Origin: Streptomyces iranensis
GTDB taxonomy: Bacteria; Actinomycetota; Actinomycetes; Streptomycetales; Streptomycetaceae
DNA: 64,000 bases
NCBI RefSeq assembly: GCF_017874715.1
Contig: NZ_JAGGLR010000024.1
Location: 62,001-126,000, forward strand
Reading direction: 5' to 3'
Shown here in pieces: positions 1-64,000 of this stretch; the stretch's first letter is position 1; each line of letters begins with the position of its first letter. The translations under genes and the position numbers were made by a program. The notes under the pieces are model-generated. The model ran no database searches and was not told the origin of the DNA. It worked only from the letters and a program-made list of their open reading frames with translations.

Positions 1-531
1 GCCTTCTTCATCGACCCGGCCGGAGCGATCCTCGGCCGCCACCGCAAGACCCACCTCTTCGGCGAACTCGACCGCAGGTACTTCACGCCGGGCGACCGGA
101 CCGCCCCCGTCATCGACTACGCGGGCGTCCGGATCGCGATGCTGATCTGCTACGACGTGGAGTTCCCCGAGAACGTACGGGCCGCCGCCCTCGCCGGCGC
201 GGACCTCGTCGCGGTCCCGACCGCCCAGATGCAACCGTACGAGTTCATCGCCGAGCACCTGCTGAGGGTGCGCGCTTGGGAAAACCAGATCTACATCGCC
301 TACGTCAACCATGACGGCGACGAGGGTTCACTGCGCTACGTCGGCCGCAGCTCCATCGTGAGCCCGTCGGCGACCGTGCTGGACAGCGTCGAACACGGCA
401 ACCGGCTGCTCTTCGCCACCGTGGAACCGCACACGGTCCGGCAAGCGCGCAAGGCCAATCCGTATCTGGCCGACCTCCGGCCAGACCTCTTCACCCCGTC
501 CGCCCGCGCCACCAAGGATCCGTCATGCTGA
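1..531 (+). CDS. carbon-nitrogen hydrolase (nitrilase superfamily), 5' end outside window
   Basis: The reading frame is open from the first base, so the N-terminus lies upstream of the window; 176 codons are visible. The catalytic Lys is seen in RHRKTHLFGE (bases 46-48) and the nucleophilic Cys in MLICYDVEFPE (bases 148-150); the Glu of the C-E-K triad would be upstream. The family hydrolyses amides or nitriles through a thioester; the substrate cannot be told from the sequence. The C-terminus (NPYLADLRPDLF) resembles stand-alone aliphatic amidases. Its stop overlaps the start of the permease gene by 7 bp (ATGCTGA), so the two are translationally coupled and the permease probably imports the amidase substrate. 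Confidence 0.9.
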   Translation, partial: AFFIDPAGAILGRHRKTHLFGELDRRYFTPGDRTAPVIDYAGVRIAMLICYDVEFPENVRAAALAGADLVAVPTAQMQPYEFIAEHLLRVRAWENQIYIAYVNHDGDEGSLRYVGRSSIVSPSATVLDSVEHGNRLLFATVEPHTVRQARKANPYLADLRPDLFTPSARATKDPSC

Positions 532-1961
532 CCGACCCCGATGTGCACGAACCCACCGCGCAACCGACCCGGACGAATCTCTCGGGGCGGCTCGGCACCG
601 GTGCCATCGTCTTCATGGTGATCGCCGCCGCCGCCCCCCTCACGGTGGTCGGCGGCAACGTCCCGCTCGCCATCGCCGGCGGCCCCGGCGCCGGAGCCCC
701 TGTCGGCTTCGCCCTCGCCTCGCTGGTCCTGCTGGTGTTCGCGGTCGGCTTCGTCACCATGACGCCCCACGTTCCGCAGGCCGGGGCCTTCTACGCGTAC
801 GCCACCCGTGGCCTGGGGGGCCGGGTCGGAGTGGGTACGGCCGCCGTCGCGCTCGTCGCGTACACGGCGATCCAGGTCGGCGTCTACGGCTATCTGGGAT
901 GGGCCGTGAACGACGTCCTCCACACCTTCGGCGGGCCGTCCCTGCCCTGGTGGGTGTGGGCGCTCGCGGCGCTCGGCATCGTGGCCCTCCTCGGCTACCG
1001 CCATATCGACCTCAGCTCCAAGGTCCTCGGTGTGGCACTCGTCCTGGAGATCGCGGTGGTGCTCGTCCTGGACGCCGGGATCTTCGCCAGGGGCGGCGCC
1101 CACGGTGTCAACGTCGAGTCGTTCACCCCGCATGCGGCGTTCTCCGGACCGCTGGGCGTGGCCGTGCTCTTCGCCGTCACCGGATTCATCGGCTTCGAGG
1201 CCACCGCCGTCTTCCGGGACGAGGCCCGCGACCCGGAGCGGACCATCCCCCGGGCCACCTACCTCGCCGTCCTGATCATCGGCGGGTTCTACACGCTGTC
1301 CTGCTGGGCGCTGGTCCTGGCGGCGGGCACCGATGACGCCCCGGCCGTGGCGAGGAAGACCCTGGACGGGCAGGGCAACATGCTCATGGACACCGCCCAG
1401 GCCTACGTCGGCACCGCGCTGCGGGACGTCATGCAGGTGCTGCTGCTCAGCAGCCTCTTCGCCTGTGTGCTCTCCTTCCACAACGTCATCGCCCGTTACA
1501 CCTTCACCCTCGCCCGTAAGGACCTCCTCCCCGCACGGCTGGGCGCCGTCCATCCGCGCCACCACTCGCCGTCCGTCTCCTCGATCGTCCAGACCGTCAC
1601 CGCGCTGGTCCTGGTCGTCTGCTGCGCGGTCGCCGGACTGGATCCGCTGGTGGGCGTCTTCGGCTCCATGGCGGGAGTGGCGACGGTCGGCATGATCCTG
1701 CTCATGCTCATCACGTCCATCGCCGTGGTCGTCTTCTTCGCGCGCGACGCCCGGCTCGCCTCGGGCCGGGTCTGGCAGACCCGGATCGCGCCGGTGCTGG
1801 CCGTGGCCGGACTGCTGACCGCGCTGTGGCTGGTCTTCTCCAACTTCACCCTCGTCACCGGCGTCGGTGTGGGCGCGAGCGTCGTCCTCGGCGTCATCCC
1901 CTTCCTCGCCCTCATCGCGGGCCTGGTCCGAGGGGACCGCGGCGCGCGGGAGCGCACATGA
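525..1961 (+). CDS. APC-family amino acid/amine permease
   Basis: 478 residues, the usual length for the amino acid-polyamine-organocation family, with about 12 hydrophobic segments from residue 27 to 470. The first helix region (VFMVIAAAAPLTVVGG) and the helix-3 area (PHVPQAGAFYAYATRGLGG) are typical of APC transporters, as is the GFIGFEATAVFRDEARDPERTIPRA stretch after helix 6 (only its start and end are diagnostic). It is a cytoplasmic-membrane importer or exchanger, substrate unknown. It overlaps the upstream amidase by 7 bp, which suggests uptake and hydrolysis of one amide or amino-acid-like compound. It is convergent with the AraC-type gene. Confidence 0.9.
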   Translation: MLTDPDVHEPTAQPTRTNLSGRLGTGAIVFMVIAAAAPLTVVGGNVPLAIAGGPGAGAPVGFALASLVLLVFAVGFVTMTPHVPQAGAFYAYATRGLGGRVGVGTAAVALVAYTAIQVGVYGYLGWAVNDVLHTFGGPSLPWWVWALAALGIVALLGYRHIDLSSKVLGVALVLEIAVVLVLDAGIFARGGAHGVNVESFTPHAAFSGPLGVAVLFAVTGFIGFEATAVFRDEARDPERTIPRATYLAVLIIGGFYTLSCWALVLAAGTDDAPAVARKTLDGQGNMLMDTAQAYVGTALRDVMQVLLLSSLFACVLSFHNVIARYTFTLARKDLLPARLGAVHPRHHSPSVSSIVQTVTALVLVVCCAVAGLDPLVGVFGSMAGVATVGMILLMLITSIAVVVFFARDARLASGRVWQTRIAPVLAVAGLLTALWLVFSNFTLVTGVGVGASVVLGVIPFLALIAGLVRGDRGARERT

Positions 1962-1970
1962 GAGGCGCCC

Positions 1971-2007
1971 GGTCCGGCCGTCCGGGCAAGGCGCGGGCGG
2001 CCGGACC
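1971..2007. terminator. putative bidirectional terminator hairpin
   Basis: Perfect 10-bp arms GGTCCGGCCG (1971-1980) and CGGCCGGACC (1998-2007) with a 17-nt loop, in the short gap between the convergent permease and AraC genes. There is no U-tract, which is common for actinobacterial terminators. Confidence 0.55.
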
Positions 2008-2027
2008 GGACCACGGGTACGAAAGCG

Positions 2028-2894
2028 TCAGACCGCGGTTCGCTCCACGGGGATCCACAGCTCCGCGTCCGCCCGCGCCCCGTCCTGCGACAGCCGGGTG
2101 CGCAGGATCTCCGGACCCGGCCTGCTCTGGTACGGGTTGGACGGGAACCACTGCGTGAAGACGTCCCGCCACAGGTGCTGGAGCGCCCGCGGGAACGGCC
2201 CGGAGTTCTCGAAGACGGCCCATGTCCCCGCCGGGACGGCCAGCGTATCCAGGTCCTCCGGAGCGGCGGCCCTGGTCACCACCCCGTGGTAGTAGTCGAG
2301 TTCGGTTCCCTCGGCCCGGCTCGGGTCGAGGTTGTCGCTCACCCCCAGGATCCCCTCCGGCTCCTGATCGGACAGAGCGGCGATCCGCCGTATCGTCTCC
2401 TGGCCGATCCCCCGGATGAACTCCGCGATCCCCGGATTCACCCCCTCATGGACGAGCGGCACACGGACCTTCTTGCCGACCACCTGGAACCGCTCCTTCT
2501 CCACGACCCGGTATCGCATACTGCTGCTCCCTTCGACGATGAGGCGGAAGGACATCCGGGGCTGGGAGCTCAGCGAGGCACCCGCCCGCCGGGCCTCACC
2601 CGGGCCCACACCGTGCATGGCCCGGAACGCCCGCGCGAACGCCTCCCCCGAGCCGTAGCCGTAGCGCACCGCGATCTCCAGGAGCGTCCGCTCCCCGGCG
2701 AGCACCTCGGCCCCCGCGAGGGTGAGCCGTCTGCGCCGGATGTACTCCGACAGCGAGATCCCCGCCAGCGCCGAGAACAGCCGCCGGAAGTGGTACTCCG
2801 ACGTCATCGCGATCCGCGCCAGCTCGGCCACCTCGATCCGCTGATCCAGACGCGAATCGATGTGGTCCAGGGCCTCGTTCAGCCGCTCCAGCAC
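2028..2894 (-). CDS. AraC-family regulator with GyrI-like effector domain
   Basis: 288 residues. Residues 1-105 form an AraC double helix-turn-helix placed N-terminally (EVAELARIAMTSEYHFRRLF, then ALLEIAVRYGYGS-type second HTH, GEAFARAFRAMHGVGPGEAR). Residues about 120-285 match the GyrI-like/AraC effector-binding fold that binds small drugs or hydrophobic ligands. The order HTH then GyrI-like is that of the Rob/YdeE-type regulators seen in many actinobacteria. No neighbouring target is obvious: the permease is convergent and the lipoprotein gene at 3147 is divergent, so autoregulation or control of the lipoprotein is possible. The start is preceded by AAGGAGACC. Confidence 0.9.
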   Translation of the reverse strand: MLERLNEALDHIDSRLDQRIEVAELARIAMTSEYHFRRLFSALAGISLSEYIRRRRLTLAGAEVLAGERTLLEIAVRYGYGSGEAFARAFRAMHGVGPGEARRAGASLSSQPRMSFRLIVEGSSSMRYRVVEKERFQVVGKKVRVPLVHEGVNPGIAEFIRGIGQETIRRIAALSDQEPEGILGVSDNLDPSRAEGTELDYYHGVVTRAAAPEDLDTLAVPAGTWAVFENSGPFPRALQHLWRDVFTQWFPSNPYQSRPGPEILRTRLSQDGARADAELWIPVERTAV

Positions 2895-3146
2895 CTCGGT
2901 CTCCTTCCTTGACGCTGATCACGTTAGGAAGTCGGCACCCTGCCGGACCCGACATCCTGTGCCCGGTCCGGTCGGGTACGCCGGTCGGCCACGGGACGCC
3001 CCGGCCGTCGCTTTGCCCGGATTCCGACGGGGGTTCATCTGTACGTCCGTTCGGTTACCGTTTCATCACAACGCATACATGGCCCTCCCACTTCGCCGCC
3101 CCCGCGCCGGATGATGCACCCCACCATCCACGCAACGGGGAGACAC

Positions 3147-3491
3147 ATGGGCACCCGCACCGTCCAAGCCGCCGCAGTCTTCGCCATCACCCTGCTCCTG
3201 ACCGGCTGTTCCACCAGCGGTGACGCGCGCGACAAGAGCACGCCGAGTGGCACCCCGGCCGCCGCCGAGAAGGCCGAGGTCACCCGGGCCTGCGTCGATG
3301 CCATCGCCGACCGGGCCGCCGCCCACAAGGGCGGAGCGGTCCGTTCCCACCCCGTCCCCGCGCCCTGCGCCCGGCTGTCGGACGCCGACTATCTGGACGC
3401 CTATATGAAAGGCCTCGAGCAGGCGCACCGCGCCGCGAAGAAGACCTCTCAGGGGGCGGCCGACAAGGCGGCCGACGGCGGGGGAAGCTGA
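3147..3491 (+). CDS. small secreted lipoprotein, unknown function
   Basis: 114 residues starting at the ATG preceded by GGGGAGAC; an in-frame ATG 36 bases upstream (3111) lacks a comparable ribosome binding site. Residues 1-20 are a lipoprotein signal peptide with lipobox LLTGC and the lipidated Cys at position 21. The mature part is short, Lys/Ala-rich near the end, and contains two further Cys (in TRACVD and PAPCARL) that could form a disulfide. No family recognised. Its 3' end overlaps the 3' end of the opposite-strand pentapeptide gene by 43 bp. Confidence 0.75.
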   Translation: MGTRTVQAAAVFAITLLLTGCSTSGDARDKSTPSGTPAAAEKAEVTRACVDAIADRAAAHKGGAVRSHPVPAPCARLSDADYLDAYMKGLEQAHRAAKKTSQGAADKAADGGGS

Positions 3492-4156
3492 CCCGACGCC
3501 CGTTTCCCCGGCCGGGCCAGATGGTCGGCGCAGGAGACCCGTGCGCTCGACCGGGAGCCGTCCGGGCAGAGGACGTTCTCCCAAGTCGTCGTCGAAATAT
3601 CGGCGTCCCGCAGCCGCGCGCCGCGGAGATCGGAGTCGGACACCGTGGCTCCGGCCAGATCGGCGCCGCTCAGATCCGCTCCGTTGAGGCCGACACGGGT
3701 GAGGGACGCCGCCCGCAGCTCCACGCCGTCCAGCTGTGCGCCCTCCAAGCTGACGTCGGTGAGCAGACCCCTGTCGAGCCTGGCGCCGCTCAGATCGGCG
3801 CCGCGCAGATCGACCTGCGAAAGGGTGGCGGAGCCGAGGTCCACCCGCCGGAGGTCGGCGCCCCGCAGATCGACGTTCTCCAGCGACACCCCGGCCAGCC
3901 GCGCCGCGTAGAGATTGCCGCGCCGCAGATTGGCCTCGGACACCAGCCCGGTCAGGGTGGACCGTTCGAGGTTGACGCACCGCAGCTTCTTCTGCCACAG
4001 ATCGCCACCGGCCACGGTGCGGCTGGAGAGATCCTTCCCCGTACGGCCGGAACAGCTCCGGCCATGGTCGTCGTCCTTCCCGCACCCGGCGAGCAGGGCC
4101 GAGGACAGCGCGGTCACGATGAGGCAGGAGAGCGAGCGGGGCCACCGCGTGGTCAT
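3449..4156 (-). CDS. pentapeptide-repeat lipoprotein
   Basis: 235 residues from the ATG at 4156. Residues 1-24 are a signal peptide ending in the lipobox LLAGC (Cys25), so the protein should sit on the outer face of the membrane. From about residue 60 to 195 there is a run of A(D/N)LxX pentapeptides (for example ADLRR, ADLSG, ADLAG), predicting a right-handed quadrilateral beta-helix. An exported, lipid-anchored version is unusual since the well-known members (Qnr, MfpA) are cytoplasmic DNA mimics. The C-terminal tail has a Cys pair (LCPDGS, VSCADH). The last 43 bp overlap the convergent lipoprotein gene. Confidence 0.85.
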   Translation of the reverse strand: MTTRWPRSLSCLIVTALSSALLAGCGKDDDHGRSCSGRTGKDLSSRTVAGGDLWQKKLRCVNLERSTLTGLVSEANLRRGNLYAARLAGVSLENVDLRGADLRRVDLGSATLSQVDLRGADLSGARLDRGLLTDVSLEGAQLDGVELRAASLTRVGLNGADLSGADLAGATVSDSDLRGARLRDADISTTTWENVLCPDGSRSSARVSCADHLARPGKRASGQLPPPSAALSAAP

Positions 4157-4176
4157 GGGCCGACCCACCACCGGCG

Positions 4177-4710
4177 TCAGACGCCGATCAGATCCACCAG
4201 ATCGTCGGCGTGCTCCTCCTCTTCCTCCAGGATCGACTCCATCAGCCGGCGGGTGGTCGGGTCGTGTTCGGCGAGCCAGCGGATGATCTCCTGATAGCTG
4301 GCGATCACGATGCGCTCGGCGAGCAGATTGTGCTCCAGCATCGCCTTCAGGTCGTTGTCGGCCGGGGTGGTGTAGTCGGTGTGGGAGCGCTGGGTCAGCG
4401 AGGCGGGGTCGAAGTCGGGGTCGCCGCCGAGCTGCGAGACGCGTTCGGCGGCGCGCAGCGCGTGCTGCATCTCCTCCTTCGCGTGCTCGGTGAACTCCGA
4501 GGACACCTGGGCGCGGTCGATCCCGCTGGCCGAGATGGCGTGACGGGTGTAGCGCAGCCAGCACACCACCTCGGTCGCGATGACGTCATTGAGGATGCCG
4601 ATGACCCGGTTCTTGTCCAGACCGTAGGTGCCGGTCACCGGGCCCGCCGCCATCTTCCGGCGGGCGTCGTCACGGATCCTGGTCACGTCCAGCACGAAGT
4701 CGTCGCTCAT
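4177..4710 (-). CDS. ferritin-like / bacterioferritin-type protein
   Basis: 177 residues starting at MSDDF (4710). It is a four-helix ferritin-like protein: the metal-site Glu of helix 1 (ATEVVCW), ExxH of helix 2 (EHAKEEMQHA), Glu of helix 3 (NLLAERIV) and ExxH of helix 4 (EEEEEHADDL) are all present, so a di-iron ferroxidase centre is expected. Length and motifs fit the bacterioferritin branch; a haem-ligand Met could not be assigned with confidence. Likely role: iron oxidation and storage or peroxide consumption in the cytoplasm. It ends 20 bp before the start of the pentapeptide lipoprotein gene on the same strand, so the two may be cotranscribed. Confidence 0.9.
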   Translation of the reverse strand: MSDDFVLDVTRIRDDARRKMAAGPVTGTYGLDKNRVIGILNDVIATEVVCWLRYTRHAISASGIDRAQVSSEFTEHAKEEMQHALRAAERVSQLGGDPDFDPASLTQRSHTDYTTPADNDLKAMLEHNLLAERIVIASYQEIIRWLAEHDPTTRRLMESILEEEEEHADDLVDLIGV

Positions 4711-4815
4711 CGGTGCCCTCTCTGCTCTCCTCGGCTTGGGCGAGTGTTCCCCGCCGGGGCCCGGAGAGGAGCGGGCGGAGCGGGAAGATGACTGGATCGC
4801 CGCACAGCACCAGCC

Positions 4816-4853
4816 GATCGGCGGTCGGCCGGTCGGCGGTCGGCCGGTCGGCC
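4816..4853. repeat. short GGTCGGC(C) tandem repeat
   Basis: Five units alternating 7 and 8 bp (GATCGGC, GGTCGGCC, GGTCGGC, GGTCGGCC, GGTCGGCC) between the ferritin gene and the xanthine-dehydrogenase-type operon. The rest of the 274-bp gap holds a terminator (4927-4967) and an open minus-strand frame of 99 codons that I do not recognise and do not call. Confidence 0.7.
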
Positions 4854-4926
4854 GCCGGGAGCGGGCCCAGGTCCAGGGCGGTGCGGCGGGCGTTGTCGGA
4901 GACCGGCACCTGGATGTTTCGTACGA

Positions 4927-4967
4927 GCTCGGCGCCGGCCAGGTGGGAAACCTGGCCGGCGCCGAGC
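4927..4967 (-). terminator. strong hairpin terminator of the molybdenum hydroxylase operon
   Basis: A perfect 18-bp stem, GCTCGGCGCCGGCCAGGT (4927-4944) pairing with ACCTGGCCGGCGCCGAGC (4950-4967), with a 5-nt loop. It starts 18 bp after the stop of the large-subunit gene on the minus strand. No U-tract follows. Confidence 0.75.
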
Positions 4968-4984
4968 ACTCCGCGGTGAAGGCG

Positions 4985-7135
4985 TCAGCCCGCGTGACCG
5001 GGCTCCGGCACGTTCGTCCCCGCCGACAGGACCCGGTCCGGGCGGATCGGCAGGTTGCGGTGGCGGACGCCGGTGGCGTGCCACACCGCGTTGGAGATCG
5101 CCGCCGCGGCCCCCACGATGCCGACCTCACCGACGCCCTTGATGCCGACCGGGTCGTCCGGGTCCGGGTCGTCCACCCAGTCCGCCTCGACGACCGGCAC
5201 ATCGGCGTTCGCGGCGAAGTGATAGCCCGCGAGGTCGGGAGAGACGAGGCCGCCCGAGGCCCGGTCCCTGACCGCCTCCTCGTGCAGGGCCATGGAAATG
5301 CCCCAGATCATTCCGCCGACGAACTGGTTGCGCGCGGTCAGCGGGTTGACGATCCGGCCCGCCGCGAAGATGCCGAGCATCCGCCGCACCCGGACCTCTC
5401 CGCTGGTGACGTCCACGGCCACCTCGGCGAACTGCGCGCCGAAGGAGTGCCGTTCCTTACTGGCCAGGGCGCCGATGGCCTCGGTGGTGTCGGACCGCGC
5501 GGTGATCCCCTCGGGCGGGATGTCGCCGCCCAGGGCCAGCCGCTCGCGCAGCTCGCTCACCGCGATCGCCACCGCCCACGCCCAGGAGCGCGTGCCCATC
5601 GAGCCACCGGCCAGCATCGCCGGGCCGAGGTCGCTGTCCGCCATGACCACCCGGACCCGCTCCGGATCCACCGCCAGCGCGTCCGCGGCGATCAGGTTGA
5701 TGGCGGTCCGGGCGCCGGTGCCGATGTCCGCCGCGTTGATGCGCACGGTGAAGGTGCCGTCCGCCTCCGCCGTCACGGCCGCCGTGGACGGCCCGGCGCC
5801 GGAGTGGAAGCTGGCCGCCGCCATACCGGTCCCGAGCAGCCAGCGCCCCTCGCGGCGCACCCCCGGACGGGGATCCCGGTCGGCCCAGCCGAACCTGCGG
5901 GCGCCCTCCTCGTAGCAGGCGACCAGATTGCGGCTGCTGAACGGCAGGCCCGAGACCGGGCCCCGGTCGGGCTCGTTGCGGACGCGCAGCTCGATCGGGT
6001 CGACGCCGGTCTTCTCGGCGAGCTCGTCCATGGCGCACTCCAGCGCGAACGAGCCCGGTGCCTCGCCTGGCGCGCGCATGAAGGTCGGGCTCGGCACATC
6101 CAGCCGTACGACACGGTCGCTGGTGTAGTGCGCGTCGGCGTCGTACATCACGCGGCCCACCGTGGCGCTCCGCTCGACGAACTCGTGGACCGTGGACGTG
6201 ACGCACTCGGACCGGTGGTCGAGCACCCGCAGCCGCCCCGACTCATCGGCGCCGAGCCTGACCCGCTGCGCGGTGGGGCTGCGGTAGCCGATCGTCGAGA
6301 ACATCTGGCGGCGGGTCATGACGACGCGCACCGGGCGATGGAGGAGGGTGGCGGCCATGGCGGCGGCCACCTGGTGCGGGCGGGTGGTTTTGGAGCCGAA
6401 GCCGCCGCCGACGTGCTCGGACCGTACCCGCACCGACTCCGCGTCGAGCGAGAAGATCTGCGCGAGCTCGGCGGCCACCATCGTGCTGCCCTGGTTGGAG
6501 TCGAAGACCTCGAGGCGGCCGCCGTCCCAGTGGGCCGTCGCCGCGTGCGGCTCCATGGGGTTGTGGTGCTCTTCCGGGGTGGTGTACTCGGAGTCCACGA
6601 CGAAGGTGGATGCGGCGAGTTCGGCCTCGACGTCCCCCTTCGTCGCCACCGCGGCCCCGAAGGGCGAATCCGGAGGGGTGTACATATCCGGGTGTCCGTA
6701 GGTGAAGCCGATGTCGTGCGGCTCCTGGTCGTACCGGACGACCAGCGCTTCCGCGGCCTCCCTTGCCTGCTCGGGCCGCTCGGCGAGGACCAGCGCCACC
6801 GGCCAGCCCATGAAGGGGACCCGGTCGTGCTGGAAGACCCCGATGATCGGGTCGGGCTTCCCGATCATGCCCATGTAGTCCAGGTTGACCCGCGGGGCGT
6901 TCTCGTGGTGGATGACCGCGAGGACCCCGGGCATGGCGAGGACCGGCTCGGACTCGACCGCGCTGACGCGGCCGCGGGCCACGGTGGACAGCACCATCCA
7001 GCCGTGGGCGAGGTCGGGCAGGGGGATGTCGCCCGAGTAGCGGGCCGCTCCGGTGACCTTCTCCCGGCCCTCCACGCGGGTGCGCGCGGTGCCGAAGGCG
7101 CCCGTCGTCGTGGTGGTTCCGGTCGTCGTGGTCAT
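4985..7135 (-). CDS. molybdenum-binding subunit of a PaoABC/xanthine-dehydrogenase-type hydroxylase
   Basis: 716 residues, from the ATG that overlaps the FAD-subunit stop by 4 bp (ATGA). It is a large molybdopterin-cytosine-dinucleotide-type subunit: the a/b hammerhead domain spans about 18-125 (RVEGREKVTGAARYSGD), followed by the Mo-binding domain with GGGFGSKT, the QxxG-like loop GTGARTAINLIAAD, and the C-terminal KGVGEVGIVG holding the catalytic Glu. It hydroxylates an aldehyde or N-heterocycle, with water as oxygen source. Subunit order FeS-FAD-Mo and the 4-bp overlaps show one operon. It is cytoplasmic here, because the FeS subunit has no Tat signal. Substrate unknown. Confidence 0.93.
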   Translation of the reverse strand: MTTTTGTTTTTGAFGTARTRVEGREKVTGAARYSGDIPLPDLAHGWMVLSTVARGRVSAVESEPVLAMPGVLAVIHHENAPRVNLDYMGMIGKPDPIIGVFQHDRVPFMGWPVALVLAERPEQAREAAEALVVRYDQEPHDIGFTYGHPDMYTPPDSPFGAAVATKGDVEAELAASTFVVDSEYTTPEEHHNPMEPHAATAHWDGGRLEVFDSNQGSTMVAAELAQIFSLDAESVRVRSEHVGGGFGSKTTRPHQVAAAMAATLLHRPVRVVMTRRQMFSTIGYRSPTAQRVRLGADESGRLRVLDHRSECVTSTVHEFVERSATVGRVMYDADAHYTSDRVVRLDVPSPTFMRAPGEAPGSFALECAMDELAEKTGVDPIELRVRNEPDRGPVSGLPFSSRNLVACYEEGARRFGWADRDPRPGVRREGRWLLGTGMAAASFHSGAGPSTAAVTAEADGTFTVRINAADIGTGARTAINLIAADALAVDPERVRVVMADSDLGPAMLAGGSMGTRSWAWAVAIAVSELRERLALGGDIPPEGITARSDTTEAIGALASKERHSFGAQFAEVAVDVTSGEVRVRRMLGIFAAGRIVNPLTARNQFVGGMIWGISMALHEEAVRDRASGGLVSPDLAGYHFAANADVPVVEADWVDDPDPDDPVGIKGVGEVGIVGAAAAISNAVWHATGVRHRNLPIRPDRVLSAGTNVPEPGHAG

Positions 7136-8124
7136 CGGGCGGCCTCCTCGGTGAGTTCGGTCAGCAGGGCCACGACGAGGTTGCGCGTCAGCGGCACCTT
7201 GTATCCGTTGTGGGGCAGTGCCTCGGCGGCGGCCAGCTCCGCGTCCGCGGCGGCGGCGAACGCCTCGGCGGTCGCCGGGCCTCCGGTCAGCGCCCGCTCG
7301 GCCGCCAGCGCCCGCCACGGCCGGGAGGCGACCGCCCCGAGGGCGAGGCGGACCTCGTGGACGACCCCGTCGCGGACGTCGAGGGCGGCGGCGATCGAGC
7401 CGATCGCGAAGGCGTAGGACGCGCGCTCGCGGACCTTGCGGTAGCGGGAGTGGGCGGCCACCGGGGCCGGGGGCAGGGTGATACCGGTGATCAGCGCGCC
7501 GGACGGCAGCGCGGTCTCCAGGTGCGGGGTGTCGCCCACGGGCAGATAGAAGTCCGCGAGCGGCAACTCGCCCGGCCCGTCGGCGGTTTCGTACCGTACG
7601 ACGGCGTCGAACGCGGCGAGCGCGACCCCCATGTCCGAGGGGTGGGTGGCCACGCAGTGCTCGGAGGCACCGAGGATCGCGTGGTTGTGGTGCTCACCCT
7701 CGATGGCCGGGCAGCCGCTGCCGGGGAGGCGCTTGTTGCAGGGCCCGGCCACATCGGTGAAGTAGCCGCAGCGGGTGCGCTGGAGGAGATTGCCGCCGAC
7801 GGTGGCCATGTTGCGCAGCTGCCCGGACGCACCGGCCAGGACGGCCTGGGCGAGGGCCGGGTAGCGGCGCCGCACCTCGGGGTGGGCGGCGAGATCGCTG
7901 TTGGTGACGGTGGCCCCGATGCGCAAGGCCCCGTCCGGCGTCACCTCGACGTGGTCAAGGGGCAGTTCGGTCACGTCGACCAGGCGTCCCGGCCGCTCGA
8001 CGCCGGTCTTCATCAGATCGACCAGGTTGGTGCCGCCGCCGAGGAAGCGCGCGTCGGGGTCGGCGCCGAGCACGGAGACCGCCTCGGAGACCTCGAGGAC
8101 CCGCTGGTAGCCGAACTCCTTCAT
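7132..8124 (-). CDS. FAD-binding subunit with an extra Fe-S cluster motif (PaoB/YagS-like)
   Basis: 330 residues. The FAD-binding loop GGGTNLVD (29-36) and the second loop ATVGGNLLQ (107-115) are as in CoxM/XdhB proteins. Beyond them, four Cys (C119 in TRCGYF, C129 in GPCNKR, C138 in GSGCPA, C157 in SEHCVAT) match the pattern of E. coli PaoB (YagS), which binds an additional [4Fe-4S] cluster absent from ordinary xanthine dehydrogenases. This places the enzyme in the aldehyde oxidoreductase PaoABC class. The stop and start overlap both neighbours by 4 bp. Confidence 0.93.
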   Translation of the reverse strand: MKEFGYQRVLEVSEAVSVLGADPDARFLGGGTNLVDLMKTGVERPGRLVDVTELPLDHVEVTPDGALRIGATVTNSDLAAHPEVRRRYPALAQAVLAGASGQLRNMATVGGNLLQRTRCGYFTDVAGPCNKRLPGSGCPAIEGEHHNHAILGASEHCVATHPSDMGVALAAFDAVVRYETADGPGELPLADFYLPVGDTPHLETALPSGALITGITLPPAPVAAHSRYRKVRERASYAFAIGSIAAALDVRDGVVHEVRLALGAVASRPWRALAAERALTGGPATAEAFAAAADAELAAAEALPHNGYKVPLTRNLVVALLTELTEEAAR

Positions 8125-8678
8125 GCGAGGGCCTCCTCGGTCCCGGCCGTGCGCGCCTCGGCCGCCCGCGCGACCGCCTGCACGATCGACACATAGGCGC
8201 CGCAGCGGCACAGGTTGCCGCTCATCCGCTCCCGGATCTCGTCCGGGCTGAGGGGCGGGGGCCCCGCTTCGGGGCGGACATCGGCGGTGGCGGCGCTCGG
8301 CCAGCCCGCCGCGTGCTCCTCGAGCACGGCGAGGGCGGAACAGATCTGTCCCGGGGTGCAGTAACCGCACTGGTAGCCGTCGAGGTCGAGGAAGGCCTGC
8401 TGCACCGGGTGCAGCTCGTCGCCCTCGGCCACGCCCTCGATCGTGGTGACCTCACGGCCCTCGGCCGCCACCGCGAGCTGGAGGCAGGAGACGGCCCGGC
8501 GGCCGTCGATCAGCACCGTGCAGGCACCGCACTGGCCCTGGTCGCAGCCCTTCTTGGTGCCGGTGAGGTCGAGCTGCTCCCGCAGGGCGTCGAGCAGGGT
8601 GGTGCGGTGGTCGACGGGCAGCGTGTGTTTCTCGCCGTTGATGGTCAGCGTGATGACGCTGGACGTCGATGGGGCCAT
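8121..8678 (-). CDS. 2x[2Fe-2S] subunit of the molybdenum hydroxylase
   Basis: 185 residues from the ATG at 8678, which has GAAGG six bases upstream. The plant-ferredoxin-type cluster is at C45, C50, C53 and C65 (GCDQGQCGACTV, VSCLQ); the second four-helix cluster is at C104, C107, C157 and C159 (QCGYCTPG, LCRCG). It passes electrons from the Mo centre to the FAD subunit. Unlike E. coli PaoA (YagT) there is no twin-arginine leader, so the complex should stay in the cytoplasm. First gene of the operon; the promoter region holds two palindromes shared with the divergent TetR gene. Confidence 0.93.
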   Translation of the reverse strand: MAPSTSSVITLTINGEKHTLPVDHRTTLLDALREQLDLTGTKKGCDQGQCGACTVLIDGRRAVSCLQLAVAAEGREVTTIEGVAEGDELHPVQQAFLDLDGYQCGYCTPGQICSALAVLEEHAAGWPSAATADVRPEAGPPPLSPDEIRERMSGNLCRCGAYVSIVQAVARAAEARTAGTEEALA

Positions 8679-8841
8679 GATCAGCCTTCTTTCGCGGGTG
8701 TGGTGCGCGTTGAAGTCGTCCGATGGACGGGGCCCGGGGTCCAGGGAAGGGGGTCCCGGGGATGGGGGATGCGGGACAATGCCTGTCGGCACTCGGTTTC
8801 GGCCATCCACACTGGCCGTTTCAGCCGGTAAGGTGGACCTA

Positions 8842-8890
8842 AGCGGACAAGTGTCCGCTGTGCATGAAACTTAGCGGACAGCTGTCCGGT
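8842..8890. promoter_or_regulatory. two matching palindromes, probable TetR operators
   Basis: AGCGGACA-AG-TGTCCGCT (8842-8859) has perfect 8-bp arms; AGCGGACAGCTGTCCGGT (8873-8890) has the same core with one outer mismatch. Their centres are 31 bp apart, about three helical turns, so bound dimers would lie on one DNA face. They sit between the hydroxylase operon (start 8678) and the tetR gene (start 8931), and likely control both. Confidence 0.75.
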
Positions 8891-8930
8891 GAGCAAGGCT
8901 GGCGCTACGGCGGGGCCCGGAGGAGGGCGA

Positions 8931-9542
8931 GTGCGGGCAGAGAGGGAAGCGCGTCTGCGCTCGGACGCGGCTGCGAACCGCGAGCGCATCCTGGAAGTGG
9001 CGCTGGCGGAGCTGACGCGCTCGGCGGACGTCCCGCTGAGCGCCATCGCGAAGAAGGCGGGCGTCGGGCAGGGCACGCTGTACCGCAACTTCCCCAGCCG
9101 CGAGGCCCTCGTTCTGGAGATCTACCGTCATGAGATGCGGCAGGTGGCCGACACCGCGGCCGAGCTGCTGCGTACCCGCGCGCCGGATCAGGCCCTGCGG
9201 GAGTGGATGGGGCACCTGGCCCGGTTCGCCATGGCCAAGGCCGGTCTCGCCGACGCGCTGCACAAGGCCATCAGCGCATCCTGCGGCCAGGAGAAACCGG
9301 GGCACGGCCAGATGACCGAGGCCGTGGCGCTCCTGCTGCGGGCCAACGAGGAGGTCGGCACCATCCGCCCGGGGGTCACCACCGACGACTTCCTGCTCGC
9401 CATCGCCGGCCTGTGGCAGATCGGCCCCGACGAGAGCGGGCAGGCGCGCGCCCGACGGCTTCTGGACCTGGTCATGGACGGGCTGCGCACGGGCGCGCCC
9501 GGGATGGCCGGGCCGGGGACGGCGGCCGACGGGGCGGGCTGA
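8931..9542 (+). CDS. TetR-family repressor
   Basis: 203 residues from the GTG at 8931, which has GGAGGAGGG just upstream; an alternative in-frame GTG at 8889 lies inside the second palindrome and has no ribosome binding site. The TetR HTH is at about 15-60 (ANRERILEVALAELTRS, LSAIAKKAGVGQGTLYRNFPSREAL). The C-terminal part (about 75-190) is of the TetR_C_33/SbtR-like all-helical type. It is divergent from the molybdenum hydroxylase operon, with two identical-core palindromes between, so it probably represses that operon and itself and responds to the substrate or its aldehyde. Confidence 0.92.
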   Translation: MRAEREARLRSDAAANRERILEVALAELTRSADVPLSAIAKKAGVGQGTLYRNFPSREALVLEIYRHEMRQVADTAAELLRTRAPDQALREWMGHLARFAMAKAGLADALHKAISASCGQEKPGHGQMTEAVALLLRANEEVGTIRPGVTTDDFLLAIAGLWQIGPDESGQARARRLLDLVMDGLRTGAPGMAGPGTAADGAG

Positions 9543-9550
9543 GCCGGCTG

Positions 9551-9633
9551 AGCCCGCCGGGGACGGCAGCCGACCCGGCGGGCTGAGCCCGGTCGGAGGC
9601 CCTGCCCGTCGGCGGGCGGGGGCCGGGCCTCCG
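9551..9633. terminator. tandem hairpins between convergent genes
   Basis: Two hairpins in succession: AGCCCGCCGGG (9551-9561) with CCCGGCGGGCT (9574-9584), and CGGAGGCCC (9594-9602) with GGGCCTCCG (9625-9633). They lie between tetR (+) and a Gfo/Idh/MocA gene (-) and can serve both directions. Confidence 0.6.
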
Positions 9634-9654
9634 TAGCGCGGCTTGTCCCGCGGA

Positions 9655-10677
9655 TCAGCCCGGGACCGGGAGCGCGGTGCGCGGCCGGGGCGGGAACCCG
9701 GCGGCGCGGTAGCACGCGTCGACCAGGGACATGGTGGTCAGCGCGTCCTCCGCGTCCAGCGGAAGCGGTGCGCCGTGCCGCAGGTGCGCGGCGTACGCGT
9801 CCAGCTGGTAGGTGTACGAGGACCGCTTGCCCAGCTCCTCGGTCCGCTCACCCGCGGGCGTACGCACCACGACCCGGTCGTCGAGATGAGGCTGGACGAA
9901 GTTCATGGCCGTCGCTTCCCCGCGTGAGCCGATGACCGTGAAGCTCATCCGCCACTCCTGGTGTGCCATATGGCAGCGGGCGGATCCGGTGGCGCCGCCG
10001 GGGAAGGCCAGGTCCGCGTCCAGCCACTCGTCCACCTCCGGTGCGCCGTGCCGGGCGCCGCCCCGGGCGGTGACCAGGCGCGGGGGACCACCGGCCCAGG
10101 GGGCGAGCGTGGCTTGCGCATGCAGGCTGTAGCAGCCCAGGTCCATCAGGGCGCCCCCGGCCAGGGGCAGGGACCAGCGGGGGTCGGACCCGGGCGGGGC
10201 GGGCATGGTCATCATCGTCTCGACATGCCGCAGCTCCCCGAGTTCCCCGGAGCCGAGCAGCTCATGGAGGCGGCGGGTGACGGGGTGGAAGAGGTAGTGG
10301 AAGCCCTCCATGAAGACGGTGCCCGCCTTGGCGGCCGCGTCGCGCACCTCGGCGGCCTCCTCGGCGTTGCTCGCCGAGGGCTTCTCGGTCAGCACGTGCT
10401 TGCCCGCGGCGAGCGCGGCGAGGTTCCAGGGCCCGTGCAGACTGTTGGCCAGCGGGTTGTAGACGACCTCCACCTCGGGGTCGGCGATCACATCGGCGTA
10501 GGAGCCCAGGACGCGCTCGACACCGTGCTCGGCGGCGAAGGCAGCGGCCCGGCCCCGGGAGCGGGCGGCGACCGCGACGAGGCGATGGCCGCCCGCACGG
10601 GCGGGGCCGACGAGGGAGAGCTCGGAGATCCGGGCGGCGCCCAGGACCCCGATGCGCAGCGGCTCGGCTGTCGTCAT
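9655..10677 (-). CDS. Gfo/Idh/MocA-family oxidoreductase
   Basis: 340 residues. N-terminal Rossmann domain with GVLGAARIS (10-18) and the family signature EKPSA (E98, K99, P100), where the Lys is catalytic; the C-terminal alpha/beta domain carries the HYLFHP motif and GCYSLH, typical of the glucose-fructose oxidoreductase and trans-dihydrodiol dehydrogenase branch. It oxidises or reduces a sugar or cyclic polyol with NAD(P). Its start overlaps the next dehydrogenase stop by 4 bp. The pair belongs to the minus-strand group that also holds an SDR and a phytanoyl-dioxygenase-like gene. Confidence 0.9.
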   Translation of the reverse strand: MTTAEPLRIGVLGAARISELSLVGPARAGGHRLVAVAARSRGRAAAFAAEHGVERVLGSYADVIADPEVEVVYNPLANSLHGPWNLAALAAGKHVLTEKPSASNAEEAAEVRDAAAKAGTVFMEGFHYLFHPVTRRLHELLGSGELGELRHVETMMTMPAPPGSDPRWSLPLAGGALMDLGCYSLHAQATLAPWAGGPPRLVTARGGARHGAPEVDEWLDADLAFPGGATGSARCHMAHQEWRMSFTVIGSRGEATAMNFVQPHLDDRVVVRTPAGERTEELGKRSSYTYQLDAYAAHLRHGAPLPLDAEDALTTMSLVDACYRAAGFPPRPRTALPVPG

Positions 10678-11678
10678 GCCTTGCGTACCTCTTCCATGGT
10701 CACGGGGCGGTGTTCGCGCAGCGAAAGCGTGCAGGCCTCGGCGATCCAGCCGGCCTCGACGGCGTCGGCGACGGTGCAGGGGGAGGGCCGCAGACCCGCC
10801 GCGACCTCGGTGAAGGCGGTGAGCTCGGCCCGGTAGGCGGCGGCGAAGCGGTCCATGAAGAAGTGGTGCGGTGTGCCGCCGGGGAAGGTGGCACCCGGTT
10901 CGACGGAGCGCAGCGGCAGCCTGTCCTCCAGGCCCGCGGCCACGCTGTCCGTCATGCCGTGGAGCTCCAGGCGGGCGTCGTAACCGCGGGGGTTGTGGCG
11001 GGTGTTGGAGACCACGGCGAGGGTGCCGTCGTCCAGGGTGAGGAGGGCGGAGGCGGTGTCCACGTCTCCGGCGGCCGCGATGTACTCGGCGCCGCGGTTG
11101 GCGCCGGTCGCGTAGACCTCGGTGACCTCGTGGCCGGTGATCCAGCGGACGGTGTCGAAGTCGTGTACGGCGCAGTCGCGGAAGATGCCACCGGAGACGG
11201 CCACATAGGCGGCCGGGGGCGGCGCGGGGTCCAAAGTCGTGGACCGAACGGTGTGCAGCGGCCCGAGCTCACCGCTGACCACCGCCGCCCGCGCGGCCGC
11301 GTAACCGGGGTCGAACCGCCGGTTGTAGCCGATCTGGACCTCCACCCCACTGCCCTCCACCGCGCGGAGGACATCGAGGCTCTCCTCGATCGTGCGCGCC
11401 ACGGGCTTCTCGCAGAAGACCGGTACGCCCGCCCGTACGGCGGCGACGATGAGCTCGGGGTGGGCGTCGGTGGCGGCGGCGATCACGACGCCGTCCACAT
11501 CGGCGGCGAGTACGGCCTCCGGCGAGTCGACCGCGTGGGCGCCGAAGCGCTCGGCGGCGGTGGCGGCGGCCGCGGCGACCGGGTCGGTGACCACGAGGGA
11601 GTCCACCGCGTCGAGCGTGGACAGGGTCTCGGCGTGGAAGGCGCCGATCCGGCCCAGGCCCATGATGCCGATACGCAT
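10674..11678 (-). CDS. Gfo/Idh/MocA-family dehydrogenase, inositol 2-dehydrogenase-like
   Basis: 334 residues. Rossmann motif GIMGLGRIG (4-12), catalytic CEKPVA (E90, K91, P92) and the IolG-type stretch QIGYNRRFDPGY and GGIFRDCAVHDFD, in which Asp and His position the substrate hydroxyl. The length and these motifs place it nearest to myo-inositol/scyllo-inositol 2-dehydrogenases, but substrate range in this family is wide. It shares a 4-bp overlap with the downstream paralogue. The start is set by homology, since AAAGGG lies 12-14 bases upstream. Confidence 0.9.
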   Translation of the reverse strand: MRIGIMGLGRIGAFHAETLSTLDAVDSLVVTDPVAAAAATAAERFGAHAVDSPEAVLAADVDGVVIAAATDAHPELIVAAVRAGVPVFCEKPVARTIEESLDVLRAVEGSGVEVQIGYNRRFDPGYAAARAAVVSGELGPLHTVRSTTLDPAPPPAAYVAVSGGIFRDCAVHDFDTVRWITGHEVTEVYATGANRGAEYIAAAGDVDTASALLTLDDGTLAVVSNTRHNPRGYDARLELHGMTDSVAAGLEDRLPLRSVEPGATFPGGTPHHFFMDRFAAAYRAELTAFTEVAAGLRPSPCTVADAVEAGWIAEACTLSLREHRPVTMEEVRKA

Positions 11679-11732
11679 GGGGAGTCGTGTCCCTTTCTGG
11701 TGGTGCGGGTGGTGACGGTGTGGCTTGAGGGC

Positions 11733-11808
11733 GGGTTGGCTTCCGGACGGTGGTGCTTCTGGCGGTGCGGGGGTTGGCTTCTGGAGGGTGGTGCTTCTGG
11801 CGGTGCGG
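11733..11808. repeat. 38-bp perfect-phase tandem duplication
   Basis: Unit 1 (11733-11770) and unit 2 (11771-11808) are 38 bp each and differ at two positions (C/T at unit position 12, C/G at position 16). They fill most of the 134-bp gap between the inositol-dehydrogenase-like gene and the SDR gene, both on the minus strand. Confidence 0.9.
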
Positions 11809-11812
11809 CGGG

Positions 11813-12589
11813 TCAGCCGAGTCCGCCGAGGACGTTCTGGTCCCAGTCGATGACCGAGCCGGTGACGACCCCGCTGCGGTCGGAGAGGAGGAGGACGACG
11901 AAATCGGCGATCTCGTCGACCTGGGCGAGCCTGCCCATCGGCTGGCCGCGGGCCGCCTCCTCGCGCCAGTCGTCGCCCGCGCCGTGGAAGGCGCGCTGGA
12001 TGGCGTCCTCGCCCTCGGTGTCGGTCCAGCCCAGGTTGAGGCCGTTGACGCGGACGCGGTCCCAGCGGTGGGCGTGTGCGGCGTTGCGGGTCAGGCCCGC
12101 GAGCCCGGCCTTCGCGGCGGAGTAGGGCGCCAGGAACGGATATCCGCCGTGTGCGCAGTTGGAGATGATGTTGACGATGGTGCCCGGGGCCCTCCTGGCC
12201 ACCATGTCGGCGACGGCGGCCTGCATGGCGAAGAACGGGGCACGCAGATTGATCGCGACATGCGCGTCGAAGAGCTCGGGCGTGGTGTCCAGCAGCGTCC
12301 CGCGCGAGGTGAGCCCGGCGGAGTTGACCAGGCAGTCGATCCTGCCGTGGGCCGCCACCACCTGTTCCACGCTGCCGCGTGCCTGCGCGGGATCGGCCAG
12401 GTCGGCGCGGCGGAAGGAGGCCGTGGCTCCCCGGTCGGCGAGCTCCCCGGCCAGCTGCTCACCGGCGTCGGGGCGGCGTCCGGTGAACGCCACCGTGGCC
12501 CCCTCGCGGGCGGCGGCGCGGACGATGCCCGCGCCGATCCCCTGGCTGCCCCCGTTGACCAGGACGATCTTGTCCTGCAACAGTCCCAT
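11813..12589 (-). CDS. short-chain dehydrogenase/reductase
   Basis: 258 residues from the ATG at 12589. Classical SDR: cofactor motif NGGSQGIG (12-19, with Asn in place of the usual Thr at the first position), NSAG (NAG-like) motif, and the catalytic YSAAK. The C-terminus DWDQNVLGG is as in classical SDRs acting on sugars or hydroxyacids. It is 16 bp downstream of the phytanoyl-dioxygenase-like gene and is probably in the same transcript as the two Gfo/Idh/MocA genes beyond the 38-bp repeat. Confidence 0.9.
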   Translation of the reverse strand: MGLLQDKIVLVNGGSQGIGAGIVRAAAREGATVAFTGRRPDAGEQLAGELADRGATASFRRADLADPAQARGSVEQVVAAHGRIDCLVNSAGLTSRGTLLDTTPELFDAHVAINLRAPFFAMQAAVADMVARRAPGTIVNIISNCAHGGYPFLAPYSAAKAGLAGLTRNAAHAHRWDRVRVNGLNLGWTDTEGEDAIQRAFHGAGDDWREEAARGQPMGRLAQVDEIADFVVLLLSDRSGVVTGSVIDWDQNVLGGLG

Positions 12590-12605
12590 CAGCGGTCCGT
12601 CTCCT

Positions 12606-13784
12606 TCAGCTCTGGCGGCGCTCGGCGCCGGCCCGCAGTTCCGTACGCAGGGTGTCCGGGGCCCAGTCCCGCTCCAGGGCGCGCCGGAGGGCGTCGGCCT
12701 GGGAGTCCGGGGCGAGGCCGCCGACCGGCGGGTCGAGGTCGAGATTGGTGGGGAAGGGGTAGCCCTCGGCGCAGGCCGCGACCACGTTGTGCAGCCAGTC
12801 CTCGGTGGCACCTTCGGCCTTGCGCCGCCGCAGTACGGGGAAGACCGCGTTGGCCACCGCCTCGCGGTCGACGGTCTCCATGGCGCGGCCGAAGGCGGAG
12901 GAGATCTGCAGCAGGTTCGCCATCCGCCGGATGTCCGCCGAGCGATTGTGTCCGGCGGCGTGGAAGAGCGCCGGGTTGAAGAAGACCGCGTCGCCCGCCT
13001 CCAGGGGCAGCTGGACGTGGTGCTCGGCGAAGTAGGCCATGAACTCCGGGCGGCGCCAGGCCAGATAGCCGGGCTCGTACGCTTGCGAGTACGGCAGGTA
13101 GAGCGTCGGGCCGGACTCGACCGGCATGGCGCAGTGGGCGACCGCGCCCTGCAGGGTCAGCGCGGGGGAGAGCCGGTGGACATGGGCGGGATAGGCCGCG
13201 GCCCGCGCCTCGGAGAGGAAACCGAGGTGGTAGTCGCGGTGCACGCTCTGGGCCGCGCCGCCCGGGTTGACCTGGTTGATCTGTGAGGTGATCTGGTAGC
13301 CGGGGCCGAGCCAGGCGGTGGCCACGAGGGCGATGAGGTCGTTGGCGTAGTAGTCGGCGAAGACCTCCGGTGCGCTCAGGGCCAGCTTCTCCAGCGCGTT
13401 CCACACCCGGTCGTTGGCGCCGGGCTTGGCGAAGTGGTCACCGCGGGCGGCGCCCGCCACCCGTTCCCGCTCGATCAGCGCCGTGAACGCCTCGGTGGCC
13501 CGGTCCAGGACCGACGCGTCGCGGAAGGCTCCCCTGAACACCACGATGCCGGGGCCGTCCAGCAGGGCGTGGACCAGCTCCGCCTGTGCCTCCCGGCGGC
13601 CGGGGGCCGTGGCGGCCCGCGCCCGCAGGCGGTCGCCGTCGTAGACGGGGACGTTGTGCTCCACGGCGTCGGCACCGGGGTGGTCACCGGGGTCGGTGGT
13701 CCGCTCGACCAGGGTGCGGAAGGCCTCGAGGGAGCAGTCGGCCTCACTGAGCCAGGCATGAGACCTCGGAGCGATGAGGGGCAT
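12606..13784 (-). CDS. phytanoyl-CoA dioxygenase (PhyH)-family Fe(II)/2-oxoglutarate oxygenase
   Basis: 392 residues, longer than the 250-300 of most PhyH proteins because of an N-terminal extension of about 75 residues. The iron ligands are H182 and D184 (VHRDYH) and a distal His in the segment LFHAAGHNRS (H275 or H279); R282 or R286 would bind 2-oxoglutarate. It is probably a hydroxylase of a small polar substrate. As first gene of the minus-strand group with an SDR and two sugar-type dehydrogenases, it may start the breakdown of an N- or O-substituted polyol. It is divergent from the LacI-type gene. Confidence 0.88.
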   Translation of the reverse strand: MPLIAPRSHAWLSEADCSLEAFRTLVERTTDPGDHPGADAVEHNVPVYDGDRLRARAATAPGRREAQAELVHALLDGPGIVVFRGAFRDASVLDRATEAFTALIERERVAGAARGDHFAKPGANDRVWNALEKLALSAPEVFADYYANDLIALVATAWLGPGYQITSQINQVNPGGAAQSVHRDYHLGFLSEARAAAYPAHVHRLSPALTLQGAVAHCAMPVESGPTLYLPYSQAYEPGYLAWRRPEFMAYFAEHHVQLPLEAGDAVFFNPALFHAAGHNRSADIRRMANLLQISSAFGRAMETVDREAVANAVFPVLRRRKAEGATEDWLHNVVAACAEGYPFPTNLDLDPPVGGLAPDSQADALRRALERDWAPDTLRTELRAGAERRQS

Positions 13785-13829
13785 TGCTTTCCGATCCTTC
13801 CCGTGGGCTGCGGCTTTCTGTCAGTGTTG

Positions 13830-13843
13830 TGATCGGCCGAGCA
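13830..13843. promoter_or_regulatory. possible LacI-family operator
   Basis: TGATCGGCCGAGCA is a 14-bp near palindrome (12 of 14 positions symmetric, core TCGGCCGA) placed midway between the divergent PhyH and LacI-type genes. Size and symmetry fit a LacI-family operator; nothing else supports it. Confidence 0.35.
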
Positions 13844-13892
13844 TCGGGCAATCCTCAGCAGTCCATCAAAAACCCCTCAGGGAGGCGCGCCG

Positions 13893-14924
13893 ATGGCCCA
13901 TCCGTATCCCGTCCGGGAGATCGCCCGGCAGGCGGGTCTGAGCGAGGCCACCGTCGACCGGGTGCTGAACAACCGGGGCGGGGTGCGCGACAGCACCACC
14001 CGGGAGGTCCACCAGGCGATCAAGGATCTGGACCGGCAGCGCACCCAGGTCCGCATCGGTGGCCGCACCTTCATGATCGACATCGTGATGCAGGCCCCCG
14101 AGCGCTTCTCCTCGGCGGTCCGCGCCGCCCTGGAGGCGGAGCTGCCCTCGCTGCGCCCGGCGGTGATGCGGTCGCGCTTCCACTTCCGCGAGACCGGTCC
14201 GGTGGAGGAGCTGATCGCCACGCTGGACCGCATCGCCCAACGCGGCGGCTGCCAGGGGATCGTCCTGAAGGCGCCCGACATCCCGGAGGTCACGGCCGCC
14301 GTCGGCCGCCTGGCCGCCGTCGGGCTACCGGTGGTGACCCTGGTGACCGATCTGCCCAGCAGCGCACGCCGGGCCTACGTCGGCATCGACAATCGCGCCG
14401 CCGGAGCCACCGCCGCGTACCTCATGGGCCAGTGGCTCGGCGACCGCCCCGGCAATGTGCTCACCACCGTCAGCCGGGGGTCCTTCCGCGGTGAGGAGGA
14501 GCGCGAGATGGGCTTCCGCAGCGCCCTGCGCAACGCACACCCCGGGCGCACGCTCGTCGAGGTCACCGACAGCGACGGTTTGGACGCGACCCAGCGCGAC
14601 CTGGTCCTGCGGGCGCTGCGGCGCGACCCGGACATCCGGGCGGTCTACTCGATCGGCGGCGGCAACACCGCGACCATCCAGGCCTTCGAGGAACTCGGCC
14701 GCGGCTATGAGGTGTTCATCGCCCACGACCTCGACCACGACAACACCCGGCTGCTGCGCGAGCGCCGGCTGTCCGCGGTGCTCCACCACGATCTGCGCCA
14801 GGACATGCGCCGCGCCTGCCAGATCATCATGCGGGCCCACGGAGCCCTCCCCGACGACGGCCCCTCCCTGCCCTCGCCCATCCAGGTCGTCACGCCGTAC
14901 AACATGCCGCCCGACGCGGCCTGA
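13893..14924 (+). CDS. LacI-family regulator with periplasmic-binding-protein fold
   Basis: 343 residues, start preceded by GGGAGG. N-terminal HTH and hinge (PVREIARQAGLSEATVDRVLNNRGGVRDST), then a type I sugar-binding-protein domain from about residue 60 (DIVMQAPERFSSAVRAALE, residues given in part) related to the ribose/xylose-binding branch rather than the classical sugar repressors. Ligand probably a sugar or polyol. It is divergent from the PhyH-SDR-Gfo/Idh/MocA group and very likely its repressor. Confidence 0.92.
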   Translation: MAHPYPVREIARQAGLSEATVDRVLNNRGGVRDSTTREVHQAIKDLDRQRTQVRIGGRTFMIDIVMQAPERFSSAVRAALEAELPSLRPAVMRSRFHFRETGPVEELIATLDRIAQRGGCQGIVLKAPDIPEVTAAVGRLAAVGLPVVTLVTDLPSSARRAYVGIDNRAAGATAAYLMGQWLGDRPGNVLTTVSRGSFRGEEEREMGFRSALRNAHPGRTLVEVTDSDGLDATQRDLVLRALRRDPDIRAVYSIGGGNTATIQAFEELGRGYEVFIAHDLDHDNTRLLRERRLSAVLHHDLRQDMRRACQIIMRAHGALPDDGPSLPSPIQVVTPYNMPPDAA

Positions 14925-15081
14925 GACGCCTGACCGCGGCACCTCCCCGCACGCTCCGGCCCGCTTGGCGAGATCCCGTTGAACCATGTCACTCGTGCCA
15001 CTGGGAGCCGTTTCCGCCCTCGCATAGCGTCGGGACAGGGCCAGACGGACTGGCCATCACCGCATGTGAGGGAACATTTTC

Positions 15082-15777
15082 ATGCTCGCGCAGATCGTCC
15101 TGTTCGACGGCTTCGACCTCCTCGATGTGCTCGCCCCCTACGAAGTGCTGCACGCCGGTGGCATGGCTTCCGGAGGAGCGCTGCGCGCGGAGCTGGTGTC
15201 CGCCGAGGGGCCGCGTGAGGTGGTGAGCGGGGTCGGCGGCGTGCCACTGCGCGCCATGGCCGCACTCGATCCCGCGAGGGCGGACCTGGTGGTGGTCCCC
15301 GGCGCGGCCGGCCGTGTCGGAGAGCCCGGCGAGGTCCCGGACCACGACGCGGACGCGGACGCGGGCGAGTGGCGGGAGGACGAGTTCATCCCCGTCCTGC
15401 TGGGCCGCACCCTGAACACCGGGCTGCCGGGGCTGCTGAAGGCCGCCATGGACCGCCCGGAGGTGACCGTCGCCACGGTGTGCGGCGGCTCGCTCGTGCT
15501 GGCCATGGCCGGTCTGCTGGAGGGCCGCTACGCCACCACCCACCACATGGGCCTGGACATGCTGGATGCCACCGGCGTCAACGCGATCAGGGCCCGAGTC
15601 GTCGACGACGGCGACCTCGTCACAGGGGCCGGTGTCACCTCCGGACTCGACCTGGGCCTGTACCTGCTGGAGCGCGAACTGGGGCCGCGGATCGCCCACG
15701 CCGTCGAGGAGCTGTTCGCCTACGAGCGCCGTGGCACCCCCTGGCGCCACCACGGGCCGTCGCCCGTCGCCCTGTGA
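15082..15777 (+). CDS. DJ-1/PfpI-family protein
   Basis: 231 residues. DJ-1/PfpI fold with IVLFDGFDLLDV at the start, the conserved Glu equivalent in APYEVL and the nucleophile elbow VCGGS with C134. The ATTHH motif after the elbow is like that of isonitrile-hydratase and ThiJ-type proteins. A charged insertion of about 25 residues (rich in Asp at 87-96) before the elbow is unusual for the family. Likely a glyoxalase-III-type, hydratase or stress enzyme of the cytoplasm. It is followed after 69 bp by a small beta-rich protein on the same strand. Confidence 0.85.
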   Translation: MLAQIVLFDGFDLLDVLAPYEVLHAGGMASGGALRAELVSAEGPREVVSGVGGVPLRAMAALDPARADLVVVPGAAGRVGEPGEVPDHDADADAGEWREDEFIPVLLGRTLNTGLPGLLKAAMDRPEVTVATVCGGSLVLAMAGLLEGRYATTHHMGLDMLDATGVNAIRARVVDDGDLVTGAGVTSGLDLGLYLLERELGPRIAHAVEELFAYERRGTPWRHHGPSPVAL

Positions 15778-15846
15778 CCGCACCGCCCCACCGCCACACC
15801 GCTACACCGCCATCCGTCCCGACCGACCGTAAGGAAGCACACCACC

Positions 15847-16179
15847 ATGCCCGTCGCAGACTCCGTCGAAGGCACCTGGGATCTGTCCATCTCCACACCC
15901 ATCGGCCGGATCAAGGCCGTGATCGAACTCCGCGACGAGGACGGCACCCTGACCGGTACGGCCCACGGTGCGGGGGAGGAGGTCCCGCTGGCCGATGTGG
16001 CGCTCGACGGTGACCGGCTCATCTGGCGTCAGGCCATCACCAAGCCGATGCGACTGAACCTCGCGTTCACGATGACCGTCGACGGCGAGACGATGACCGG
16101 CACCTCCAAGGCCGGGCGGCTGCCCTCCTCCAAGGTCACCGGACAGCGCCGCGCCGTCCCCGTGGCAGCGGGGGACTGA
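15847..16179 (+). CDS. small beta-rich protein of unknown function
   Basis: 110 residues, no Cys, no signal peptide. The sequence alternates short hydrophobic strands and turns (GTWDLSIS, AVIELRDEDGTLTGT, DRLIWRQ, LAFTMTVDGETMTGTSK), which suggests a lipocalin-like or calycin-like small barrel; repeats of the LTGT/MTGT type fit strands ending in turns. The start is preceded by AAGGAAG. It is in line with the DJ-1 gene and may be cotranscribed. I do not recognise a named family. Confidence 0.75.
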   Translation: MPVADSVEGTWDLSISTPIGRIKAVIELRDEDGTLTGTAHGAGEEVPLADVALDGDRLIWRQAITKPMRLNLAFTMTVDGETMTGTSKAGRLPSSKVTGQRRAVPVAAGD

Positions 16180-16261
16180 CCCACGATCAAGCGGCCCGAG
16201 TAGCCCCTCTGGGCAAGAGGAAGCGGCAGTGCCGACTTCCAGCGGAGAAGTGCCGCCCGGC

Positions 16262-16978
16262 TCAGACGAACTGCTGGACCACCAGCACGGTCGCGCTCGC
16301 CACCGCGAGCACCATGGCGACGGCCCTGGTGCGCCGCATGTCCAGCCGGCTCGACAGCGGGCGGGCCAGCAGCACCCCGATCGCCGCGGCCGGGGCCAGC
16401 AGGGCGGTGCGCCACAGGCTGTACGTGTGCACCGCCCCCGTCGCCGCCAGGGTGGCCAGGCTCATCACCGAACCGGCCAGGAAGAACGCGCTCATCGTGG
16501 CGCGCAGCCGCGGTCCGCTCAGGCGCTGCCAGACCATGGCCATCGGCGGCCCTCCGATGGCGGTCGCCGTGCCCATCAGCCCCGACAACAGACCGGCCAG
16601 CAGCACCGACCGCCGTCGCGGCGCGGGCACGAAGCCGCGCAGGCTCACCGCCACGCCCGTGAGGACGACCGCGGCCACGAGGAGGGCGAGGTACCGGGCG
16701 GGCAGCACGGCCACCAGCGCCGCGCCGCCCAGCACCCCCGGCACCCGGCCGACCAGCGCCCACCCCGCGCCCCGCAGGTCCAGGTGGCCGCCTTCCCAAG
16801 CCAGCACCGCGGCCGTGACCCCGGTGGCGAGCAGCAGGACCACCACCGGGGTGAGCGACGGGTCGAATATCGCGATCACCGGGGCGGCCAGCAGGCCGAG
16901 CCCGAAGCCGATGGAGACCTGGAGCAGCGACCCGACCGCCACCGTGACGAAGAGCAGGGTGAACTCCGGCGGGCTCAT
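16262..16978 (-). CDS. TauE/SafE-family membrane protein
   Basis: 238 residues from the ATG that overlaps the ATPase stop by 4 bp. About eight hydrophobic segments; the paired motifs SIGFGLGLLAAPV near residue 20 and GLLSGLMGTATAIGGPPMA in the middle are typical of the sulfite-exporter TauE/SafE (DUF81) family, which moves small anions such as sulfite, sulfoacetate or other carboxylates and sulfonates across the cytoplasmic membrane. It is the last gene of the peptide-type ABC operon, an unusual partner that hints at export of an anion released from the imported substrate. Confidence 0.9.
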   Translation of the reverse strand: MSPPEFTLLFVTVAVGSLLQVSIGFGLGLLAAPVIAIFDPSLTPVVVLLLATGVTAAVLAWEGGHLDLRGAGWALVGRVPGVLGGAALVAVLPARYLALLVAAVVLTGVAVSLRGFVPAPRRRSVLLAGLLSGLMGTATAIGGPPMAMVWQRLSGPRLRATMSAFFLAGSVMSLATLAATGAVHTYSLWRTALLAPAAAIGVLLARPLSSRLDMRRTRAVAMVLAVASATVLVVQQFV

Positions 16979-18036
16979 GCTTCCGTCGGCCCGGCGCCCA
17001 GCGGGAAGTGGCACAGGCCCTCGTGCGGGTCCCGTCCGGTGTCCGCCGTGCCGTCGCGGGTCACGACAGGAGGAGCGAGCTCGGCGCACCGGGCCTCGCT
17101 CTTCCAGCAGCGGGTGCGGAACCGGCAGCCCGACGGGATGTCGTACGGGGACGGGATCTCCCCGCGCAGCTGGATCTCGTCGTCCTGGGCCTGCCCGGAG
17201 ACGTCGAGGGTGGGCGCGGCGGACATCAGGGCGGCGGTGTAGGGGTGCACGGGCCGGTCGAAGACGTCCTCGGTCGGGCCGTGCTCGATGACCTTGCCCA
17301 GGTACATCACCGTCACCCGGTCGGAGACGTGTCTCACCACCGACAGGTCATGGGAGATGAAGACGTAGGAGACACCGAGCCGCTCCCGCAACTCGGAGAG
17401 CACATTGAGCACTTGGGCCTGCACCGAAAGGTCGAGCGCGGACACCGGCTCGTCGCACACGATGAGATCGGGGTCCAGCGCCAGCGCGCGGGCGATGCCG
17501 ATGCGCTGCCGCTGCCCGCCGGAGAACTCGTTCGGGTAGCGGTGGGCGTCGCTGTCCCGCAGCCCGACGAGCGACAGCAGCTCACGGACCCGCCGCTCCC
17601 GCGCCTGTGCCGTGGGCACGATGTCGCGGTGGGTGCGCCATGGCTCGCCGATGAGGTCGGTCGCGGACATCCGGGCGTTGAGCGAGGCGAAGGGGTCCTG
17701 GAACACCATCTGCACCCGGCGCCGCCAGGCCAGCAGTTCCTTGCCCTTGAGGGTGAACGGATCGGTGCCGTCGAAGCGTACGGTGCCCGAGTCCGGCCGC
17801 TCAAGACCGAGCACCACCCTGGCCAGGGTCGACTTGCCACATCCGGACTCGCCCACCAGCCCGAGCGTCTGCCCGCGCTCGACCCGTACATCGACGCCGT
17901 CGAGCGCGGTCAGGCGCCGGCGGCCATGGCCGAACGACTTGGTCACGCCGCGGACCTCGAGCAGGGGCGGGGGAGCGGCGGAGCCATCGGCCCGGAGGCC
18001 GGCGGCCGTGGCGTCGGTGAGGGGCGTCTCAGACAC
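16975..18036 (-). CDS. Opp/Dpp-type ABC transporter ATPase (DppF-like)
   Basis: 353 residues from the GTG at 18036, which overlaps the stop of the preceding ATPase gene by 8 bp and has GAGGAG seven bases upstream. Walker [11 protein letters not shown]-loop, signature [15 protein letters not shown], Walker B LIVCDEP and the C-terminal oligopeptide-transporter extension with Cys-rich SGCRFRTRCWKSEARC. It pairs with the next ATPase to power the importer made by the two permeases and the lipoprotein of this operon. Confidence 0.93.
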   Translation of the reverse strand: MSETPLTDATAAGLRADGSAAPPPLLEVRGVTKSFGHGRRRLTALDGVDVRVERGQTLGLVGESGCGKSTLARVVLGLERPDSGTVRFDGTDPFTLKGKELLAWRRRVQMVFQDPFASLNARMSATDLIGEPWRTHRDIVPTAQARERRVRELLSLVGLRDSDAHRYPNEFSGGQRQRIGIARALALDPDLIVCDEPVSALDLSVQAQVLNVLSELRERLGVSYVFISHDLSVVRHVSDRVTVMYLGKVIEHGPTEDVFDRPVHPYTAALMSAAPTLDVSGQAQDDEIQLRGEIPSPYDIPSGCRFRTRCWKSEARCAELAPPVVTRDGTADTGRDPHEGLCHFPLGAGPTEA

Positions 18037-19042
18037 GGTCGAGCTCCTCGGAGAAGTGGCAGGCGGCCGAACGCGAGGCCCCGACGGACATCGGACGGGG
18101 GCGCTCCTGGGCGCAGCGCTCCTGGGCCAGTGGACATCTGGCCTGGAAGACACAGCCGGACGGGACCGCGCTCAGCTCGGGCGGGCTCCCGGGTACGGCG
18201 GGCAGCGGACGGCCCCTGACGGCGTGTTCGGGAACCGAGTCGAGCAGGCCCCTGGTGTAGGGGTGGCGGGGGCGGGAGAACACCTCCGCCACCGGGCCGG
18301 TCTCCACCACGTTGCCCGCGTACATCACCGCGACATCGTCCGCGCGCTGGGCCACCACCGCCAGATCGTGGGTGATGAGCACCAGCGCCATGTCCCGCTC
18401 GGTCTGCAGATCCCGCAGCAGCCGCATGATCTGCGCCTGCACGGTGACGTCCAGCGCGGTCGTGGGCTCGTCGGCGATGAGCACATCGGGGTCCAGCGCG
18501 ACGGCCATCGCGATCAGCAGCCGCTGGCGCATACCGCCGGAGAACTGATGCGGATACGCGCGGGCCCGCAGCCGGGGCTCGGGGATGCCGACGCGGGTCA
18601 TCAGCTCGACCGCCTTCTCCCGGGCGTCGCGGCGCGACATCCCGCGATGGATGCGGAACGGCTCGGCGAGCTGCCTGCCGACCGGCTGTACGGGGTTGAG
18701 CGCGGTCAGCGCGTCCTGGAAGACGATCGACAGCACGGGACCGGCGAGCTTTCTGCGCCCCGCCTGGCCCAGCCGCAGCACATCGGTGCCGGACACCTTC
18801 ACGGATCCGCCCGTCACCTCGGCCGTCGGGTCGAGCAGTCCGGCGATGGACAGCGCGGTCATCGACTTCCCGCAGCCGGACTCGCCCAGCAACGCCAGCG
18901 TGCGTCCCTTGCGCACCTGGAAGCCGACGCCGTTCACGGCGCGTACGGTCCCGGAGGGAGTGCGCAGGTCGACACAGAGCCCCTCGACCTCGAGCGCGGG
19001 GCCGCCGGTCCCGGCGGGCGTGGGCAGAGTGGAGGACTTCAC
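18029..19042 (-). CDS. Opp/Dpp-type ABC transporter ATPase (DppD-like)
   Basis: 337 residues from the GTG at 19042, which overlaps the permease stop (GTGA). Walker [13 protein letters not shown], signature [14 protein letters not shown], Walker [13 protein letters not shown] and a C-terminal extension with [15 protein letters not shown], the Cys-containing region typical of oligopeptide/dipeptide/nickel ATPases. It forms the heterodimeric motor with the product of 16975-18036. Confidence 0.93.
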
Positions 19043-20010
19043 GCGATCATCTCCGAGGGAACAGCGGTCCGGTTGCCGCGCCGCTTCCTGGGCAACGTCA
19101 GACGCCAGCGCTGGGCCGGGTCGGTGGCCAGGCGGACCCAGGCGGCGAGCACCGTGGCCGACACCGTGGTGAGTACGATCGCGACACCCGGCAGCACGGC
19201 GATCCACCAGGCCGTCTGGAGGTACTGGCGCCCTTGCGCCACCATCAGCCCCCAGCTCACGTCGGGGGGCTGGATGCCGATGCCGAGGAAACTCAGGCTG
19301 GACTCGGTCAGCATGACGAAACAGAAGTCGAGCGTGGCCACGGTCAGCAGTGTGGGCAGCGCGATCGGCAGAATGTGCCGGTAGATGATGTTCCGGCTCG
19401 GTGTGCCGAAGGTCCGGGCCGCGTCCACGAACAGACGGCTCCTCAGCTCGGCCGACTCCGCGCGGGCGGTGCGCAGATAGACCGGGACGCGCGCGATGGC
19501 GAGGATCAGCACGATGTTCATCGCGCTGGGCGCGAAGACATACAGCACCACGACCGCGATCAGCAGGGACGGGAAGCTGAGGATGACATCGGCGACCCGC
19601 ATCGCGACGTTCTCGCGCATACCTCCGTGGTATCCGGCCCACAGCCCCAGCGCCGAGCCGATCAGCAGCGAGCACAGCACCGCGGGCACCGCGACGGACA
19701 GCGTCGTCCCGGCGGCGTCCACCAGCCGGGCCAGCACGCTGCGGCCCAGCACATCGGTGCCGAGCAGCCCGTAGAAGCCGTGGTCGAGGGAGGGCGGGCG
19801 CAGCGAGGCGCGCAGATCCTGCCGTACGGCTCGGTCCCCGATGAACAGCCCGCCGAACAGCGCGACGAGGAACACCCCGGCGAGGATGACGGCCGCGACT
19901 GCCGCGGCCCGGTCCCGGCCGAGCAGCAGCCACCAGCGGGGCGGGCGTTGGCGCGACGGGACGGCTGCCGCGCCGGAGGGCCGGTCGGCGGGGTCGGTGG
20001 GGTCGGTCAT
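19039..20010 (-). CDS. ABC importer permease (DppC-like)
   Basis: 323 residues. The ATG at 20010 has AAGGAG five bases upstream; a GTG at 20028 that overlaps the previous stop (GTGA) would add six residues and is a second candidate. N-terminal helix at about 32-54, then the conserved periplasmic LGTDVLGRSVLARLV and the ATPase-coupling loop (EAA) around FVDAARTFGTPSRNIIYRHILPI. About six membrane segments. Second half of the permease pair. Confidence 0.92.
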   Translation of the reverse strand: MTDPTDPADRPSGAAAVPSRQRPPRWWLLLGRDRAAAVAAVILAGVFLVALFGGLFIGDRAVRQDLRASLRPPSLDHGFYGLLGTDVLGRSVLARLVDAAGTTLSVAVPAVLCSLLIGSALGLWAGYHGGMRENVAMRVADVILSFPSLLIAVVVLYVFAPSAMNIVLILAIARVPVYLRTARAESAELRSRLFVDAARTFGTPSRNIIYRHILPIALPTLLTVATLDFCFVMLTESSLSFLGIGIQPPDVSWGLMVAQGRQYLQTAWWIAVLPGVAIVLTTVSATVLAAWVRLATDPAQRWRLTLPRKRRGNRTAVPSEMIA

Positions 20011-20024
20011 GGTGGCTCCTTCGC

Positions 20025-20954
20025 TCACGCCGGCACCGCCTGGCGCACTCGGGGGTCGATCAGGGCGTGGCAGACGTCCACGAGGATGTTCAACGCGAAG
20101 ATCGTCACCGCCGTGAGCAGGACGGCGGCCTGCAACACCGCGAAGTCGCGCTGCAGAATCGAGTCGATCATGAGCTTGCCGATCCCTGGCCAGCCGAAGA
20201 TCGTCTCCACCACCACCGCGCCGTTGACGAGACCGACGGTGAGATCCCCGGCCACCGTCAGCACGGGTGTGATGGAGTTGCGCAGCGCGTGTCCGAACAC
20301 CACGCGCTTGGGGTCGGCTCCCTTGCTGCGCGCGACCTTCACATACGGCGCGGACAGCGCGCCGACCATGCTGCCGCGGACCACCTGCACCAGCACCCCG
20401 AACGGGCGGATCAGCAGAGTGGCGATGGGCAGCACCCAGATTTCCGGACCGCCCAGGGTGCCGGAGGTCGGCAGCCAGTCCAGGCCCACGCCGAAGACCA
20501 GCACCCCCACGATCGCGAACCAGAAGTCGGGGATGCTGGCCGCGGTCATCGACAGCAGACCGGCGATCCGGTCGATGAGCGAGTTGGGCCGGTACGCGGC
20601 GAGGCTTCCGACCAGCAGCGCCCCGAGGATCGCCAGGAGCATCGTCATCCCGGCCAGTTGGAGCGTGACGGGAAACGCCTTGAGCACCATCGAACCGGCC
20701 GACTCCCCGGTGCGCAGCGAGGTGCCGAAGTCGAGTCGCGCGGCGTTGGTGAGGTAGTCCCACAGCTGCACCGGAATGGAGTCGTCGAAGCCGTGGGCGG
20801 CGGAGAACTCCGCGCGTTGCTGCGGGGTGGCGCTCAGCGGGAGATAGAGATCGACGGGGCTGCCGGTCAGACGGGCCAGACAGAACACGCCGAGCACCAC
20901 GAACACCAGGGGGATCGCGCTGGAGATGATGCGCTTGCGCAGGAAGGACGTCAT
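20025..20954 (-). CDS. ABC importer permease (DppB-like)
   Basis: 309 residues with six predicted membrane segments; the first helix (IISSAIPLVFVVLGVFCLA) is followed by the large extracytoplasmic loop of DppB proteins, and the EAA coupling loop is at VARSKGADPKRVVFGHALRN. It begins one base after the stop of the binding-protein gene. First permease of the pair. Confidence 0.92.
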   Translation of the reverse strand: MTSFLRKRIISSAIPLVFVVLGVFCLARLTGSPVDLYLPLSATPQQRAEFSAAHGFDDSIPVQLWDYLTNAARLDFGTSLRTGESAGSMVLKAFPVTLQLAGMTMLLAILGALLVGSLAAYRPNSLIDRIAGLLSMTAASIPDFWFAIVGVLVFGVGLDWLPTSGTLGGPEIWVLPIATLLIRPFGVLVQVVRGSMVGALSAPYVKVARSKGADPKRVVFGHALRNSITPVLTVAGDLTVGLVNGAVVVETIFGWPGIGKLMIDSILQRDFAVLQAAVLLTAVTIFALNILVDVCHALIDPRVRQAVPA

Positions 20955-20955
20955 C

Positions 20956-22551
20956 TCAGTGCCTCCCCGCCTTCGCGGGGCTGACCTCGGCCAGCCGCAT
21001 CTCGTCCCCGGTGGCGGAGTCCGGCCGGTACCGCACCTTCGGCGACAGTCCCAGCAGCCCGCGCATATGGGCCAGATAGGCGTACTGCGCGACCGTCTCG
21101 TTCTGGTAGCCGAGCACTTCGGCGAACGCCTTCTCGCGGGCCTTGCCGGACAGCGCGTCCGCCGCGGCGATGCGCCGGTCGAGCTCCTTGGTGCCGAAGG
21201 TGGACTGCGGGCCGTCGCTCACCAGGTACTGACTCGTGGTGAACGCCGCGTCCCCGGCCTGGTTGCCGTGCATGATCAGCAGCGCCACCGGCCCGACGTC
21301 ACGGGGCAGCGGACGCAGCTGGTACTGAAGGTGGGTGGCGGTGTCCGCCATGCGAATCCTTACGTTCAGCCCCACCCGTGCCATCTCGTACTGCAGGGCC
21401 TCGGCCACTTCCGAGATTCCGGCGAACATGCCGTTGCGCGCCACAAGGGTGATCTGCCGGTGCACGGGGACGCCGTCGGCGGCGGCCTCCTTCACCAGCG
21501 CGCGGGCGGCGGCCACTTTGTACGGGACTGGGGCGAGGTCGTCGTTGTGGCCCACCACACCGGGCGGGACGAGTTGTGCGGCGGGCTTGGCCAGTCCGCC
21601 GAGGAGGGCGTCGATGATGCCCTTGCGGTCGACGGCCATGCCGATCGCCTTGCGCACCCGGATGTCGTCGAGCGGCGCCTCGCGGCCGTCCAGACGCAGG
21701 GCGGTGGTCTCGTTGTTGGGGTAGGCCACGGTGTTGCCCTTGTCGGCGCTGGTGTGGTCCAGCGCCGTCGCGATGTCGGCCTCGCCCTTGTCGATCATCG
21801 CGGCGCGGACACTGGCGTCGCTGCGCCAGACATACCGGGCCCGCGGGTAGGCGGGTGCCTTCCCCCAGTAGTCCTCGTTGCGGGCGAGGGAGATCGAGAC
21901 ACCGGTCTGCCAGGACGTGACGGCGTAGGGGCCGGTCCCGATCGGTATCCGCACCTTGGCCTTGGTGCTGGTGGTGCGCGGCACGATCTCGACGAAGCTG
22001 AGCCGCAGGGGGAGGATGGGGTCGGTCTTCTCGGTGGTGACGGTCAGCCGGGTGGGGCTGACGGCGTGTACTTCGAGCTTCTCGTCGCCGAAGACGTAGC
22101 CGTCCACGTTGCAGGCGAGATCGGAGTTGACGGCGCGGTCGATGGAGAAGGCGGCGTCCTTCGCCGTGAACGGCTGCCCGTTCTGGAAGGTCACACCGGG
22201 GCGGATGTCGAAGGTCCATGTCGTGGGCTTCGTCTGCCGCCATCCGGTCGCCAGCAACGGATCCAGCTTCCCCGAAGTGGGGTCGCGTTCCACCAGCGGC
22301 TCGGTGATGTTGGAGCGGACGACGACACCGGTCGCGGTCAGCGATGACTCGCAGGGCTCCAGCGTCGGGGGCTCCTGGGTGAGGACGAGCCGCAGGGTGC
22401 GGCCGTCCGCGCTGCCGGCGTCACCCGCCGCGTCACTGTTCGCCACGGCGCACGCGCTGGTCAGCAGCAGCGTGCCGGTCGTGAGGAGGGCGAGAACTGT
22501 ATGGGCCCGGCCCCGTTCCCGGCGCGGGCTGGAGGGTACGGAGGACTTCAT
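20956..22551 (-). CDS. ABC importer solute-binding lipoprotein (SBP family 5)
   Basis: 531 residues from the ATG at 22551; an upstream ATG at 22608 would add 19 residues but has no good ribosome binding site. Signal peptide with lipobox LTSAC. The mature protein is a family 5 extracellular binding protein (WTFDIRPGVTFQNGQPFTAKD near residue 110-130; RVRKAIGMAVDRKGI later), the class that binds peptides, nickel chelates, opines or glycosides. Head of a six-gene operon with two permeases, two ATPases and a TauE/SafE protein. Ligand unknown. Confidence 0.92.
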   Translation of the reverse strand: MKSSVPSSPRRERGRAHTVLALLTTGTLLLTSACAVANSDAAGDAGSADGRTLRLVLTQEPPTLEPCESSLTATGVVVRSNITEPLVERDPTSGKLDPLLATGWRQTKPTTWTFDIRPGVTFQNGQPFTAKDAAFSIDRAVNSDLACNVDGYVFGDEKLEVHAVSPTRLTVTTEKTDPILPLRLSFVEIVPRTTSTKAKVRIPIGTGPYAVTSWQTGVSISLARNEDYWGKAPAYPRARYVWRSDASVRAAMIDKGEADIATALDHTSADKGNTVAYPNNETTALRLDGREAPLDDIRVRKAIGMAVDRKGIIDALLGGLAKPAAQLVPPGVVGHNDDLAPVPYKVAAARALVKEAAADGVPVHRQITLVARNGMFAGISEVAEALQYEMARVGLNVRIRMADTATHLQYQLRPLPRDVGPVALLIMHGNQAGDAAFTTSQYLVSDGPQSTFGTKELDRRIAAADALSGKAREKAFAEVLGYQNETVAQYAYLAHMRGLLGLSPKVRYRPDSATGDEMRLAEVSPAKAGRH

Positions 22552-22631
22552 CGTCGGCGTATCTCCGAGGGTGCTGGCGGGTTGCCGCCCGAGAACGACA
22601 GTCGACATGGCTGTCTACACTTACGTACCCG

Positions 22632-22770
22632 GTCTGCATTTGTGGACGCCGAAGCTAAACCGGAGGTGCCGGGGCGTCAAGGGATATGACAACAGGTGCA
22701 GGTGAAACGACCCTTCGCCGGAGCCTCCTGATCATTGACAGCCTCATGGGTCGCGTGCACAAATGAAGAC
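22632..22770. promoter_or_regulatory. divergent promoter region with two inverted 18-bp sites
   Basis: GTCTGCATTTGTGGACGC (22632-22649) and, inverted, GCGTGCACAAATGAAGAC (22753-22770) match at 16 of 18 positions when one is reverse-complemented. One copy lies upstream of each divergent gene (ABC operon and D-2-hydroxyacid dehydrogenase), centres about 121 bp apart. They look like two binding sites of one regulator; no regulator gene is adjacent. Confidence 0.5.
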
Positions 22771-22796
22771 AGCGCCTATATATGAGGACGGTGGTC

Positions 22797-23846
22797 ATGG
22801 CCGGCACGGCTGCCCCCGGTGGTGACCGAGGGATGCGCATCATGCTCAACCACCGGATTCTGAGCAGGTTCGGCGAGCGGCTGAGAGCACGGACCGAGGA
22901 CCGGCACGAGTGGCTGGACGTCTGCGACTGGGACGCGGCACGGATCGCCGACGCCATCGCCTCCGTCGATGTGTACGTGGGCTCACAGCTCTCCGAGGAC
23001 CACGCGCGCCGGGCCCAGCGCCTCCGCCTCGTCCATGTCGTCGGCGCGGGCTACGACGGCATCCCCCTGGAGGCGCTGGGGCCCGATGTGACCGTGGCGA
23101 ACACCTTTCACCACGGCGCGTCGATCGCCGAACACGTCCTGATGTGCGTGCTGATGCTGTCCCGGCGGGTGCTCACGGCCGACCGGGAACTGCGGGCCGG
23201 GCGGTGGCGGAACGTGGCCGTCGAGGCCACGCTGCCCTTCGGGGACACTCTGCGGGGCCGCCGTGTCGGCGTCATCGGCTTCGGCGAGACGGGGCGGGAG
23301 ATCGGCCGGCTGTGCCAGGCGGTCGGCCTCGGTGTACGGGCCGTGCGCCGCGATCCGTCGGCCCCGCTGCCGGACGATCTGCGCCCCGACTGGGTGGGGG
23401 GCACCGACCGGCTCCCGGAACTGCTGGCGGACTCCGACATCGTCGTGGTGACCGTGCCGCTGAGCCCCGCGACCCGCGGACTGATCGGCCCCGCCGAACT
23501 CGCCGCGATGGGCCCGCGGTCCCTCCTGGTCAATGTCGCCCGTGGCCCGGTCGTGCAGGAGGAGGCGCTGTACGAGGCGCTGTCGGCCGGGACCATCGCC
23601 GGGGCCGCTCTCGATGTGTGGTGGGCCGGCCCACCACACGCGCCGAGCCGTCTGCCGTTCCACACGCTGTCCAACGTGGTGATGACACCGCACAACTCGG
23701 GTCACACGGAGGAGACGTTCGCCGCCCGTGCCACGGATATCGCGGCCAACATCAACCGCCTGGAGGCGGGGAGCCCGCTCAGCGACGTGGTGCGCGCCGG
23801 CCGGGTGCGGGCCGTGCCCGGCGGACCCGCGGTGGAGAGCGTCTGA
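22797..23846 (+). CDS. D-isomer-specific 2-hydroxyacid dehydrogenase
   Basis: 349 residues from the ATG at 22797 (GAGG nine bases upstream); starts at 22782 or 22833 (MRIMLN) are also possible. C-terminal Rossmann domain with GVIGFGETG, then the catalytic Arg in NVARGPVV, Glu region after it and the catalytic His in MTPHNSG. Family members reduce 2-oxoacids or oxidise D-2-hydroxyacids (glycerate, phosphoglycerate, lactate-like). It is divergent from the peptide-type ABC operon with shared inverted sites, so it may act on the imported compound. Confidence 0.88.
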   Translation: MAGTAAPGGDRGMRIMLNHRILSRFGERLRARTEDRHEWLDVCDWDAARIADAIASVDVYVGSQLSEDHARRAQRLRLVHVVGAGYDGIPLEALGPDVTVANTFHHGASIAEHVLMCVLMLSRRVLTADRELRAGRWRNVAVEATLPFGDTLRGRRVGVIGFGETGREIGRLCQAVGLGVRAVRRDPSAPLPDDLRPDWVGGTDRLPELLADSDIVVVTVPLSPATRGLIGPAELAAMGPRSLLVNVARGPVVQEEALYEALSAGTIAGAALDVWWAGPPHAPSRLPFHTLSNVVMTPHNSGHTEETFAARATDIAANINRLEAGSPLSDVVRAGRVRAVPGGPAVESV

Positions 23847-23852
23847 AGCGCC

Positions 23853-24209
23853 TCAGGGGGCGATGATGAGGTGGCTGATCAGGCCCTGATGGAGCGTGAA
23901 GCGAAAGCGGAGGTCGACGGTGCCGCCCGGGAAGTCGCCCTCGAGCCGCTGGGTGACGGTGCAGCGGTCCGGGCCCTCGTGCTCGGCCCCGAGGAATGCG
24001 GTGGTGTAGGTGAACTCGGAGGTGGCGCGGTCCAGCCACCGCTCGATGGCGGGGATCCCCTCGTAGGTGTTGCCGTCGTCGACGACCGTCGCGTCCGGCG
24101 CCAGCGCGGTTGAGGCCGTGGACACGTCGTGCTCGTTGTGTGCCTTCAGATACCGCTTGACGGCGTCGGGCAGATCGGTGGCGTCGAGGGGCGTGGTGCG
24201 GTCGGTCAT
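23853..24209 (-). CDS. NTF2-like (SnoaL-type) protein
   Basis: 118 residues with the cone-shaped NTF2-like pattern: a first helix (LPDAVKRYLKAHNEHDVS), the loop DATVVDDGNTYEGIPAIERWLD, and beta strands ending FRFTLHQGLISHLIIAP. Members are either polyketide cyclases, isomerases or hydrolases, or ligand-binding proteins with no catalysis; the residues seen do not decide. It lies 62 bp downstream of an SDR gene on the same strand and ends 6 bp from the convergent dehydrogenase. Confidence 0.85.
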   Translation of the reverse strand: MTDRTTPLDATDLPDAVKRYLKAHNEHDVSTASTALAPDATVVDDGNTYEGIPAIERWLDRATSEFTYTTAFLGAEHEGPDRCTVTQRLEGDFPGGTVDLRFRFTLHQGLISHLIIAP

Positions 24210-24271
24210 GGCTGCCTCGCTGATGGTCTGTCGAAGGGGGTTTCTCGGTCGGTTCCCGGTGGGGACGGTTC

Positions 24272-25051
24272 TCAGACGGCGGGTACGGTGCCGCCGTCGA
24301 TGACGTGCTCGGCGCCGACGATGGCGGAGGCCCGGTCGGAGACGAGGAAGGCGATGAGTTCGGCGACCTCTTCGGGCCGGCTGGGGCGCCCGAGGGGGAT
24401 GCCGCCGAGGGAGTCCATGAGCGATGCCAGAGCGGACTCCCGGTCACCGGTCTGCTCGGCGATGCGGTCGATGAGCGCGTCGGCCGCGCTGGTCTGGATG
24501 AAGCCGGGGGACACCGTGTTCACCCGCACCCCGAGCGGTGCCACCTGGTTCGCCAGGCCCTTGCTGTAGGTGGTGAGCGCGGCCTTGGCGGCGGCGTAGG
24601 CCAGCGTGCCGTTCCACAGTGGCATCCGCCGCTGGATCGAGGAGACATGGACCACCGCGCCCCCACCCCGTTCGATCATGCCCGGGATCAGGGCGCGGTC
24701 CAGGCGGACGGCGCCGAGCAGATTGTGGTTGAGCTCCTGCTGCCAGGTCTCCTCGGACATCGTCTCGAAGCCACCGGCGGGCGCGGCCGAGCCGCCGAGC
24801 GTATGGACCAGGATGTCCGTGCCGCCCAGCCGCCGTCGTGCCTCCCGCGCGATGTGCTCCGCGCCTTCGGATGTGGTCAGGTCGGCGCCCACGAAGTCGT
24901 CGTCGGGGACGTCCTCGGGCTGGGAGCGGGCGGTGACCAGTACGGTCGCACCGGCCGTCCGCAGCCGGGCCGCGATCGCCGCTCCGGTGCCCTTGGTGCC
25001 ACCGGTGACGAGGGCGCGACGGCCGGAGAGGGAGTCATTGGGTGTGGGCAA
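24272..25051 (-). CDS. short-chain dehydrogenase/reductase
   Basis: 259 residues if started at the TTG at 25051; a GTG at 25084 would add 11 residues but lies next to the operator-like repeat. SDR motifs: [11 protein letters not shown] (cofactor), HTLGGSAA in place of NAG, catalytic YAAAK (AYAAAKAAL) and DGGTVPAV at the end. The HTLGG variant is known in the SDR subfamily beside HxlR regulators. Operon with the NTF2-like gene; divergent from the HxlR gene at 25151, which probably controls it. Confidence 0.87.
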
Positions 25052-25089
25052 GGCTGTCCGTTCCGGAATGCGCGCAGGGCGCACCCCTT

Positions 25090-25134
25090 GTGACTGCTAA
25101 AATAGAAGCAAGTAACTTTCACATTAGCAGTAAC
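25090..25134. promoter_or_regulatory. inverted repeat between SDR and HxlR genes, probable HxlR operator
   Basis: GTGACTGCTAA (25090-25100) pairs with TTAGCAGTAAC (25124-25134), 10 of 11 matching, the inner 8 perfect (ACTGCTAA/TTAGCAGT). Between them is a smaller palindrome AAGTAACTT (25110-25118) on nearly the same centre. The stretch is AT-rich for this genome. Placement 17 bp before the HxlR start suits autoregulation and control of the divergent SDR operon. Confidence 0.65.
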
Positions 25135-25150
25135 TCGGGAGGGTGTCGCA

Positions 25151-25675
25151 ATGGCAAGCCGGATCAGGCTGGAGGACCGTGAGTGCCCGCTGTCGACCAC
25201 GGTTCAGCACGTGGGGGAGTGGTGGACGCTGCTGATCCTCCATGACGCCTTCGACGGCTATACGCGCTTCGACCAGTTCCAGCAGAGCCTCAACATCTCC
25301 ACCAGCATGCTCACCACGCGACTGAAGACCCTGGTGGCGGACGGCCTGCTGGAGCGGCGCCCCTACCAGTCCAACCCGGTGCGCCATGAGTACGTGCTGA
25401 CCGGGCGCGGCCGTTCGCTGCGGCCCGTGGTCGTCGCGCTGGCAGCCTGGGGCAATCAGCACCTCGCGGCGGAGGAGCGCGCCATGATCCTGGTCGACGC
25501 CCGCACCGGCGAGGAGGCCGACCCCGTCGTGGTGGACGCGCGCACCGGCCGAAGCCTCGACGACAGCGAGATGTACGTGTTCACCGCGGGTCCGGCCGCG
25601 AGTGAGGCGATGCGCGCCCGCTACACCGAACTCGAGCGGCGGCGACCCGCGCCCGACGCTTCCGTATCTGAGTAG
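25151..25675 (+). CDS. HxlR-family regulator
   Basis: 174 residues. Winged-helix HxlR domain at about 10-105: ECPLSTTVQHVGEWWTLLIL with the N-terminal Cys13 that acts as electrophile or redox sensor in related HxlR/YodB proteins, TSMLTTRLKTLVADGLLERRPY recognition helix and wing, and LTGRGRSLRPVVVAL. The C-terminal part beyond 125 is a tail with the repeated VDARTG motif. Divergent from an SDR/NTF2 operon across an inverted repeat. Second of the class follows 66 bp downstream. Confidence 0.92.
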   Translation: MASRIRLEDRECPLSTTVQHVGEWWTLLILHDAFDGYTRFDQFQQSLNISTSMLTTRLKTLVADGLLERRPYQSNPVRHEYVLTGRGRSLRPVVVALAAWGNQHLAAEERAMILVDARTGEEADPVVVDARTGRSLDDSEMYVFTAGPAASEAMRARYTELERRRPAPDASVSE

Positions 25676-25741
25676 AGAAAAAATATGTAGCGCCTATGCT
25701 CGCGGGCGGAGAGTTGAGTCGGATCGGACGTGAGGTGTGCG

Positions 25742-26218
25742 GTGTCACCTGAGAGCAAGATCTCGGGGCCCATCGATGATGAGCCCGCCTGCTCCATCGA
25801 GCGGAGCCTGCAGATTCTGGGCGAGCGGTGGGCGCTGCTGGTGCTGCGCGAGATCTTCGCGGGCAGACACCGGTTCGCCGAGATCCAGGCGTCTCTCGGG
25901 GTGGCGCCCAATCTGCTCAGCGCCCGGCTCAAGCTGCTGGTCGAGGCCGGGGTGGTGCGTACGCGGACGTATCAGGAGCCCGGCAGCAGGCATCGGCGGA
26001 GCTACCACCTGACGCAGGCCGGGGAGGAATTGCGGATCGTGCTCGCCGCGCTCCAGCAGTGGGGCGACCGCCACCGCCCCCGCCCGTCGGGCCCCTCGTC
26101 GCTCCGGCGGACACGCTCCACGGGCGAGGCCGTGAACGTCGGGTTCGTGGACGAGGAGGGGCGCGAGGTGCCCTGTGCCGAGGTCGCCTTCGTGGTCGAA
26201 CCGGCACCGGGCGACTGA
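25742..26218 (+). CDS. HxlR-family regulator (second)
   Basis: 158 residues from the GTG at 25742 with GAGG six bases upstream. HxlR winged helix: PACSIERSLQILGERWALLVL, in which the Cys near residue 14 is at the sensing position, then APNLLSARLKLLVEAGVVRTR and LTQAGEELRIVLAALQQWGD. It is a paralogue of the preceding gene, about half identical in the HTH by eye. It precedes the SDR gene at 26311 in the same direction with an AT-rich gap (TATTTGTATAGT) likely to hold a promoter. Confidence 0.9.
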   Translation: MSPESKISGPIDDEPACSIERSLQILGERWALLVLREIFAGRHRFAEIQASLGVAPNLLSARLKLLVEAGVVRTRTYQEPGSRHRRSYHLTQAGEELRIVLAALQQWGDRHRPRPSGPSSLRRTRSTGEAVNVGFVDEEGREVPCAEVAFVVEPAPGD

Positions 26219-26310
26219 CGCCCAGCTGGATTTTATTTGTATAGTCAGGGTCTCGGGGGTGAGCGAATGGGCCGGCCCCGGTCATGAGGGCGGGCCGGAA
26301 AGGGAGCACG

Positions 26311-27015
26311 ATGGACATCAAGGGATCAGCCGCCCTGGTCACCGGGGCCAATCGCGGTATCGGCCGCGCCTTCGCCCGGGGGCTGCTCGAACACGGTGCG
26401 GCGAAGGTCTACGCGGGTGTCCGCGATCCGGCACACGGGGTTGACGAGGGCCTCACCCCGCTGCGGCTGGACGTCACCGAGCCGGCGCAGGTCGCCACGG
26501 CCGCCGCCATCGCGGGCGATGTCAGCATCGTGATCAACAACGCGGGCGTCGGGGGCACCGGCACCGAGCTCCTGGCGGGCGGCTTCGAGGGCGCGCGTCA
26601 GGCGATGGAGGTCAACTACTTCGGCACCTGGGCCGTTTCCCGGGCGTTCGCCCCGATCCTGGCCCGCAACGGCGGTGGCGCGCTGGTGAACATGCTGTCG
26701 CTGGCCTCCTGGGTCGGACAGCCGGACTTCCCCGGGTACGCGGCCTCCAAGGCGGCGCAGTGGTCGTTGACGGACGCGCTGCGCCAGGCGCTGCGGGAAC
26801 AGAACACGCTCGTGGTCGGGGTCCACGCCGGTTTCGTGGACACGGACCTCAGCGCCTGGGTGGACGCACCGAAGATCACCGCGGTCGACGTGGCCGAGCA
26901 GACCATGGAAGCCTTGGCGAACGACTGGCTGGAAGTACTCGCCGATGAGGAGACCAGGCAGGCCAAGGCCGCCTTGTCGCAACCCCTTCACGCCGAGCCC
27001 GGCCCCGGTATGTGA
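26311..27015 (+). CDS. short-chain dehydrogenase/reductase (type seen beside HxlR/TetR genes)
   Basis: 234 residues from the ATG with AAGGGAG just upstream. Cofactor motif VTGANRGIGRA, NNAG motif, catalytic YAASK. The stretch HGAAKVYAGVRDP after the second beta strand shows the NADP-type subfamily; the SDR at 33600 shares this (RGAAKVYATARKP) and is a clear paralogue. Followed after 16 bp by the PLP-enzyme gene, so one operon is likely. Substrate unknown; quinone or aldehyde detoxification is plausible from the HxlR context. Confidence 0.9.
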   Translation: MDIKGSAALVTGANRGIGRAFARGLLEHGAAKVYAGVRDPAHGVDEGLTPLRLDVTEPAQVATAAAIAGDVSIVINNAGVGGTGTELLAGGFEGARQAMEVNYFGTWAVSRAFAPILARNGGGALVNMLSLASWVGQPDFPGYAASKAAQWSLTDALRQALREQNTLVVGVHAGFVDTDLSAWVDAPKITAVDVAEQTMEALANDWLEVLADEETRQAKAALSQPLHAEPGPGM

Positions 27016-27031
27016 GGCGAAGGCGGCGATC

Positions 27032-28105
27032 GTGTCAGAAGAGCGTCAGGACACCACGCAGGATCAGGGCACCACGCGGGGCCAGGATGCCATGCGGGGG
27101 CAGGGCACCACGCGGGGCCAGGACACCGCTCGGGCCGAGTTGATGAGCCGGCCCACACCGCTGGAGGCGGCGCCACGCCTGGCCCGTGCCATCGGGCTGG
27201 AGCCCGATGATCTGTGGATCAAGCGTGACGATCTGATCGGGCTGGGCGGCGGGGGCAACAAGGTCCGCAAGCTGGAGTGGACGGCCGGGGCCGCCCGCGC
27301 CGAGGGCGCCACCACGCTGGTGACCAGCGGGGCCGCGCAGAGCAACCACGCCCGTCTGACGGCCGCGGCCGGGGCCCGGCTGGGCATGGAGGTGGTCCTG
27401 GTCCTCGCCGGTGCGCCGAGCGAGGGGATGACCGGCAACATCGCGCTCGACGGTCTCTTCGGCGCCCGCGTCGTATGGGCGGGCGAGGTGAGCGAGGCGG
27501 AACTCGCGGCAGCCGTGGAGGACGTGGCCCGCGATCTGCGTGAGCGGGGCGCCCGGCCCGCGGTGATCCCCTTCGGCGGCTCCAGCGTGCTGGGCGCCCA
27601 GGGCTATGCCGCGGCGGGGACGGAACTCCTGGTACAGGACCCGGACCTGACCACGGCGGTGGTGGCGGTCGGATCGGGCGGCACCATGGCCGGGCTCGTC
27701 CACACCCTCGGGGCCGAGCGGGTGCTGGGGGTGCACTGCGGAGCCGTCGCCGATCCCGGGCACACCGTCGGCCGCCTGGTCGAGGGGCTGGCCGGACAGC
27801 CCGCGGCCACGTCTCTGCGGCTGCGCCTGGATCAGGTCGGGCCCGGCTACTCCGCGCTCACCGAACCGGTCATGGACGCCATCACCACGGCGGCCCGCAC
27901 CGAAGGCATCGTCCTCGACCCCATCTACACCGGCCGTGCCCTGGCCGGTCTCATCGCGGCCGTCCACGATGGCCAGGTGCGCCCCGGGCAGCGTACGGTC
28001 TTCGTGCACACGGGCGGACTGCCGGGTCTGTTCGGGCACCCCGAGACACTGGAGCGGGCGCGTTCCGCCGTGGCCGACACCGCCGTACGGTGGCCCCGCG
28101 GCTGA
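27032..28105 (+). CDS. D-cysteine desulfhydrase / ACC deaminase-family PLP enzyme
   Basis: 357 residues from the GTG at 27032 (AAGG eight bases upstream). Tryptophan-synthase-beta-like PLP fold: the Schiff-base Lys is in GGGGNKVRKLEW (NK), the substrate loop is TSGAAQSNHARLTAAA, the phosphate site GSGGTMAG, and a C-terminal HTGGLPGLFG, all typical of 1-aminocyclopropane-1-carboxylate deaminase/D-cysteine desulfhydrase. It releases ammonia (and pyruvate or 2-oxobutyrate) from a small D-amino acid. The first 35 residues are an odd low-complexity tail encoded by five 18-bp repeats; the catalytic body starts at about residue 37, so the LMSRPTPLEAAP region could also be the true start. Confidence 0.88.
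   Translation: MSEERQDTTQDQGTTRGQDAMRGQGTTRGQDTARAELMSRPTPLEAAPRLARAIGLEPDDLWIKRDDLIGLGGGGNKVRKLEWTAGAARAEGATTLVTSGAAQSNHARLTAAAGARLGMEVVLVLAGAPSEGMTGNIALDGLFGARVVWAGEVSEAELAAAVEDVARDLRERGARPAVIPFGGSSVLGAQGYAAAGTELLVQDPDLTTAVVAVGSGGTMAGLVHTLGAERVLGVHCGAVADPGHTVGRLVEGLAGQPAATSLRLRLDQVGPGYSALTEPVMDAITTAARTEGIVLDPIYTGRALAGLIAAVHDGQVRPGQRTVFVHTGGLPGLFGHPETLERARSAVADTAVRWPRG
27047..27136 (+). repeat. in-frame 5 x 18-bp minisatellite in the PLP-enzyme gene
   Basis: Units at 27047, 27065, 27083, 27101 and 27119. Units 2 and 4 are identical; others differ by a few bases. Each codes six residues of the form Q-(D/G)-(T/A)-(T/M/A)-(R/Q)-(G/D/A), so copy-number change would keep the frame. Confidence 0.95.
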
Positions 28106-28128
28106 GCGTCACACCGGCACGCCGCGGG

Positions 28129-28239
28129 TGTGCTCGAACCCACATCATCGATGTGATCGACCTGATCCGTTACGAGGACCTGCACGATGTGGTGCCGGTA
28201 TGGCACAGCTATGCCGGTGCGGTGGCTGGCGTTACCGGA
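28129..28239 (+). pseudogene. fragment of an alpha/beta hydrolase
   Basis: In one frame the gap between the PLP enzyme and GntR genes reads THIIDVIDLIRYEDLHDVV followed by PVWHSYAGAVAGVTG. This is the nucleophile-elbow region of EstA-like alpha/beta hydrolases (DVVLVGHSYAG). The Gly before His is now Trp and a Pro replaces Leu, and neither end of the gene is present, so this is a decayed remnant of about 110 bp. Confidence 0.5.
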
Positions 28240-28314
28240 CCAAGAGTGATCAGTTTCCGATTCGAGTGCTTGCGACTCTAGACAGGACTGAACATGTATG
28301 GCTAACGTCCGGAC

Positions 28315-29082
28315 ATGCCTAAACAGGTCCTCAAGCATCAGCGCATCGCCCGCGTCCTGGCCCGTGAGATCCACAGCGGCGCCCTGGAGCCGGGCAGCAG
28401 GCTGCCCGGCGAACACGCGCTCACCCGGCGCTTCGCGGTCAGCAGGGCCACCGTCCGCCAGGCGCTGGACGAGCTCAGCAAGCAGGGGCTGATCTCCACC
28501 CACGCGGGCGTCGGCTCGTTCGTCACCTTCGACGGCGGCCTGCTGGACAACCGGCTGGGGTGGACCAGGGCGCTGGCCGACCAGGGAGCCCAGGTCACCA
28601 CCGAGGTGCTCCGTCTCGAAGCGGTGCGCGATGCCCGGCTGGCCGGCGAACTCGGCATCGAGAGCGTCGAGTTCATGGCGCTCGACCGGTTGCGGGTGCT
28701 GCCCGAGGGCACTCCGGTCGCGCTGGAGCGCAGCCGGGTTCCGATGGTCCCGGCCCTGGCCGACGCCCCCGTGGGCGGGCTCCTCGACGGCTCGCTGACC
28801 AAGACCCTCGCCGCGGTCGGCATCCGGGCCACGCACGGGGACGAGTGGGCGTCCGTGCGTCAGCTGGCCGCCGACGAGGCGACCCTGCTCCGCCGCCAGG
28901 TGGGAGAGGTCTGGCTCAACACCCGCCGGGTCAGCCGCGGGGCCGACGGCCGGATCGTCGAGCAGGTGACCAGCCTCCTGGACCCCGCCCGCTTCCAGCT
29001 GCACCTCGGCTTCGGGGAGAGCCCCGACGAGAGGGCCCTGGGCAATGGCGATGGGGCATCCGCGGTGAAGCAGCCCCGATGA
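28315..29082 (+). CDS. GntR/HutC-family regulator (YegW-like position)
   Basis: 255 residues. N-terminal winged HTH at 5-75 (IARVLAREIHSGALEPGSRLPGEHALTRRFAVSRATVRQALDEL in part) and a C-terminal UTRA ligand-binding domain (about 95-240; LERSRVPMV, RQLAADEATLLRR). Same direction and 62 bp upstream of the ADP-ribosylglycohydrolase-kinase-permease genes; E. coli YegW (GntR/UTRA) has the same neighbours. It is probably the repressor of this operon with a (phospho)nucleoside or sugar ligand. Confidence 0.92.
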   Translation: MPKQVLKHQRIARVLAREIHSGALEPGSRLPGEHALTRRFAVSRATVRQALDELSKQGLISTHAGVGSFVTFDGGLLDNRLGWTRALADQGAQVTTEVLRLEAVRDARLAGELGIESVEFMALDRLRVLPEGTPVALERSRVPMVPALADAPVGGLLDGSLTKTLAAVGIRATHGDEWASVRQLAADEATLLRRQVGEVWLNTRRVSRGADGRIVEQVTSLLDPARFQLHLGFGESPDERALGNGDGASAVKQPR

Positions 29083-29144
29083 GACCGCACACCGCGCCCG
29101 CCCGCGCCCGACGTACCGCCTCCGCGCACTGACAGGAAGTCCCG

Positions 29145-30152
29145 ATGAACCACCAGCACGACCGCGCGCTCGGCGCCCTCTACGGCCTGGCGATGGGCGA
29201 CGCCCTCGGTATGCCCACCCAGATCATGTCCCGGCGGTCCATCGTCGCCCGGTTCGGCACCGTCACCGGTTTCGAACCCGGCCCGGAGGACAACCCGGTG
29301 AGCGCCGGAATGCCCGCCGGTTCGGTCACGGACGACACCGACCAGGCCGTCATCGTCGGACGGCTGCTGACCGGGTCCGGCGGCCGGATCGACCCGCTGC
29401 GGCTCGCGCACGAGCTCCTGGAGTGGGAGCGCGCCATGAAGGCCAAGGGCTCCTTCGACCTGCTCGGCCCCTCGACCAAGGCCGCCCTGGAGGCCGTGTC
29501 CCGCGGCGTACCGCCGGAGGAGGCGGGCAAGTCCGGCGCCACCAACGGCGCGGCCATGCGGATCACCCCCGTCGGCGTCGCCTTCCCCGACACGCCCCTG
29601 GAGCCCTTCCTCGACCGGGTCGCGGAGGCGTGCCAGGTCACCCATGACACCTCCATCGGCATCGCCTCCGCAGCCGCCGTGGCCGCCGCGGTGAGCCGTG
29701 GCATCGACGGCGGAAACCTGGAGGACGCCGTCGGCGCGGCGATCACGGCGGCCGCGGCCGGTGCCGAGCGCGGCCACTGGGTCGCCGGGGCCGATATCGC
29801 CGCCCGCATCGGCTGGGCCGTGGACCTGGTCCGCGCAACTCCCGAGCGGCAGGCCCTGGACCGCGTCTGCGACCTGGTCGGCACCAGCGTCGCCAGCCAG
29901 GAGTCGGTCCCCGCCGCCTTCGCCGTGCTGGCCCTCGCCGAGGGCGAGCCATGGCGGGCCTGCCTGCTGGCGGCCAACCTCGGCGGCGACTGCGACACCA
30001 TCGGCGCCATAGCCGGCGCCATAGCCGGTGCCGTCAGCGGGGCCTCCGCCCTGCCCGACGACGCCCTCGCCACCCTCCGCTCGGTCAACGACCTCGACCT
30101 GGAACCGCTGGCCAAGGCCCTGCTCGCGCTGCGCGCCGACACGGCCGAATGA
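29145..30152 (+). CDS. ADP-ribosylglycohydrolase-family protein (YegU-like)
   Basis: 335 residues, start preceded by AGGAAG. Di-magnesium site motifs of ADP-ribosylglycohydrolases: GDALGMP near the N-terminus, VTDDTDQA (DDxD) near residue 62, and GGDCDTIGA near the C-terminus; all metal ligands are present. In this gene context (GntR, PfkB kinase, permease) it is likely an N-glycosidase acting on a small nucleoside-like compound rather than a protein de-ADP-ribosylase. Gap of 61 bp to the permease gene. Confidence 0.9.
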   Translation: MNHQHDRALGALYGLAMGDALGMPTQIMSRRSIVARFGTVTGFEPGPEDNPVSAGMPAGSVTDDTDQAVIVGRLLTGSGGRIDPLRLAHELLEWERAMKAKGSFDLLGPSTKAALEAVSRGVPPEEAGKSGATNGAAMRITPVGVAFPDTPLEPFLDRVAEACQVTHDTSIGIASAAAVAAAVSRGIDGGNLEDAVGAAITAAAAGAERGHWVAGADIAARIGWAVDLVRATPERQALDRVCDLVGTSVASQESVPAAFAVLALAEGEPWRACLLAANLGGDCDTIGAIAGAIAGAVSGASALPDDALATLRSVNDLDLEPLAKALLALRADTAE

Positions 30153-30213
30153 CACACACCTCCGCCCCCACATCCGCACCGGAGCGCCCCCGGACAGAAA
30201 GACAGGTACCACC

Positions 30214-31707
30214 ATGGCGGCTTCAGAGAACGACCGCGTCGGCTCCGTGGAGACCAGAGGCATCGAGCCGGTTCCCGACGCCGAGCGCCACGGCCACGCG
30301 AGCCAGATGTTCTGGACCTGGTTCGCCGCGAACATCAGCATCCTCGGCCTGCCGCTCGGCGCGGCGCTGGTCAGCTTCCGCGGCCTGAACATCTGGCAGG
30401 CGGCCGTCGTGGCCATCCTCGGGTCCTTCGGCTCCTTCGCACTGGTGGGCGCCCTCAGCATCGCCGGGAAGCGGGGCGGAGCACCCGCCCTCACCCTCTC
30501 CCGCGCGGTGTTCGGGGTCCGTGGCAACGCGGGGCCCACGCTGGTCACCTGGCTGAGCCGGCTCGGCTGGGAGACCATCAACACCACCACGGCCGCCTTC
30601 GCCCTGCTGGCGCTGCTCGACGCCGCCTTCGGCATCCGGCGGAACACCGTCCTCACCGTGGTGTGCCTGCTGGTCTTCATCGGCTGCACCCTGCTGATCA
30701 GCGGCCTGGGCCACGCCACCATCATGTGGATCAACAGGTGGGCCAGCTATGTCTTCGGGCTGCTCAACCTGGTCGTGATCGGCTTTCTCGCCACCACCGT
30801 GGACTGGGGCAAGGTCTTCCACGCCCAGGTCGGGCCGGTGAGCTCGATGGTCGTGGGCGTCGGCATGATCGCCGCCGGTACCGGCATCGGCTGGGCCAAC
30901 ACCGGGGCCGACTACGCCCGTTACCTGCCCCGCCGGATTCCCGGCGGCAGGCTGGTGGCCGCTTCCGCCTTCGGCGCCGGTATCCCGCTGGTGGTGCTGA
31001 TCTCGCTGGGCTCGCTCCTCGCGGCGGGTGAACCCGATCTGGCCTCCGCCTCCGACCCCGTCTCGGCGATCAACACGATGCTGCCGTCGTGGATGTCCAT
31101 CCCGTATCTGATCGCCGCGTTCGGCGGACTGCTGCTCTCCAACCACCTGTCCGTCTACTCGGCCGGACTCACCATGATCACCCTGGGCATACGGGTCCGG
31201 CGCACCCTCGCCGTCGGCCTTGACGTGGTCGTCACCTTCGCGGGCGGGATCTACTTCATCCTGATCGCCAAGGACTTCTACGGCCCGTTCATCACCTTCC
31301 TCACCCTCCTCGCCGTCCCCATCAACGCCTGGGTGGGCGTCTTCGCGGTCGACCTGATACTCCGCCGGTCCTACGACGGCGCGGCCCTGATGGACGTCGG
31401 CCGCTCCAGCCGCTACTGGTTCCGGGGCGGGGTCGCCTGGGCCGCGATGATCGCCTGGGCGGCGGCCATTGTGGTGGGCCTGCTGTTCACCGAGGCCAGC
31501 ACCAGCGCCACCGATGTGTGGTTCTCCGGGCCGCTCGCCCACAGCTGGATCGGGTCCAACGGGCTGGGATGGGTGGTGACCCTGGTGCTCGCGGCCGGCG
31601 TCTACGCCCTGCTGCGCCGGCTCGACGGCACCGTCCGCGAGGAGGCGTCCGCGCAACCGCCCCAGCAGCAGGTGCTGCCCGCCCCGGCCGCGCGGGAGCT
31701 CTCATGA
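30214..31707 (+). CDS. NCS1-family nucleobase/cytosine permease
   Basis: 497 residues from the ATG at 30214. Twelve predicted membrane segments; motifs typical of the NCS1 cytosine/purine/allantoin family: FWTWFAANISILGLPLGA (helix 1), GKRGGAPALTLSRAVFGVRGN (helix 3) and TGIGWANTGADYARYLPR (helix 6-7). Transports a nucleobase-like compound with H+ or Na+. In E. coli the same neighbourhood holds YegT, a nucleoside symporter of another family, so this is a functional replacement. Overlaps the kinase gene by 4 bp. Confidence 0.92.
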   Translation: MAASENDRVGSVETRGIEPVPDAERHGHASQMFWTWFAANISILGLPLGAALVSFRGLNIWQAAVVAILGSFGSFALVGALSIAGKRGGAPALTLSRAVFGVRGNAGPTLVTWLSRLGWETINTTTAAFALLALLDAAFGIRRNTVLTVVCLLVFIGCTLLISGLGHATIMWINRWASYVFGLLNLVVIGFLATTVDWGKVFHAQVGPVSSMVVGVGMIAAGTGIGWANTGADYARYLPRRIPGGRLVAASAFGAGIPLVVLISLGSLLAAGEPDLASASDPVSAINTMLPSWMSIPYLIAAFGGLLLSNHLSVYSAGLTMITLGIRVRRTLAVGLDVVVTFAGGIYFILIAKDFYGPFITFLTLLAVPINAWVGVFAVDLILRRSYDGAALMDVGRSSRYWFRGGVAWAAMIAWAAAIVVGLLFTEASTSATDVWFSGPLAHSWIGSNGLGWVVTLVLAAGVYALLRRLDGTVREEASAQPPQQQVLPAPAARELS

Positions 31708-32714
31708 CCGGCCACGACGGCGTCCCCGGGGCCTCCGGCGGGGCCATGGGCGGTCGGCTGGTCCTGCTCGGCAACGCCATCGTCGACCTGGTGATGCGGG
31801 TGCCCGCACTGCCCGAGCGCGGCGGCGACATCGTCTCGCAGGACACCGCCCTCACCACCGGCGGCGGATTCAACGTCCTCACCGCCGCCCGCCGCCTGGG
31901 CCTGCCGGCCGTGTACGCGGGCGCCCACGGCACCGGGCCGTTCGGCGACCGGGTCCGGGCGGACCTCGCCCGCGAAGGCATCGAGGTGCCGCTGCCTCCT
32001 CTCACGGAGGAGGACACCGGATTCTGCGTGGCCTTCGTCGACGGCGGTGGCGAGCGCACCTTCGCCACCAGCCTCGGCGCCGAGGCCCGGCTGACCGAGG
32101 CCCACGCGACGGCCGTGCTGGCCGCGCTGCGCCCCGGCGACCTGGTGCAGATCTCCGGATACGGGCTCGCCTACCCGGTGAACGGCCCGGTCCTGGCCTC
32201 GCTCGTGGCGCGGCTGCCGGAGCACACCCGGGTCTTCCTCGACCCGGGTCCGCTGGCCGACCAGATCCCGGAGGAGGTGCTGGAGCCCGTTCTGGCGCGC
32301 TGCGACTGGGTCAGCTGCAACCAGCGCGAGGGGCGGCTGCTGACCGGCCGGGACGACGCCCGGGAGGCCGCGGCGGCGCTCGCCGCCCGGCTGGGCCCGC
32401 GCACCGGGGTGCTGCTGCGGGCCGACGCGGACGGCTGCTGGCTGGTCCCGCCCGGCGGAGAGCCCGCGCACATCCCCGGCCGCCGGGTGACCGCGGTCGA
32501 CAGCAACGGCGCGGGCGACGCCCATACGGGAGCGTTCCTGGCCCTCCTCGGCCACGGGCTGGACCTGAGCAGCGCCGTACGGGGCGCCAACGCGGCGGCC
32601 GCCTTCGCGGTCACCCGCCACGGCCCCGCCACCGGACCGACCGCCGGCGAGCTGCTGGACTTCCTCGACGGCGAGCCGCTGGCGGCTCGGCTGTCCCCGG
32701 CGTTCGGACGGTAG
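31704..32714 (+). CDS. PfkB-family carbohydrate/nucleoside kinase (YegV-like)
   Basis: 336 residues from the ATG overlapping the permease stop (ATGA). PfkB motifs: GGGFNVLTAARRLG (residue 45-58, sugar site) and DSNGAGDAHTGAF with the catalytic Asp and anion hole. A short Cys-containing stretch (FCVAFVDGGGERTF) forms the lid. Substrate may be a nucleoside or ribose-like sugar set free by the glycohydrolase. A 17-bp hairpin follows directly (32717-32751). Confidence 0.92.
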   Translation: MTGHDGVPGASGGAMGGRLVLLGNAIVDLVMRVPALPERGGDIVSQDTALTTGGGFNVLTAARRLGLPAVYAGAHGTGPFGDRVRADLAREGIEVPLPPLTEEDTGFCVAFVDGGGERTFATSLGAEARLTEAHATAVLAALRPGDLVQISGYGLAYPVNGPVLASLVARLPEHTRVFLDPGPLADQIPEEVLEPVLARCDWVSCNQREGRLLTGRDDAREAAAALAARLGPRTGVLLRADADGCWLVPPGGEPAHIPGRRVTAVDSNGAGDAHTGAFLALLGHGLDLSSAVRGANAAAAFAVTRHGPATGPTAGELLDFLDGEPLAARLSPAFGR

Positions 32715-32716
32715 CC

Positions 32717-32751
32717 CGCCTGGGCCCGCCCTCGGAGGGCGGGCCCAGGCG
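32717..32751. terminator. bidirectional hairpin terminator
   Basis: Perfect 17-bp inverted repeat (32717-32733 with 32735-32751, tight loop about TCGGA) starting 2 bp after the kinase stop and 27 bp before the convergent tetR stop. Confidence 0.8.
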
Positions 32752-32778
32752 CGGGCGAACCCCTGACGCGAGCGCGTT

Positions 32779-33408
32779 TCACTCGGCGGTGCCGGACGCG
32801 TCCTTCCCGTCGGGGGTGTGCTCATACGCGCCGAGGACGTGGTCGCGCACCGCGGTCAGGATGCGGTCCGACAGATCGTCGCCCGAGCAGGCCCGCGACA
32901 GCACCAACGCCCCGACCATGGTGGACAGTTCGACGAGAACGGAATCCTCGTCGGCCGCCGTGTCGCCGGACGTCCTCGCATTGCGCTCCATCCCGCCGAT
33001 CAGGCTGCGCACCCCCTCGGTGTACGCCCCCTTGAGCGGGTCGCCGGGCTCCGCACGTGCGGCGTCCACCGCCAGCGCCGCCGCGGCGCATCCCAGGCCG
33101 GGGTTGTCGCGGTGGCGGGCGGACAGATAGGTGGCCAGGAACGCGGCGCGGGCGCCGCTCGTGTCCTCGCCCTCGGGGGGTTCCTCCATATCGGCGAGGC
33201 GTTCGGCGAACGCGGCCGAGCACGCCTGGGCGACCAGGTCGTCCTTCGAGGCGAAGTGGCGGTAGAAGCCGCCGTGGGTCAGACCTGCCGCCGCCATCGC
33301 CTGCGGCACGCTCACCTTGTCGGCGCCGTGGGTGCGCACCAGCTTCGCGGTGGCCGCGATCACCTGCTCGCGGTGGCGTTCGGCCTCGGCTCGGGATGCT
33401 CGGGGCAT
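32779..33408 (-). CDS. TetR-family regulator
   Basis: 209 residues. N-terminal HTH (AATAKLVRTHGADKVSVPQAMAAAGLTHGGFYRHFASKDDL in part, 15-60). The C-terminal domain contains GLGCAAAALAVDAAR, the TetR_C_16/YxaF-like region with the Cys in LGC. Divergent from the SDR gene at 33600 with two palindromes in between. Likely repressor of the SDR-tautomerase group and of itself. Confidence 0.92.
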   Translation of the reverse strand: MPRASRAEAERHREQVIAATAKLVRTHGADKVSVPQAMAAAGLTHGGFYRHFASKDDLVAQACSAAFAERLADMEEPPEGEDTSGARAAFLATYLSARHRDNPGLGCAAAALAVDAARAEPGDPLKGAYTEGVRSLIGGMERNARTSGDTAADEDSVLVELSTMVGALVLSRACSGDDLSDRILTAVRDHVLGAYEHTPDGKDASGTAE

Positions 33409-33444
33409 GGTCGGTACTTCCTTCTGCGCGTGGTGCCGGACTGG

Positions 33445-33463
33445 GGTACCGGATGCCGGTACC
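33445..33463. promoter_or_regulatory. 19-bp perfect palindrome, probable TetR operator
   Basis: GGTACCGG-ATG-CCGGTACC, perfect 8-bp arms and a 3-nt centre, 36 bp before the tetR start and 136 bp before the divergent SDR start. Confidence 0.7.
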
Positions 33464-33489
33464 GCGTCGATGATATTTGCGGCCCATTT

Positions 33490-33509
33490 TAGATGATGCT
33501 AATAATCTA
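33490..33509. promoter_or_regulatory. AT-rich dyad, possible promoter/operator for the SDR gene
   Basis: TAGAT (33490-33494) and ATCTA (33505-33509) surround GATGCTAATA in an AT-rich island unlike the rest of the gap; it may hold the -10 region of one of the divergent promoters. Weak evidence, short arms. Confidence 0.35.
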
Positions 33510-33599
33510 TTCCAGCGCGCCGCCGGGCCGCGGCCACATGGGTCGCCGTCCCTGCCGGTTCGTGCGCGCGATTCGACACGTTCGACAGGGAGGTCCGAC

Positions 33600-34301
33600 A
33601 TGGTCGCGATCGATGGTTCCGTGGTGCTGGTGACCGGAGGCCAACGTGGCATCGGCAAGGCGTATGTGGAGGCACTGCTCCGGCGCGGAGCGGCGAAGGT
33701 CTACGCGACGGCGCGAAAGCCCGTCCCCAGCGAGGATCCGCGGGTCGAGGCCGTTTCCCTCGATGTCAACGACGCGGACGCGGTCGCCGCTCTCGCCGAC
33801 CGGGCCACGGACGTGGACATCGTCATCAACAACGCGGGAGTGCTCCTGCCCTCGCCGCTGCTGACGGCGGACATGGCCGACGTGGTGGCCACGTTCGAAA
33901 CGAATGTCTTCGGGCCCCTCCGGGTGGCCCGTGCGTTCGCCCCGGTCCTCGCCGCGCGCGGTGGCGGCGCGCTGGTCGACATGCACTCCGTGCTGTCCTG
34001 GGGCGCCGGCGCGGCCGCCTACGGCGCCTCGAAGGCCGCCCTGTGGTCGATCACGAACTCTCTCCGCATCGAGCTGGCGGAGCAGGGGACCCAGGTGGTC
34101 GGGGTGCACCTCGGACTCGCCGACACCGACATGGTCGCCGGGATACCGAGTCAGAAGATCTCCCCGGCCGAGGTCGTGGAGGCGGTCCTGGACGGTGTCG
34201 AGAGCGGCGGCAACGAGGTGCTCGTCGACGCCGTGACCCGGCAGATGAAGGCGGCGCTCGCCGGGCCGGTGGAGGGCCTCACCCTGCTCCTGGGACGCTG
34301 A
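33600..34301 (+). CDS. short-chain dehydrogenase/reductase
   Basis: 233 residues, start with AGGGAGG upstream. Motifs VTGGQRGIGKA, NNAG and YGASK; the RGAAKVYATARKP segment is shared with the SDR at 26311, so they are paralogues. Divergent from tetR, and upstream in line with a tautomerase and a DJ-1-like gene (64 and 94 bp gaps). Probably carbonyl detoxification, substrate unknown. Confidence 0.9.
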   Translation: MVAIDGSVVLVTGGQRGIGKAYVEALLRRGAAKVYATARKPVPSEDPRVEAVSLDVNDADAVAALADRATDVDIVINNAGVLLPSPLLTADMADVVATFETNVFGPLRVARAFAPVLAARGGGALVDMHSVLSWGAGAAAYGASKAALWSITNSLRIELAEQGTQVVGVHLGLADTDMVAGIPSQKISPAEVVEAVLDGVESGGNEVLVDAVTRQMKAALAGPVEGLTLLLGR

Positions 34302-34365
34302 CCGCCCGCCGCGGACAGCCGCTCGTCAGCACCGTTCGACTTCACTCGTCCTGAAGGAGAGAGCA

Positions 34366-34788
34366 ATGCCCCTGTGGCACGTCTATCATCCGGTCGACGC
34401 CTACTCCGCGGAGCAGAAGCGGCAATTCGCCGCGGACGTCACGGAGTACTACACCCGGGTCGGTCTGCCGAAGTTCTACGTCGTCACCCTTTTCCACGAG
34501 GTCCCCGAGTCCTCGTTCCTGGTCGGCGGGGAGCCGTCGGACAACACCGTCCGGGTCGTGGTCGAGCACCTCGCCCGCCACTTGACGGACCCCGAGGTGA
34601 GGAAGAAGGGCACCGAGGGGCTCAACCGTCTGCTGGCCCCTCACACCCGGGACCGCGGGCTGCACTGCGAGTTCCACGTCGACGAGACGCCCCGGGACCT
34701 CTGGATGATCGACGGGATGTGGCCCCCTCCCTCGCGCAGCGAAGCCGAACAGCTCTGGGTGCGGGAGAACCGCCCGGTGGCGTACTGA
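34366..34788 (+). CDS. tautomerase-superfamily protein (cis-CaaD-like)
   Basis: 140 residues, start with AAGGAGAG upstream. Begins M-P-L-W, so Pro2 becomes the N-terminal catalytic Pro after Met removal. Length of about 140 and the internal repeat of the beta-alpha-beta fold fit the cis-3-chloroacrylic acid dehalogenase/putative oxalocrotonate tautomerase group, with basic residues around RHLTDPEVRKK. Role in keto-enol tautomerisation or dehalogenation of small carbonyl acids; in line with the SDR gene. Confidence 0.85.
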   Translation: MPLWHVYHPVDAYSAEQKRQFAADVTEYYTRVGLPKFYVVTLFHEVPESSFLVGGEPSDNTVRVVVEHLARHLTDPEVRKKGTEGLNRLLAPHTRDRGLHCEFHVDETPRDLWMIDGMWPPPSRSEAEQLWVRENRPVAY

Positions 34789-34882
34789 CCGCGACCGCGT
34801 CGCGATGGCGCGAGGCCGCCGGCATCGACCGGCGGTCTCGCCCCTCCCCGCGAAATCCGTGGCCGAGCGGGGAGGGGTCTGA

Positions 34883-35497
34883 TTGGATCGCGGTATGGCC
34901 CAGGAAGACACGCGGAAGATCGGGATCCTGCTGTTCCCGGACGTGGAGGAGCTCGACGCCATCGGTCCATGGGAGGTGCTGTCCTACTGGACGCGCAACT
35001 TCGCCGAGGACGGGTGGCGGGTGTTCTGCTTCTCCGCCGATGGAAACCCTGTGACCTGCGCGAAGGGGCTCACCGTAGCGGCCCATCACGCGATGGCCGA
35101 CCTGCCCGCCCTGGATGTGCTGCTGCACCCCGGCGGCCAGGGGACCCGGCCCCAGCTCGGGGACGAGCGGCATCTGGAGTGGGTCCGGGCCCAGCGGCGA
35201 TCCGTGCCCCTGATGACGAGCGTGTGCACGGGCTCGCTGGTCTACGCGGCGGCCGGACTGCTGGCCGGGCGGCCCGCGACCACGCATTGGGCGTCGCTGG
35301 ACCGGCTCACCGAGCTCGACCCGACGATCGACGTACGCCCCGATGAGCGGTTCGTCGACGACGGTGACCTGATCACCTCCGCGGGGGTCTCGGCCGGTAT
35401 CGACATGGCCCTTCACCTGGTGGCCAGGCTGGCCTCGCCGGAGCGCGCACGCCAGGTGCGGCGTGGCATCCAGTACGACCCGCGGCCACCGGTGTGA
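34883..35497 (+). CDS. DJ-1/PfpI protein, isonitrile hydratase (InhA)-like
   Basis: 204 residues from the TTG at 34883, which has GGAGGGG upstream; the ATG at 34895 has no ribosome binding site but is also possible. DJ-1 fold: IGILLFPDVEELDAIGPWEVL holds the conserved Glu/Asp pair, and the nucleophile is C115 in TSVCTGSL. ATTHWASLDRL and TSAGVSAGIDMAL match isonitrile hydratases and AraC-type GATase-like proteins. The stop codon is followed after 5 bp by a MITE-like element. Confidence 0.87.
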   Translation: MDRGMAQEDTRKIGILLFPDVEELDAIGPWEVLSYWTRNFAEDGWRVFCFSADGNPVTCAKGLTVAAHHAMADLPALDVLLHPGGQGTRPQLGDERHLEWVRAQRRSVPLMTSVCTGSLVYAAAGLLAGRPATTHWASLDRLTELDPTIDVRPDERFVDDGDLITSAGVSAGIDMALHLVARLASPERARQVRRGIQYDPRPPV

Positions 35498-35502
35498 GCT
35501 CA

Positions 35503-35690
35503 GAGCCTGTGTCATATCCCCGGCCGGATCAGCGTGCGGCGTCAGGGGGCACCTCCCAGCGGTAGCTGGGGGAGCGTGCGATCGCAAGGCGCCGGAGCGC
35601 CCTCGTGGCGGAGCCACATGGGCGTTTCGGCAACGCCGCGAGCGTGCGTGCCAGGCGTCGCACGCCCGGCCGGGGATATGACACAGGCTC
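35503..35690. mobile_element. 188-bp MITE-like element with 25-bp perfect inverted termini
   Basis: The ends 35503-35527 and 35666-35690 are exact inverted repeats of 25 bp (outer end GAGCCTGTGTCATATCC). TCA flanks both sides (35500-35502 and 35691-35693), so a 3-bp target duplication is possible. The interior has a GC-rich hairpin (CTCCCAGCGGTAGCTGGGGGAG, partly given) and no credible transposase frame. It fills the gap between two convergent genes; without it their stop codons would be 2 bp apart. The right-hand TCA is the stop codon of the gene at 35691. Confidence 0.8.
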
Positions 35691-36494
35691 TCAGCCGGGG
35701 CTGGAGCGGCCGTGCCGCCAGTAGCCGAAGAACGCGATGTCCGGCTTCGGCACGCCGCGGTCGCGCACCAAGTGGCGGCGCAGCCCGGTGGCCAGTCCGG
35801 CTTCCCCGGCGACCCAGGTGTAGAACCGGCCCGGTCGCAGCGACGACGTCCTGACCGCCTCGAGGGCCAGTCCGCCGGGCAGGGTGTCCGCGCCGTCCCG
35901 GGCCAGCCACCGCACCCGTACACCCTCGGGAGCGGTGATGTCCTTACGGATGTCGGCGGTCCCGGGCACCTCCAGGAAGACCTCCGCCACCAGTGACGCC
36001 GGAGCGTCCTCGAGGATGGCGAGGATCGCCGGTACGGCGCTCTCGTCCCCGGCGAGCAGCTGCCATTCGGCATGGGCCGGTGGCAGATAGCTCATGCCCA
36101 TGTCGAAGATGCCCGCCGGGTCTCCGGGCCGGGCGCGGCGGGCCCAGGCGGAGGCCGGGGTGTCGCCGTGCAGGGCGAACTCGATGTCCACCTCGCCGAG
36201 TTCGGGCCGGGCGCGCCGGATGGTGAAGTTGCGCACCCATGGTCGGCGTGACTTCGGCAGGAGGAGCAATTCCGCCATCCACGCCTCGCTGGACAGCTTC
36301 GGCATCCTCAGTCCGTCCTGCCCTTCGCGGGGGAAGAACAGCCGCACCATCTGGTCGAAGCCCATCGGCTTCAGATGTTCCAGTTCGGGTCCGCCGAGCG
36401 TGATGGTCGAGAAGGCGGGTGTCAGCGATGTGTTCCGGCGCACCTCCAGCGTGATCATTTGCCGTGATTCGGGCGTGCGCATCTTGGGCAACAT
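35691..36494 (-). CDS. siderophore-interacting FAD-binding protein (SIP family)
   Basis: 267 residues from the ATG at 36494 (GAGGAA upstream). The N-terminal FAD-binding barrel (residues about 10-125) has RPWVRNFTIRRARPELGEVDIEF in part, the R-x-x-T-x-R motif of ferric-chelate reductases; the C-terminal half has the NAD(P)H region LLAGDESAVPAILAIL and the SIP-specific GEAGLATGLRRHLVRDRGV near the end (ViuB/YqjH class). It reduces iron in imported ferric siderophores in the cytoplasm. The C-terminus PG is set by a stop codon abutting the MITE-like element. It lies 40 bp downstream of the reductase gene on the same strand. Confidence 0.9.
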   Translation of the reverse strand: MLPKMRTPESRQMITLEVRRNTSLTPAFSTITLGGPELEHLKPMGFDQMVRLFFPREGQDGLRMPKLSSEAWMAELLLLPKSRRPWVRNFTIRRARPELGEVDIEFALHGDTPASAWARRARPGDPAGIFDMGMSYLPPAHAEWQLLAGDESAVPAILAILEDAPASLVAEVFLEVPGTADIRKDITAPEGVRVRWLARDGADTLPGGLALEAVRTSSLRPGRFYTWVAGEAGLATGLRRHLVRDRGVPKPDIAFFGYWRHGRSSPG

Positions 36495-36534
36495 GTCGTT
36501 CCTCACGTCGGGTTGGAGGCCGCTCGCCGCCTGG

Positions 36535-37443
36535 TCACAGGTCCACGACGAGCCGCGGGGACAGGGCGCGGGACACACAGGCGTACATCCGGCCCGCGGG
36601 GGCGCCGATGTCGTCCCGGTGCTCGGGTTCGCCGTCGAGCACGGCCACTTCGCAGGTGCCGCAGACGCCTTCACGGCATCCGGACGCCACGGGAAATCCG
36701 GCGTGGGTCAGGGCGTCCAGCAGCGATTCGTCGTCGGGCACCTGAACCGTCCGCCCCGACCGGGCACACACCGCCTCGAACGCCGTGTTGGGCGCGAACG
36801 TCCTGGGCGCCGGGCGGAACCGCTCCGCGTACAGCCGCCCCGAGGGGAACGCGTCCTCCGCCGCGGCGAGCATCGGTCCGGGGCCGCAGGCGTAGACCAC
36901 GGCACCGGGGCTCAGCGCGGATGCCAGCGCCGCGAAGTCCGGCCTGCCCTGCTGTCGCGTGGCGACGATCCGCACCCGATCGCCGTAGGAGGAGCGCAGT
37001 TCGTCGACGAAGGGCATGGACGCCACCGACTGCCCCAGGTACACGAGCGACGCCGGGACGTCCGACGCGGCCGCCGCCCGCAGCATCGGCAGGATCGGGG
37101 TGATGCCGATCCCGCCGGCGAGGAAGAGGTACTCCGGCGCGGGGAGCAGCGGGAAGTGGTTCCGCGGCAGCGACACATCGAGGGTGCGGCCCCGGCGCAG
37201 GAACCGGTGGATGTACTCCGAACCACCGCGGCTGAGGCGGTCGTTGCGTACGGCGACGCGATAGGACTCCCGGTCCGCCGGGTCTCCGCACAGCGAGTAC
37301 TGCCGGGTCAGCCAGTTCGGCAGCGCCAGGTCGATATGGGCGCCCGGCTCCCAGGGCGCCAGCGGGCCGGTGGCGCCCCGCAGGACGAGGGAGACGACGT
37401 CTTCGGCGACCTGCTCGATGTGGTCGACGACGGTCTGTTGCAT
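36535..37443 (-). CDS. PDR/VanB-type reductase (FMN, NAD, [2Fe-2S])
   Basis: 302 residues from the ATG at 37443. Phthalate dioxygenase reductase order: flavin-binding barrel with RQYSLCGDP (47-55), NAD domain with GGIGITP (110-116) and ACGPGPM, and C-terminal ferredoxin with C256, C261, C264 and C289. Electron donor to a Rieske oxygenase or P450 partner, which is not in the window. Cotranscribed with the SIP and PNPOx-like genes by position (gaps of 40 and 23 bp). Confidence 0.92.
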   Translation of the reverse strand: MQQTVVDHIEQVAEDVVSLVLRGATGPLAPWEPGAHIDLALPNWLTRQYSLCGDPADRESYRVAVRNDRLSRGGSEYIHRFLRRGRTLDVSLPRNHFPLLPAPEYLFLAGGIGITPILPMLRAAAASDVPASLVYLGQSVASMPFVDELRSSYGDRVRIVATRQQGRPDFAALASALSPGAVVYACGPGPMLAAAEDAFPSGRLYAERFRPAPRTFAPNTAFEAVCARSGRTVQVPDDESLLDALTHAGFPVASGCREGVCGTCEVAVLDGEPEHRDDIGAPAGRMYACVSRALSPRLVVDL

Positions 37444-37466
37444 CGTTGATTCACCTTGTGCCGTGG

Positions 37467-38096
37467 TCAGTAGAGTTTCCGGTAGCCCTCTTCGAGAGCG
37501 TGGGTGAGCGCCATCGGGTCGATGTCCATCCCGAATTGGGCGGTGGCGATCTCGCCGACCGACGGGATCTCGTCGGCGAGGGCCTGGCTCGCGGGATCCC
37601 ACAGCCGGGAGCGGATGAGCGCGCGACCGCAGTGGAAGTACGCCTCCGCCACCTCGACGACGATCGCCAGCACCGGATCCTTGGCCTCGGTCTGCATCCG
37701 GGCGAGCACATCGGGGTCGTCGGTGGGGTAGGCGCGGCCGTTGATCCGCAAGGTCTCCCGCAGCCCGGGGATGAGGAAGAGCAGCCCGATCCCGTCGTTC
37801 TCGGCGAGGTTGCGGAAGGAGTCGGCGATCTTGTTGCCGGGGCGGTCGGGAATCGCGAGCGTGTGGTCGTCGAGGACCTTCACGAACCCCGGGTAGTCGC
37901 CGCGGGGGGAGCAGTCGGCGCGCCCCTCCGCGTCCGCCGTGGCCATGGACAGGAAGGGGGAGTGCGCGATGAAGAGGCGGAAGTACTCGTCGATATGGTC
38001 CTGGACCTTGGCCTTGACCATGGCTTCGGGCTCCCCGAGCAGGGCGTGGACCTCGGCCGGCGACAACCGCCGGGGGCGTTTGCTGGTCTGCGTCAT
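37467..38096 (-). CDS. pyridoxamine 5'-phosphate oxidase-like (MSMEG_1061 type) FMN protein
   Basis: 209 residues from the ATG at 38096 (GGAAGGAGT upstream). Split-barrel flavoprotein fold: SPFLSMATADAEGRADCSPRG (strand and phosphate-binding region), NDGIGLLFLIPGLRETLRINGRA and the C-terminal helix. This matches the pyridoxamine-phosphate-oxidase-related family of about 210 residues found near ferredoxin reductases. Function undefined; likely F420- or FMN-dependent reductase. First gene of a three-gene operon divergent from tetR at 38270. Confidence 0.88.
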   Translation of the reverse strand: MTQTSKRPRRLSPAEVHALLGEPEAMVKAKVQDHIDEYFRLFIAHSPFLSMATADAEGRADCSPRGDYPGFVKVLDDHTLAIPDRPGNKIADSFRNLAENDGIGLLFLIPGLRETLRINGRAYPTDDPDVLARMQTEAKDPVLAIVVEVAEAYFHCGRALIRSRLWDPASQALADEIPSVGEIATAQFGMDIDPMALTHALEEGYRKLY

Positions 38097-38211
38097 GAGG
38101 ACTCCTTCCGGGAGGGGGGGGAGCGGAGGGCGCGGGGTCCGTGCCGGTCGCCTCCCGCCTCCCTGCCGACGACGGTGGCTCACCGCTCCGCCGCAGTTCA
38201 TGGCACTATTG

Positions 38212-38225
38212 TGAGCAATTACTCA
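38212..38225. promoter_or_regulatory. dyad TGAGCAATTACTCA, possible TetR operator
   Basis: A 14-bp palindrome with 12 of 14 matching positions, in the AT-rich middle of the divergent region between the PNPOx-like gene and tetR. It is the only clear symmetric site there. Confidence 0.6.
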
Positions 38226-38269
38226 GGTCTCGCGCCACTCGCTTTCACGGGCGCTGTGCAGGAGGTGTC

Positions 38270-38965
38270 ATGACGACCGGCCGTCGCGGACTTCAGCCAC
38301 GTAAGCAGCCACGCCAGGCGCGGGCCGAGCTCACCCGGCAGCGCATCCTCACCGCCGCTGCTCACATTTTCGCCGAGTACGGCTATGCCGCCGGGACCAC
38401 CAATCGCATCGCCGAGCGCGCCCGGATCTCGATCGGTTCGCTGTATCAGTACTATCCGAACAAGGACGTGATCCTGGCCGAGTTGCTGATCCGTCACCTC
38501 GACACCGGGGGCGACGCCATCAGGCGCCGCCAGGACGAGGACGAACCGGAGTCCATGGAAGAGATCATCCGTGGTTTCGCGCGCCCCGTGATCGCCAACC
38601 ATCTGGACGACCCGCAGCTGCTCCGCGTCATGATGGAACACGGGCCACGGTCACCCGAGTTGCTCGAGAAGGTCGCCCGGCATCAGCGGGAACGGGTCGC
38701 CTACACCCAGGAGTTGCTCGAGCGCCATCCCGAGGTCCGGGTCGAGGACACCTACGTCGCCGCCCGGCTCGTGGTGTCCGCGGTCGAGCTCCTCGTCCAC
38801 CAGCTCATCGCGGCGCCCGACCCCATCGACACCAAGCGGCTGGAGAACGAACTGGTCGCGATGATCACCCGCTATCTCACGGCGGCGCCGGGTGGAACCG
38901 GCGGGGTCGGCCGGCCACGGGACGAGGGACGGGCACCCGGTGGCCCGGGTGCCCGTCCCTCGTGA
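38270..38965 (+). CDS. TetR-family regulator
   Basis: 231 residues, ATG with GGAGG five bases upstream. HTH at about 18-65: LTRQRILTAAAHIFAEYGYAAGTTNRIAERARISIGSLYQYYPNK in part, the AcrR-like type with a C-terminal TetR_C_ (SelfDim) domain. Divergent from the PNPOx-PDR-SIP operon and probably its repressor. The last codons (APGGPGARPS) are part of a 19-bp stem terminator, so the coding 3' end is constrained by RNA structure. Confidence 0.92.
   Translation: MTTGRRGLQPRKQPRQARAELTRQRILTAAAHIFAEYGYAAGTTNRIAERARISIGSLYQYYPNKDVILAELLIRHLDTGGDAIRRRQDEDEPESMEEIIRGFARPVIANHLDDPQLLRVMMEHGPRSPELLEKVARHQRERVAYTQELLERHPEVRVEDTYVAARLVVSAVELLVHQLIAAPDPIDTKRLENELVAMITRYLTAAPGGTGGVGRPRDEGRAPGGPGARPS
38922..38963. 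terminator. 19-bp perfect stem inside the tetR 3' end
   Basis: ACGAGGGACGGGCACCCGG (38922-38940) and CCGGGTGCCCGTCCCTCGT (38945-38963) pair perfectly with a 4-nt TGGC loop. The hairpin covers the last 14 codons of tetR and ends at its stop codon. Convergent asnB ends 59 bp further. Confidence 0.8.
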
Positions 38966-39021
38966 GGTGTGATGGGTGAATTGCGCGATGTGTGATGTGT
39001 GCCGCGGTCGGCCCGCGGGCG

Positions 39022-40854
39022 TCAGTCGACCGCGATGATGGGCTTGCGCAGGTCGAACCATGCCGCCAGGTCGAGGGCGCGTTCGATGGTGGTGCGCTGC
39101 TGAGTGGTGATGACCTCCGCCGGTGCGTCGAGCGCATCCCTCAGCGTCTCGGTGCGGCACAGTTCGAGGGCCGGGTGTCCGGAGGTGATGAGGTCGCCCG
39201 CCTGCCGCCTGATGGCGGCGAGATAGGCGGGGTCGAAGCTGGCGGGGTAACCACTCTTCTTACGGTTGGCCACGGACTCGGGCAGCACATCGCGGGTGGC
39301 CTCGCGCAGGATGCTCTTCTCCCGCCCGTCGAATGTCTTCAGCGACCAGGGGGTGTTGAAGACATAGGAGACGAGGCGGTGGTCGCAGAACGGCACCCTG
39401 ACCTCGAGGCCGACGGCCATGCTCATCCGGTCCTTGCGGTCGAGCAGGGTGTTGACCATGCGGGTGAGGTGCAGATAGCAGACCTGCCGCATGCGCTTCT
39501 CCAGACCGGTCTCTCCGTCCTTGAGCGGGACTTCGTCCAGGGCGCTGAGGTAGTGGTCGCGCAGGTAGGTGTCCAGGTCGAGCTTCTCGGTGAGGTCCTG
39601 GGACAGCAGATCCTTGGTCTCGCCGAGCGTCAGTCCTCCGGCGAGCCAGGGAAAGGTGTCGGCCTCGCGCCGCTCGTCGTGGAACCACGGGTAGCCGCCG
39701 AAGACCTCATCGGCCGACTCGCCCGACAGGGCCACGGTCGACTGTTCGCGAACGGCCTTGAACAGCAGATAGAGGGAGTTGTCCCGGTCGCCGAGCCCGA
39801 TGGGCAGATCCCTCGCCGCGATGGCCGCCCGCCTGACGGCCGGGTCGGACAGGGCGGAGCCGTCGAGCACGATGTCCCGGTGGTCGCATTTCACATGCTC
39901 GGCCACGGCGTGCACATACGGCGTGTCGATGCTGGGCGCCACGTCGATCGCGCGGAAGTTCTCCGCCTGCCCGGGGAAGTCCACGGCGAAGCTGCGGACG
40001 GTTTCGCCGTGTTCACCGAGCTTGCGGGCGGCCAGCGAGGTCATCGCCGAGGAGTCGAGCCCCCCGGAGAGCAGGGTGCAGCGGGGCACGTCGGAGACGA
40101 GCTGACGGGCGATGATGTCCTCCAGGAGCTCCCGCACATGGGCGACGGTCGCCTCCTGACCATCGGTGTGCTCGGAGACCTCCAGCCGCCAGTACGCCTG
40201 CTCGCGGAGTCCATTGCGGTCGACGACGGCGATGTGGCCGGGGCGCAGCTCCTTCATGCCCTTCCAGATCGCATGGCCCGGGGTCTTGGCGAAGGAGAAG
40301 ATCTCCCGCAGCCCGTCCAGACCGACCTCGGGGGCGGCGAGCGGATTGGCGAGGATGGCCTTGGGCTCGGATCCGAAGAGGACGCCGTCGTCGGTCTCGT
40401 AGTAGTAGAACGGCTTTATGCCCATCCGGTCCCGGATCATCACCAGTTTCTCGGTGCGGGAGTCCCAGATGGCGAAGGCATACATGCCGTTCAACTTCTC
40501 GGTGAGGGATTCGCCCCATTCGACATAGCCGCGCAGGACGACCTCGGTGTCGGAGTCGGTGGTGAAGCCGTGGCCCCTGCGGCGCAGTTCGTCGCGCAGC
40601 TCGGTGAAGTTGTACGCCTCACCGGAGTAGACCATGCTCACGGGGCCGTCGGCCGTGTCGACCACCATGGGCTGCGCCCCGCCGGGCAGGTCGATGACGG
40701 CCAGCCTCCGGTGCCCGAGCGCCGCCCTGCCGGTCACCCACGCTCCGGCCGCGTCCGGGCCCCGGCAGGCCATCGTCTCCGTCATGGTGTCGAGGACGTG
40801 GCGGTGGGAGGTCAGATCGCGACGGTAGGAGACCCAGCCGGTGATGCCGCACAC
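39022..40854 (-). CDS. asnB: asparagine synthase (glutamine-hydrolysing)
   Basis: 610 residues if the start is the GTG at 40854, which places Cys at position 2 (VCGITGW) as needed for the N-terminal nucleophile glutaminase; AAGGG lies nine bases upstream. An upstream ATG at 40872 would bury the Cys. Class II glutaminase domain 2-210 (RGPDAAGAW, SGEAYNF), synthase domain about 240-600 with the ATP pyrophosphatase loop SGGLDSSAMTS. Converts aspartate and glutamine to asparagine. It stands alone between two terminators/intergenic regions, with no biosynthetic cluster around it. Confidence 0.92.
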   Translation of the reverse strand: MCGITGWVSYRRDLTSHRHVLDTMTETMACRGPDAAGAWVTGRAALGHRRLAVIDLPGGAQPMVVDTADGPVSMVYSGEAYNFTELRDELRRRGHGFTTDSDTEVVLRGYVEWGESLTEKLNGMYAFAIWDSRTEKLVMIRDRMGIKPFYYYETDDGVLFGSEPKAILANPLAAPEVGLDGLREIFSFAKTPGHAIWKGMKELRPGHIAVVDRNGLREQAYWRLEVSEHTDGQEATVAHVRELLEDIIARQLVSDVPRCTLLSGGLDSSAMTSLAARKLGEHGETVRSFAVDFPGQAENFRAIDVAPSIDTPYVHAVAEHVKCDHRDIVLDGSALSDPAVRRAAIAARDLPIGLGDRDNSLYLLFKAVREQSTVALSGESADEVFGGYPWFHDERREADTFPWLAGGLTLGETKDLLSQDLTEKLDLDTYLRDHYLSALDEVPLKDGETGLEKRMRQVCYLHLTRMVNTLLDRKDRMSMAVGLEVRVPFCDHRLVSYVFNTPWSLKTFDGREKSILREATRDVLPESVANRKKSGYPASFDPAYLAAIRRQAGDLITSGHPALELCRTETLRDALDAPAEVITTQQRTTIERALDLAAWFDLRKPIIAVD

Positions 40855-41300
40855 AGTGATCATCCCTTTCACTCAGCGGGAGATGGTTGCCTGTGAAAAC
40901 CATCTACCTCTCCGGAGGGGGATCGCTACCGGGAGCTGATCTCCGGGGGAGTGGTATTTCTCACTGGTAAATTCCTGTTAATGGTAAGTTTCGTCATGCG
41001 TGCTGTCCGAAAAACGACGCCCACTAAGTCACTATTTTACGGCTGATATCCGCGTCGTAATTCATCGAGGAATGACCGGCGGTATACGAAGGAGGAGGAA
41101 CGGCTCCGTGCCGGCCCCGGCCCTCCGTGATGGGTCGCGGCACATGGGTGGTGGCCGGGGTTAAAGAGCTCGCGTGTCGTTCGGCAAGCATGTGGGAGCC
41201 GCGCCGAGAGCCCGCGTGGTGCGGATGGTTGGGGGCGCCGACGACCCCCATGACCTGGGGAGCTAGCATATGAGCGCCACCTAGCTCGAAAGATAAACTT
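40855..41300. promoter_or_regulatory. 446-bp non-coding region between divergent asnB and gap
   Basis: No gene seen on either strand. The asnB side (about 40950-41050) is AT-rich for this genome with repeated GGTAA/TTACC words and likely carries the asnB promoter. A small hairpin TGGGGG...CCCCCA spans 41230-41250. Near gap a 7-bp inverted repeat GAGCTAG (41260-41266) / CTAGCTC (41281-41287) with a 14-bp spacer lies 13-40 bp before the GTG, a position suited to a repressor or redox-sensing regulator. Confidence 0.5.
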
Positions 41301-42755
41301 GTGACTCTCAACGAGGACTCGTTCACCAACTGGAAGCACCGCGAGGAGATCGCGGAGTCGATGATCCCCCTCATCGGGAAGCTGCATCGGGAGCGGGACG
41401 TCACGGTCCTGCTGCACAGCCGCTCCTTGGTGAACAAGTCGGTCGTCAGCATCCTGAAGACCCACCGATTCGCCCGTCAGATCGCCGGTGCGGAGCTCTC
41501 GGTCACCGACACTCTGCCGTTCCTGCGGGCGCTCACCGCGCTGGATCTCGGCCCCTCCCAGATCGACATCGGCATGCTCGCCGAGACGCACCGGGCCGAT
41601 GACCGCGGTCTCTCCGTGGAGGAGTTCACCGCCGGGGCCGTCGCCGGGGCCACCGGCGCCAACAAGATCGAGTGCCGTGAGGGGCGCGATGTCGTCCTCT
41701 ACGGGTTCGGGCGGATCGGGCGGCTGGTCGCCCGGCTGCTCATCGAGAAGGCCGGGTCCGGCAACGGGCTGCGGCTGCGGGCCATCGTCGTCCGCGGGAG
41801 CGGCGGGCGGGCCGGTGAGGATCTCGTCAAGCGGGCCTCGCTGCTGCGCCGCGACTCCATCCACGGCCAGTTCCAGGGCACGATCACCGTGGACGAGACG
41901 AACGGCAAGATCATCGCCAATGGCAACGAGATCAAGGTGATCTACGCCGACGACCCGACGTCGGTGGACTACACGGCGTACGGCATCAAGGACGCCATCC
42001 TCATCGACAACACCGGCAAGTGGCGCGACCGCGAAGGGCTGTCCAGGCATCTGCGCCCCGGTATCGACAAGGTGGTGCTGACCGCGCCGGGCAAGGGCGA
42101 TGTCCCCAACGTCGTCCATGGCGTCAACCACGACACGATCAAGCCGGACGAGCAGATCCTGTCCTGCGCCTCGTGCACCACCAACGCGATCGTCCCGCCG
42201 CTGAAGGCGATGGCGGACGAGTACGGCGTGCTGCGCGGCCATGTGGAGACCGTCCACTCGTTCACCAACGACCAGAACCTGCTGGACAACTACCACAAGT
42301 CCGACCGCCGTGGCCGCTCCGCGCCGCTCAACATGGTCATCACCGAGACCGGTGCCGCCTCCGCCGTGGCGAAGGCCCTGCCCGACCTCAAGGCGAAGAT
42401 CACCGGCAGCTCGATCCGCGTTCCGGTGCCGGACGTCTCGATCGCGATCCTCAATCTGCAGCTCGAGCGCGAGACCACCCGCGAGGAAGTCCTGGATTAT
42501 CTCCGCGATGTGTCCCTGACCTCGCCGCTCAAGCGCCAGATCGACTTCATCAGCGCCCCCGACGCGGTCTCCAACGACTTCATCGGCTCGCGCCACGCCT
42601 CGATCGTCGACGCGGGCGCCACCAAGGTCGAGGGCGACAACGCGATCCTCTACCTCTGGTACGACAACGAGTTCGGCTACTCCTGCCAGGTCATCCGCGT
42701 CGTCCAGTACGTCTCCGGGGTGGAGTACCCGACCTACCCCGCCCCGGTGGTCTGA
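41301..42755 (+). CDS. gap: glyceraldehyde-3-phosphate dehydrogenase, long form
   Basis: 484 residues from the GTG at 41301; normal GAPDH is about 335. The extra 130 N-terminal residues (helical, charged) precede the Rossmann motif GFGRIGR at about 133-140. The catalytic Cys292 is in SCASCTTNAI and the final helix has WYDNEFGYSCQVIR. This longer form is common in Streptomyces and other actinobacteria and often acts in gluconeogenesis or with NADP. No second glycolytic gene is linked. A hairpin follows 20 bp after the stop. Confidence 0.92.
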   Translation: MTLNEDSFTNWKHREEIAESMIPLIGKLHRERDVTVLLHSRSLVNKSVVSILKTHRFARQIAGAELSVTDTLPFLRALTALDLGPSQIDIGMLAETHRADDRGLSVEEFTAGAVAGATGANKIECREGRDVVLYGFGRIGRLVARLLIEKAGSGNGLRLRAIVVRGSGGRAGEDLVKRASLLRRDSIHGQFQGTITVDETNGKIIANGNEIKVIYADDPTSVDYTAYGIKDAILIDNTGKWRDREGLSRHLRPGIDKVVLTAPGKGDVPNVVHGVNHDTIKPDEQILSCASCTTNAIVPPLKAMADEYGVLRGHVETVHSFTNDQNLLDNYHKSDRRGRSAPLNMVITETGAASAVAKALPDLKAKITGSSIRVPVPDVSIAILNLQLERETTREEVLDYLRDVSLTSPLKRQIDFISAPDAVSNDFIGSRHASIVDAGATKVEGDNAILYLWYDNEFGYSCQVIRVVQYVSGVEYPTYPAPVV

Positions 42756-42775
42756 CACCCGCCACCACAACGGTC

Positions 42776-42801
42776 CCGCTTCCGGACCCGTCCGGAAGCG
42801 G
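42776..42801. terminator. hairpin terminator after gap
   Basis: CCGCTTCCGGAC (42776-42787) and GTCCGGAAGCGG (42790-42801), perfect 12-bp arms with a 2-nt centre, between gap and the convergent ROK remnant. Confidence 0.8.
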
Positions 42802-42806
42802 TCCGC

Positions 42807-43040
42807 CTACTCGCCCGTTCCGGACATGTCGGCCAGCAGCCGTACGATGCCCGCCGGCCCGAAGACATCCTGGGTGGCGAGGGCGATGCCGCCGTGGAGC
42901 CCGGAACCGCCCTTGAGCTGTGTCGCGGTGATGGTCAGTTTGCGGGTGGCCAGGGGGAGGGCGCGCTGGTACACGACGGCTCGTACGGCGGAGACCAGGT
43001 CGTCGCGGAGTTCGCTCAACGGACCGGCCAGGATGATGCT
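42807..43040 (-). pseudogene. C-terminal fragment of a ROK-family regulator gene
   Basis: Read on the minus strand, this codes about 75 residues starting SIILAGPLSELRDDLVSAVR and ending ...LLADMSGTGE and a TAG stop. Against the intact ROK protein at 57031-58248 I count 47 identical residues of 66 (GPLSDLRDDL to RLLVD). The start of the gene is missing: homology stops at about 43040, where an ABC ATPase fragment on the opposite strand begins. No start codon or HTH region remains. Confidence 0.85.
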
Positions 43041-43442
43041 GCGGTGCACCGGCTGCCCCGGGAGTTCTCCGGCGGCCGGCGCCAGCGGATCGCCATCGCG
43101 CGCGCCCTGTGCCGGGACCCCAGGCTGATCGTCTGCGATGAACCGGTCAGCGCCCTCGACCTGACGACGCAGGCCCGGGTGCTCGACCTGTTCACCGAGA
43201 TCCAGGAGGCCACGGGCGTGGCGTATCTGTTCGTCACCCATGACCTGTCCGTGGTCCGGCACATCAGCCACCGGGTGGCCGTGCTGTACCGTGGCGACAT
43301 CGTGGAGACGGGAGCCGCCGCCCAGGTCACCGAGGCACCGGAACACGCCTATACGCGGCGGCTGTTGCTCGCGGCGCCGGTGCCGGACCCCGACCGCCAG
43401 GCGCGGCGCCGGGCCGAACGGCTGAAGGAGGCCGCCTCATGA
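43041..43442 (+). pseudogene. C-terminal fragment of an Opp-type ABC ATPase gene
   Basis: From the codons for [10 protein letters not shown] onward this is the second half of an oligopeptide-type ATPase: signature SGGRRQRIAIARAL, Walker B LIVCDEP, switch THDLSVVRH and the end [16 protein letters not shown]. Walker A and the first 150 residues are absent, so it cannot be an ATPase. It closely matches the ATPase at 49547-50392 ([14 protein letters not shown]...[11 protein letters not shown]). Homology begins right where the ROK fragment on the other strand ends. The stop TGA overlaps a following ATG. Confidence 0.88.
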
Positions 43443-43489
43443 CCTTCCGCACCCGGGGACTCGACCGGGTCCACCGGCGGGCCGACTGA
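43439..43489 (+). other. 16-codon reading frame leading into the response regulator
   Basis: An ATG at 43439 overlaps the stop of the ABC fragment (ATGA) and runs 16 codons (MTFRTRGLDRVHRRAD) to a TGA at 43487-43489, 1 bp before the ATG of the response regulator. It may be the leftover 5' end of a deleted gene that overlapped the ATPase gene, as the MDR gene does in the intact locus, and it may give translational coupling to the regulator. Confidence 0.4.
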
Positions 43490-43490
43490 G

Positions 43491-44108
43491 ATGTCCCTCG
43501 TCTACATCCTGGACGACGACGAGGAGCTGAGCGAATCGCTCGCCTGGCTCCTCGAGTCGGTCGGCATCCGCTCCGAGCGCTTCCACGACGCCCGGACCTT
43601 CCTGCGCTCCTACGACCGTGACCGTCCCGCCTGCCTGGTCCTCGACGTCCGCATGCCCGAGCTGAGCGGGTTCGACGTACAGCAGCTGCTGAACGAGACG
43701 GGCACGCCGATGCCCGTCGTCTTCGTCTCCGCGCACGGCGACATCCGGATGTCCGTACGCGCCCTGCAGAACGGCGCGGTCGACTTCCTCGAGAAGCCCT
43801 ACGAGCCCCAGCACATGCTGGACGTCGTGCAGGCCGCGCGGCGCACCGCGCGGGAACGCTTCGAGCGGGTCGCCGTCCAGCGGGAACTGCGGGCCGGCCT
43901 GGACCGGCTGACCGCCCGTGAACGGGAGGTGCTCGCACTGTCCGTCGACGGCGTGCCCAACAAGCGCATCGCCACCCGGCTCGGCATCAGCGCCAAGACC
44001 GTCGATGTGCACCGCGCCCGGATCCGGGAGAAGACCGGCGCCGAGACCATCGCGACCCTCGTGCACGACATCCTCCGGCTGGGGCTGCGGCCCCCGGCGG
44101 AGCGATGA
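43491..44108 (+). CDS. FixJ/NarL-type response regulator
   Basis: 205 residues. Receiver domain 1-120 with DDD acidic pocket (8-10), phospho-acceptor D52 (LDVRMPE), Ser/Thr in VSAHGD and Lys in LEKPYEP. LuxR-type HTH from about 140 (LTAREREVLALSVDGVPNKRIATRLGISAKTVDVHRARI in part). Order and spacing are like FixJ, StyR and TodT regulators, more typical of proteobacteria. Its stop overlaps the kinase start by 4 bp; the flavin monooxygenase operon starts 132 bp after the kinase and has a 16-bp palindrome in its promoter. Confidence 0.93.
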   Translation: MSLVYILDDDEELSESLAWLLESVGIRSERFHDARTFLRSYDRDRPACLVLDVRMPELSGFDVQQLLNETGTPMPVVFVSAHGDIRMSVRALQNGAVDFLEKPYEPQHMLDVVQAARRTARERFERVAVQRELRAGLDRLTAREREVLALSVDGVPNKRIATRLGISAKTVDVHRARIREKTGAETIATLVHDILRLGLRPPAER

Positions 44109-45541
44109 GGGACACCGCCACGGGCCGTCTTCCCGCCGCGGGCTTCCGGACGTTGATGGAGGCCCTGAAGTACTGCGTCCTGCTGCACGACGCCCGGACG
44201 TACGAGATCCTCTGGGCCAACCGGGCGGCCTGCGAACTGCTCGGCTGGACCGTCGATGAGCTGAAGCCCCTCAAGGCACCGGACATGAGCAAGAACGCCC
44301 GGCAGTACAGCCGTGAACTCGGGCACCGCTGGCTCGGGCACGCGGCGCGGCACGGCATCAGCGCCACCGAGTGGTGCTATCGCTCCCGGAGCGGCGAGGA
44401 GATCCTCACCGAGGCGATCGCCATCCGTGTCGCCCTGCCGGCACGGACCGTGGTGATGGTCCAGTTCCGGGACATCGCCGAGGAGAAGGCGGTCCGGCGC
44501 GATCTGTCCCGCACCGAGAGCAGGCTGCGGGCCTTTCTGAGCGGCCTGGCCGAGGGGATCGTCGTCCTCGACGACGCCGACCGGGTGGTCTTCGCCAGCG
44601 AATCCGCGGCCAGGCTGCTCGGCGGCGATCTCCACGGGGCGGACTTCGCCGGCTACTGCCACGACGGACCCGTACCCGACCGCGAGGGCCGCTACCGGTT
44701 CGCCGCACCCGGCGACGAGCCCCGCTGGTACGCGGCCACCTGCCAGTACATCGAGATCGAGAGCGATCTGCACGGCCGGATGCTGCTCTTCTACGACATC
44801 ACCGACCGGGTCCGCGCCGAGGAGGAGCACCGCCGTGACACCCAGCGCCTGAACCACCTGGCCCGCAACAACGCCATGGGCGACATGGCGATGGCGATCG
44901 CGCACGAGGTGAGCCAGCCGCTCGCGGCCGCCTACAACTTCGTGGAGGGGGCCCGCGGCCGGCTCGGAGACGGCGACGAGGCCGTGGCCTGGGGACTGGA
45001 CAACGCCGTCCGGCAGATCGAGCGGGCCCGGCGGATCCTCGGCAGCCTGCGCGGTTATGTCGGCCGCCTGGAGCAGTCCGAGCAACGGACCGACCTCAAC
45101 GCGATCGTGCGCGACTGCGCGTACTTCATCGAGCTCAGGGCCCGGGAGCACGCGGTGGCCGTCGAGTACGACCTCACCGGCGAGCCGCTGCCGGTGCTGT
45201 GCGAGAACGTACTCATCGGGCAGGTCGTGATGAACCTCGCCTTCAACGCGGTGGACGAGATGGCCGACTGGCCGGAGGCGGAACGAGAGGTGCGGGTCAC
45301 CACCCGGCGGGGCGGGGACGGATCCGCCGTGCTGGAGGTCCGGGACCGGGGGAACGGACCGCCGCCCGGGGACCGGCTCTTCGACGGTGTCTTCACCTCG
45401 AAGGAGAACGGCAGCGGCATCGGCCTCGCCCTCAGCCACCGCATCATCACCCGTCACGGCGGCCGGATGGAGGCCGGAGCGAACCAGCCGCGCGGCGCGG
45501 CCTTCCGTTTCACGCTGCCCATGGCCGTTCCCGGCCGGTAG
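44105..45541 (+). CDS. soluble PAS-domain sensor histidine kinase (FixL-like)
   Basis: 478 residues, no membrane segment. Two PAS-like domains at about 15-130 (LHDARTYEILWANRAACELLGW) and 140-235 (GIVVLDDADRVVFASESAARLL), a helical dimerisation and phosphoacceptor region with H267 (AIAHEVSQPLAAAYNF), and an ATPase domain with N-box NLAFNAVDEM, G1 DRGNGPPPGD and G2 GSGIGLALS. The HEVxQPLAA box groups it with FixL, TodS, StyS and related kinases that sense oxygen or aromatic hydrocarbons. Cytoplasmic location and two PAS domains fit direct binding of an aromatic ligand. Pairs with the regulator at 43491. Confidence 0.93.
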   Translation: MRDTATGRLPAAGFRTLMEALKYCVLLHDARTYEILWANRAACELLGWTVDELKPLKAPDMSKNARQYSRELGHRWLGHAARHGISATEWCYRSRSGEEILTEAIAIRVALPARTVVMVQFRDIAEEKAVRRDLSRTESRLRAFLSGLAEGIVVLDDADRVVFASESAARLLGGDLHGADFAGYCHDGPVPDREGRYRFAAPGDEPRWYAATCQYIEIESDLHGRMLLFYDITDRVRAEEEHRRDTQRLNHLARNNAMGDMAMAIAHEVSQPLAAAYNFVEGARGRLGDGDEAVAWGLDNAVRQIERARRILGSLRGYVGRLEQSEQRTDLNAIVRDCAYFIELRAREHAVAVEYDLTGEPLPVLCENVLIGQVVMNLAFNAVDEMADWPEAEREVRVTTRRGGDGSAVLEVRDRGNGPPPGDRLFDGVFTSKENGSGIGLALSHRIITRHGGRMEAGANQPRGAAFRFTLPMAVPGR

Positions 45542-45555
45542 TTGGTACTCCTGCA

Positions 45556-45622
45556 TAGGGGAAATCCCCTACGCGATGAATCCAACGCCCAATTGAGGCC
45601 CATGAGCGGCCACGCCTAGCGT
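45556..45622 (+). promoter_or_regulatory. palindrome plus promoter of the monooxygenase operon
   Basis: TAGGGGAAATCCCCTA (45556-45571) has perfect 7-bp arms and is likely the response-regulator site. Downstream lie TTGAGG (45593-45598) and TAGCGT (45617-45622) with an 18-bp spacer, a plausible -35/-10 pair for the gene at 45673. The palindrome centre would be about 65 bp upstream of the transcription start, a class I activator position. Confidence 0.6.
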
Positions 45623-45672
45623 GATGACAAGGCGGGCGGGACAAGCGCCCGGCAATGCGAGGGGATTCGCTC

Positions 45673-46836
45673 ATGACGCAGACGCTGGATGCCGCCAAGG
45701 CGGCGGCCGCAGGGCGGTCGGCCTCCGGAGCGGCCTTCGACCGGGTGCTGGACGTGGTCGAACGGCGGCGTGCCGAATTCGATGAGAAGAGGCATGTTCC
45801 GCGGGATGTGATCGAGGAATTCAAGAACGCGGGAATCTACCGGGCGAGCACACCGAAGAAATTCGGCGGAGACGCCCTGCCGCCCGCCGAATTCCTCCGG
45901 CTCATCGAACGGATCGCGGTCGTCGACGGCTCGGCAGGCTGGGTCGCCAGCTTCGGCTCGTCCCTGATCTACCTGGCCGCGCTTCCGCTTCAGACCCAGG
46001 CCGGGCTGTACGCCGACGGGCCCGATCTGGTCTTCGCCGGCGGACTGTTCCCGGTGCGGCCCGCCGAGCGGGTTCCGGGTGGCCACCGGGTCTCCGGCCG
46101 CTGGAGGTTCGCCAGCGGCTGCCTGGGCGCGGACGTGCTCGGCGTGGGCATCAAGGGCGGGGAGGACGGGGGCGGCTGTCCGCTCACCGCCGTGCTGCGG
46201 CCCGAGCAGGTGGAGATCGTCGAGAACTGGAACGTCATCGGGATGCGCGGCACCGGAAGCCACGATCTGGTGGTGGACGGGGCCGTCGTCCCCGACGAGT
46301 GGACGTTCGTCCGCGGCGGCGAGCCCACCGTGGACGAACCGCTCTACCGCTACCCGTCCGTCCCCTACGCCGCCCAGGTGCTGGCCGTCGTCGGCCTCGG
46401 GGTGGCGCGGGCCGCGCTCGACCACGTCATCGCCCAGGGCGGACGCGCGAGCTACACGGGCGCCCCGGTCCCCGCCGAGCGTGCCACCTATCGCATCGCG
46501 GTCGGCCAGGCCGAGGCCCAACTCCGTTCCGCGCGGGCCTACTTCTACGAAACCACCGAGGAGGTATGGGCCACCGTGACGGCGGGGGACCCGGCGAGCG
46601 CCCGACAGGCCAGCTCGCTGCGGCTCGCCTCCGCCCACCTCGCGAAGACCTCCTTCGAGGTCGTCCGAGCCGCCTACCAGCTCGGTGGCATCGCCGCCAT
46701 CGCGGACGGCAATCCCATGGAGCGCTGTCTGCGCGATGCCTCGGTCGTCCCGCAGCACGCCTTCCTGCAGGAGGGCATGTACGACGGCGCGGGCGCGGTC
46801 CTCATGGGCGTTCAGCCCTTCCCCGGCTACCTCTGA
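45673..46836 (+). CDS. flavin-dependent monooxygenase of the acyl-CoA dehydrogenase fold (IifC/IacA-like)
   Basis: 387 residues from the ATG at 45673 with GAGGGG eight bases upstream. Acyl-CoA-dehydrogenase-like fold: N-terminal helical part with the conserved RASTPKKFGG, middle beta domain FAGGLFPVRP and FASGCLGADVLG, and C-terminal four helices (KTSFEVVRAAYQLGG). No catalytic Glu of true dehydrogenases is seen. The class (HsaA, IacA, IifC, DszC) hydroxylates aromatic rings using reduced FMN/FAD from a partner reductase, which is present at 48097. Gene set and order match indole (iif/ind) and indole-3-acetate (iac) oxidation clusters. Substrate assignment is inference. Confidence 0.85.
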   Translation: MTQTLDAAKAAAAGRSASGAAFDRVLDVVERRRAEFDEKRHVPRDVIEEFKNAGIYRASTPKKFGGDALPPAEFLRLIERIAVVDGSAGWVASFGSSLIYLAALPLQTQAGLYADGPDLVFAGGLFPVRPAERVPGGHRVSGRWRFASGCLGADVLGVGIKGGEDGGGCPLTAVLRPEQVEIVENWNVIGMRGTGSHDLVVDGAVVPDEWTFVRGGEPTVDEPLYRYPSVPYAAQVLAVVGLGVARAALDHVIAQGGRASYTGAPVPAERATYRIAVGQAEAQLRSARAYFYETTEEVWATVTAGDPASARQASSLRLASAHLAKTSFEVVRAAYQLGGIAAIADGNPMERCLRDASVVPQHAFLQEGMYDGAGAVLMGVQPFPGYL

Positions 46837-46851
46837 CCCGGTCACCTTCGC

Positions 46852-46879
46852 CCCGGCACCTGTGGCCCGGCACCTGTGG
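46852..46879 (+). repeat. 2 x 14-bp tandem repeat
   Basis: CCCGGCACCTGTGG occurs twice in direct succession (46852-46865, 46866-46879) between the monooxygenase and the small protein, followed by the ribosome binding site of the latter. Confidence 0.85.
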
Positions 46880-46910
46880 CCCGGCCACTTCCGAAAGGCA
46901 GGAATCCATC

Positions 46911-47279
46911 ATGTCCGCTTCTCCCGAGGCGCCCCTGCGCGTGCTGTTCTGCATCGGCGTCAACCAGAACTTCTTCGACCTGCCCACGGGCCGGAGCAAG
47001 ATCGTCTGGGATGGCTTCACATCCATGCTGAGGCAGCTGTACGAACTGCCCGGAGTGACCGTCCTGGGCACCATCGACGACGACCAGCACATGGTCGGCC
47101 CCTCCGACTCCTGGCCCTGGACCTGCTACGTCCTCGCCGACGTCGCCGACCAGCCGACGGTCGCCGCCGCCTGCGACCTCTTCCGCACCGTCCAGGTCGG
47201 CGAGCACGGCCTGTGGCGCTATATGAAGATCGAGGCGCGCGCCGGCCGTCCGCTGCCCGAGCCGGAGGCCACCCGATGA
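46911..47279 (+). CDS. small protein of the IacB/IifA type
   Basis: 122 residues, start with GCAGGA seven bases upstream. It begins with VLFCIGVNQNFFDL and has no signal or membrane segment. The fold looks like a small alpha/beta dimeric barrel (SWPWTCYVLADVADQPTVAAACDLF in part, GLWRYMKIEARAG). A small gene of this size sits between the oxygenase and SDR genes of iac and iif clusters; in iif the IifA product is a cofactor-free oxygenase acting on 3-hydroxyindolin-2-one. Matching by position and length, not by sure sequence recognition. Overlaps the SDR gene by 4 bp. Confidence 0.7.
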   Translation: MSASPEAPLRVLFCIGVNQNFFDLPTGRSKIVWDGFTSMLRQLYELPGVTVLGTIDDDQHMVGPSDSWPWTCYVLADVADQPTVAAACDLFRTVQVGEHGLWRYMKIEARAGRPLPEPEATR

Positions 47280-48028
47280 CCGAGGAGACCCGCCGCGTCG
47301 CCCTCGTCACCGGGGCCGCCCGTGGCCTGGGCGAGTGCATCGCCCGGCGGCTGCACGGCCAGGGCTACCGCGTCGCCCTCACCGACCTGGACGAGGAGGG
47401 CGCGGTGCAGGCCGCGGCGGACCTCGACCCGGAGGGCCGCGCCACCGTGGGGCTGGCCCTGGACGTGCGCGAGAAGAGCGCCTTCGGGGCCGTCCGCGAA
47501 CAGCTCGTCGACCGCTGGGGCGCCGTCCATGTGCTGGTCAACAACGCCGCACTGACCAAGGCCGAATCGGTGATGGACATCAGCCCCGAGAGCTTCGACC
47601 GGGTCGTGTCCACCAACCTCAACGGCGCCTTCTTCGGCTGTCAGGTCTTCGGCGGCTACTTCGCCGAACGGGGCTATGGGCGCATCGTCAACATCGCGTC
47701 CGTCGCCGGCCAGAACGGCGGTACGGGGACCGGCGCGCACTACGCGGCGGCGAAGGGCGGAGTGGCCACTCTGACCAAGGTCTTCGCCCGCGAACTCGCG
47801 CCGCACGGGGTGACGGTGAACGCCATCTCCCCGGGCCCCCTGGACCTGCCGGTGGTCCGCGACATCATCTCGCCGGACAAGATCGACGCCTTCGAACGCG
47901 CCATCCCCGTAGGGCGGTTGGGACGTCCGGAGTTCATCGCCGACATGGCCGTGCTGCTCGCTGCCGACCATGCGGACGCGGTCACCGGCGCGTGCTGGGA
48001 CGCCAACGGCGGTCTGTACATGCGCTGA
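47276..48028 (+). CDS. short-chain dehydrogenase (IifB/IacE-like position)
   Basis: 250 residues from the ATG overlapping the small gene stop. SDR motifs: VTGAARGLGECIA, NNAA (NNAAL), catalytic YAAAKGG (HYAAAK) and a C-terminal DANGGLYMR. In the iif pathway the SDR converts the dihydrodiol or hydroxy-oxindole intermediate. Part of the four-gene operon. Confidence 0.9.
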   Translation: MTEETRRVALVTGAARGLGECIARRLHGQGYRVALTDLDEEGAVQAAADLDPEGRATVGLALDVREKSAFGAVREQLVDRWGAVHVLVNNAALTKAESVMDISPESFDRVVSTNLNGAFFGCQVFGGYFAERGYGRIVNIASVAGQNGGTGTGAHYAAAKGGVATLTKVFARELAPHGVTVNAISPGPLDLPVVRDIISPDKIDAFERAIPVGRLGRPEFIADMAVLLAADHADAVTGACWDANGGLYMR

Positions 48029-48096
48029 CGTTCCCCCGGAGCACCGCGCCCACTTGACTGAATCCGAAAACGAGGCAGCAGAGGAGGGGCCCCGCC

Positions 48097-48600
48097 GTGA
48101 CCCCCGACCCGTCCCAGTTCCGGGAGGCGATGGCGCATCTCCCGGCAGCCGTCAACATCCTGACCACCAACGGCCCGAACGGCCGCTGTGGCATCACCGT
48201 CAGCGCGGTCTGCTCCGTGACCGACGATCCGCCGACCGTTCTGGTCTGCGTCAACCGCGGCAGCGCCATGCACGATGTGTTCCGGGCCAACGGAAGGGTC
48301 TGCGTCAATGTGCTCGGCGGCGCCCAGCAGGAACTGGCCCTGCACTTCGCCGGGGCCACGAAGGTGCCGATGGCCGAGCGCTTCACCTGGGACGTCTGGG
48401 ACCGGACCCACGATGTGCCGGTGCTCGAGGACGCCCTGGTGAGCGTCATCGGCACGATCACGCACGCCGTCCCCATGGGCTCCCACAGCGTGCTGTTCGT
48501 CGACATCGAGCAGATCCGCACCCGCTCGGGCGGGCAGAGCCTCGTCTACTTCAACCGGGCGTTCCACCGCCTGGACGCCACACCGCTGGTACCTGGGTGA
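48097..48600 (+). CDS. NAD(P)H:flavin reductase (HpaC/IifD-like)
   Basis: 167 residues from a GTG at 48097. Split-barrel flavin reductase of the HpaC family: FREAMAHLPAAVNILTTNGPNGRCGITVSAVCSV in part, LVCVNRGSAMHD, and the C-terminal GDHSVLFVDIEQI-like GSHSVLFVDIEQI. Supplies reduced flavin to the monooxygenase at 45673. Last gene of the operon; it ends 5 bp from the convergent MDR gene. Confidence 0.92.
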   Translation: MTPDPSQFREAMAHLPAAVNILTTNGPNGRCGITVSAVCSVTDDPPTVLVCVNRGSAMHDVFRANGRVCVNVLGGAQQELALHFAGATKVPMAERFTWDVWDRTHDVPVLEDALVSVIGTITHAVPMGSHSVLFVDIEQIRTRSGGQSLVYFNRAFHRLDATPLVPG

Positions 48601-48605
48601 GAAGG

Positions 48606-49550
48606 TCATCGAGTCCTGGTCCGCATCTCCAGCACCACCTTTCCCCACGGGTGGCCGGACTCGATCGCGCGGAGGGCGGCCGGGGCCTCGGCAAAGGGGA
48701 AGACCTGCCGGACGTGGGGGTCGAGCCGGCCGTCCCGGACCCGGCGGGCGAGTTCGCCCAGGGTCTCCGCCCGGTTGCCACGGGACAGCTGCCGGGCACC
48801 GAAGCGGGCCGCGGTCTCCGGGTCGGCGACCGTGAGGACCCGGCAGCCCGTGGACATCAGCCCGGAGACCGTGTCCAGGGCGTCGCCGCCCACCAGGTCC
48901 AGTACGGCGTCCGCACCGTTCGGGAGCGCGGCGGCCAGCCGGTCCGCGGTGTCGTCACCGTCGTACGGAACGGCGGTGGCGCCCAGGGACGACACGAACT
49001 CCCGCTTCGCACCGGACGCGGTGCCGACCACCGACACCCCCTCCGACGCGGCGAGTTGGACTGCCGCCACCCCGACCCCGCCTCCGGCGCCCAGGATCAG
49101 CAGGGTCTCCCCGGCGGTCACCTCGAGTCCGCGCACGGAGTCGTACGCGGTCCCCGCCGCCACGGGGAGCGCCGCCGCGTCGGTGTACGACAGCCCCTCC
49201 GGCTTGACGATCGTGAAGTCGGCGGTCAGGACGGCGTGGTGGGCATAGCCGCCGCAGCCACGCGCACTGCTGCCGAACACCGCGTCGCCCACGGCGAACC
49301 CCTCGACCCCGGGGCCGAGGGCCACCACCACCCCGGCCGCCTCGCGCCCGAACACCGCCGGGAGGCCGAGCGGCAGGAACGACCGGTGCATCCCCTCGCG
49401 CACCTTCCAGTCGACCGGATTGACACCTGCCGCATACACCTCGACCAGCAGTTCCCCCGGCCCGGGGGAGGGGAGCGGAAGGTCCAGGAAGCGCTCCACG
49501 CCGGGGCCGCCGTACGCCGTGAATCCGTATGCGTTGTCCATGCTCCTCAT
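48606..49550 (-). CDS. MDR-family NAD(P)H oxidoreductase (quinone reductase-like)
   Basis: 314 residues. GroES-like domain 1-125 (AAGVNPVDWKVREG, FGREAAGVVVALGPGV) and Rossmann domain with AGGGVGVAAVQLA; no zinc ligands, so the zinc-free quinone oxidoreductase branch. It overlaps the preceding ATPase stop by 4 bp (ATGA), making it the last gene of the sugar/peptide ABC operon. Role may be reduction of an enone or quinone in the pathway for the imported substrate. Start uncertain between 49550 and 49541. Confidence 0.88.
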   Translation of the reverse strand: MRSMDNAYGFTAYGGPGVERFLDLPLPSPGPGELLVEVYAAGVNPVDWKVREGMHRSFLPLGLPAVFGREAAGVVVALGPGVEGFAVGDAVFGSSARGCGGYAHHAVLTADFTIVKPEGLSYTDAAALPVAAGTAYDSVRGLEVTAGETLLILGAGGGVGVAAVQLAASEGVSVVGTASGAKREFVSSLGATAVPYDGDDTADRLAAALPNGADAVLDLVGGDALDTVSGLMSTGCRVLTVADPETAARFGARQLSRGNRAETLGELARRVRDGRLDPHVRQVFPFAEAPAALRAIESGHPWGKVVLEMRTRTR

Positions 49551-50392
49551 TCCGCCGCCGCGGCCTTGAGGCTCCGACGCCGCTCACGGCGTTCCCGCTG
49601 GCGCTCGGGGTCCGGTACGGGGGCGGCGAGCATGAGCCGTCGCGTATAGGGGTCCCGCGGGTCGCCGGTCACGGCCGTCGCCTCGCCCGACTCCACGATC
49701 CGGCCACGGTGCATCACGGCCACGCGATGACTGACACACCGCACCACCGACAGATCGTGGGTGATGAACAAATAGGCGACACCCGTGCGCTCCTGGATCT
49801 CCACGAACAGCTCCAGCACCCGCGCCTGGGTGGACAGGTCCAGCGCGCTGACCGGTTCGTCGCACACGATCAGCCGTGGCTCGCGGCACAGGGCCCGCGC
49901 GATCGCCACGCGCTGGCGCTGACCGCCGGAGAACTCCCGGGGCAGCCGGTGTGCGGCGTCGGCCGGCAGCCGCACCTGGTCGAGCAGTCCGCGGACCCGC
50001 TCCTCGGCGGAGGCGCGGGCGGTGCCCGAGACCAGCAGGGGCTCAGTGAGGATGTCGCCCACCGTCATCGCCGGGTTCAGCGAGGTGTAGGGGTCCTGGA
50101 AGACGACCTGGATCTCGGCGCTGAGCGCGCGCCGCTCCCGCGCGCTCAGCCGTGAGATCACCCGGCCCGCATAGCGGATCTCGCCCTCGGCCACCGGGGC
50201 GAGTCCGAGCACCGCGCGCCCGAGCGTGGTTTTGCCCGAGCCCGATTCGCCGACCAGCCCCACCGTCTCACCGGGCCGGATGTCCAGGGAGACACCGTGC
50301 AGGGCCCGGAACGGCTGGGCGCGCCGCCCCTTGACGGCGTACGCCACGACCAGCCCGTCGACTTCCAGCACATTGGCCGGGGTGGTGTTCAT
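49547..50392 (-). CDS. Opp-type ABC transporter ATPase (DppF-like)
   Basis: 281 residues. Walker [10 protein letters not shown], signature [15 protein letters not shown], Walker B LIVCDEP, H-loop [10 protein letters not shown]-terminal extension short without the usual Cys cluster. Overlaps both neighbours by 4 bp. Its paralogue is the truncated copy at 43041. Together with the fused permease-ATPase it makes the second nucleotide-binding subunit. Confidence 0.92.
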
Positions 50393-52188
50393 ACCTTCTC
50401 CTGGAGGGACGTGCCGGTCGCCGGGGCCTGCCGGAGTGGGGCGCGGGGCGGGGCGTCCTCCAGCGTCGAGTCCAGCAGCATGCGGGTGTACTCGTGGCGC
50501 GGTTCGGCGAACAGCCGCCCGGCCGGGGCGGTTTCGACGACCTGGCCGGTCCGCATGACGACCACCCGGTCGCAGATGTCCGCGACCACGCCGAAGTTGT
50601 GTGTCACCAGGATGAGACCCATCCGCCGCTCCTGCTGGAACTCCCGCAGCAGATCGAGGACGTCCGCCTGGACGGTGACGTCCAGCGCCGTGGTGGGCTC
50701 GTCCGCGATCAGCAGATCGGGGTCGCAGGACACGGCGCCCGCGATGAGGACCCGCTGGGCCATGCCGCCGGAGATCTGGTGCGGATAGGCGTGGTAGACG
50801 CGCTCCGGCTCGGCGATGCCGACCCGCTCCAGCAGGCCCAGGGCCTTCTCCCGCGCCTCCCGGGCCGTCACCTTCAGATGCCGCCGCATCGGGTCGATGA
50901 GCTGGGTGCCGATGCGGAAGGCCGGGTCGAGGTTGGACATCGGCTCCTGGGGGACGTAGGCGACGCGGCAGCCGCGCAGCGCGTTCCGCTCCTTGCGCCC
51001 GAGCCCCCGCAGATCGCGGCCGTCGAAGCTCAGCCGGTCGGCCTCGCTCCGGCCTTCCGGGGGCAGCAGTCCGAGGATCGCGAACGCCGTCTGGCCCTTG
51101 CCCGAGCCCGACTCGCCGACCAGACCGACCACTTCACCACGGCGTACGGTGAGCGACACCCCGTCCACCACGGTGCGCTCGCCGTCCCGGGCGGGGTAGG
51201 TCACCCGCAGGTTCTCGACCGCGAGGAGGCTGTCGTCACCGCCCGCCGGGAGAGCGCTGGGCCGTGCCGCCCCGGGGCGTCCGGGCCGCCGCGCCGCCGG
51301 GGCGCCCGTCTCCAGGAGCGCGTCCCGCAGGGCGTTGGCCAGCAGACCGAGTGCCGCCACGGTGATCACGATCGCCAGACCCGGGGCCACCAGCAGGGAG
51401 GGCTTGGTGTACAGGTTGGCGAACGCGTCGTTGAGCATCGCGCCCCAGCTGGCCTGCCCGGCCGAGCCGAGGCCGAGGAACTCGATGCCCGCCTGGATGA
51501 CCACGGCCACGCCGAACATCTGCGCCGACTGGACGATGGTGGGTGCCTGCACCACCGGCAGGATGTGCCGGCGCACGATACGGGTGTCGCCGAGTCCGGA
51601 GACCCGGGCGGCGTCGACGTACAGTTCCTCGCGCACCGAGGTGACCGAGGCCCGTACGAGGCGGAAGACCCCGGGAGCGAGGATGATGCCGAGCACCGCC
51701 ATCGTCGCGTTGGTGTCGGGGCCGATCGCGGCGATGGAGACCAGCAGCACCATGATGGCGGGCGCGGCCATGACGAGGCTCGCCAGCCAGCTGATGACGG
51801 CGTCGGACCGGCCCCGGTAGTAGCCGGCGAGCAACCCGGTCGGCACACCGATCAGCAGGGCGACCGCGACGGCGATGAACCCGCCGAGCAGGCTGACCCG
51901 TCCGCCGTACAGCAGCCGCGCGAGCACGTCCCGTCCGACGCTGTCGGCGCCGAGCGGGTGGCCGCCACCGGGCGGGGCGAAGGCGTCGGCCAGGGTGGCG
52001 CGGGTGGGGCCGGCCGAGGTGAGCAGGGGCGCGCAGACACTGGCCGCCACGATGAGGGCCAGCAGGACCAGGCACACCACCGCCATCGGATGGCGGAGCA
52101 GACGGCCCAGCGGATGGCCGCGTCTGCGGGTGGTGCCCGGCGCGGAATCGGGTGTGCCGGGGGTATCGCGGGTCGCGGAATGCGTCAT
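50389..52188 (-). CDS. fused ABC permease (DppC)-ATPase (DppD) with altered Walker A
   Basis: 599 residues from the ATG at 52188. Residues about 1-295 are a DppC-like permease (helix near 35-55, [18 protein letters not shown] loop [22 protein letters not shown]); from about 315 it continues in frame as a DppD-like ATPase with signature [14 protein letters not shown] and Walker B LIADEPTT. The Walker A reads [11 protein letters not shown]: the Ser/Thr that coordinates Mg is Gly. The Walker B and signature are intact, so one of the two nucleotide sites may be degenerate. Such fusions exist in other actinobacteria. Overlaps the DppB gene and the next ATPase by 4 bp each. Confidence 0.9.
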
Positions 52189-53126
52189 CGGACACGCACC
52201 TTCGGGTTGAGCCAGCCGTAGGCGAGGTCCACCAGCAGATTGACCGCCACGACGATGAGGACGAGGTAGACCACGACGCCCATGACCAGGGGCGTGTCGC
52301 CATTGACGGTCGCTGTCACCGCGGCGGAGCCCACTCCGGGGAGTCCGAAGACCTTCTCGATGACGACGGCGCCGCCGACCAGGGAGATGAACTGGAGGGA
52401 GAGCACGGTCAGCGCCGGGGGTGCCGCGTTGCGCAGCACATGCCGGAAGAGCACCCTCCGCTCGCTCAGCCCCCGGCTGCGCAGCGTGCGCACGAAGTCC
52501 TGGCGCAGTACGTCGATGACCGACCCGCGCACCTGCTGGGCGGTGGCGGCGATGGCGCCGATGGCGAGCGAGACGGCGGGGAGGGTGATGGACCGGAGCC
52601 AGCCGGAGGGGGAGGAGGCGAGCGGCACATATCCGGTGGCGGGGAGCCAGCCCAGCTGGACGGCGAAGGTGGCGGAGAGCATCAGCGCCATCAGGAAGCT
52701 GGGTACCGCGTACCCGACGATGGCGGTCGCCTGGACCACCCGGTCGACCCATCCGCGTCGTACGGCGGCGGCCACACCGAGCACCGCACTGAGGACGGTG
52801 GCCAGCAGCAGTCCGCTGACCACGATGGACAGGGACACCGGTGCCTTGAGCACCAGGCTTTCGGAGACGGAGTCACCGCCGAACCAGGAGGTCCCGAAGT
52901 CGCCCCGGACCGCGTGGGCCAGCCACTGTCCGTACTGGCTGATCCATGGCCGGTCCAGGCCCAACTCATGTCTCTTGGCGGTGATTTGCTCCGGCGTCGC
53001 CATCGTGCCGGCGATGTTGCGCGCGGCGTCGGTCCCGGTGAGGCTCATCATCGCGAACGCCGTCGTCGCGAGTACATAGAGGAGCACCAGACCGGCCGCG
53101 ACGCGGCGCACGAGAAAGGTCAGCAT
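52185..53126 (-). CDS. ABC importer permease (DppB-like)
   Basis: 313 residues with six membrane segments, beginning MLTFLVRRVAAGLVLLYVLAT, DppB-type loop ending GLDRPWISQYGQWL, GDFGTSW and EAA loop region RTLRSRGLSERRVLFRHVLRN. Nineteen bases after the binding-protein gene. Confidence 0.92.
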   Translation of the reverse strand: MLTFLVRRVAAGLVLLYVLATTAFAMMSLTGTDAARNIAGTMATPEQITAKRHELGLDRPWISQYGQWLAHAVRGDFGTSWFGGDSVSESLVLKAPVSLSIVVSGLLLATVLSAVLGVAAAVRRGWVDRVVQATAIVGYAVPSFLMALMLSATFAVQLGWLPATGYVPLASSPSGWLRSITLPAVSLAIGAIAATAQQVRGSVIDVLRQDFVRTLRSRGLSERRVLFRHVLRNAAPPALTVLSLQFISLVGGAVVIEKVFGLPGVGSAAVTATVNGDTPLVMGVVVYLVLIVVAVNLLVDLAYGWLNPKVRVR

Positions 53127-53145
53127 CGCGTTCTTTCCTTCCGCG

Positions 53146-54651
53146 TCAGCCGGCGGGGGCCATGTCGTAGATCGGTACCGCGGAGACGAAGGCCCGGGGC
53201 GTCACCTCGATCTTCTTGGAGTTGCCCTGGACGGCGTCCAGCACATCCCAGGGCGCGTTGAAGGCGTTGTCCTGAAGGTAGGAGTTGATCTCGCGGAACG
53301 CCGCGGTCTGCGCCGCGCCCCGGGCCCTCTGCGCCTTGTCGATCATGCGGTTGAGCCTCGGGTCGAAGTCCTTGGCGGGATTCCAGGCGGCGCCCTTGGC
53401 CAGCTCGGACTGGATGAAGTCCCAGGGCTGGCCGGACTGGAGCTTGAACCATGACATCGGGTACTCGCCGGACTGGAGGGCCGTGAACAGCCGGGTGAAC
53501 GGGATCTTGTCCACCTTGACCTTGATGCCGATGTCCTCCAGGGCCTGGACCATGACGACCTGCTGGCCCGGCGCGACGGAGGAGACGTCGGGCATGGTGA
53601 CGGTGAAGCCGTGTGGATAACCCGCCTCGGCGAGCAGCTTCCTGGCCTTGGCCGGGTCGTAGGCGTAGTCGCTCTCGAGGGACTTCTCGTACCAGGTGCT
53701 GCCCGCGGTCGCCATTTGCGAGGTGGCCGTGGCGTAGCCGAGGTTGAGCTTCTCGACGATGGTCTTCCGGTCGAAGGCGTGGTTCAGGGCCTGGCGCACC
53801 TTCACCTTGCCCAGGGCGGGCACGATCCTGCCGGTGCGGTCCCAGATGTAGAGGCCTTCGACGCTGTCGGCGTGCGCCCGCACCTCGAGGCCGCGGCCCT
53901 TGGCGTACTGGGCGGTCTGCGGGGTGATACGGGCCCAGTCGACCTGCCCGCTGAGCAGGGCGTTCAGCCGAGCGGTGGGATCGCTGATGTTCTTGATGAC
54001 GATCTTGTCGAAGGGGTATGCCTTCGGGTTCCAGTAGTCCGGGTTGCGGGTGAAGGCGTAGGTGCTGCCGTTGGTCGTGGCGGCCTTGTCCAGGACGTAG
54101 GGGCCCGAGCCGACCGGACCGCCCTTCGCCGTCAGGTCCCTGGGACTGGCGATCATGCCCGAGGGGTCGCCGAGGTTCACCACGAGCTGGGGGTCGGGTG
54201 CCGACAGGTGGATGGCCACGGTCCGGGGGTTCACGACCTCGACCGAGTCGATGGCGCGCAGTTTGCCGGCCGCCTCGTTGGTGCCTTCCCTGGTGTGGAG
54301 CAGGCTCTTCCGTACGGCGGTCGCGTCGAGCGCGGTGCCGTCGGTGAACCTCACGTCCTTTCTGAGCCTCATGGTCAGCGCGGTGCGGTCGCGGTCATAG
54401 GACCAGGAGGTGGCCAGGTTCGGGTGGGGACGGGCCTTGGGGTCCAGCCGGACCAGGGAGTCGAAGACGGGCTCGTAGTACTGGATGTTGTCGCCCAGGG
54501 CGGCGGAGGCCAGGTCCCAGCCGGTGTGGGCGTTGCCGATGGACAGCGTCAGCGTGTCGTCTCCGGTGGCGGACGCCGTGGCGCCGGAGCGGCCGCACGC
54601 CGACGCGGCCACGAGGGTGAGGGCCACCCCTGCCATGACCATTCTTCGCAT
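53146..54651 (-). CDS. ABC importer solute-binding lipoprotein (SBP family 5)
   Basis: 501 residues with signal peptide and lipobox VAASAC (Cys19). Family 5 features: DYWNPKAYPFDKIVIK, VRQALNHAFDRKTIV, KLLAEAGYPHGFT. Although named for peptides, family 5 proteins also bind oligosaccharides; here the linked isomerase and Gfo/Idh/MocA gene and the ROK regulator suggest a sugar or glycoside ligand. Starts 28 bp after the isomerase gene. Confidence 0.92.
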   Translation of the reverse strand: MRRMVMAGVALTLVAASACGRSGATASATGDDTLTLSIGNAHTGWDLASAALGDNIQYYEPVFDSLVRLDPKARPHPNLATSWSYDRDRTALTMRLRKDVRFTDGTALDATAVRKSLLHTREGTNEAAGKLRAIDSVEVVNPRTVAIHLSAPDPQLVVNLGDPSGMIASPRDLTAKGGPVGSGPYVLDKAATTNGSTYAFTRNPDYWNPKAYPFDKIVIKNISDPTARLNALLSGQVDWARITPQTAQYAKGRGLEVRAHADSVEGLYIWDRTGRIVPALGKVKVRQALNHAFDRKTIVEKLNLGYATATSQMATAGSTWYEKSLESDYAYDPAKARKLLAEAGYPHGFTVTMPDVSSVAPGQQVVMVQALEDIGIKVKVDKIPFTRLFTALQSGEYPMSWFKLQSGQPWDFIQSELAKGAAWNPAKDFDPRLNRMIDKAQRARGAAQTAAFREINSYLQDNAFNAPWDVLDAVQGNSKKIEVTPRAFVSAVPIYDMAPAG

Positions 54652-54679
54652 GTCGTCCTTCTGCTCTCGGATGCCGTGC

Positions 54680-55567
54680 TCAGCGCTGCCGCCGGGCCCA
54701 CTCGCCGCAGAGCCGGACGCTTTCCTCGGGGGTGGCCTGGGCGCCGCGGTCGACCTCGATCACCAGCCAGCCGTCGAAGGTCTCGGGCAGGGCGGCGAGG
54801 GTGGCGGGGATGTCGACCGAGGCGTGGCCGGGCTCGGCCCACAGACCGGCCAGCACGGTCTTCTGGTACGTCCACCCCTCGGCGCGGCCCCGCTCGGCGA
54901 CCTCGGCGTGGAAGTCCTTGACGTGGAGGGCGGCGACCCGGTCGGCGTAGTCGCGGATGAGGCCGATGACATCGGCGCCGGTCCAGCCGAGGTGGCCGAT
55001 GTCCGGGCCGAAGGAGAGGACGTCCGAGGGCACGCCGTCGAGGATGAAGCGGGTCTCCTCCTCGGTCTCCGCCCAGGTGCCGATGTGGGGGTGGAACGCG
55101 GCGGCGACACCGTTCGCCCTGGTGGTCTCGCCCATGCGGGCGAACACCTCGCGCACCCGCTCCAGCCGTTCGGGAGTCGCCTCCGCGCCCACGGCCGGGC
55201 GGTGCACACGGGGGGCCTGCTTGTTCATGCCGGTGGCCACGAAGACCGTGGGCAGGCCCAGTTCGGCCATCTGGGTGCTGATGCGGTCGGTCTTGTCGAG
55301 CAGTTCGCGCAGGCTGCTCTCGTCCTCCGGGAGGGGGCCCGAGACATAGCCCGGGGCGGGCGCCAGACCGTGCTCGTCCAGCAGCCGGCCGTATTCGGCG
55401 GCCGTCATCCCGGCGGGCACGTCCGCGTGTACGGCGGCGATGCCGGCCTCGTGGATGACCTTGAGGCGCTCGGGCAGGGGCGGCGCCAGAGCGGGGTCGA
55501 TCCAGCCGTCGTCGGTGGCGATCCACTGGAGGGGGTTGATCGCGATCCTGTCGTGGCGAATGGTCAT
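54680..55567 (-). CDS. sugar phosphate isomerase/epimerase-like TIM-barrel protein
   Basis: 295 residues of the AP-endonuclease-2 / xylose-isomerase-like TIM-barrel superfamily. Metal-site residues are expected at the strand ends: HPHIG, GPDIGHLGW (Asp and His), HVKDFH (HxKD) and a C-terminal WLVIEVDRG with Glu. IolE and IolH-type proteins (inosose dehydratase, 2-keto-myo-inositol related) carry the same HxKD and EVD motifs. Likely isomerises or dehydrates a keto-sugar derived from the imported substrate. Confidence 0.88.
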   Translation of the reverse strand: MTIRHDRIAINPLQWIATDDGWIDPALAPPLPERLKVIHEAGIAAVHADVPAGMTAAEYGRLLDEHGLAPAPGYVSGPLPEDESSLRELLDKTDRISTQMAELGLPTVFVATGMNKQAPRVHRPAVGAEATPERLERVREVFARMGETTRANGVAAAFHPHIGTWAETEEETRFILDGVPSDVLSFGPDIGHLGWTGADVIGLIRDYADRVAALHVKDFHAEVAERGRAEGWTYQKTVLAGLWAEPGHASVDIPATLAALPETFDGWLVIEVDRGAQATPEESVRLCGEWARRQR

Positions 55568-55610
55568 GGGGGTCCTTTCCCTGAGGGCGGGGCGGTGGGA
55601 CGGGCGGGTG

Positions 55611-56714
55611 TCAGACGGTGAAAAGGGGCTGGGGGCGCTCGCAGGAACTGTTCAATGTCACGGACCGGCCCTGCTGGGCGGAGCCCTCCAACGCGCGGAG
55701 CGCTTCGAGCACATGGAAGGCGAAGGCGGTGTTGGCGCGGTGCGGGCCGCCCTCGACGGCGTTCGCGAGGTCGCGGACCCCGAGCCCGCGGCGGGCCTGC
55801 TCGCGGGTGCCGACGGCGCCGAAGAGCTCCAGGGCCGGTTCCAGGACCGTCCAGTCGCCGTCTCCGTGCCGCCGGAGCCGCACATCGCCGTCGAAGTGGT
55901 TCGGGTTGGCCAGCGAGAGGGTGCCCTCGCTGCCGTAGATCTCCAGGTACGGCAGGTCGCTGTCCCAGACGTCGAAACTCATCTGGGTGGTGGCGATGAC
56001 ACCGGAGGCGAAGGTGAGCACCGCACCGGTGTGGGTGGGGATGGTGACCTCGACGGTGTCCACGGTCCGTTCGGGCGCGGTGACGGTGCGCTCGGGCACG
56101 CCTATGCGGGCGGCCGCCGAGACGGTGGAGACGGGACCGAGGCAGTTGACGAGGACGGCCAGGTAGTACGGACCCATGTCCATCACCGGGCCGCCTCCCG
56201 GCTGGAACAGGAAAGCCGGGTTCGGGTGCCAGGTCTCGGCCTTGCTGTGCCCGATGAAGGCGGAGGCGCCGATGGGCGTTCCGATCCGGCCCGAGTCGAT
56301 CGCCTTGCGTGCCGTCTGGGCGGCGCTGCCGAGGAAGGTGTCCGGTGCCGATCCGAGGACACGCCCGGTGCGGGCGGCCGCCGCGAGGACCGCCTCGCCG
56401 TCCGTGACCGTGGTGGCCAGCGGCTTCTCGACGTAGACGTGTTTGCCCGCTTCCAGGGCCGTGATGATCGTACGGGCGTGGTGTACCGGCGGAGTCAGGT
56501 TGACCACGATGTCCACCGAGTCGTCGGCGTACAGCTCGCGGTCGTCACCCCAGACCGGGATGGAATGCTCGGCGGCCGCCCGCTTCGCCCGTGCCACATC
56601 GATATCGGCCACCCGCACGATCTCCAGCTCCGGGTAGCGGGCGAGACCGGTGACATACCGGCCGAAGATGTTGCCGCTGCCCAGGATGCCGATGCGATGG
56701 GTCTGTTTGGCCAT
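55611..56714 (-). CDS. Gfo/Idh/MocA-family oxidoreductase
   Basis: 367 residues from the ATG at 56714. Rossmann GILGSGNIFG (9-18), catalytic YVEKPLA (EKP) and a C-terminal domain with GPVMDMGPYYLAVL. It is a different branch from the two at 9655 and 10674 (close to glucose-fructose-oxidoreductase-like sugar 3-dehydrogenases). First gene of the seven-gene operon, divergent from the ROK gene. Confidence 0.9.
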   Translation of the reverse strand: MAKQTHRIGILGSGNIFGRYVTGLARYPELEIVRVADIDVARAKRAAAEHSIPVWGDDRELYADDSVDIVVNLTPPVHHARTIITALEAGKHVYVEKPLATTVTDGEAVLAAAARTGRVLGSAPDTFLGSAAQTARKAIDSGRIGTPIGASAFIGHSKAETWHPNPAFLFQPGGGPVMDMGPYYLAVLVNCLGPVSTVSAAARIGVPERTVTAPERTVDTVEVTIPTHTGAVLTFASGVIATTQMSFDVWDSDLPYLEIYGSEGTLSLANPNHFDGDVRLRRHGDGDWTVLEPALELFGAVGTREQARRGLGVRDLANAVEGGPHRANTAFAFHVLEALRALEGSAQQGRSVTLNSSCERPQPLFTV

Positions 56715-57030
56715 GGCCGTGGGTTCCTCTCCCAGGAGTGGTGCGGGGGATGGTCGGGTTTGCCGGTGATCCGCGAACGTGTGCGGTGTGGTGGTGCCTT
56801 GCCGGGCCCCGCGGTGTCGCGTCGAGCGGTCCACCGCCCTTGCCTTCGGCAACGGGGGCGCCAGCGGACCGCCCGCTTCCAGCCGTTGAGTAAGGCGTGT
56901 TCGCGTCGCCTAACACCTTCGTTTAGTTCGGTTACCCCGAACAAGGGGCCGTTGTTAATTTTTCTTGCAAACTAATAACGTCTTAAAGGAGGGCTGTTCC
57001 GGGGTGATCCACGACAGCTAGGTTGGGGAA
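56715..57030. promoter_or_regulatory. divergent regulatory region with ROK-type operator candidates
   Basis: 316 bp, no gene. Between 56926 and 56942 GTTCGG-TTACC-CCGAAC is an exact inverted repeat. At 56955-56975, TTAATTTT-TCTTG-CAAACTAA resembles the TTAGTTTG...CAAACTAA pattern of XylR/NagC-type ROK operators (right half exact, left half 6 of 8). The stretch 56950-56990 is AT-rich. These sites precede both the ROK gene and the ABC operon. Confidence 0.55.
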
Positions 57031-58248
57031 ATGCGTGAAGGTGACGGTTATTCCGCCGATCAGACGCTGCTGCCCGCGGTTCCCGCCGGACTGCGCAGGG
57101 TGCTGGACCTCGTGTTGGCCGGTGAGGCGACCAACCGGGCCGAGATCGCGCGGCGCAGTGGTCTGGCCCGCTCCACCGTCGGCCAGCAGGTGGACCAACT
57201 CCTCGGCCGAGACATCCTGGAGGAGCTGGAGTCCGGCGAATCGGTGCGCGGGCGGCCGCCGCGGCTGCTGACCCTCAGCCCGCACGCGGGGACCATCGCC
57301 GTCGCCGACGTGGACACCCTGGACACCAGGATCGCGATCGCCGACCTCGGCGGACGTCTCATCGCCCAGGACACGGTGACCGTGCGCATCGACACGGGGC
57401 CGGAATCGGTTCTGGAGGTGGTGTGCGATCGGCTGCACGCCCTCTTGGAACGGTCGGGGCGCGATCCGGACCGGGTGCGTCAGGTGGTGATGGGGCTGCC
57501 GGCTCCCGTGGACCGGGACCGCGGTTGCCCGCTCAGGCCCAACGGCATGCCGGGCTGGGACGGCTACCCGGTCGCCGAACGGCTGCGCGCACGGTTCCGG
57601 GCCCCCGCCCAGGTGGACAATGACGCCAACCTCATGGCCCTCGGCGAGGCCGTTCAGGCCAGGACCGAAACCCCGGTGCTCTGCCTCAAGATCGGCAATG
57701 GGATCGGAGCGGGGCTCATCACCGCGGAGGGCCGGATCTACCGCGGCGCGGACGGCGCGGCCGGCGATGTCGGCCACATCCGGTCCCTCGGCGGCGGCAC
57801 CGCCCTGTGCACCTGCGGCAACGTCGGCTGTGTGCGCGCCATCGCCTCTCACCGCGCCGTCCTGCGGACCCTGGACATCCCCGAGTCCACCGAGGAGGAC
57901 CCGCTGCACGGGGTTCACGAGCTCGCGGAGCGCGTCGCGAACAACGACCCGCCCGCCGTCCGGGCCCTGCGGCAGGCGGCCACCGAGATCGGCGAACTCG
58001 CCGCCATGCTCGTCTACATGTACAACCCCCGCACCCTGATCCTCGGCGGCCCGCTCAGCGATCTGCGCGACGACCTGCTCTCCGGGGTGCGCGCCGTGGT
58101 GTACCAGCGCGCCCTGCCGCTGGCCACCCGGAATCTGACCATCACCACGACACGGCTCGGCGCCGCCTCGGCCGTGCACGGGGCGGTGGCCCTCGCCACC
58201 GGGGACGTCTTCAGCGAACGCGGGATAGCCCGGCTGCTCGTCGACTGA
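57031..58248 (+). CDS. ROK-family regulator
   Basis: 405 residues. N-terminal winged HTH at about 20-75 (GEATNRAEIARRSGLARSTVGQQVDQLLGRDI in part) followed by a sugar-kinase-like ROK domain with DNDANLMALGE, GTALCTCGNVGCVRAIA (CxCGxxGC zinc motif, though the usual following Glu is Arg) and ILGGPLSDL. Lacks assured kinase activity, so a repressor is likely. Divergent from the ABC/isomerase operon. A truncated C-terminal copy of a close paralogue is at 42807. Confidence 0.92.
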   Translation: MREGDGYSADQTLLPAVPAGLRRVLDLVLAGEATNRAEIARRSGLARSTVGQQVDQLLGRDILEELESGESVRGRPPRLLTLSPHAGTIAVADVDTLDTRIAIADLGGRLIAQDTVTVRIDTGPESVLEVVCDRLHALLERSGRDPDRVRQVVMGLPAPVDRDRGCPLRPNGMPGWDGYPVAERLRARFRAPAQVDNDANLMALGEAVQARTETPVLCLKIGNGIGAGLITAEGRIYRGADGAAGDVGHIRSLGGGTALCTCGNVGCVRAIASHRAVLRTLDIPESTEEDPLHGVHELAERVANNDPPAVRALRQAATEIGELAAMLVYMYNPRTLILGGPLSDLRDDLLSGVRAVVYQRALPLATRNLTITTTRLGAASAVHGAVALATGDVFSERGIARLLVD

Positions 58249-58251
58249 GGT

Positions 58252-59064
58252 CTACGGCTCGGTGCGGTACGCCTCGATGACCGCGAGACGGGTGGTGACG
58301 GCCTCCGAGGCGTTCCGCAGCGCCGCCAGCGTACGGGGGGCGTTGTGGCGTGCCGTGGCGGCGACGACCGACAGCGCGCCCAGATAGGCGCCGTCCCGTG
58401 GCCCGCGCACGGGCACGGCCACGGCGGAATAGCCGAGCCGGTGCTCCTCGGAGTCGGTGGCGTAGTCCTGTTCCTTGATACGGGCGAGTTCGCCCGGGAG
58501 CCGGTCGGCGGTGAGGGTGCGGGCGGTCATCCGGCGCATATGGGGGGTCAGCCGCGCCAGCGGGTACTGGTCGGGCAGCAGGGCCAGGGTGAGTTTTCCC
58601 GGGGCCGTGCTGTGCAGCTGGAGCAGCCGTCCGCCGATCGAGGCACCCGCCCGGTTGCGGTGGCGGCCGGCGTTGTCGATGCACAGCAGGTCGGTGCCGT
58701 TCGGCACGGACAGGCTCACGGGGCTGTCGAGGGCCTGCGCGAGGTTCTCCATCACCGGCCGTGCGGCGTGGCGCAGGGTGCGCTGCCGGGGCGCGCGCAG
58801 GCCGATCGCGTACAGCAGCAGGCCGAGCCGGTAGTGGGAGCCGTCCCGCTCCAGCAGCTCGCTGGAGACGAGATCCTGGCACAGCCGGTGCACCGTGGCC
58901 TTGGCGACCCCGGTGCGCGCCGTCAGCTCCGTGAGGCTGAGGGAGAGGTCGCCGTCGCCGAAGGCCGAAAGGATCAGCCCGACCTTGCCGAGGACGGACT
59001 TGGGGGACCGCCCGTCCGGCTCGGCTTCCTCGCCGTTGCCACGAGGTACCGCCGCAGTCGTCAC
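58252..59064 (-). CDS. IclR-family regulator
   Basis: 270 residues from the GTG at 59064 with GGAGGG six bases upstream. Winged HTH (about 20-85: LSLTELTARTGVAKATVHRLCQDL) and IclR effector domain (about 95-260). Its gene is downstream of the ferredoxin gene on the same strand, 150 bp apart, and 3 bp from the convergent ROK stop. Paralogue of the regulator at 61719. Target likely the aromatic-degradation genes. Confidence 0.92.
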   Translation of the reverse strand: MTTAAVPRGNGEEAEPDGRSPKSVLGKVGLILSAFGDGDLSLSLTELTARTGVAKATVHRLCQDLVSSELLERDGSHYRLGLLLYAIGLRAPRQRTLRHAARPVMENLAQALDSPVSLSVPNGTDLLCIDNAGRHRNRAGASIGGRLLQLHSTAPGKLTLALLPDQYPLARLTPHMRRMTARTLTADRLPGELARIKEQDYATDSEEHRLGYSAVAVPVRGPRDGAYLGALSVVAATARHNAPRTLAALRNASEAVTTRLAVIEAYRTEP

Positions 59065-59214
59065 GACATGCCCTCCTCGCCTGCCGGGGTGCCTCGATCA
59101 AGGCCGCCATGTGTGCTGAGGATGGCCAATATAGATATCTTTTTGCCTGGTAGGAATGGTGGGAGGGGTCGGAATTCGGCGGGGGTCAACCCGATCTCGC
59201 GGCCGGTGATCCGC
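59065..59214. promoter_or_regulatory. AT-rich promoter region of the IclR gene
   Basis: Contains AATATAGATATCTTTTT with an exact 8-bp palindrome AGATATCT (59133-59140), unusual for this GC-rich genome; likely promoter or operator for the minus-strand IclR gene. Confidence 0.4.
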
Positions 59215-59535
59215 TCACCGGCCCGCCACCAGGGCCGTGTCCACACCCAGCGGGCCGACCGCCCCGGCGCCACCGGGGGTGCCCAGCGGGGCGTCCCGGC
59301 CGGGCAGGGCCTCCTCGAAGAACCGCCGGTTGTCGGCGCGGTACTCGGGGTCCGCCTTGCGGTCCACGGTGATCGCCTGCTCCGGGCAGGCGATCTCGCA
59401 GGCGCCGCAGTCGATGCACTCCACCGGGTTGATGTACAGCTTGCGCTCGCCCTCGTAGATGCAGTCGACCGGGCACTCCTCCATGCAGGACCGGTCCATG
59501 ATGTCCACGCAGGACGCGCCGATGACGTAGGCCAT
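59215..59535 (-). CDS. 7Fe-type ferredoxin
   Basis: 106 residues. Cys pattern C9, C17, C21, C25 and C40, C43, C46, C50 (SCVDIMDRSCMEECPVDC, ECIDCGACEIACP) is that of [3Fe-4S]/[4Fe-4S] ferredoxins of the FdxA type. The C-terminal 45 residues form a tail as in actinobacterial FdxA. Electron carrier of the reductase encoded one base upstream, probably for a P450 or other oxygenase outside the window. Confidence 0.92.
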   Translation of the reverse strand: MAYVIGASCVDIMDRSCMEECPVDCIYEGERKLYINPVECIDCGACEIACPEQAITVDRKADPEYRADNRRFFEEALPGRDAPLGTPGGAGAVGPLGVDTALVAGR

Positions 59536-59536
59536 G

Positions 59537-60559
59537 TCAGTTCTCCTTCTCGGTGGAATGCCCGGGGAACAGCGCCGCCTCCGGGTCGATGACCGTGGCG
59601 GCGTTGTTGACGGCCGTGGCGGCCTCGCCGAAGCCGACGGAGATCAGGCGCACTTTGCCCGGATAGTCGGTGATGTCGCCGGCCGCGAAGACACGGGGCA
59701 GGTTGGTGGCCATACGGGTGTCCACGGCGATCCGGCGCGCCTGCAGGGTCAGGCCCCACTCCCGCAGCGGGCCGAGGTCCGCGATGAAGCCGAGCGCCGC
59801 CACCACGGTCTGTGCCGGGAGGCGCGTGGTGTCCTTGGTGGTCCGGTGGCGGATCTCGACCTCCTCCAGGTGCGCGGCGCCGTACAGGCCGCTGACCTCG
59901 GAGTCGGTGAGCAGGTCGATGCCGAGCGCCCGGACCTTCTCCACCGACGCGCGGTGGGCGCGGAACCGGGCGGTGCGGTGCACCAGGCGGACCGAGCGCG
60001 CCACGGGGGCCAGCAGGGCCGCCCAGTCGAAGGCGCTGTCGCCACCGCCGACGACCACCACGTCATGCCCGGCGTGGGCGGCCGGGTCGGGCACGAAGTA
60101 CACCTGACCGCGGCCGAGGAAGTCCTCCCCGGCCGGGAGCGGACGGGGGGTGAAGGTACCCACGCCCCCGGTGATCACGACGGCCCCGGCCCGTACCGCC
60201 GTCCCCCGGTCGCTGCGGACCACGGGCAGGCCGTCACCGTCGTAGTCCAGCGCCACCGCGCGGTGGCCGAGGAGATAGCGGGCGCCGTGTGCCTCGGCCT
60301 GCGCCACCAGGCTGTCCACCAGGTCGCGACCGCGCACCAAGGCGAATCCGGCGATGTCGAAAATGGGCTTCTCCGGATACATCGCGCTGATCTGGCCGCC
60401 CCGCTGGGGCAGCACATCCATCACGGCCACGCGCAAGCCTCGGAAGCCCGCGCAGTACGCGCCGTACAGGCCCGACGGTCCGGCGCCGATGATCAGGATG
60501 TCCGTCTCGACCACCGCCGTGTCCTCCGCGGCGACCGGCTCATCGTTGAGAACGCTCAT
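59537..60559 (-). CDS. FAD/NAD(P)-dependent ferredoxin reductase (TrxR-like)
   Basis: 340 residues from the ATG at 60559. Two dinucleotide motifs: GAGPSGLYGAYCAG (25-38) for FAD and VVVGGGDSAFDWA for NAD(P), no CxxC, and the C-terminal FAAGDITDYPGK. This is the thioredoxin-reductase-like ferredoxin-NADP reductase (YumC) type. One base separates it from the ferredoxin gene, so the two form a redox pair. Confidence 0.92.
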   Translation of the reverse strand: MSVLNDEPVAAEDTAVVETDILIIGAGPSGLYGAYCAGFRGLRVAVMDVLPQRGGQISAMYPEKPIFDIAGFALVRGRDLVDSLVAQAEAHGARYLLGHRAVALDYDGDGLPVVRSDRGTAVRAGAVVITGGVGTFTPRPLPAGEDFLGRGQVYFVPDPAAHAGHDVVVVGGGDSAFDWAALLAPVARSVRLVHRTARFRAHRASVEKVRALGIDLLTDSEVSGLYGAAHLEEVEIRHRTTKDTTRLPAQTVVAALGFIADLGPLREWGLTLQARRIAVDTRMATNLPRVFAAGDITDYPGKVRLISVGFGEAATAVNNAATVIDPEAALFPGHSTEKEN

Positions 60560-60651
60560 GGTCGAGGAGCGTAGGCAGGCCGCGATCACGGTCCAATGGA
60601 ATCGGTCCGCCTGCCGGGACAACGGCGCAGAACCCGCTCGGGCGCCGCACT

Positions 60652-60730
60652 CCCGACACGCGGAAGCGGGCCCCGGACACGCGGAAGCCGCCCCGGACAC
60701 GCGGAAGCCACCCCGGACACGCCGAAGCGG
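60652..60730. repeat. four 20-bp tandem repeats
   Basis: Units of CCCGGACACGCGGAAGC(C/G)(G/A)C type start at about 60652 (19 bp, one G lacking), 60671, 60691 and 60711. They lie in the 234-bp gap between the reductase and the hot-dog protein gene and are not in a real gene. Confidence 0.85.
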
Positions 60731-60793
60731 TGGAACCCAAGGCCCCCCGCAGCCCTGAGTGCCACCGCTCCCGCGCCCGGACGCGCCGGGCCG

Positions 60794-61189
60794 TCACCCC
60801 GCGCGCGTCACCTCCACCGTCCCCGTGACGCACTCCGAGCCGTCGGCCTTGAGGATGCGCGCGTCGAGCCGGAACCGGGCGCCCTCGACAGACGACACCG
60901 TCGCGGCCCAGGTCAGCCGCTCCCCGGCCACCGCCGTGGCGACGTTGCGCCATGCCACCGACTCCAGCCGGGCGCCCGGCCCGGCCCACTCCAGGGCGTA
61001 CCGGCTGAGCATCTCGCCGTGCAGCGTGGACTGCACGACGGCGTCGGGAAACCCCTCCGTGGCCGCGTACGCGGCGTCGTAATGGATCCGGTGGGCGTTC
61101 CACGATACGGCGCTGAAGCGGAACAGCTGCACACTGGTGTGGGCGTACCGGCGCGGTGGACACTCCGCCCCGACAGCGGACGCCGTCAT
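60794..61189 (-). CDS. MaoC-like hot-dog dehydratase
   Basis: 131 residues. Hot-dog fold with the HTD2/MaoC-like region FRFSAVSWNAHRIHYDAAYA holding the catalytic Asp-His type motif (N-x-HRIHYD) followed by a helix and the strands to GTVEVTRAG. Such halves work with an FAS1-like partner, here the gene it overlaps by 4 bp. Hydrates or dehydrates an acyl-CoA-like intermediate. Confidence 0.85.
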   Translation of the reverse strand: MTASAVGAECPPRRYAHTSVQLFRFSAVSWNAHRIHYDAAYAATEGFPDAVVQSTLHGEMLSRYALEWAGPGARLESVAWRNVATAVAGERLTWAATVSSVEGARFRLDARILKADGSECVTGTVEVTRAG

Positions 61190-61722
61190 CGGTCACCTCC
61201 GGTGGCGTCGAGCACCACGATCGTCTCGTCCACGGCCGCCAGCTCGTTCCCGTCCGGGGACAGGAACCGGGTGCGGACGCCCAGCAGGACGAACTCACCC
61301 GACCGCCCGCGCTTGTGCCGCGCGGAGACGACCGCACGGGCCGCCGTGATCCGCGTCCCGGCCACCGGGGGCCGGACCAGGCGCACCGACTGGCCGCCGT
61401 GCACCTGGCGCACCGGGAGGCCCTCGGTGCACGGCGACTCCCGCCGCGCCAGGCCGTCCGGCCGCAGCTCGTCCTCCGGCGGGCCGTCCTCCCAGCTCAT
61501 GGTGGCCGCGAGGAACAGGGCGGGCGCCTCGACGGGCCGGCCGTCCGCCTCCAGGGCGCGGGCCCGGCGGATGTACCCGCCGTCGTTGAGGGCGGCCGCG
61601 TAACGGCAGAAGTCCTTGACCGTCGGGGTGCCGCAGTCCTCGTCCCGCCACCGGCCGATCAGCTCCCGCGCCCGTGTCAGCACCTCTTCCAGCGCGGGGG
61701 AGGACACGACGGGTGCCGTCAC
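61186..61722 (-). CDS. FAS1-like N-terminal hot-dog dehydratase subunit
   Basis: 178 residues from the GTG that overlaps the IclR stop (GTGA). Hot-dog fold with FCRYAAALNDGGYIRRARAL and the strands ARAVVSARHKRGRSGEFVLLGVRTRF; a non-catalytic or acyl-binding half of a heterodimeric MaoC-type hydratase. Overlaps the next gene by 4 bp, so both act as one enzyme. Confidence 0.82.
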   Translation of the reverse strand: MTAPVVSSPALEEVLTRARELIGRWRDEDCGTPTVKDFCRYAAALNDGGYIRRARALEADGRPVEAPALFLAATMSWEDGPPEDELRPDGLARRESPCTEGLPVRQVHGGQSVRLVRPPVAGTRITAARAVVSARHKRGRSGEFVLLGVRTRFLSPDGNELAAVDETIVVLDATGGDR

Positions 61723-62501
61723 AGCGCGGACCTCAGCGAGCGGCTGATGCCGAGACCCGCCGTACGCAGCGCGCTGGCGTGGGCGATCGCGTCCACGCGA
61801 TAGGTCGGCGCCGTGATCGACAGTGCCCCGGCGAGGGCGTTCTGCCGCCCGAAGACCGGTACCGCCATGCTCATATAGCCGAGCCGCACCTCCTCCGCCT
61901 CCGTGGCGATGCCCTGCTCGCGGACGCGGTCCAGCTGGCCGCGCAGCCGGCCCGGCGAGGTGATGGTGTGGCGGGTGAACGGCTTGAGGCCGTTCTTGAT
62001 CACCTCGCCGAACAGGGCGCCGGGGGAGTGGGCGAGGATCGCCTTGCCGGTGGCCGTGCAGTACAGCGGAAGCCGCCCCGCCACCCGGGACTCCTCGCTC
62101 AGCCCCCGGTGGGGCAGGATCTTCTCCAGGTACACCACGTCCAGCCCGTCGTGGATGGCGAAGTGGATGGTCTCCCGCGTGGCCAGCAGCAGATCCTCCA
62201 TGTACGGCTGCGCCACCTCCCGCAGGATCCGCTGCCGGTGCACCCGCTGCCCGATCTCGAACAGCCGCAGCCCCAGCCGGTAGTTGCAGCCCGCCCGCTC
62301 CAGCAGCCCCCATGCGACCAGCTCCTGGGACAGCCGGTGGACGGTCGCCTTCGCCACGCCCGAACGGCGCACCACATCGGCGAGCGACAGCGAGTCGTCG
62401 TCGGGCGTGAACGCCTCCAGGATGGACCGGACCTTGCCGAGGACGGAGTTCATCGAGTCGGGACAGGCTCTGGTGGCGTGGTCGATGGGGACGACGGTCA
62501 T
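61719..62501 (-). CDS. IclR-family regulator
   Basis: 260 residues from the ATG with GAGG eight bases upstream; a GTG at 62510 would add three. HTH (LSLADVVRRSGVAKATVHRLSQEL) and effector domain, paralogous to the IclR at 58252 (same RSGVAKATVHRL core). Positioned in the middle of the aromatic operon, with 4-bp overlaps to the hot-dog genes. Confidence 0.92.
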   Translation of the reverse strand: MTVVPIDHATRACPDSMNSVLGKVRSILEAFTPDDDSLSLADVVRRSGVAKATVHRLSQELVAWGLLERAGCNYRLGLRLFEIGQRVHRQRILREVAQPYMEDLLLATRETIHFAIHDGLDVVYLEKILPHRGLSEESRVAGRLPLYCTATGKAILAHSPGALFGEVIKNGLKPFTRHTITSPGRLRGQLDRVREQGIATEAEEVRLGYMSMAVPVFGRQNALAGALSITAPTYRVDAIAHASALRTAGLGISRSLRSAL

Positions 62502-62517
62502 GGCAGGCACCTCACGA

Positions 62518-63381
62518 TCAGGTGGTGGAGGACGCGGCGAGGAACTCCAGGCTGAGCGGGTTGTACAGATCCGCCTTCTCGTGCTGCGGCCAGTGACCGC
62601 ACTCGTTGAAGATCTCCAGACGGGCGCCGGGGATCGCGGTGGCGATGGCCTCGGCCTCGGGGACGTCCCCGAACGGGTTCTTGTTGCCCCACACCACCAG
62701 CGTCGGCGCCTTGATCCGGGCCATGCGGTCGGGCCGCAGCAGATTGCGCTCGCGGGTGTCCGTCTCCTGGAGCGCCAGCAGATTGTGCAGGTTCCGCTGG
62801 AAGTCGGGGTGGTGGTAGATCTCGTAGCGGATCCGCGTCAGCTCCTCGCCCAGCTCCTCGTCCCAGTCGGCCCACAGCAGCCGCAACCGGTCCCGGGTGA
62901 AGGAGATGTCGTCCTCCAGGGAGGCGCTGCGGGTGGACTTCTTCAGCCGCTCCATCACCGCCGGACTGACCTTTGTGCCGCCCATGCACAGCAACTGGAG
63001 GGAGGCGACCCGGTCCGGGTGCTCGCTCGCGGCCCACGACGCCACCCAGCCGCCCAGCGACTCGCCGACCAGATGGGCGCGCTCGGCGCCGACCGCGTCC
63101 AGATAGGCCATCAGGTGCTCGACATACGCCGGGATCTCGCCGGGGCGGTCGGGCTTGCCCGTGTAGCCGTGGCCCAGCATGTCGATGGAGTGGCAGCGGT
63201 AGCGCCCGGCGTGCGCCGGGATGTTCCGTACGAACGCCTCCAAGTGGCCGGTGGTGCCGTGCAGGAACACCACATGCTCGCCGTCCTCCGGGCCGGCCTG
63301 CAGCGCGCGGGTCGTGAGGTCGCCGGTCTTCACATAGGCGTGCCGGTAGTCGATGCCCGACAGTTCGGTCCAGATGCTCAT
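62518..63381 (-). CDS. alpha/beta hydrolase, meta-cleavage-product-hydrolase-like
   Basis: 287 residues from the ATG overlapping the dioxygenase stop by 4 bp. Oxyanion motif HGTTGH (41-46), nucleophile S108 in GESLGG, catalytic His in ECGHWPQ. The place of the usual acid reads VVWGNKNPFGD, so Asn stands where many have Asp; the acid may be the Asp a few residues on. It is the C-C bond hydrolase of a meta pathway by context (MhpC/BphD-like). Cotranscribed with the extradiol dioxygenase. Confidence 0.88.
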   Translation of the reverse strand: MSIWTELSGIDYRHAYVKTGDLTTRALQAGPEDGEHVVFLHGTTGHLEAFVRNIPAHAGRYRCHSIDMLGHGYTGKPDRPGEIPAYVEHLMAYLDAVGAERAHLVGESLGGWVASWAASEHPDRVASLQLLCMGGTKVSPAVMERLKKSTRSASLEDDISFTRDRLRLLWADWDEELGEELTRIRYEIYHHPDFQRNLHNLLALQETDTRERNLLRPDRMARIKAPTLVVWGNKNPFGDVPEAEAIATAIPGARLEIFNECGHWPQHEKADLYNPLSLEFLAASSTT

Positions 63382-64000
63382 GACTGCCTTTCGCTGTTCT
63401 GTGTCTGCGCGGGGTCGAGCACGGCGACCCCCATGCCGGTGAGCCACTCGGGCATCGGCTCGTAGGACAGCCGCCGCCCCGGGGCGTGGTCGAGCACCGC
63501 GGCCATCAGCAGCCAGGTGCGCAGCTCCTGTGCGCCGTTGCCGGCCACCTTCTCCAGTTCCGCGGTGGTGTACTCGGTGAGGCGATGGGCCTGTCCGCGT
63601 TCCAGCCAGGACAGGAACTCCTCGTCGAACTCCGGGTTGAGCGCCGCCTCGGCGGCCCGGATGATCTCGCGCCGCCGGGCGTCGTAGTCCTGCCAGTTCT
63701 CCCGGCCGTCTCTCCAGGCGCCGACCATGAATTCCTCGTCCTCGCCCCGCGGGTCGCGCCAGTCCGGCCAGGGCAGCCGGTGGGACAGCCCGCCGGAGCC
63801 GATGACCGCCACCCGGCGGTCGCCGGGGAACGCCAGGACCGCCTCGCGGATCGCCCGGCCCAGCCGCTCGCAGCGGTCGAGGGTGGGCAGCGGGGGCGCG
63901 AAGACGTTCACCACGAGCGGTACGAGGTCGACGTCGAGCCCGTCGAGCAGATACTGGACGGCGTGCGACTGGCCGTGGTCGATCTGCATCCGGGCGGAGA
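63378..64000 (-). CDS. class III extradiol dioxygenase (LigB/MhpB-like), start outside window
   Basis: The frame is open to the window edge, so the N-terminus is missing; about 206 residues are visible. It has QIDHGQSHAVQYLL with an active-site His, VVNVFAPPLPTLDRC and GSGGLSHRLPWPDW, the motifs of LigB-superfamily MhpB-like ring-cleavage enzymes (the last resembles the VGSGGISH region). Cleaves a catechol ring at the meta position with Fe(II). The stop overlaps the hydrolase start (ATGA). Confidence 0.88.
   Translation of the reverse strand, partial: SARMQIDHGQSHAVQYLLDGLDVDLVPLVVNVFAPPLPTLDRCERLGRAIREAVLAFPGDRRVAVIGSGGLSHRLPWPDWRDPRGEDEEFMVGAWRDGRENWQDYDARRREIIRAAEAALNPEFDEEFLSWLERGQAHRLTEYTTAELEKVAGNGAQELRTWLLMAAVLDHAPGRRLSYEPMPEWLTGMGVAVLDPAQTQNSERQS

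Follow-up and report, generated by a model that had tools for sequence, protein, structure and literature searches.

A remnant ROK/ABC transport locus in Streptomyces iranensis points to a recent internal deletion in one of two paralogous loci

Gene content at the remnant

The window analysed here is a stretch of 64,000 nucleotides of Streptomyces iranensis (contig NZ_JAGGLR010000024.1, positions 62,001 to 126,000 of the forward strand), and all positions refer to it. At 42807-43442 the 3′ end of a ROK regulator gene on the minus strand is followed, directly abutting, by the 3′ end of an ABC transporter ATPase gene on the plus strand (Table 1). The ATPase is of the oligopeptide type. Its remnant retains the signature (as FSGGRRQR), Walker B and H-loop regions and lacks Walker A, which was tested as a string. 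We refer to the ROK/ABC locus between the GAPDH and response regulator genes as locus A, and to the one at 49547-58248 as locus B. The permease-ATPase fusion of locus B is full length relative to the S. endocoffeicus copy.

Table 1. Coordinates of the features of locus A, its anchors and locus B in the window
Feature	Position	Strand	Basis
GAPDH-family gene, left anchor	41301..42755	plus	Pfam Gp_dh_N/C
ROK-A remnant, final 76 of 411 codons plus stop	42807..43043	minus	42807-43038 96.6% nt identical to S. endocoffeicus ROK-A
Chimeric 182-codon open frame: antisense ROK in frame with ATPase end	42894..43442	plus	ORF list, Pfam
ATP2-A remnant, final ~132 of 275 codons	43041..43442	plus	43047-43442 97.5% nt identical to S. 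endocoffeicus ATP2-A
3-bp microhomology GCG at the putative deletion junction	43041..43043		Both parental sides aligned: S. endocoffeicus, G421, S. niphimycinicus
Response regulator (receiver and LuxR-type HTH), right anchor	43491..44108	plus	Pfam
PAS histidine kinase	44105..45541	plus	Pfam
ATPase ATP2-B, locus B	49547..50392	minus	Pfam ABC_tran 1-136 of 137
Permease-ATPase fusion, locus B (599 aa by homology)	50389..52188	minus	Pfam BPD_transp_1 and ABC_tran
Permease, locus B	52185..53126	minus	Pfam
Solute-binding protein family 5, locus B	53146..54651	minus	Pfam
Xylose-isomerase-like TIM barrel, locus B	54680..55567	minus	Pfam
Gfo/Idh/MocA oxidoreductase, locus B	55611..56852	minus	Pfam
ROK regulator ROK-B, locus B	57031..58248	plus	Pfam ROK

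Searched against its own genome, region 42757-43500 matched, besides itself, best the ATPase gene at 49547-50392 (354 bp, 79%, E = 1.7e-83) and second best the ROK gene at 57031-58248 (217 bp, 76%, E = 1.6e-36). Because of these two matches to locus B, the fragment pair is real and far beyond chance. No further match of the ROK part was found among the 43 matches listed, with 40 of 354 first-look candidates scored. An earlier note on this DNA had described a minus-strand ROK 3′ end meeting a plus-strand ATPase 3′ end, and both ends were found where it placed them. Its count of 47 identical residues out of 66 for the ROK part is close to our recount against ROK-B, 49/70.

Intact locus A in related genomes

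The response regulator at 43491-44108 was scanned against the GTDB genome contigs. The scan yielded 161 relatives. Of these, 80 were retained and 17 of the 80 were mapped; the mapped loci (L078-L093 and L103) belong to Streptomyces and Amycolatopsis. Eight of the 17 have a transporter locus upstream of the response regulator, comprising an ATPase, permeases, a binding protein and accessory genes, and two others (L079 and L080) have pieces of it. No transporter locus was found in the upstream stretch of the remaining seven, among them L090, which covers only ~5 kb upstream, and L091, which has two weak ABC matches of 31-33% there. The pair of response regulator and kinase was present at E ≤ 1e-60 in 11 out of 392 Streptomyces genomes, S. 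iranensis included, and this survey added the genomes called G421 and G398 here; G405 was not counted as a new genome beside S. acidicola (L103).

Streptomyces endocoffeicus CA3R110 (NZ_JAERRG010000001.1) is the closest relative found, and its response regulator is 97% identical to that of S. iranensis. A published report gives an ANI of 94.73% between S. iranensis HM35 and S. endocoffeicus (PMC12502620). Between the same GAPDH and response regulator genes, S. endocoffeicus has a complete locus A, and its GAPDH gene is 97.4% identical in nucleotides to the one left of the remnant. The order of the genes is ROK (minus), Gfo/Idh/MocA oxidoreductase, TIM-barrel isomerase, second oxidoreductase, second TIM-barrel isomerase, family-5 binding protein, permease, permease-ATPase fusion, ATPase (ATP2-A) and response regulator, the last of which begins 48 bp past the ATP2-A stop. 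The remnant agrees with this locus in place, neighbours and orientation, and the ends of the intact locus are 96.6-97.5% identical to the two fragments; however, in S. endocoffeicus all genes are present, with 10,178 bp more between the ends. Locus A is intact at the same site in G421 as well. The earlier note had proposed that a paralogous transport locus once stood here and was internally deleted, and had advised looking for an intact locus at this site in relatives. Such a locus is found in both of these genomes, and the alignment of the fragments to its outer ends bears out the proposal.

Two minor differences were seen next to the locus. In four loci from other species (L083, L084, L086 and L082), ~0.7 kb with two small frames, one of them NTF2-like by eye, separates ATP2-A from the response regulator; S. 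iranensis (43443-43490) and S. endocoffeicus have 48 bp in its place, perhaps by an earlier deletion. The kinase beside the response regulator of S. endocoffeicus, where locus A is intact, has 377 aa and lacks about residues 143-225 of the 478 in S. iranensis.

Breakpoints and the missing segment

Aligned to the ends of S. endocoffeicus locus A, region 42700-43520 was identical at 466 of 480 nt on the ATPase side and at 324 of 349 nt on the ROK side, gaps counted. The ROK-side alignment contains one gap, of 10 nt, between the GAPDH and ROK stops. There is a single junction and both sides are collinear with the intact locus, which is the arrangement of a deletion.

Compared with S. endocoffeicus alone, 2 nt (CT) are left over between the two sides, equivalent to a 2-nt filler. 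At the left breakpoint, G421 and S. niphimycinicus read CTGCG and S. endocoffeicus reads GCGCG. With G421 or S. niphimycinicus as the left parent, the left side runs through CTGCG, the right side starts with GCGG, and the filler is 0 nt. The earlier note had put the junction at 43040/43041; this is correct, the GCG common to both sides at 43041-43043 being the only ambiguity. Within 60 bp either side of the breakpoints no longer repeat was found in register, and the best matches were 7-8 bp.

Measured on S. endocoffeicus the deletion is 10,178 bp long, and measured on G421 it is 10,219 bp long. A missing length of roughly 7 kb had been estimated in the earlier note. That estimate is too small, the true figure being 10.18 kb, because it was based on locus B, which is without one oxidoreductase and one isomerase of locus A.

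Used as a query, the 10,180 bp of S. endocoffeicus that are missing here gave 87 matches in the S. iranensis genome (82 contigs, 11.98 Mb), with 40 of 1254 first-look candidates scored. The best of them was locus B, in three long pieces of 70-75%, and none was a closer copy of the segment than this. The remaining matches were shorter, and most of them lay in the ATPase-coding final ~1 kb of the query. Because its own genome shows only locus B at 70-75% and shorter matches, the deleted segment seems to be gone, neither translocated nor located on another contig.

Parentage of the fragments and age of the deletion

The ROK remnant shares 74/76 residues with ROK-A of S. endocoffeicus, 64/73 with ROK-A of G421 and 49/70 with the ROK-B of its own genome. 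Likewise, the ATPase remnant shares 128/131 residues with ATP2-A of S. endocoffeicus and 98/131 with its own ATP2-B. FastTree placed both remnants beside the S. endocoffeicus A copies, with local supports of 0.951 (ROK) and 0.787 (ATPase); the ROK tree was built without two rows, L186 and L168. These results indicate that both fragments are of the A type.

Identity of the fragments to the intact orthologue is 97.5% (ATPase) and about 96.5-96.6% (ROK), near the top of the 94.4-97.4% range of eight intact genes, and neither fragment has an indel inside it relative to S. endocoffeicus. Third codon positions account for 13 of the 18 differences from S. endocoffeicus in the fragments; for the eight intact genes the figure is 220 of 346. 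Since the fragments are as identical as the intact genes and free of indels, the deletion should postdate the divergence from S. endocoffeicus and be too recent for visible decay, although with 18 differences this test is weak.

The divergence of A from B is another matter. Over seven A/B protein pairs of S. endocoffeicus the identity is 53-78%, so the two loci are old paralogues. The view in the earlier note that the remnant is too divergent from locus B for a recent duplication agrees with these values. What is old is the A/B split; the deletion itself, by the 96.6% and 97.5% identity to the intact orthologue, appears recent. In S. scabichelini, S. spongiae and S. sp. LBL, the ROK genes of the two types sit on separate contigs, as judged from drafts and a typing tree whose deep branches are weak. 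The pair may have arisen by a local inverted duplication; the sequence difference says only that the split is old.

Coding capacity of the remnant

The ROK piece (42807-43058, minus) matched 0 Pfam families at E ≤ 0.001, and a ROK domain (PF00480) was thus not recognised in it, whereas the intact ROK-A of S. endocoffeicus matches Pfam ROK at 9.6e-47. Its descent from a ROK gene is indicated by the 74 of 76 residues shared with that protein together with the tree. The ATPase piece covers only positions 103-136 of the 137 in the ABC_tran profile (PF00005), short of a full nucleotide-binding domain, and the 182-codon chimeric frame covers only positions 85-136. The Walker A string, present in 13/13 other aligned ATPases, is missing from the ATP2-A remnant. 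With no start, no DNA-binding part and only a minor share of the ROK domain left in the ROK piece, and no Walker A in the ATPase piece, neither fragment can function as its parent.

No sigma-70-like promoter was found in 42700-43520, which is weak evidence in Streptomyces; the same scan showed one 5-pair terminator-like site (43209-43222), which says little in this genus. The 182-codon ATPase-like frame could be annotated as an ABC gene even though it is part of a scar.

Loss of locus A in other lineages

A tree of three flanking genes (GAPDH, response regulator and acyl-CoA dehydrogenase; 3,254 columns), with S. himastatinicus as the outgroup, paired S. iranensis with S. endocoffeicus (support 100) and G421 with S. 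niphimycinicus (98), joined these four together (99), and paired Streptomyces sp. S465 with G398 (100). The pair of S. iranensis and S. endocoffeicus is present in all three single-gene trees. G421 and S. niphimycinicus are paired at 100 by acyl-CoA dehydrogenase and at 61 by the response regulator; by GAPDH alone, G421 joins S. iranensis and S. endocoffeicus at 54.

Six genomes have the GAPDH and response regulator genes around the site. Locus A is intact in two of them (S. endocoffeicus and G421) and broken in the other four. In S. niphimycinicus 4503 (NZ_JAHLEM010000036.1), locus A stands at the same site and is also cut by an internal deletion, but there ROK codon ~281 is joined to codon ~230 of the permease-ATPase gene, and a further internal deletion of ~160 bp and a 2-bp frameshift in ATP2 are present. 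Streptomyces sp. S465 and G398 likewise have the ATP2-A end left of the same response regulator; in contrast to S. iranensis, ~61 ATP2-A codons remain, no ROK remnant was seen, and ~10 kb of other genes lie between the ATP2-A stump and GAPDH.

In each of the two sister pairs, then, locus A is intact in one member and collapsed in the other, with differing breakpoints, and the third lineage (S465 and G398) has only a stump. On this basis, locus A would most simply have been lost independently at least three times. It is also conceivable that S. endocoffeicus or G421 regained an intact copy by transfer. Together these genomes form a natural series for one paralogous uptake locus among closely related Streptomyces, from intact through half-collapsed and scar to stump.

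Some further features of these genomes were observed. The frames in the ~10-kb stretch of S465, read by eye from the translations, are an IclR regulator, a transporter, a Rieske-type oxygenase, and amidase-like and enolase-superfamily-like proteins. G398 (L220) has the same spacing between GAPDH and response regulator as S465 (L204). Locus B of S. niphimycinicus is damaged too: the isomerase, the oxidoreductase, the ATPase parts and most of the binding protein are missing, and ROK-B is full length and stands as an orphan regulator.

Proposed history and alternatives

The reading that we prefer, with a probability of about 97%, combines two inverted ancestral loci, an internal deletion of 10,178 bp in locus A after the split, end joining at GCG, and tolerance of the loss. 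In the ancestor, two paralogous ROK/ABC loci would have faced in opposite directions on the two sides of a cassette of two-component and oxidoreductase genes. Its locus A would have had the gene order given above for S. endocoffeicus, with ROK-A on the minus strand and the genes from the first oxidoreductase to ATP2-A on the plus strand. Comparison with the intact locus shows that, after the lineage of S. endocoffeicus had split off, 10,178 bp were lost: ROK-A upstream of codon ~335, ATP2-A as far as codon ~142 and all that lay between them, so that two gene ends were left as fragments. The cut ends may then have been joined at GCG by NHEJ-type or other illegitimate end joining. Finally, the loss was presumably tolerated, either with locus B doing a similar job or with the substrate not needed any more. 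The intact locus B of S. iranensis fits redundancy. A loss of need fits S. niphimycinicus, whose locus B is damaged, and S465, where no ROK-B match was closer than 36% identity; the stretches of S465 and G398 that were read showed no locus B.

A microhomology of a few nucleotides is what an end-joining scar would have, and a Ku gene, which NHEJ would require together with LigD, is present in the S. iranensis genome. The 3-bp GCG is compatible with end joining; so short a match is not rare by chance and would be weak evidence for any one mechanism. In S. ambofaciens, according to a published study, 50% of the repair scars show microhomology of 1-6 nt, similar to the junction described here (PMC5869714). 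Those scars were nuclease-induced in the laboratory, whereas the S. iranensis deletion is natural and deduced by comparison.

Separate arrival of the two fragments, by insertions or recombinations that brought them together by chance, is next to impossible: we found no point in support of it, and the fragments correspond to the opposite ends of a single locus, present intact at this site in two relatives in the same orientation, with the same neighbours and with outer sequence that can be aligned. The earlier note had recognised that fragments arriving separately in relatives would speak against its reading; this was not seen, and the intact orthologous site was found instead. It is also extremely improbable that locus A was not simply deleted and that the scar instead goes back to recombination between A and B or to a locus-B copy. 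Loci A and B are inverted and ~6 kb apart and share stretches of 70-79% identity, but both fragments are of the A type, the gene order outside is unchanged, and the breakpoints have only GCG in common. Moreover, recombination between inverted copies results in an inversion and not in a deletion.

An error of assembly, with locus-A reads collapsed onto locus B or lost, has to be considered for a draft genome of 82 contigs known from one assembly only. Against it, the two loci are 25-30% apart at the DNA level, the missing 10 kb has no closer match on the contigs than locus B, completeness is given as 100, and the junction lies within a contig of 225 kb, so that we consider such an error extremely unlikely. 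That the remnant is a working short gene, encoding a small ROK protein or the 182-codon ATPase-like frame, is very unlikely. Both fragments stay open, and their differences fall at third positions much as in the eight intact genes, but selection cannot be read from as few as 18 changes. The parts listed above, from the ROK start to the ATPase Walker A, are gone; the absence of a sigma-70-like site adds a little to this, and the S. niphimycinicus remnant has frameshifting gaps in both genes.

We therefore return to the internal deletion of locus A. We regard the scar as genuine, recent and ordinary, the trace of a paralogous locus lost in this way. It would offer a worked case for the loss of paralogous transport loci and for a natural end-joining deletion, with the breakpoint resolved to 3 bp. 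Titles and abstract openings of the literature on ROK pseudogenes or deletions and on ROK repressors of sugar ABC transporters included none on this locus, and no literature was found on gene loss among paralogues in S. violaceusniger.

Change in the signature motif

In the S. iranensis ATP2-A remnant, FSGGQ is changed to FSGGR (motif at 43065-43088; changed codon, 43077-43079, CGG for R). The collapsed ATP2-A of S. niphimycinicus (L201) has the same CGG (R), and these two are the only collapsed ATPases that keep the codon. All 13 other aligned A and B ATPases have Q in FSGGQRQR. The lineages of S. iranensis and S. niphimycinicus are not sisters, and the FSGGR in both may reflect coincidence, recombination or inactivation before deletion. 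It is possible, though we consider it unlikely, that locus A was under repeated selection for loss in this clade, with inactivation preceding deletion. If this were true, the two-component and oxidoreductase genes, which close the transporter operon in the intact arrangement, would be brought by the deletions to a place just behind GAPDH, and their expression would be rewired in this way.
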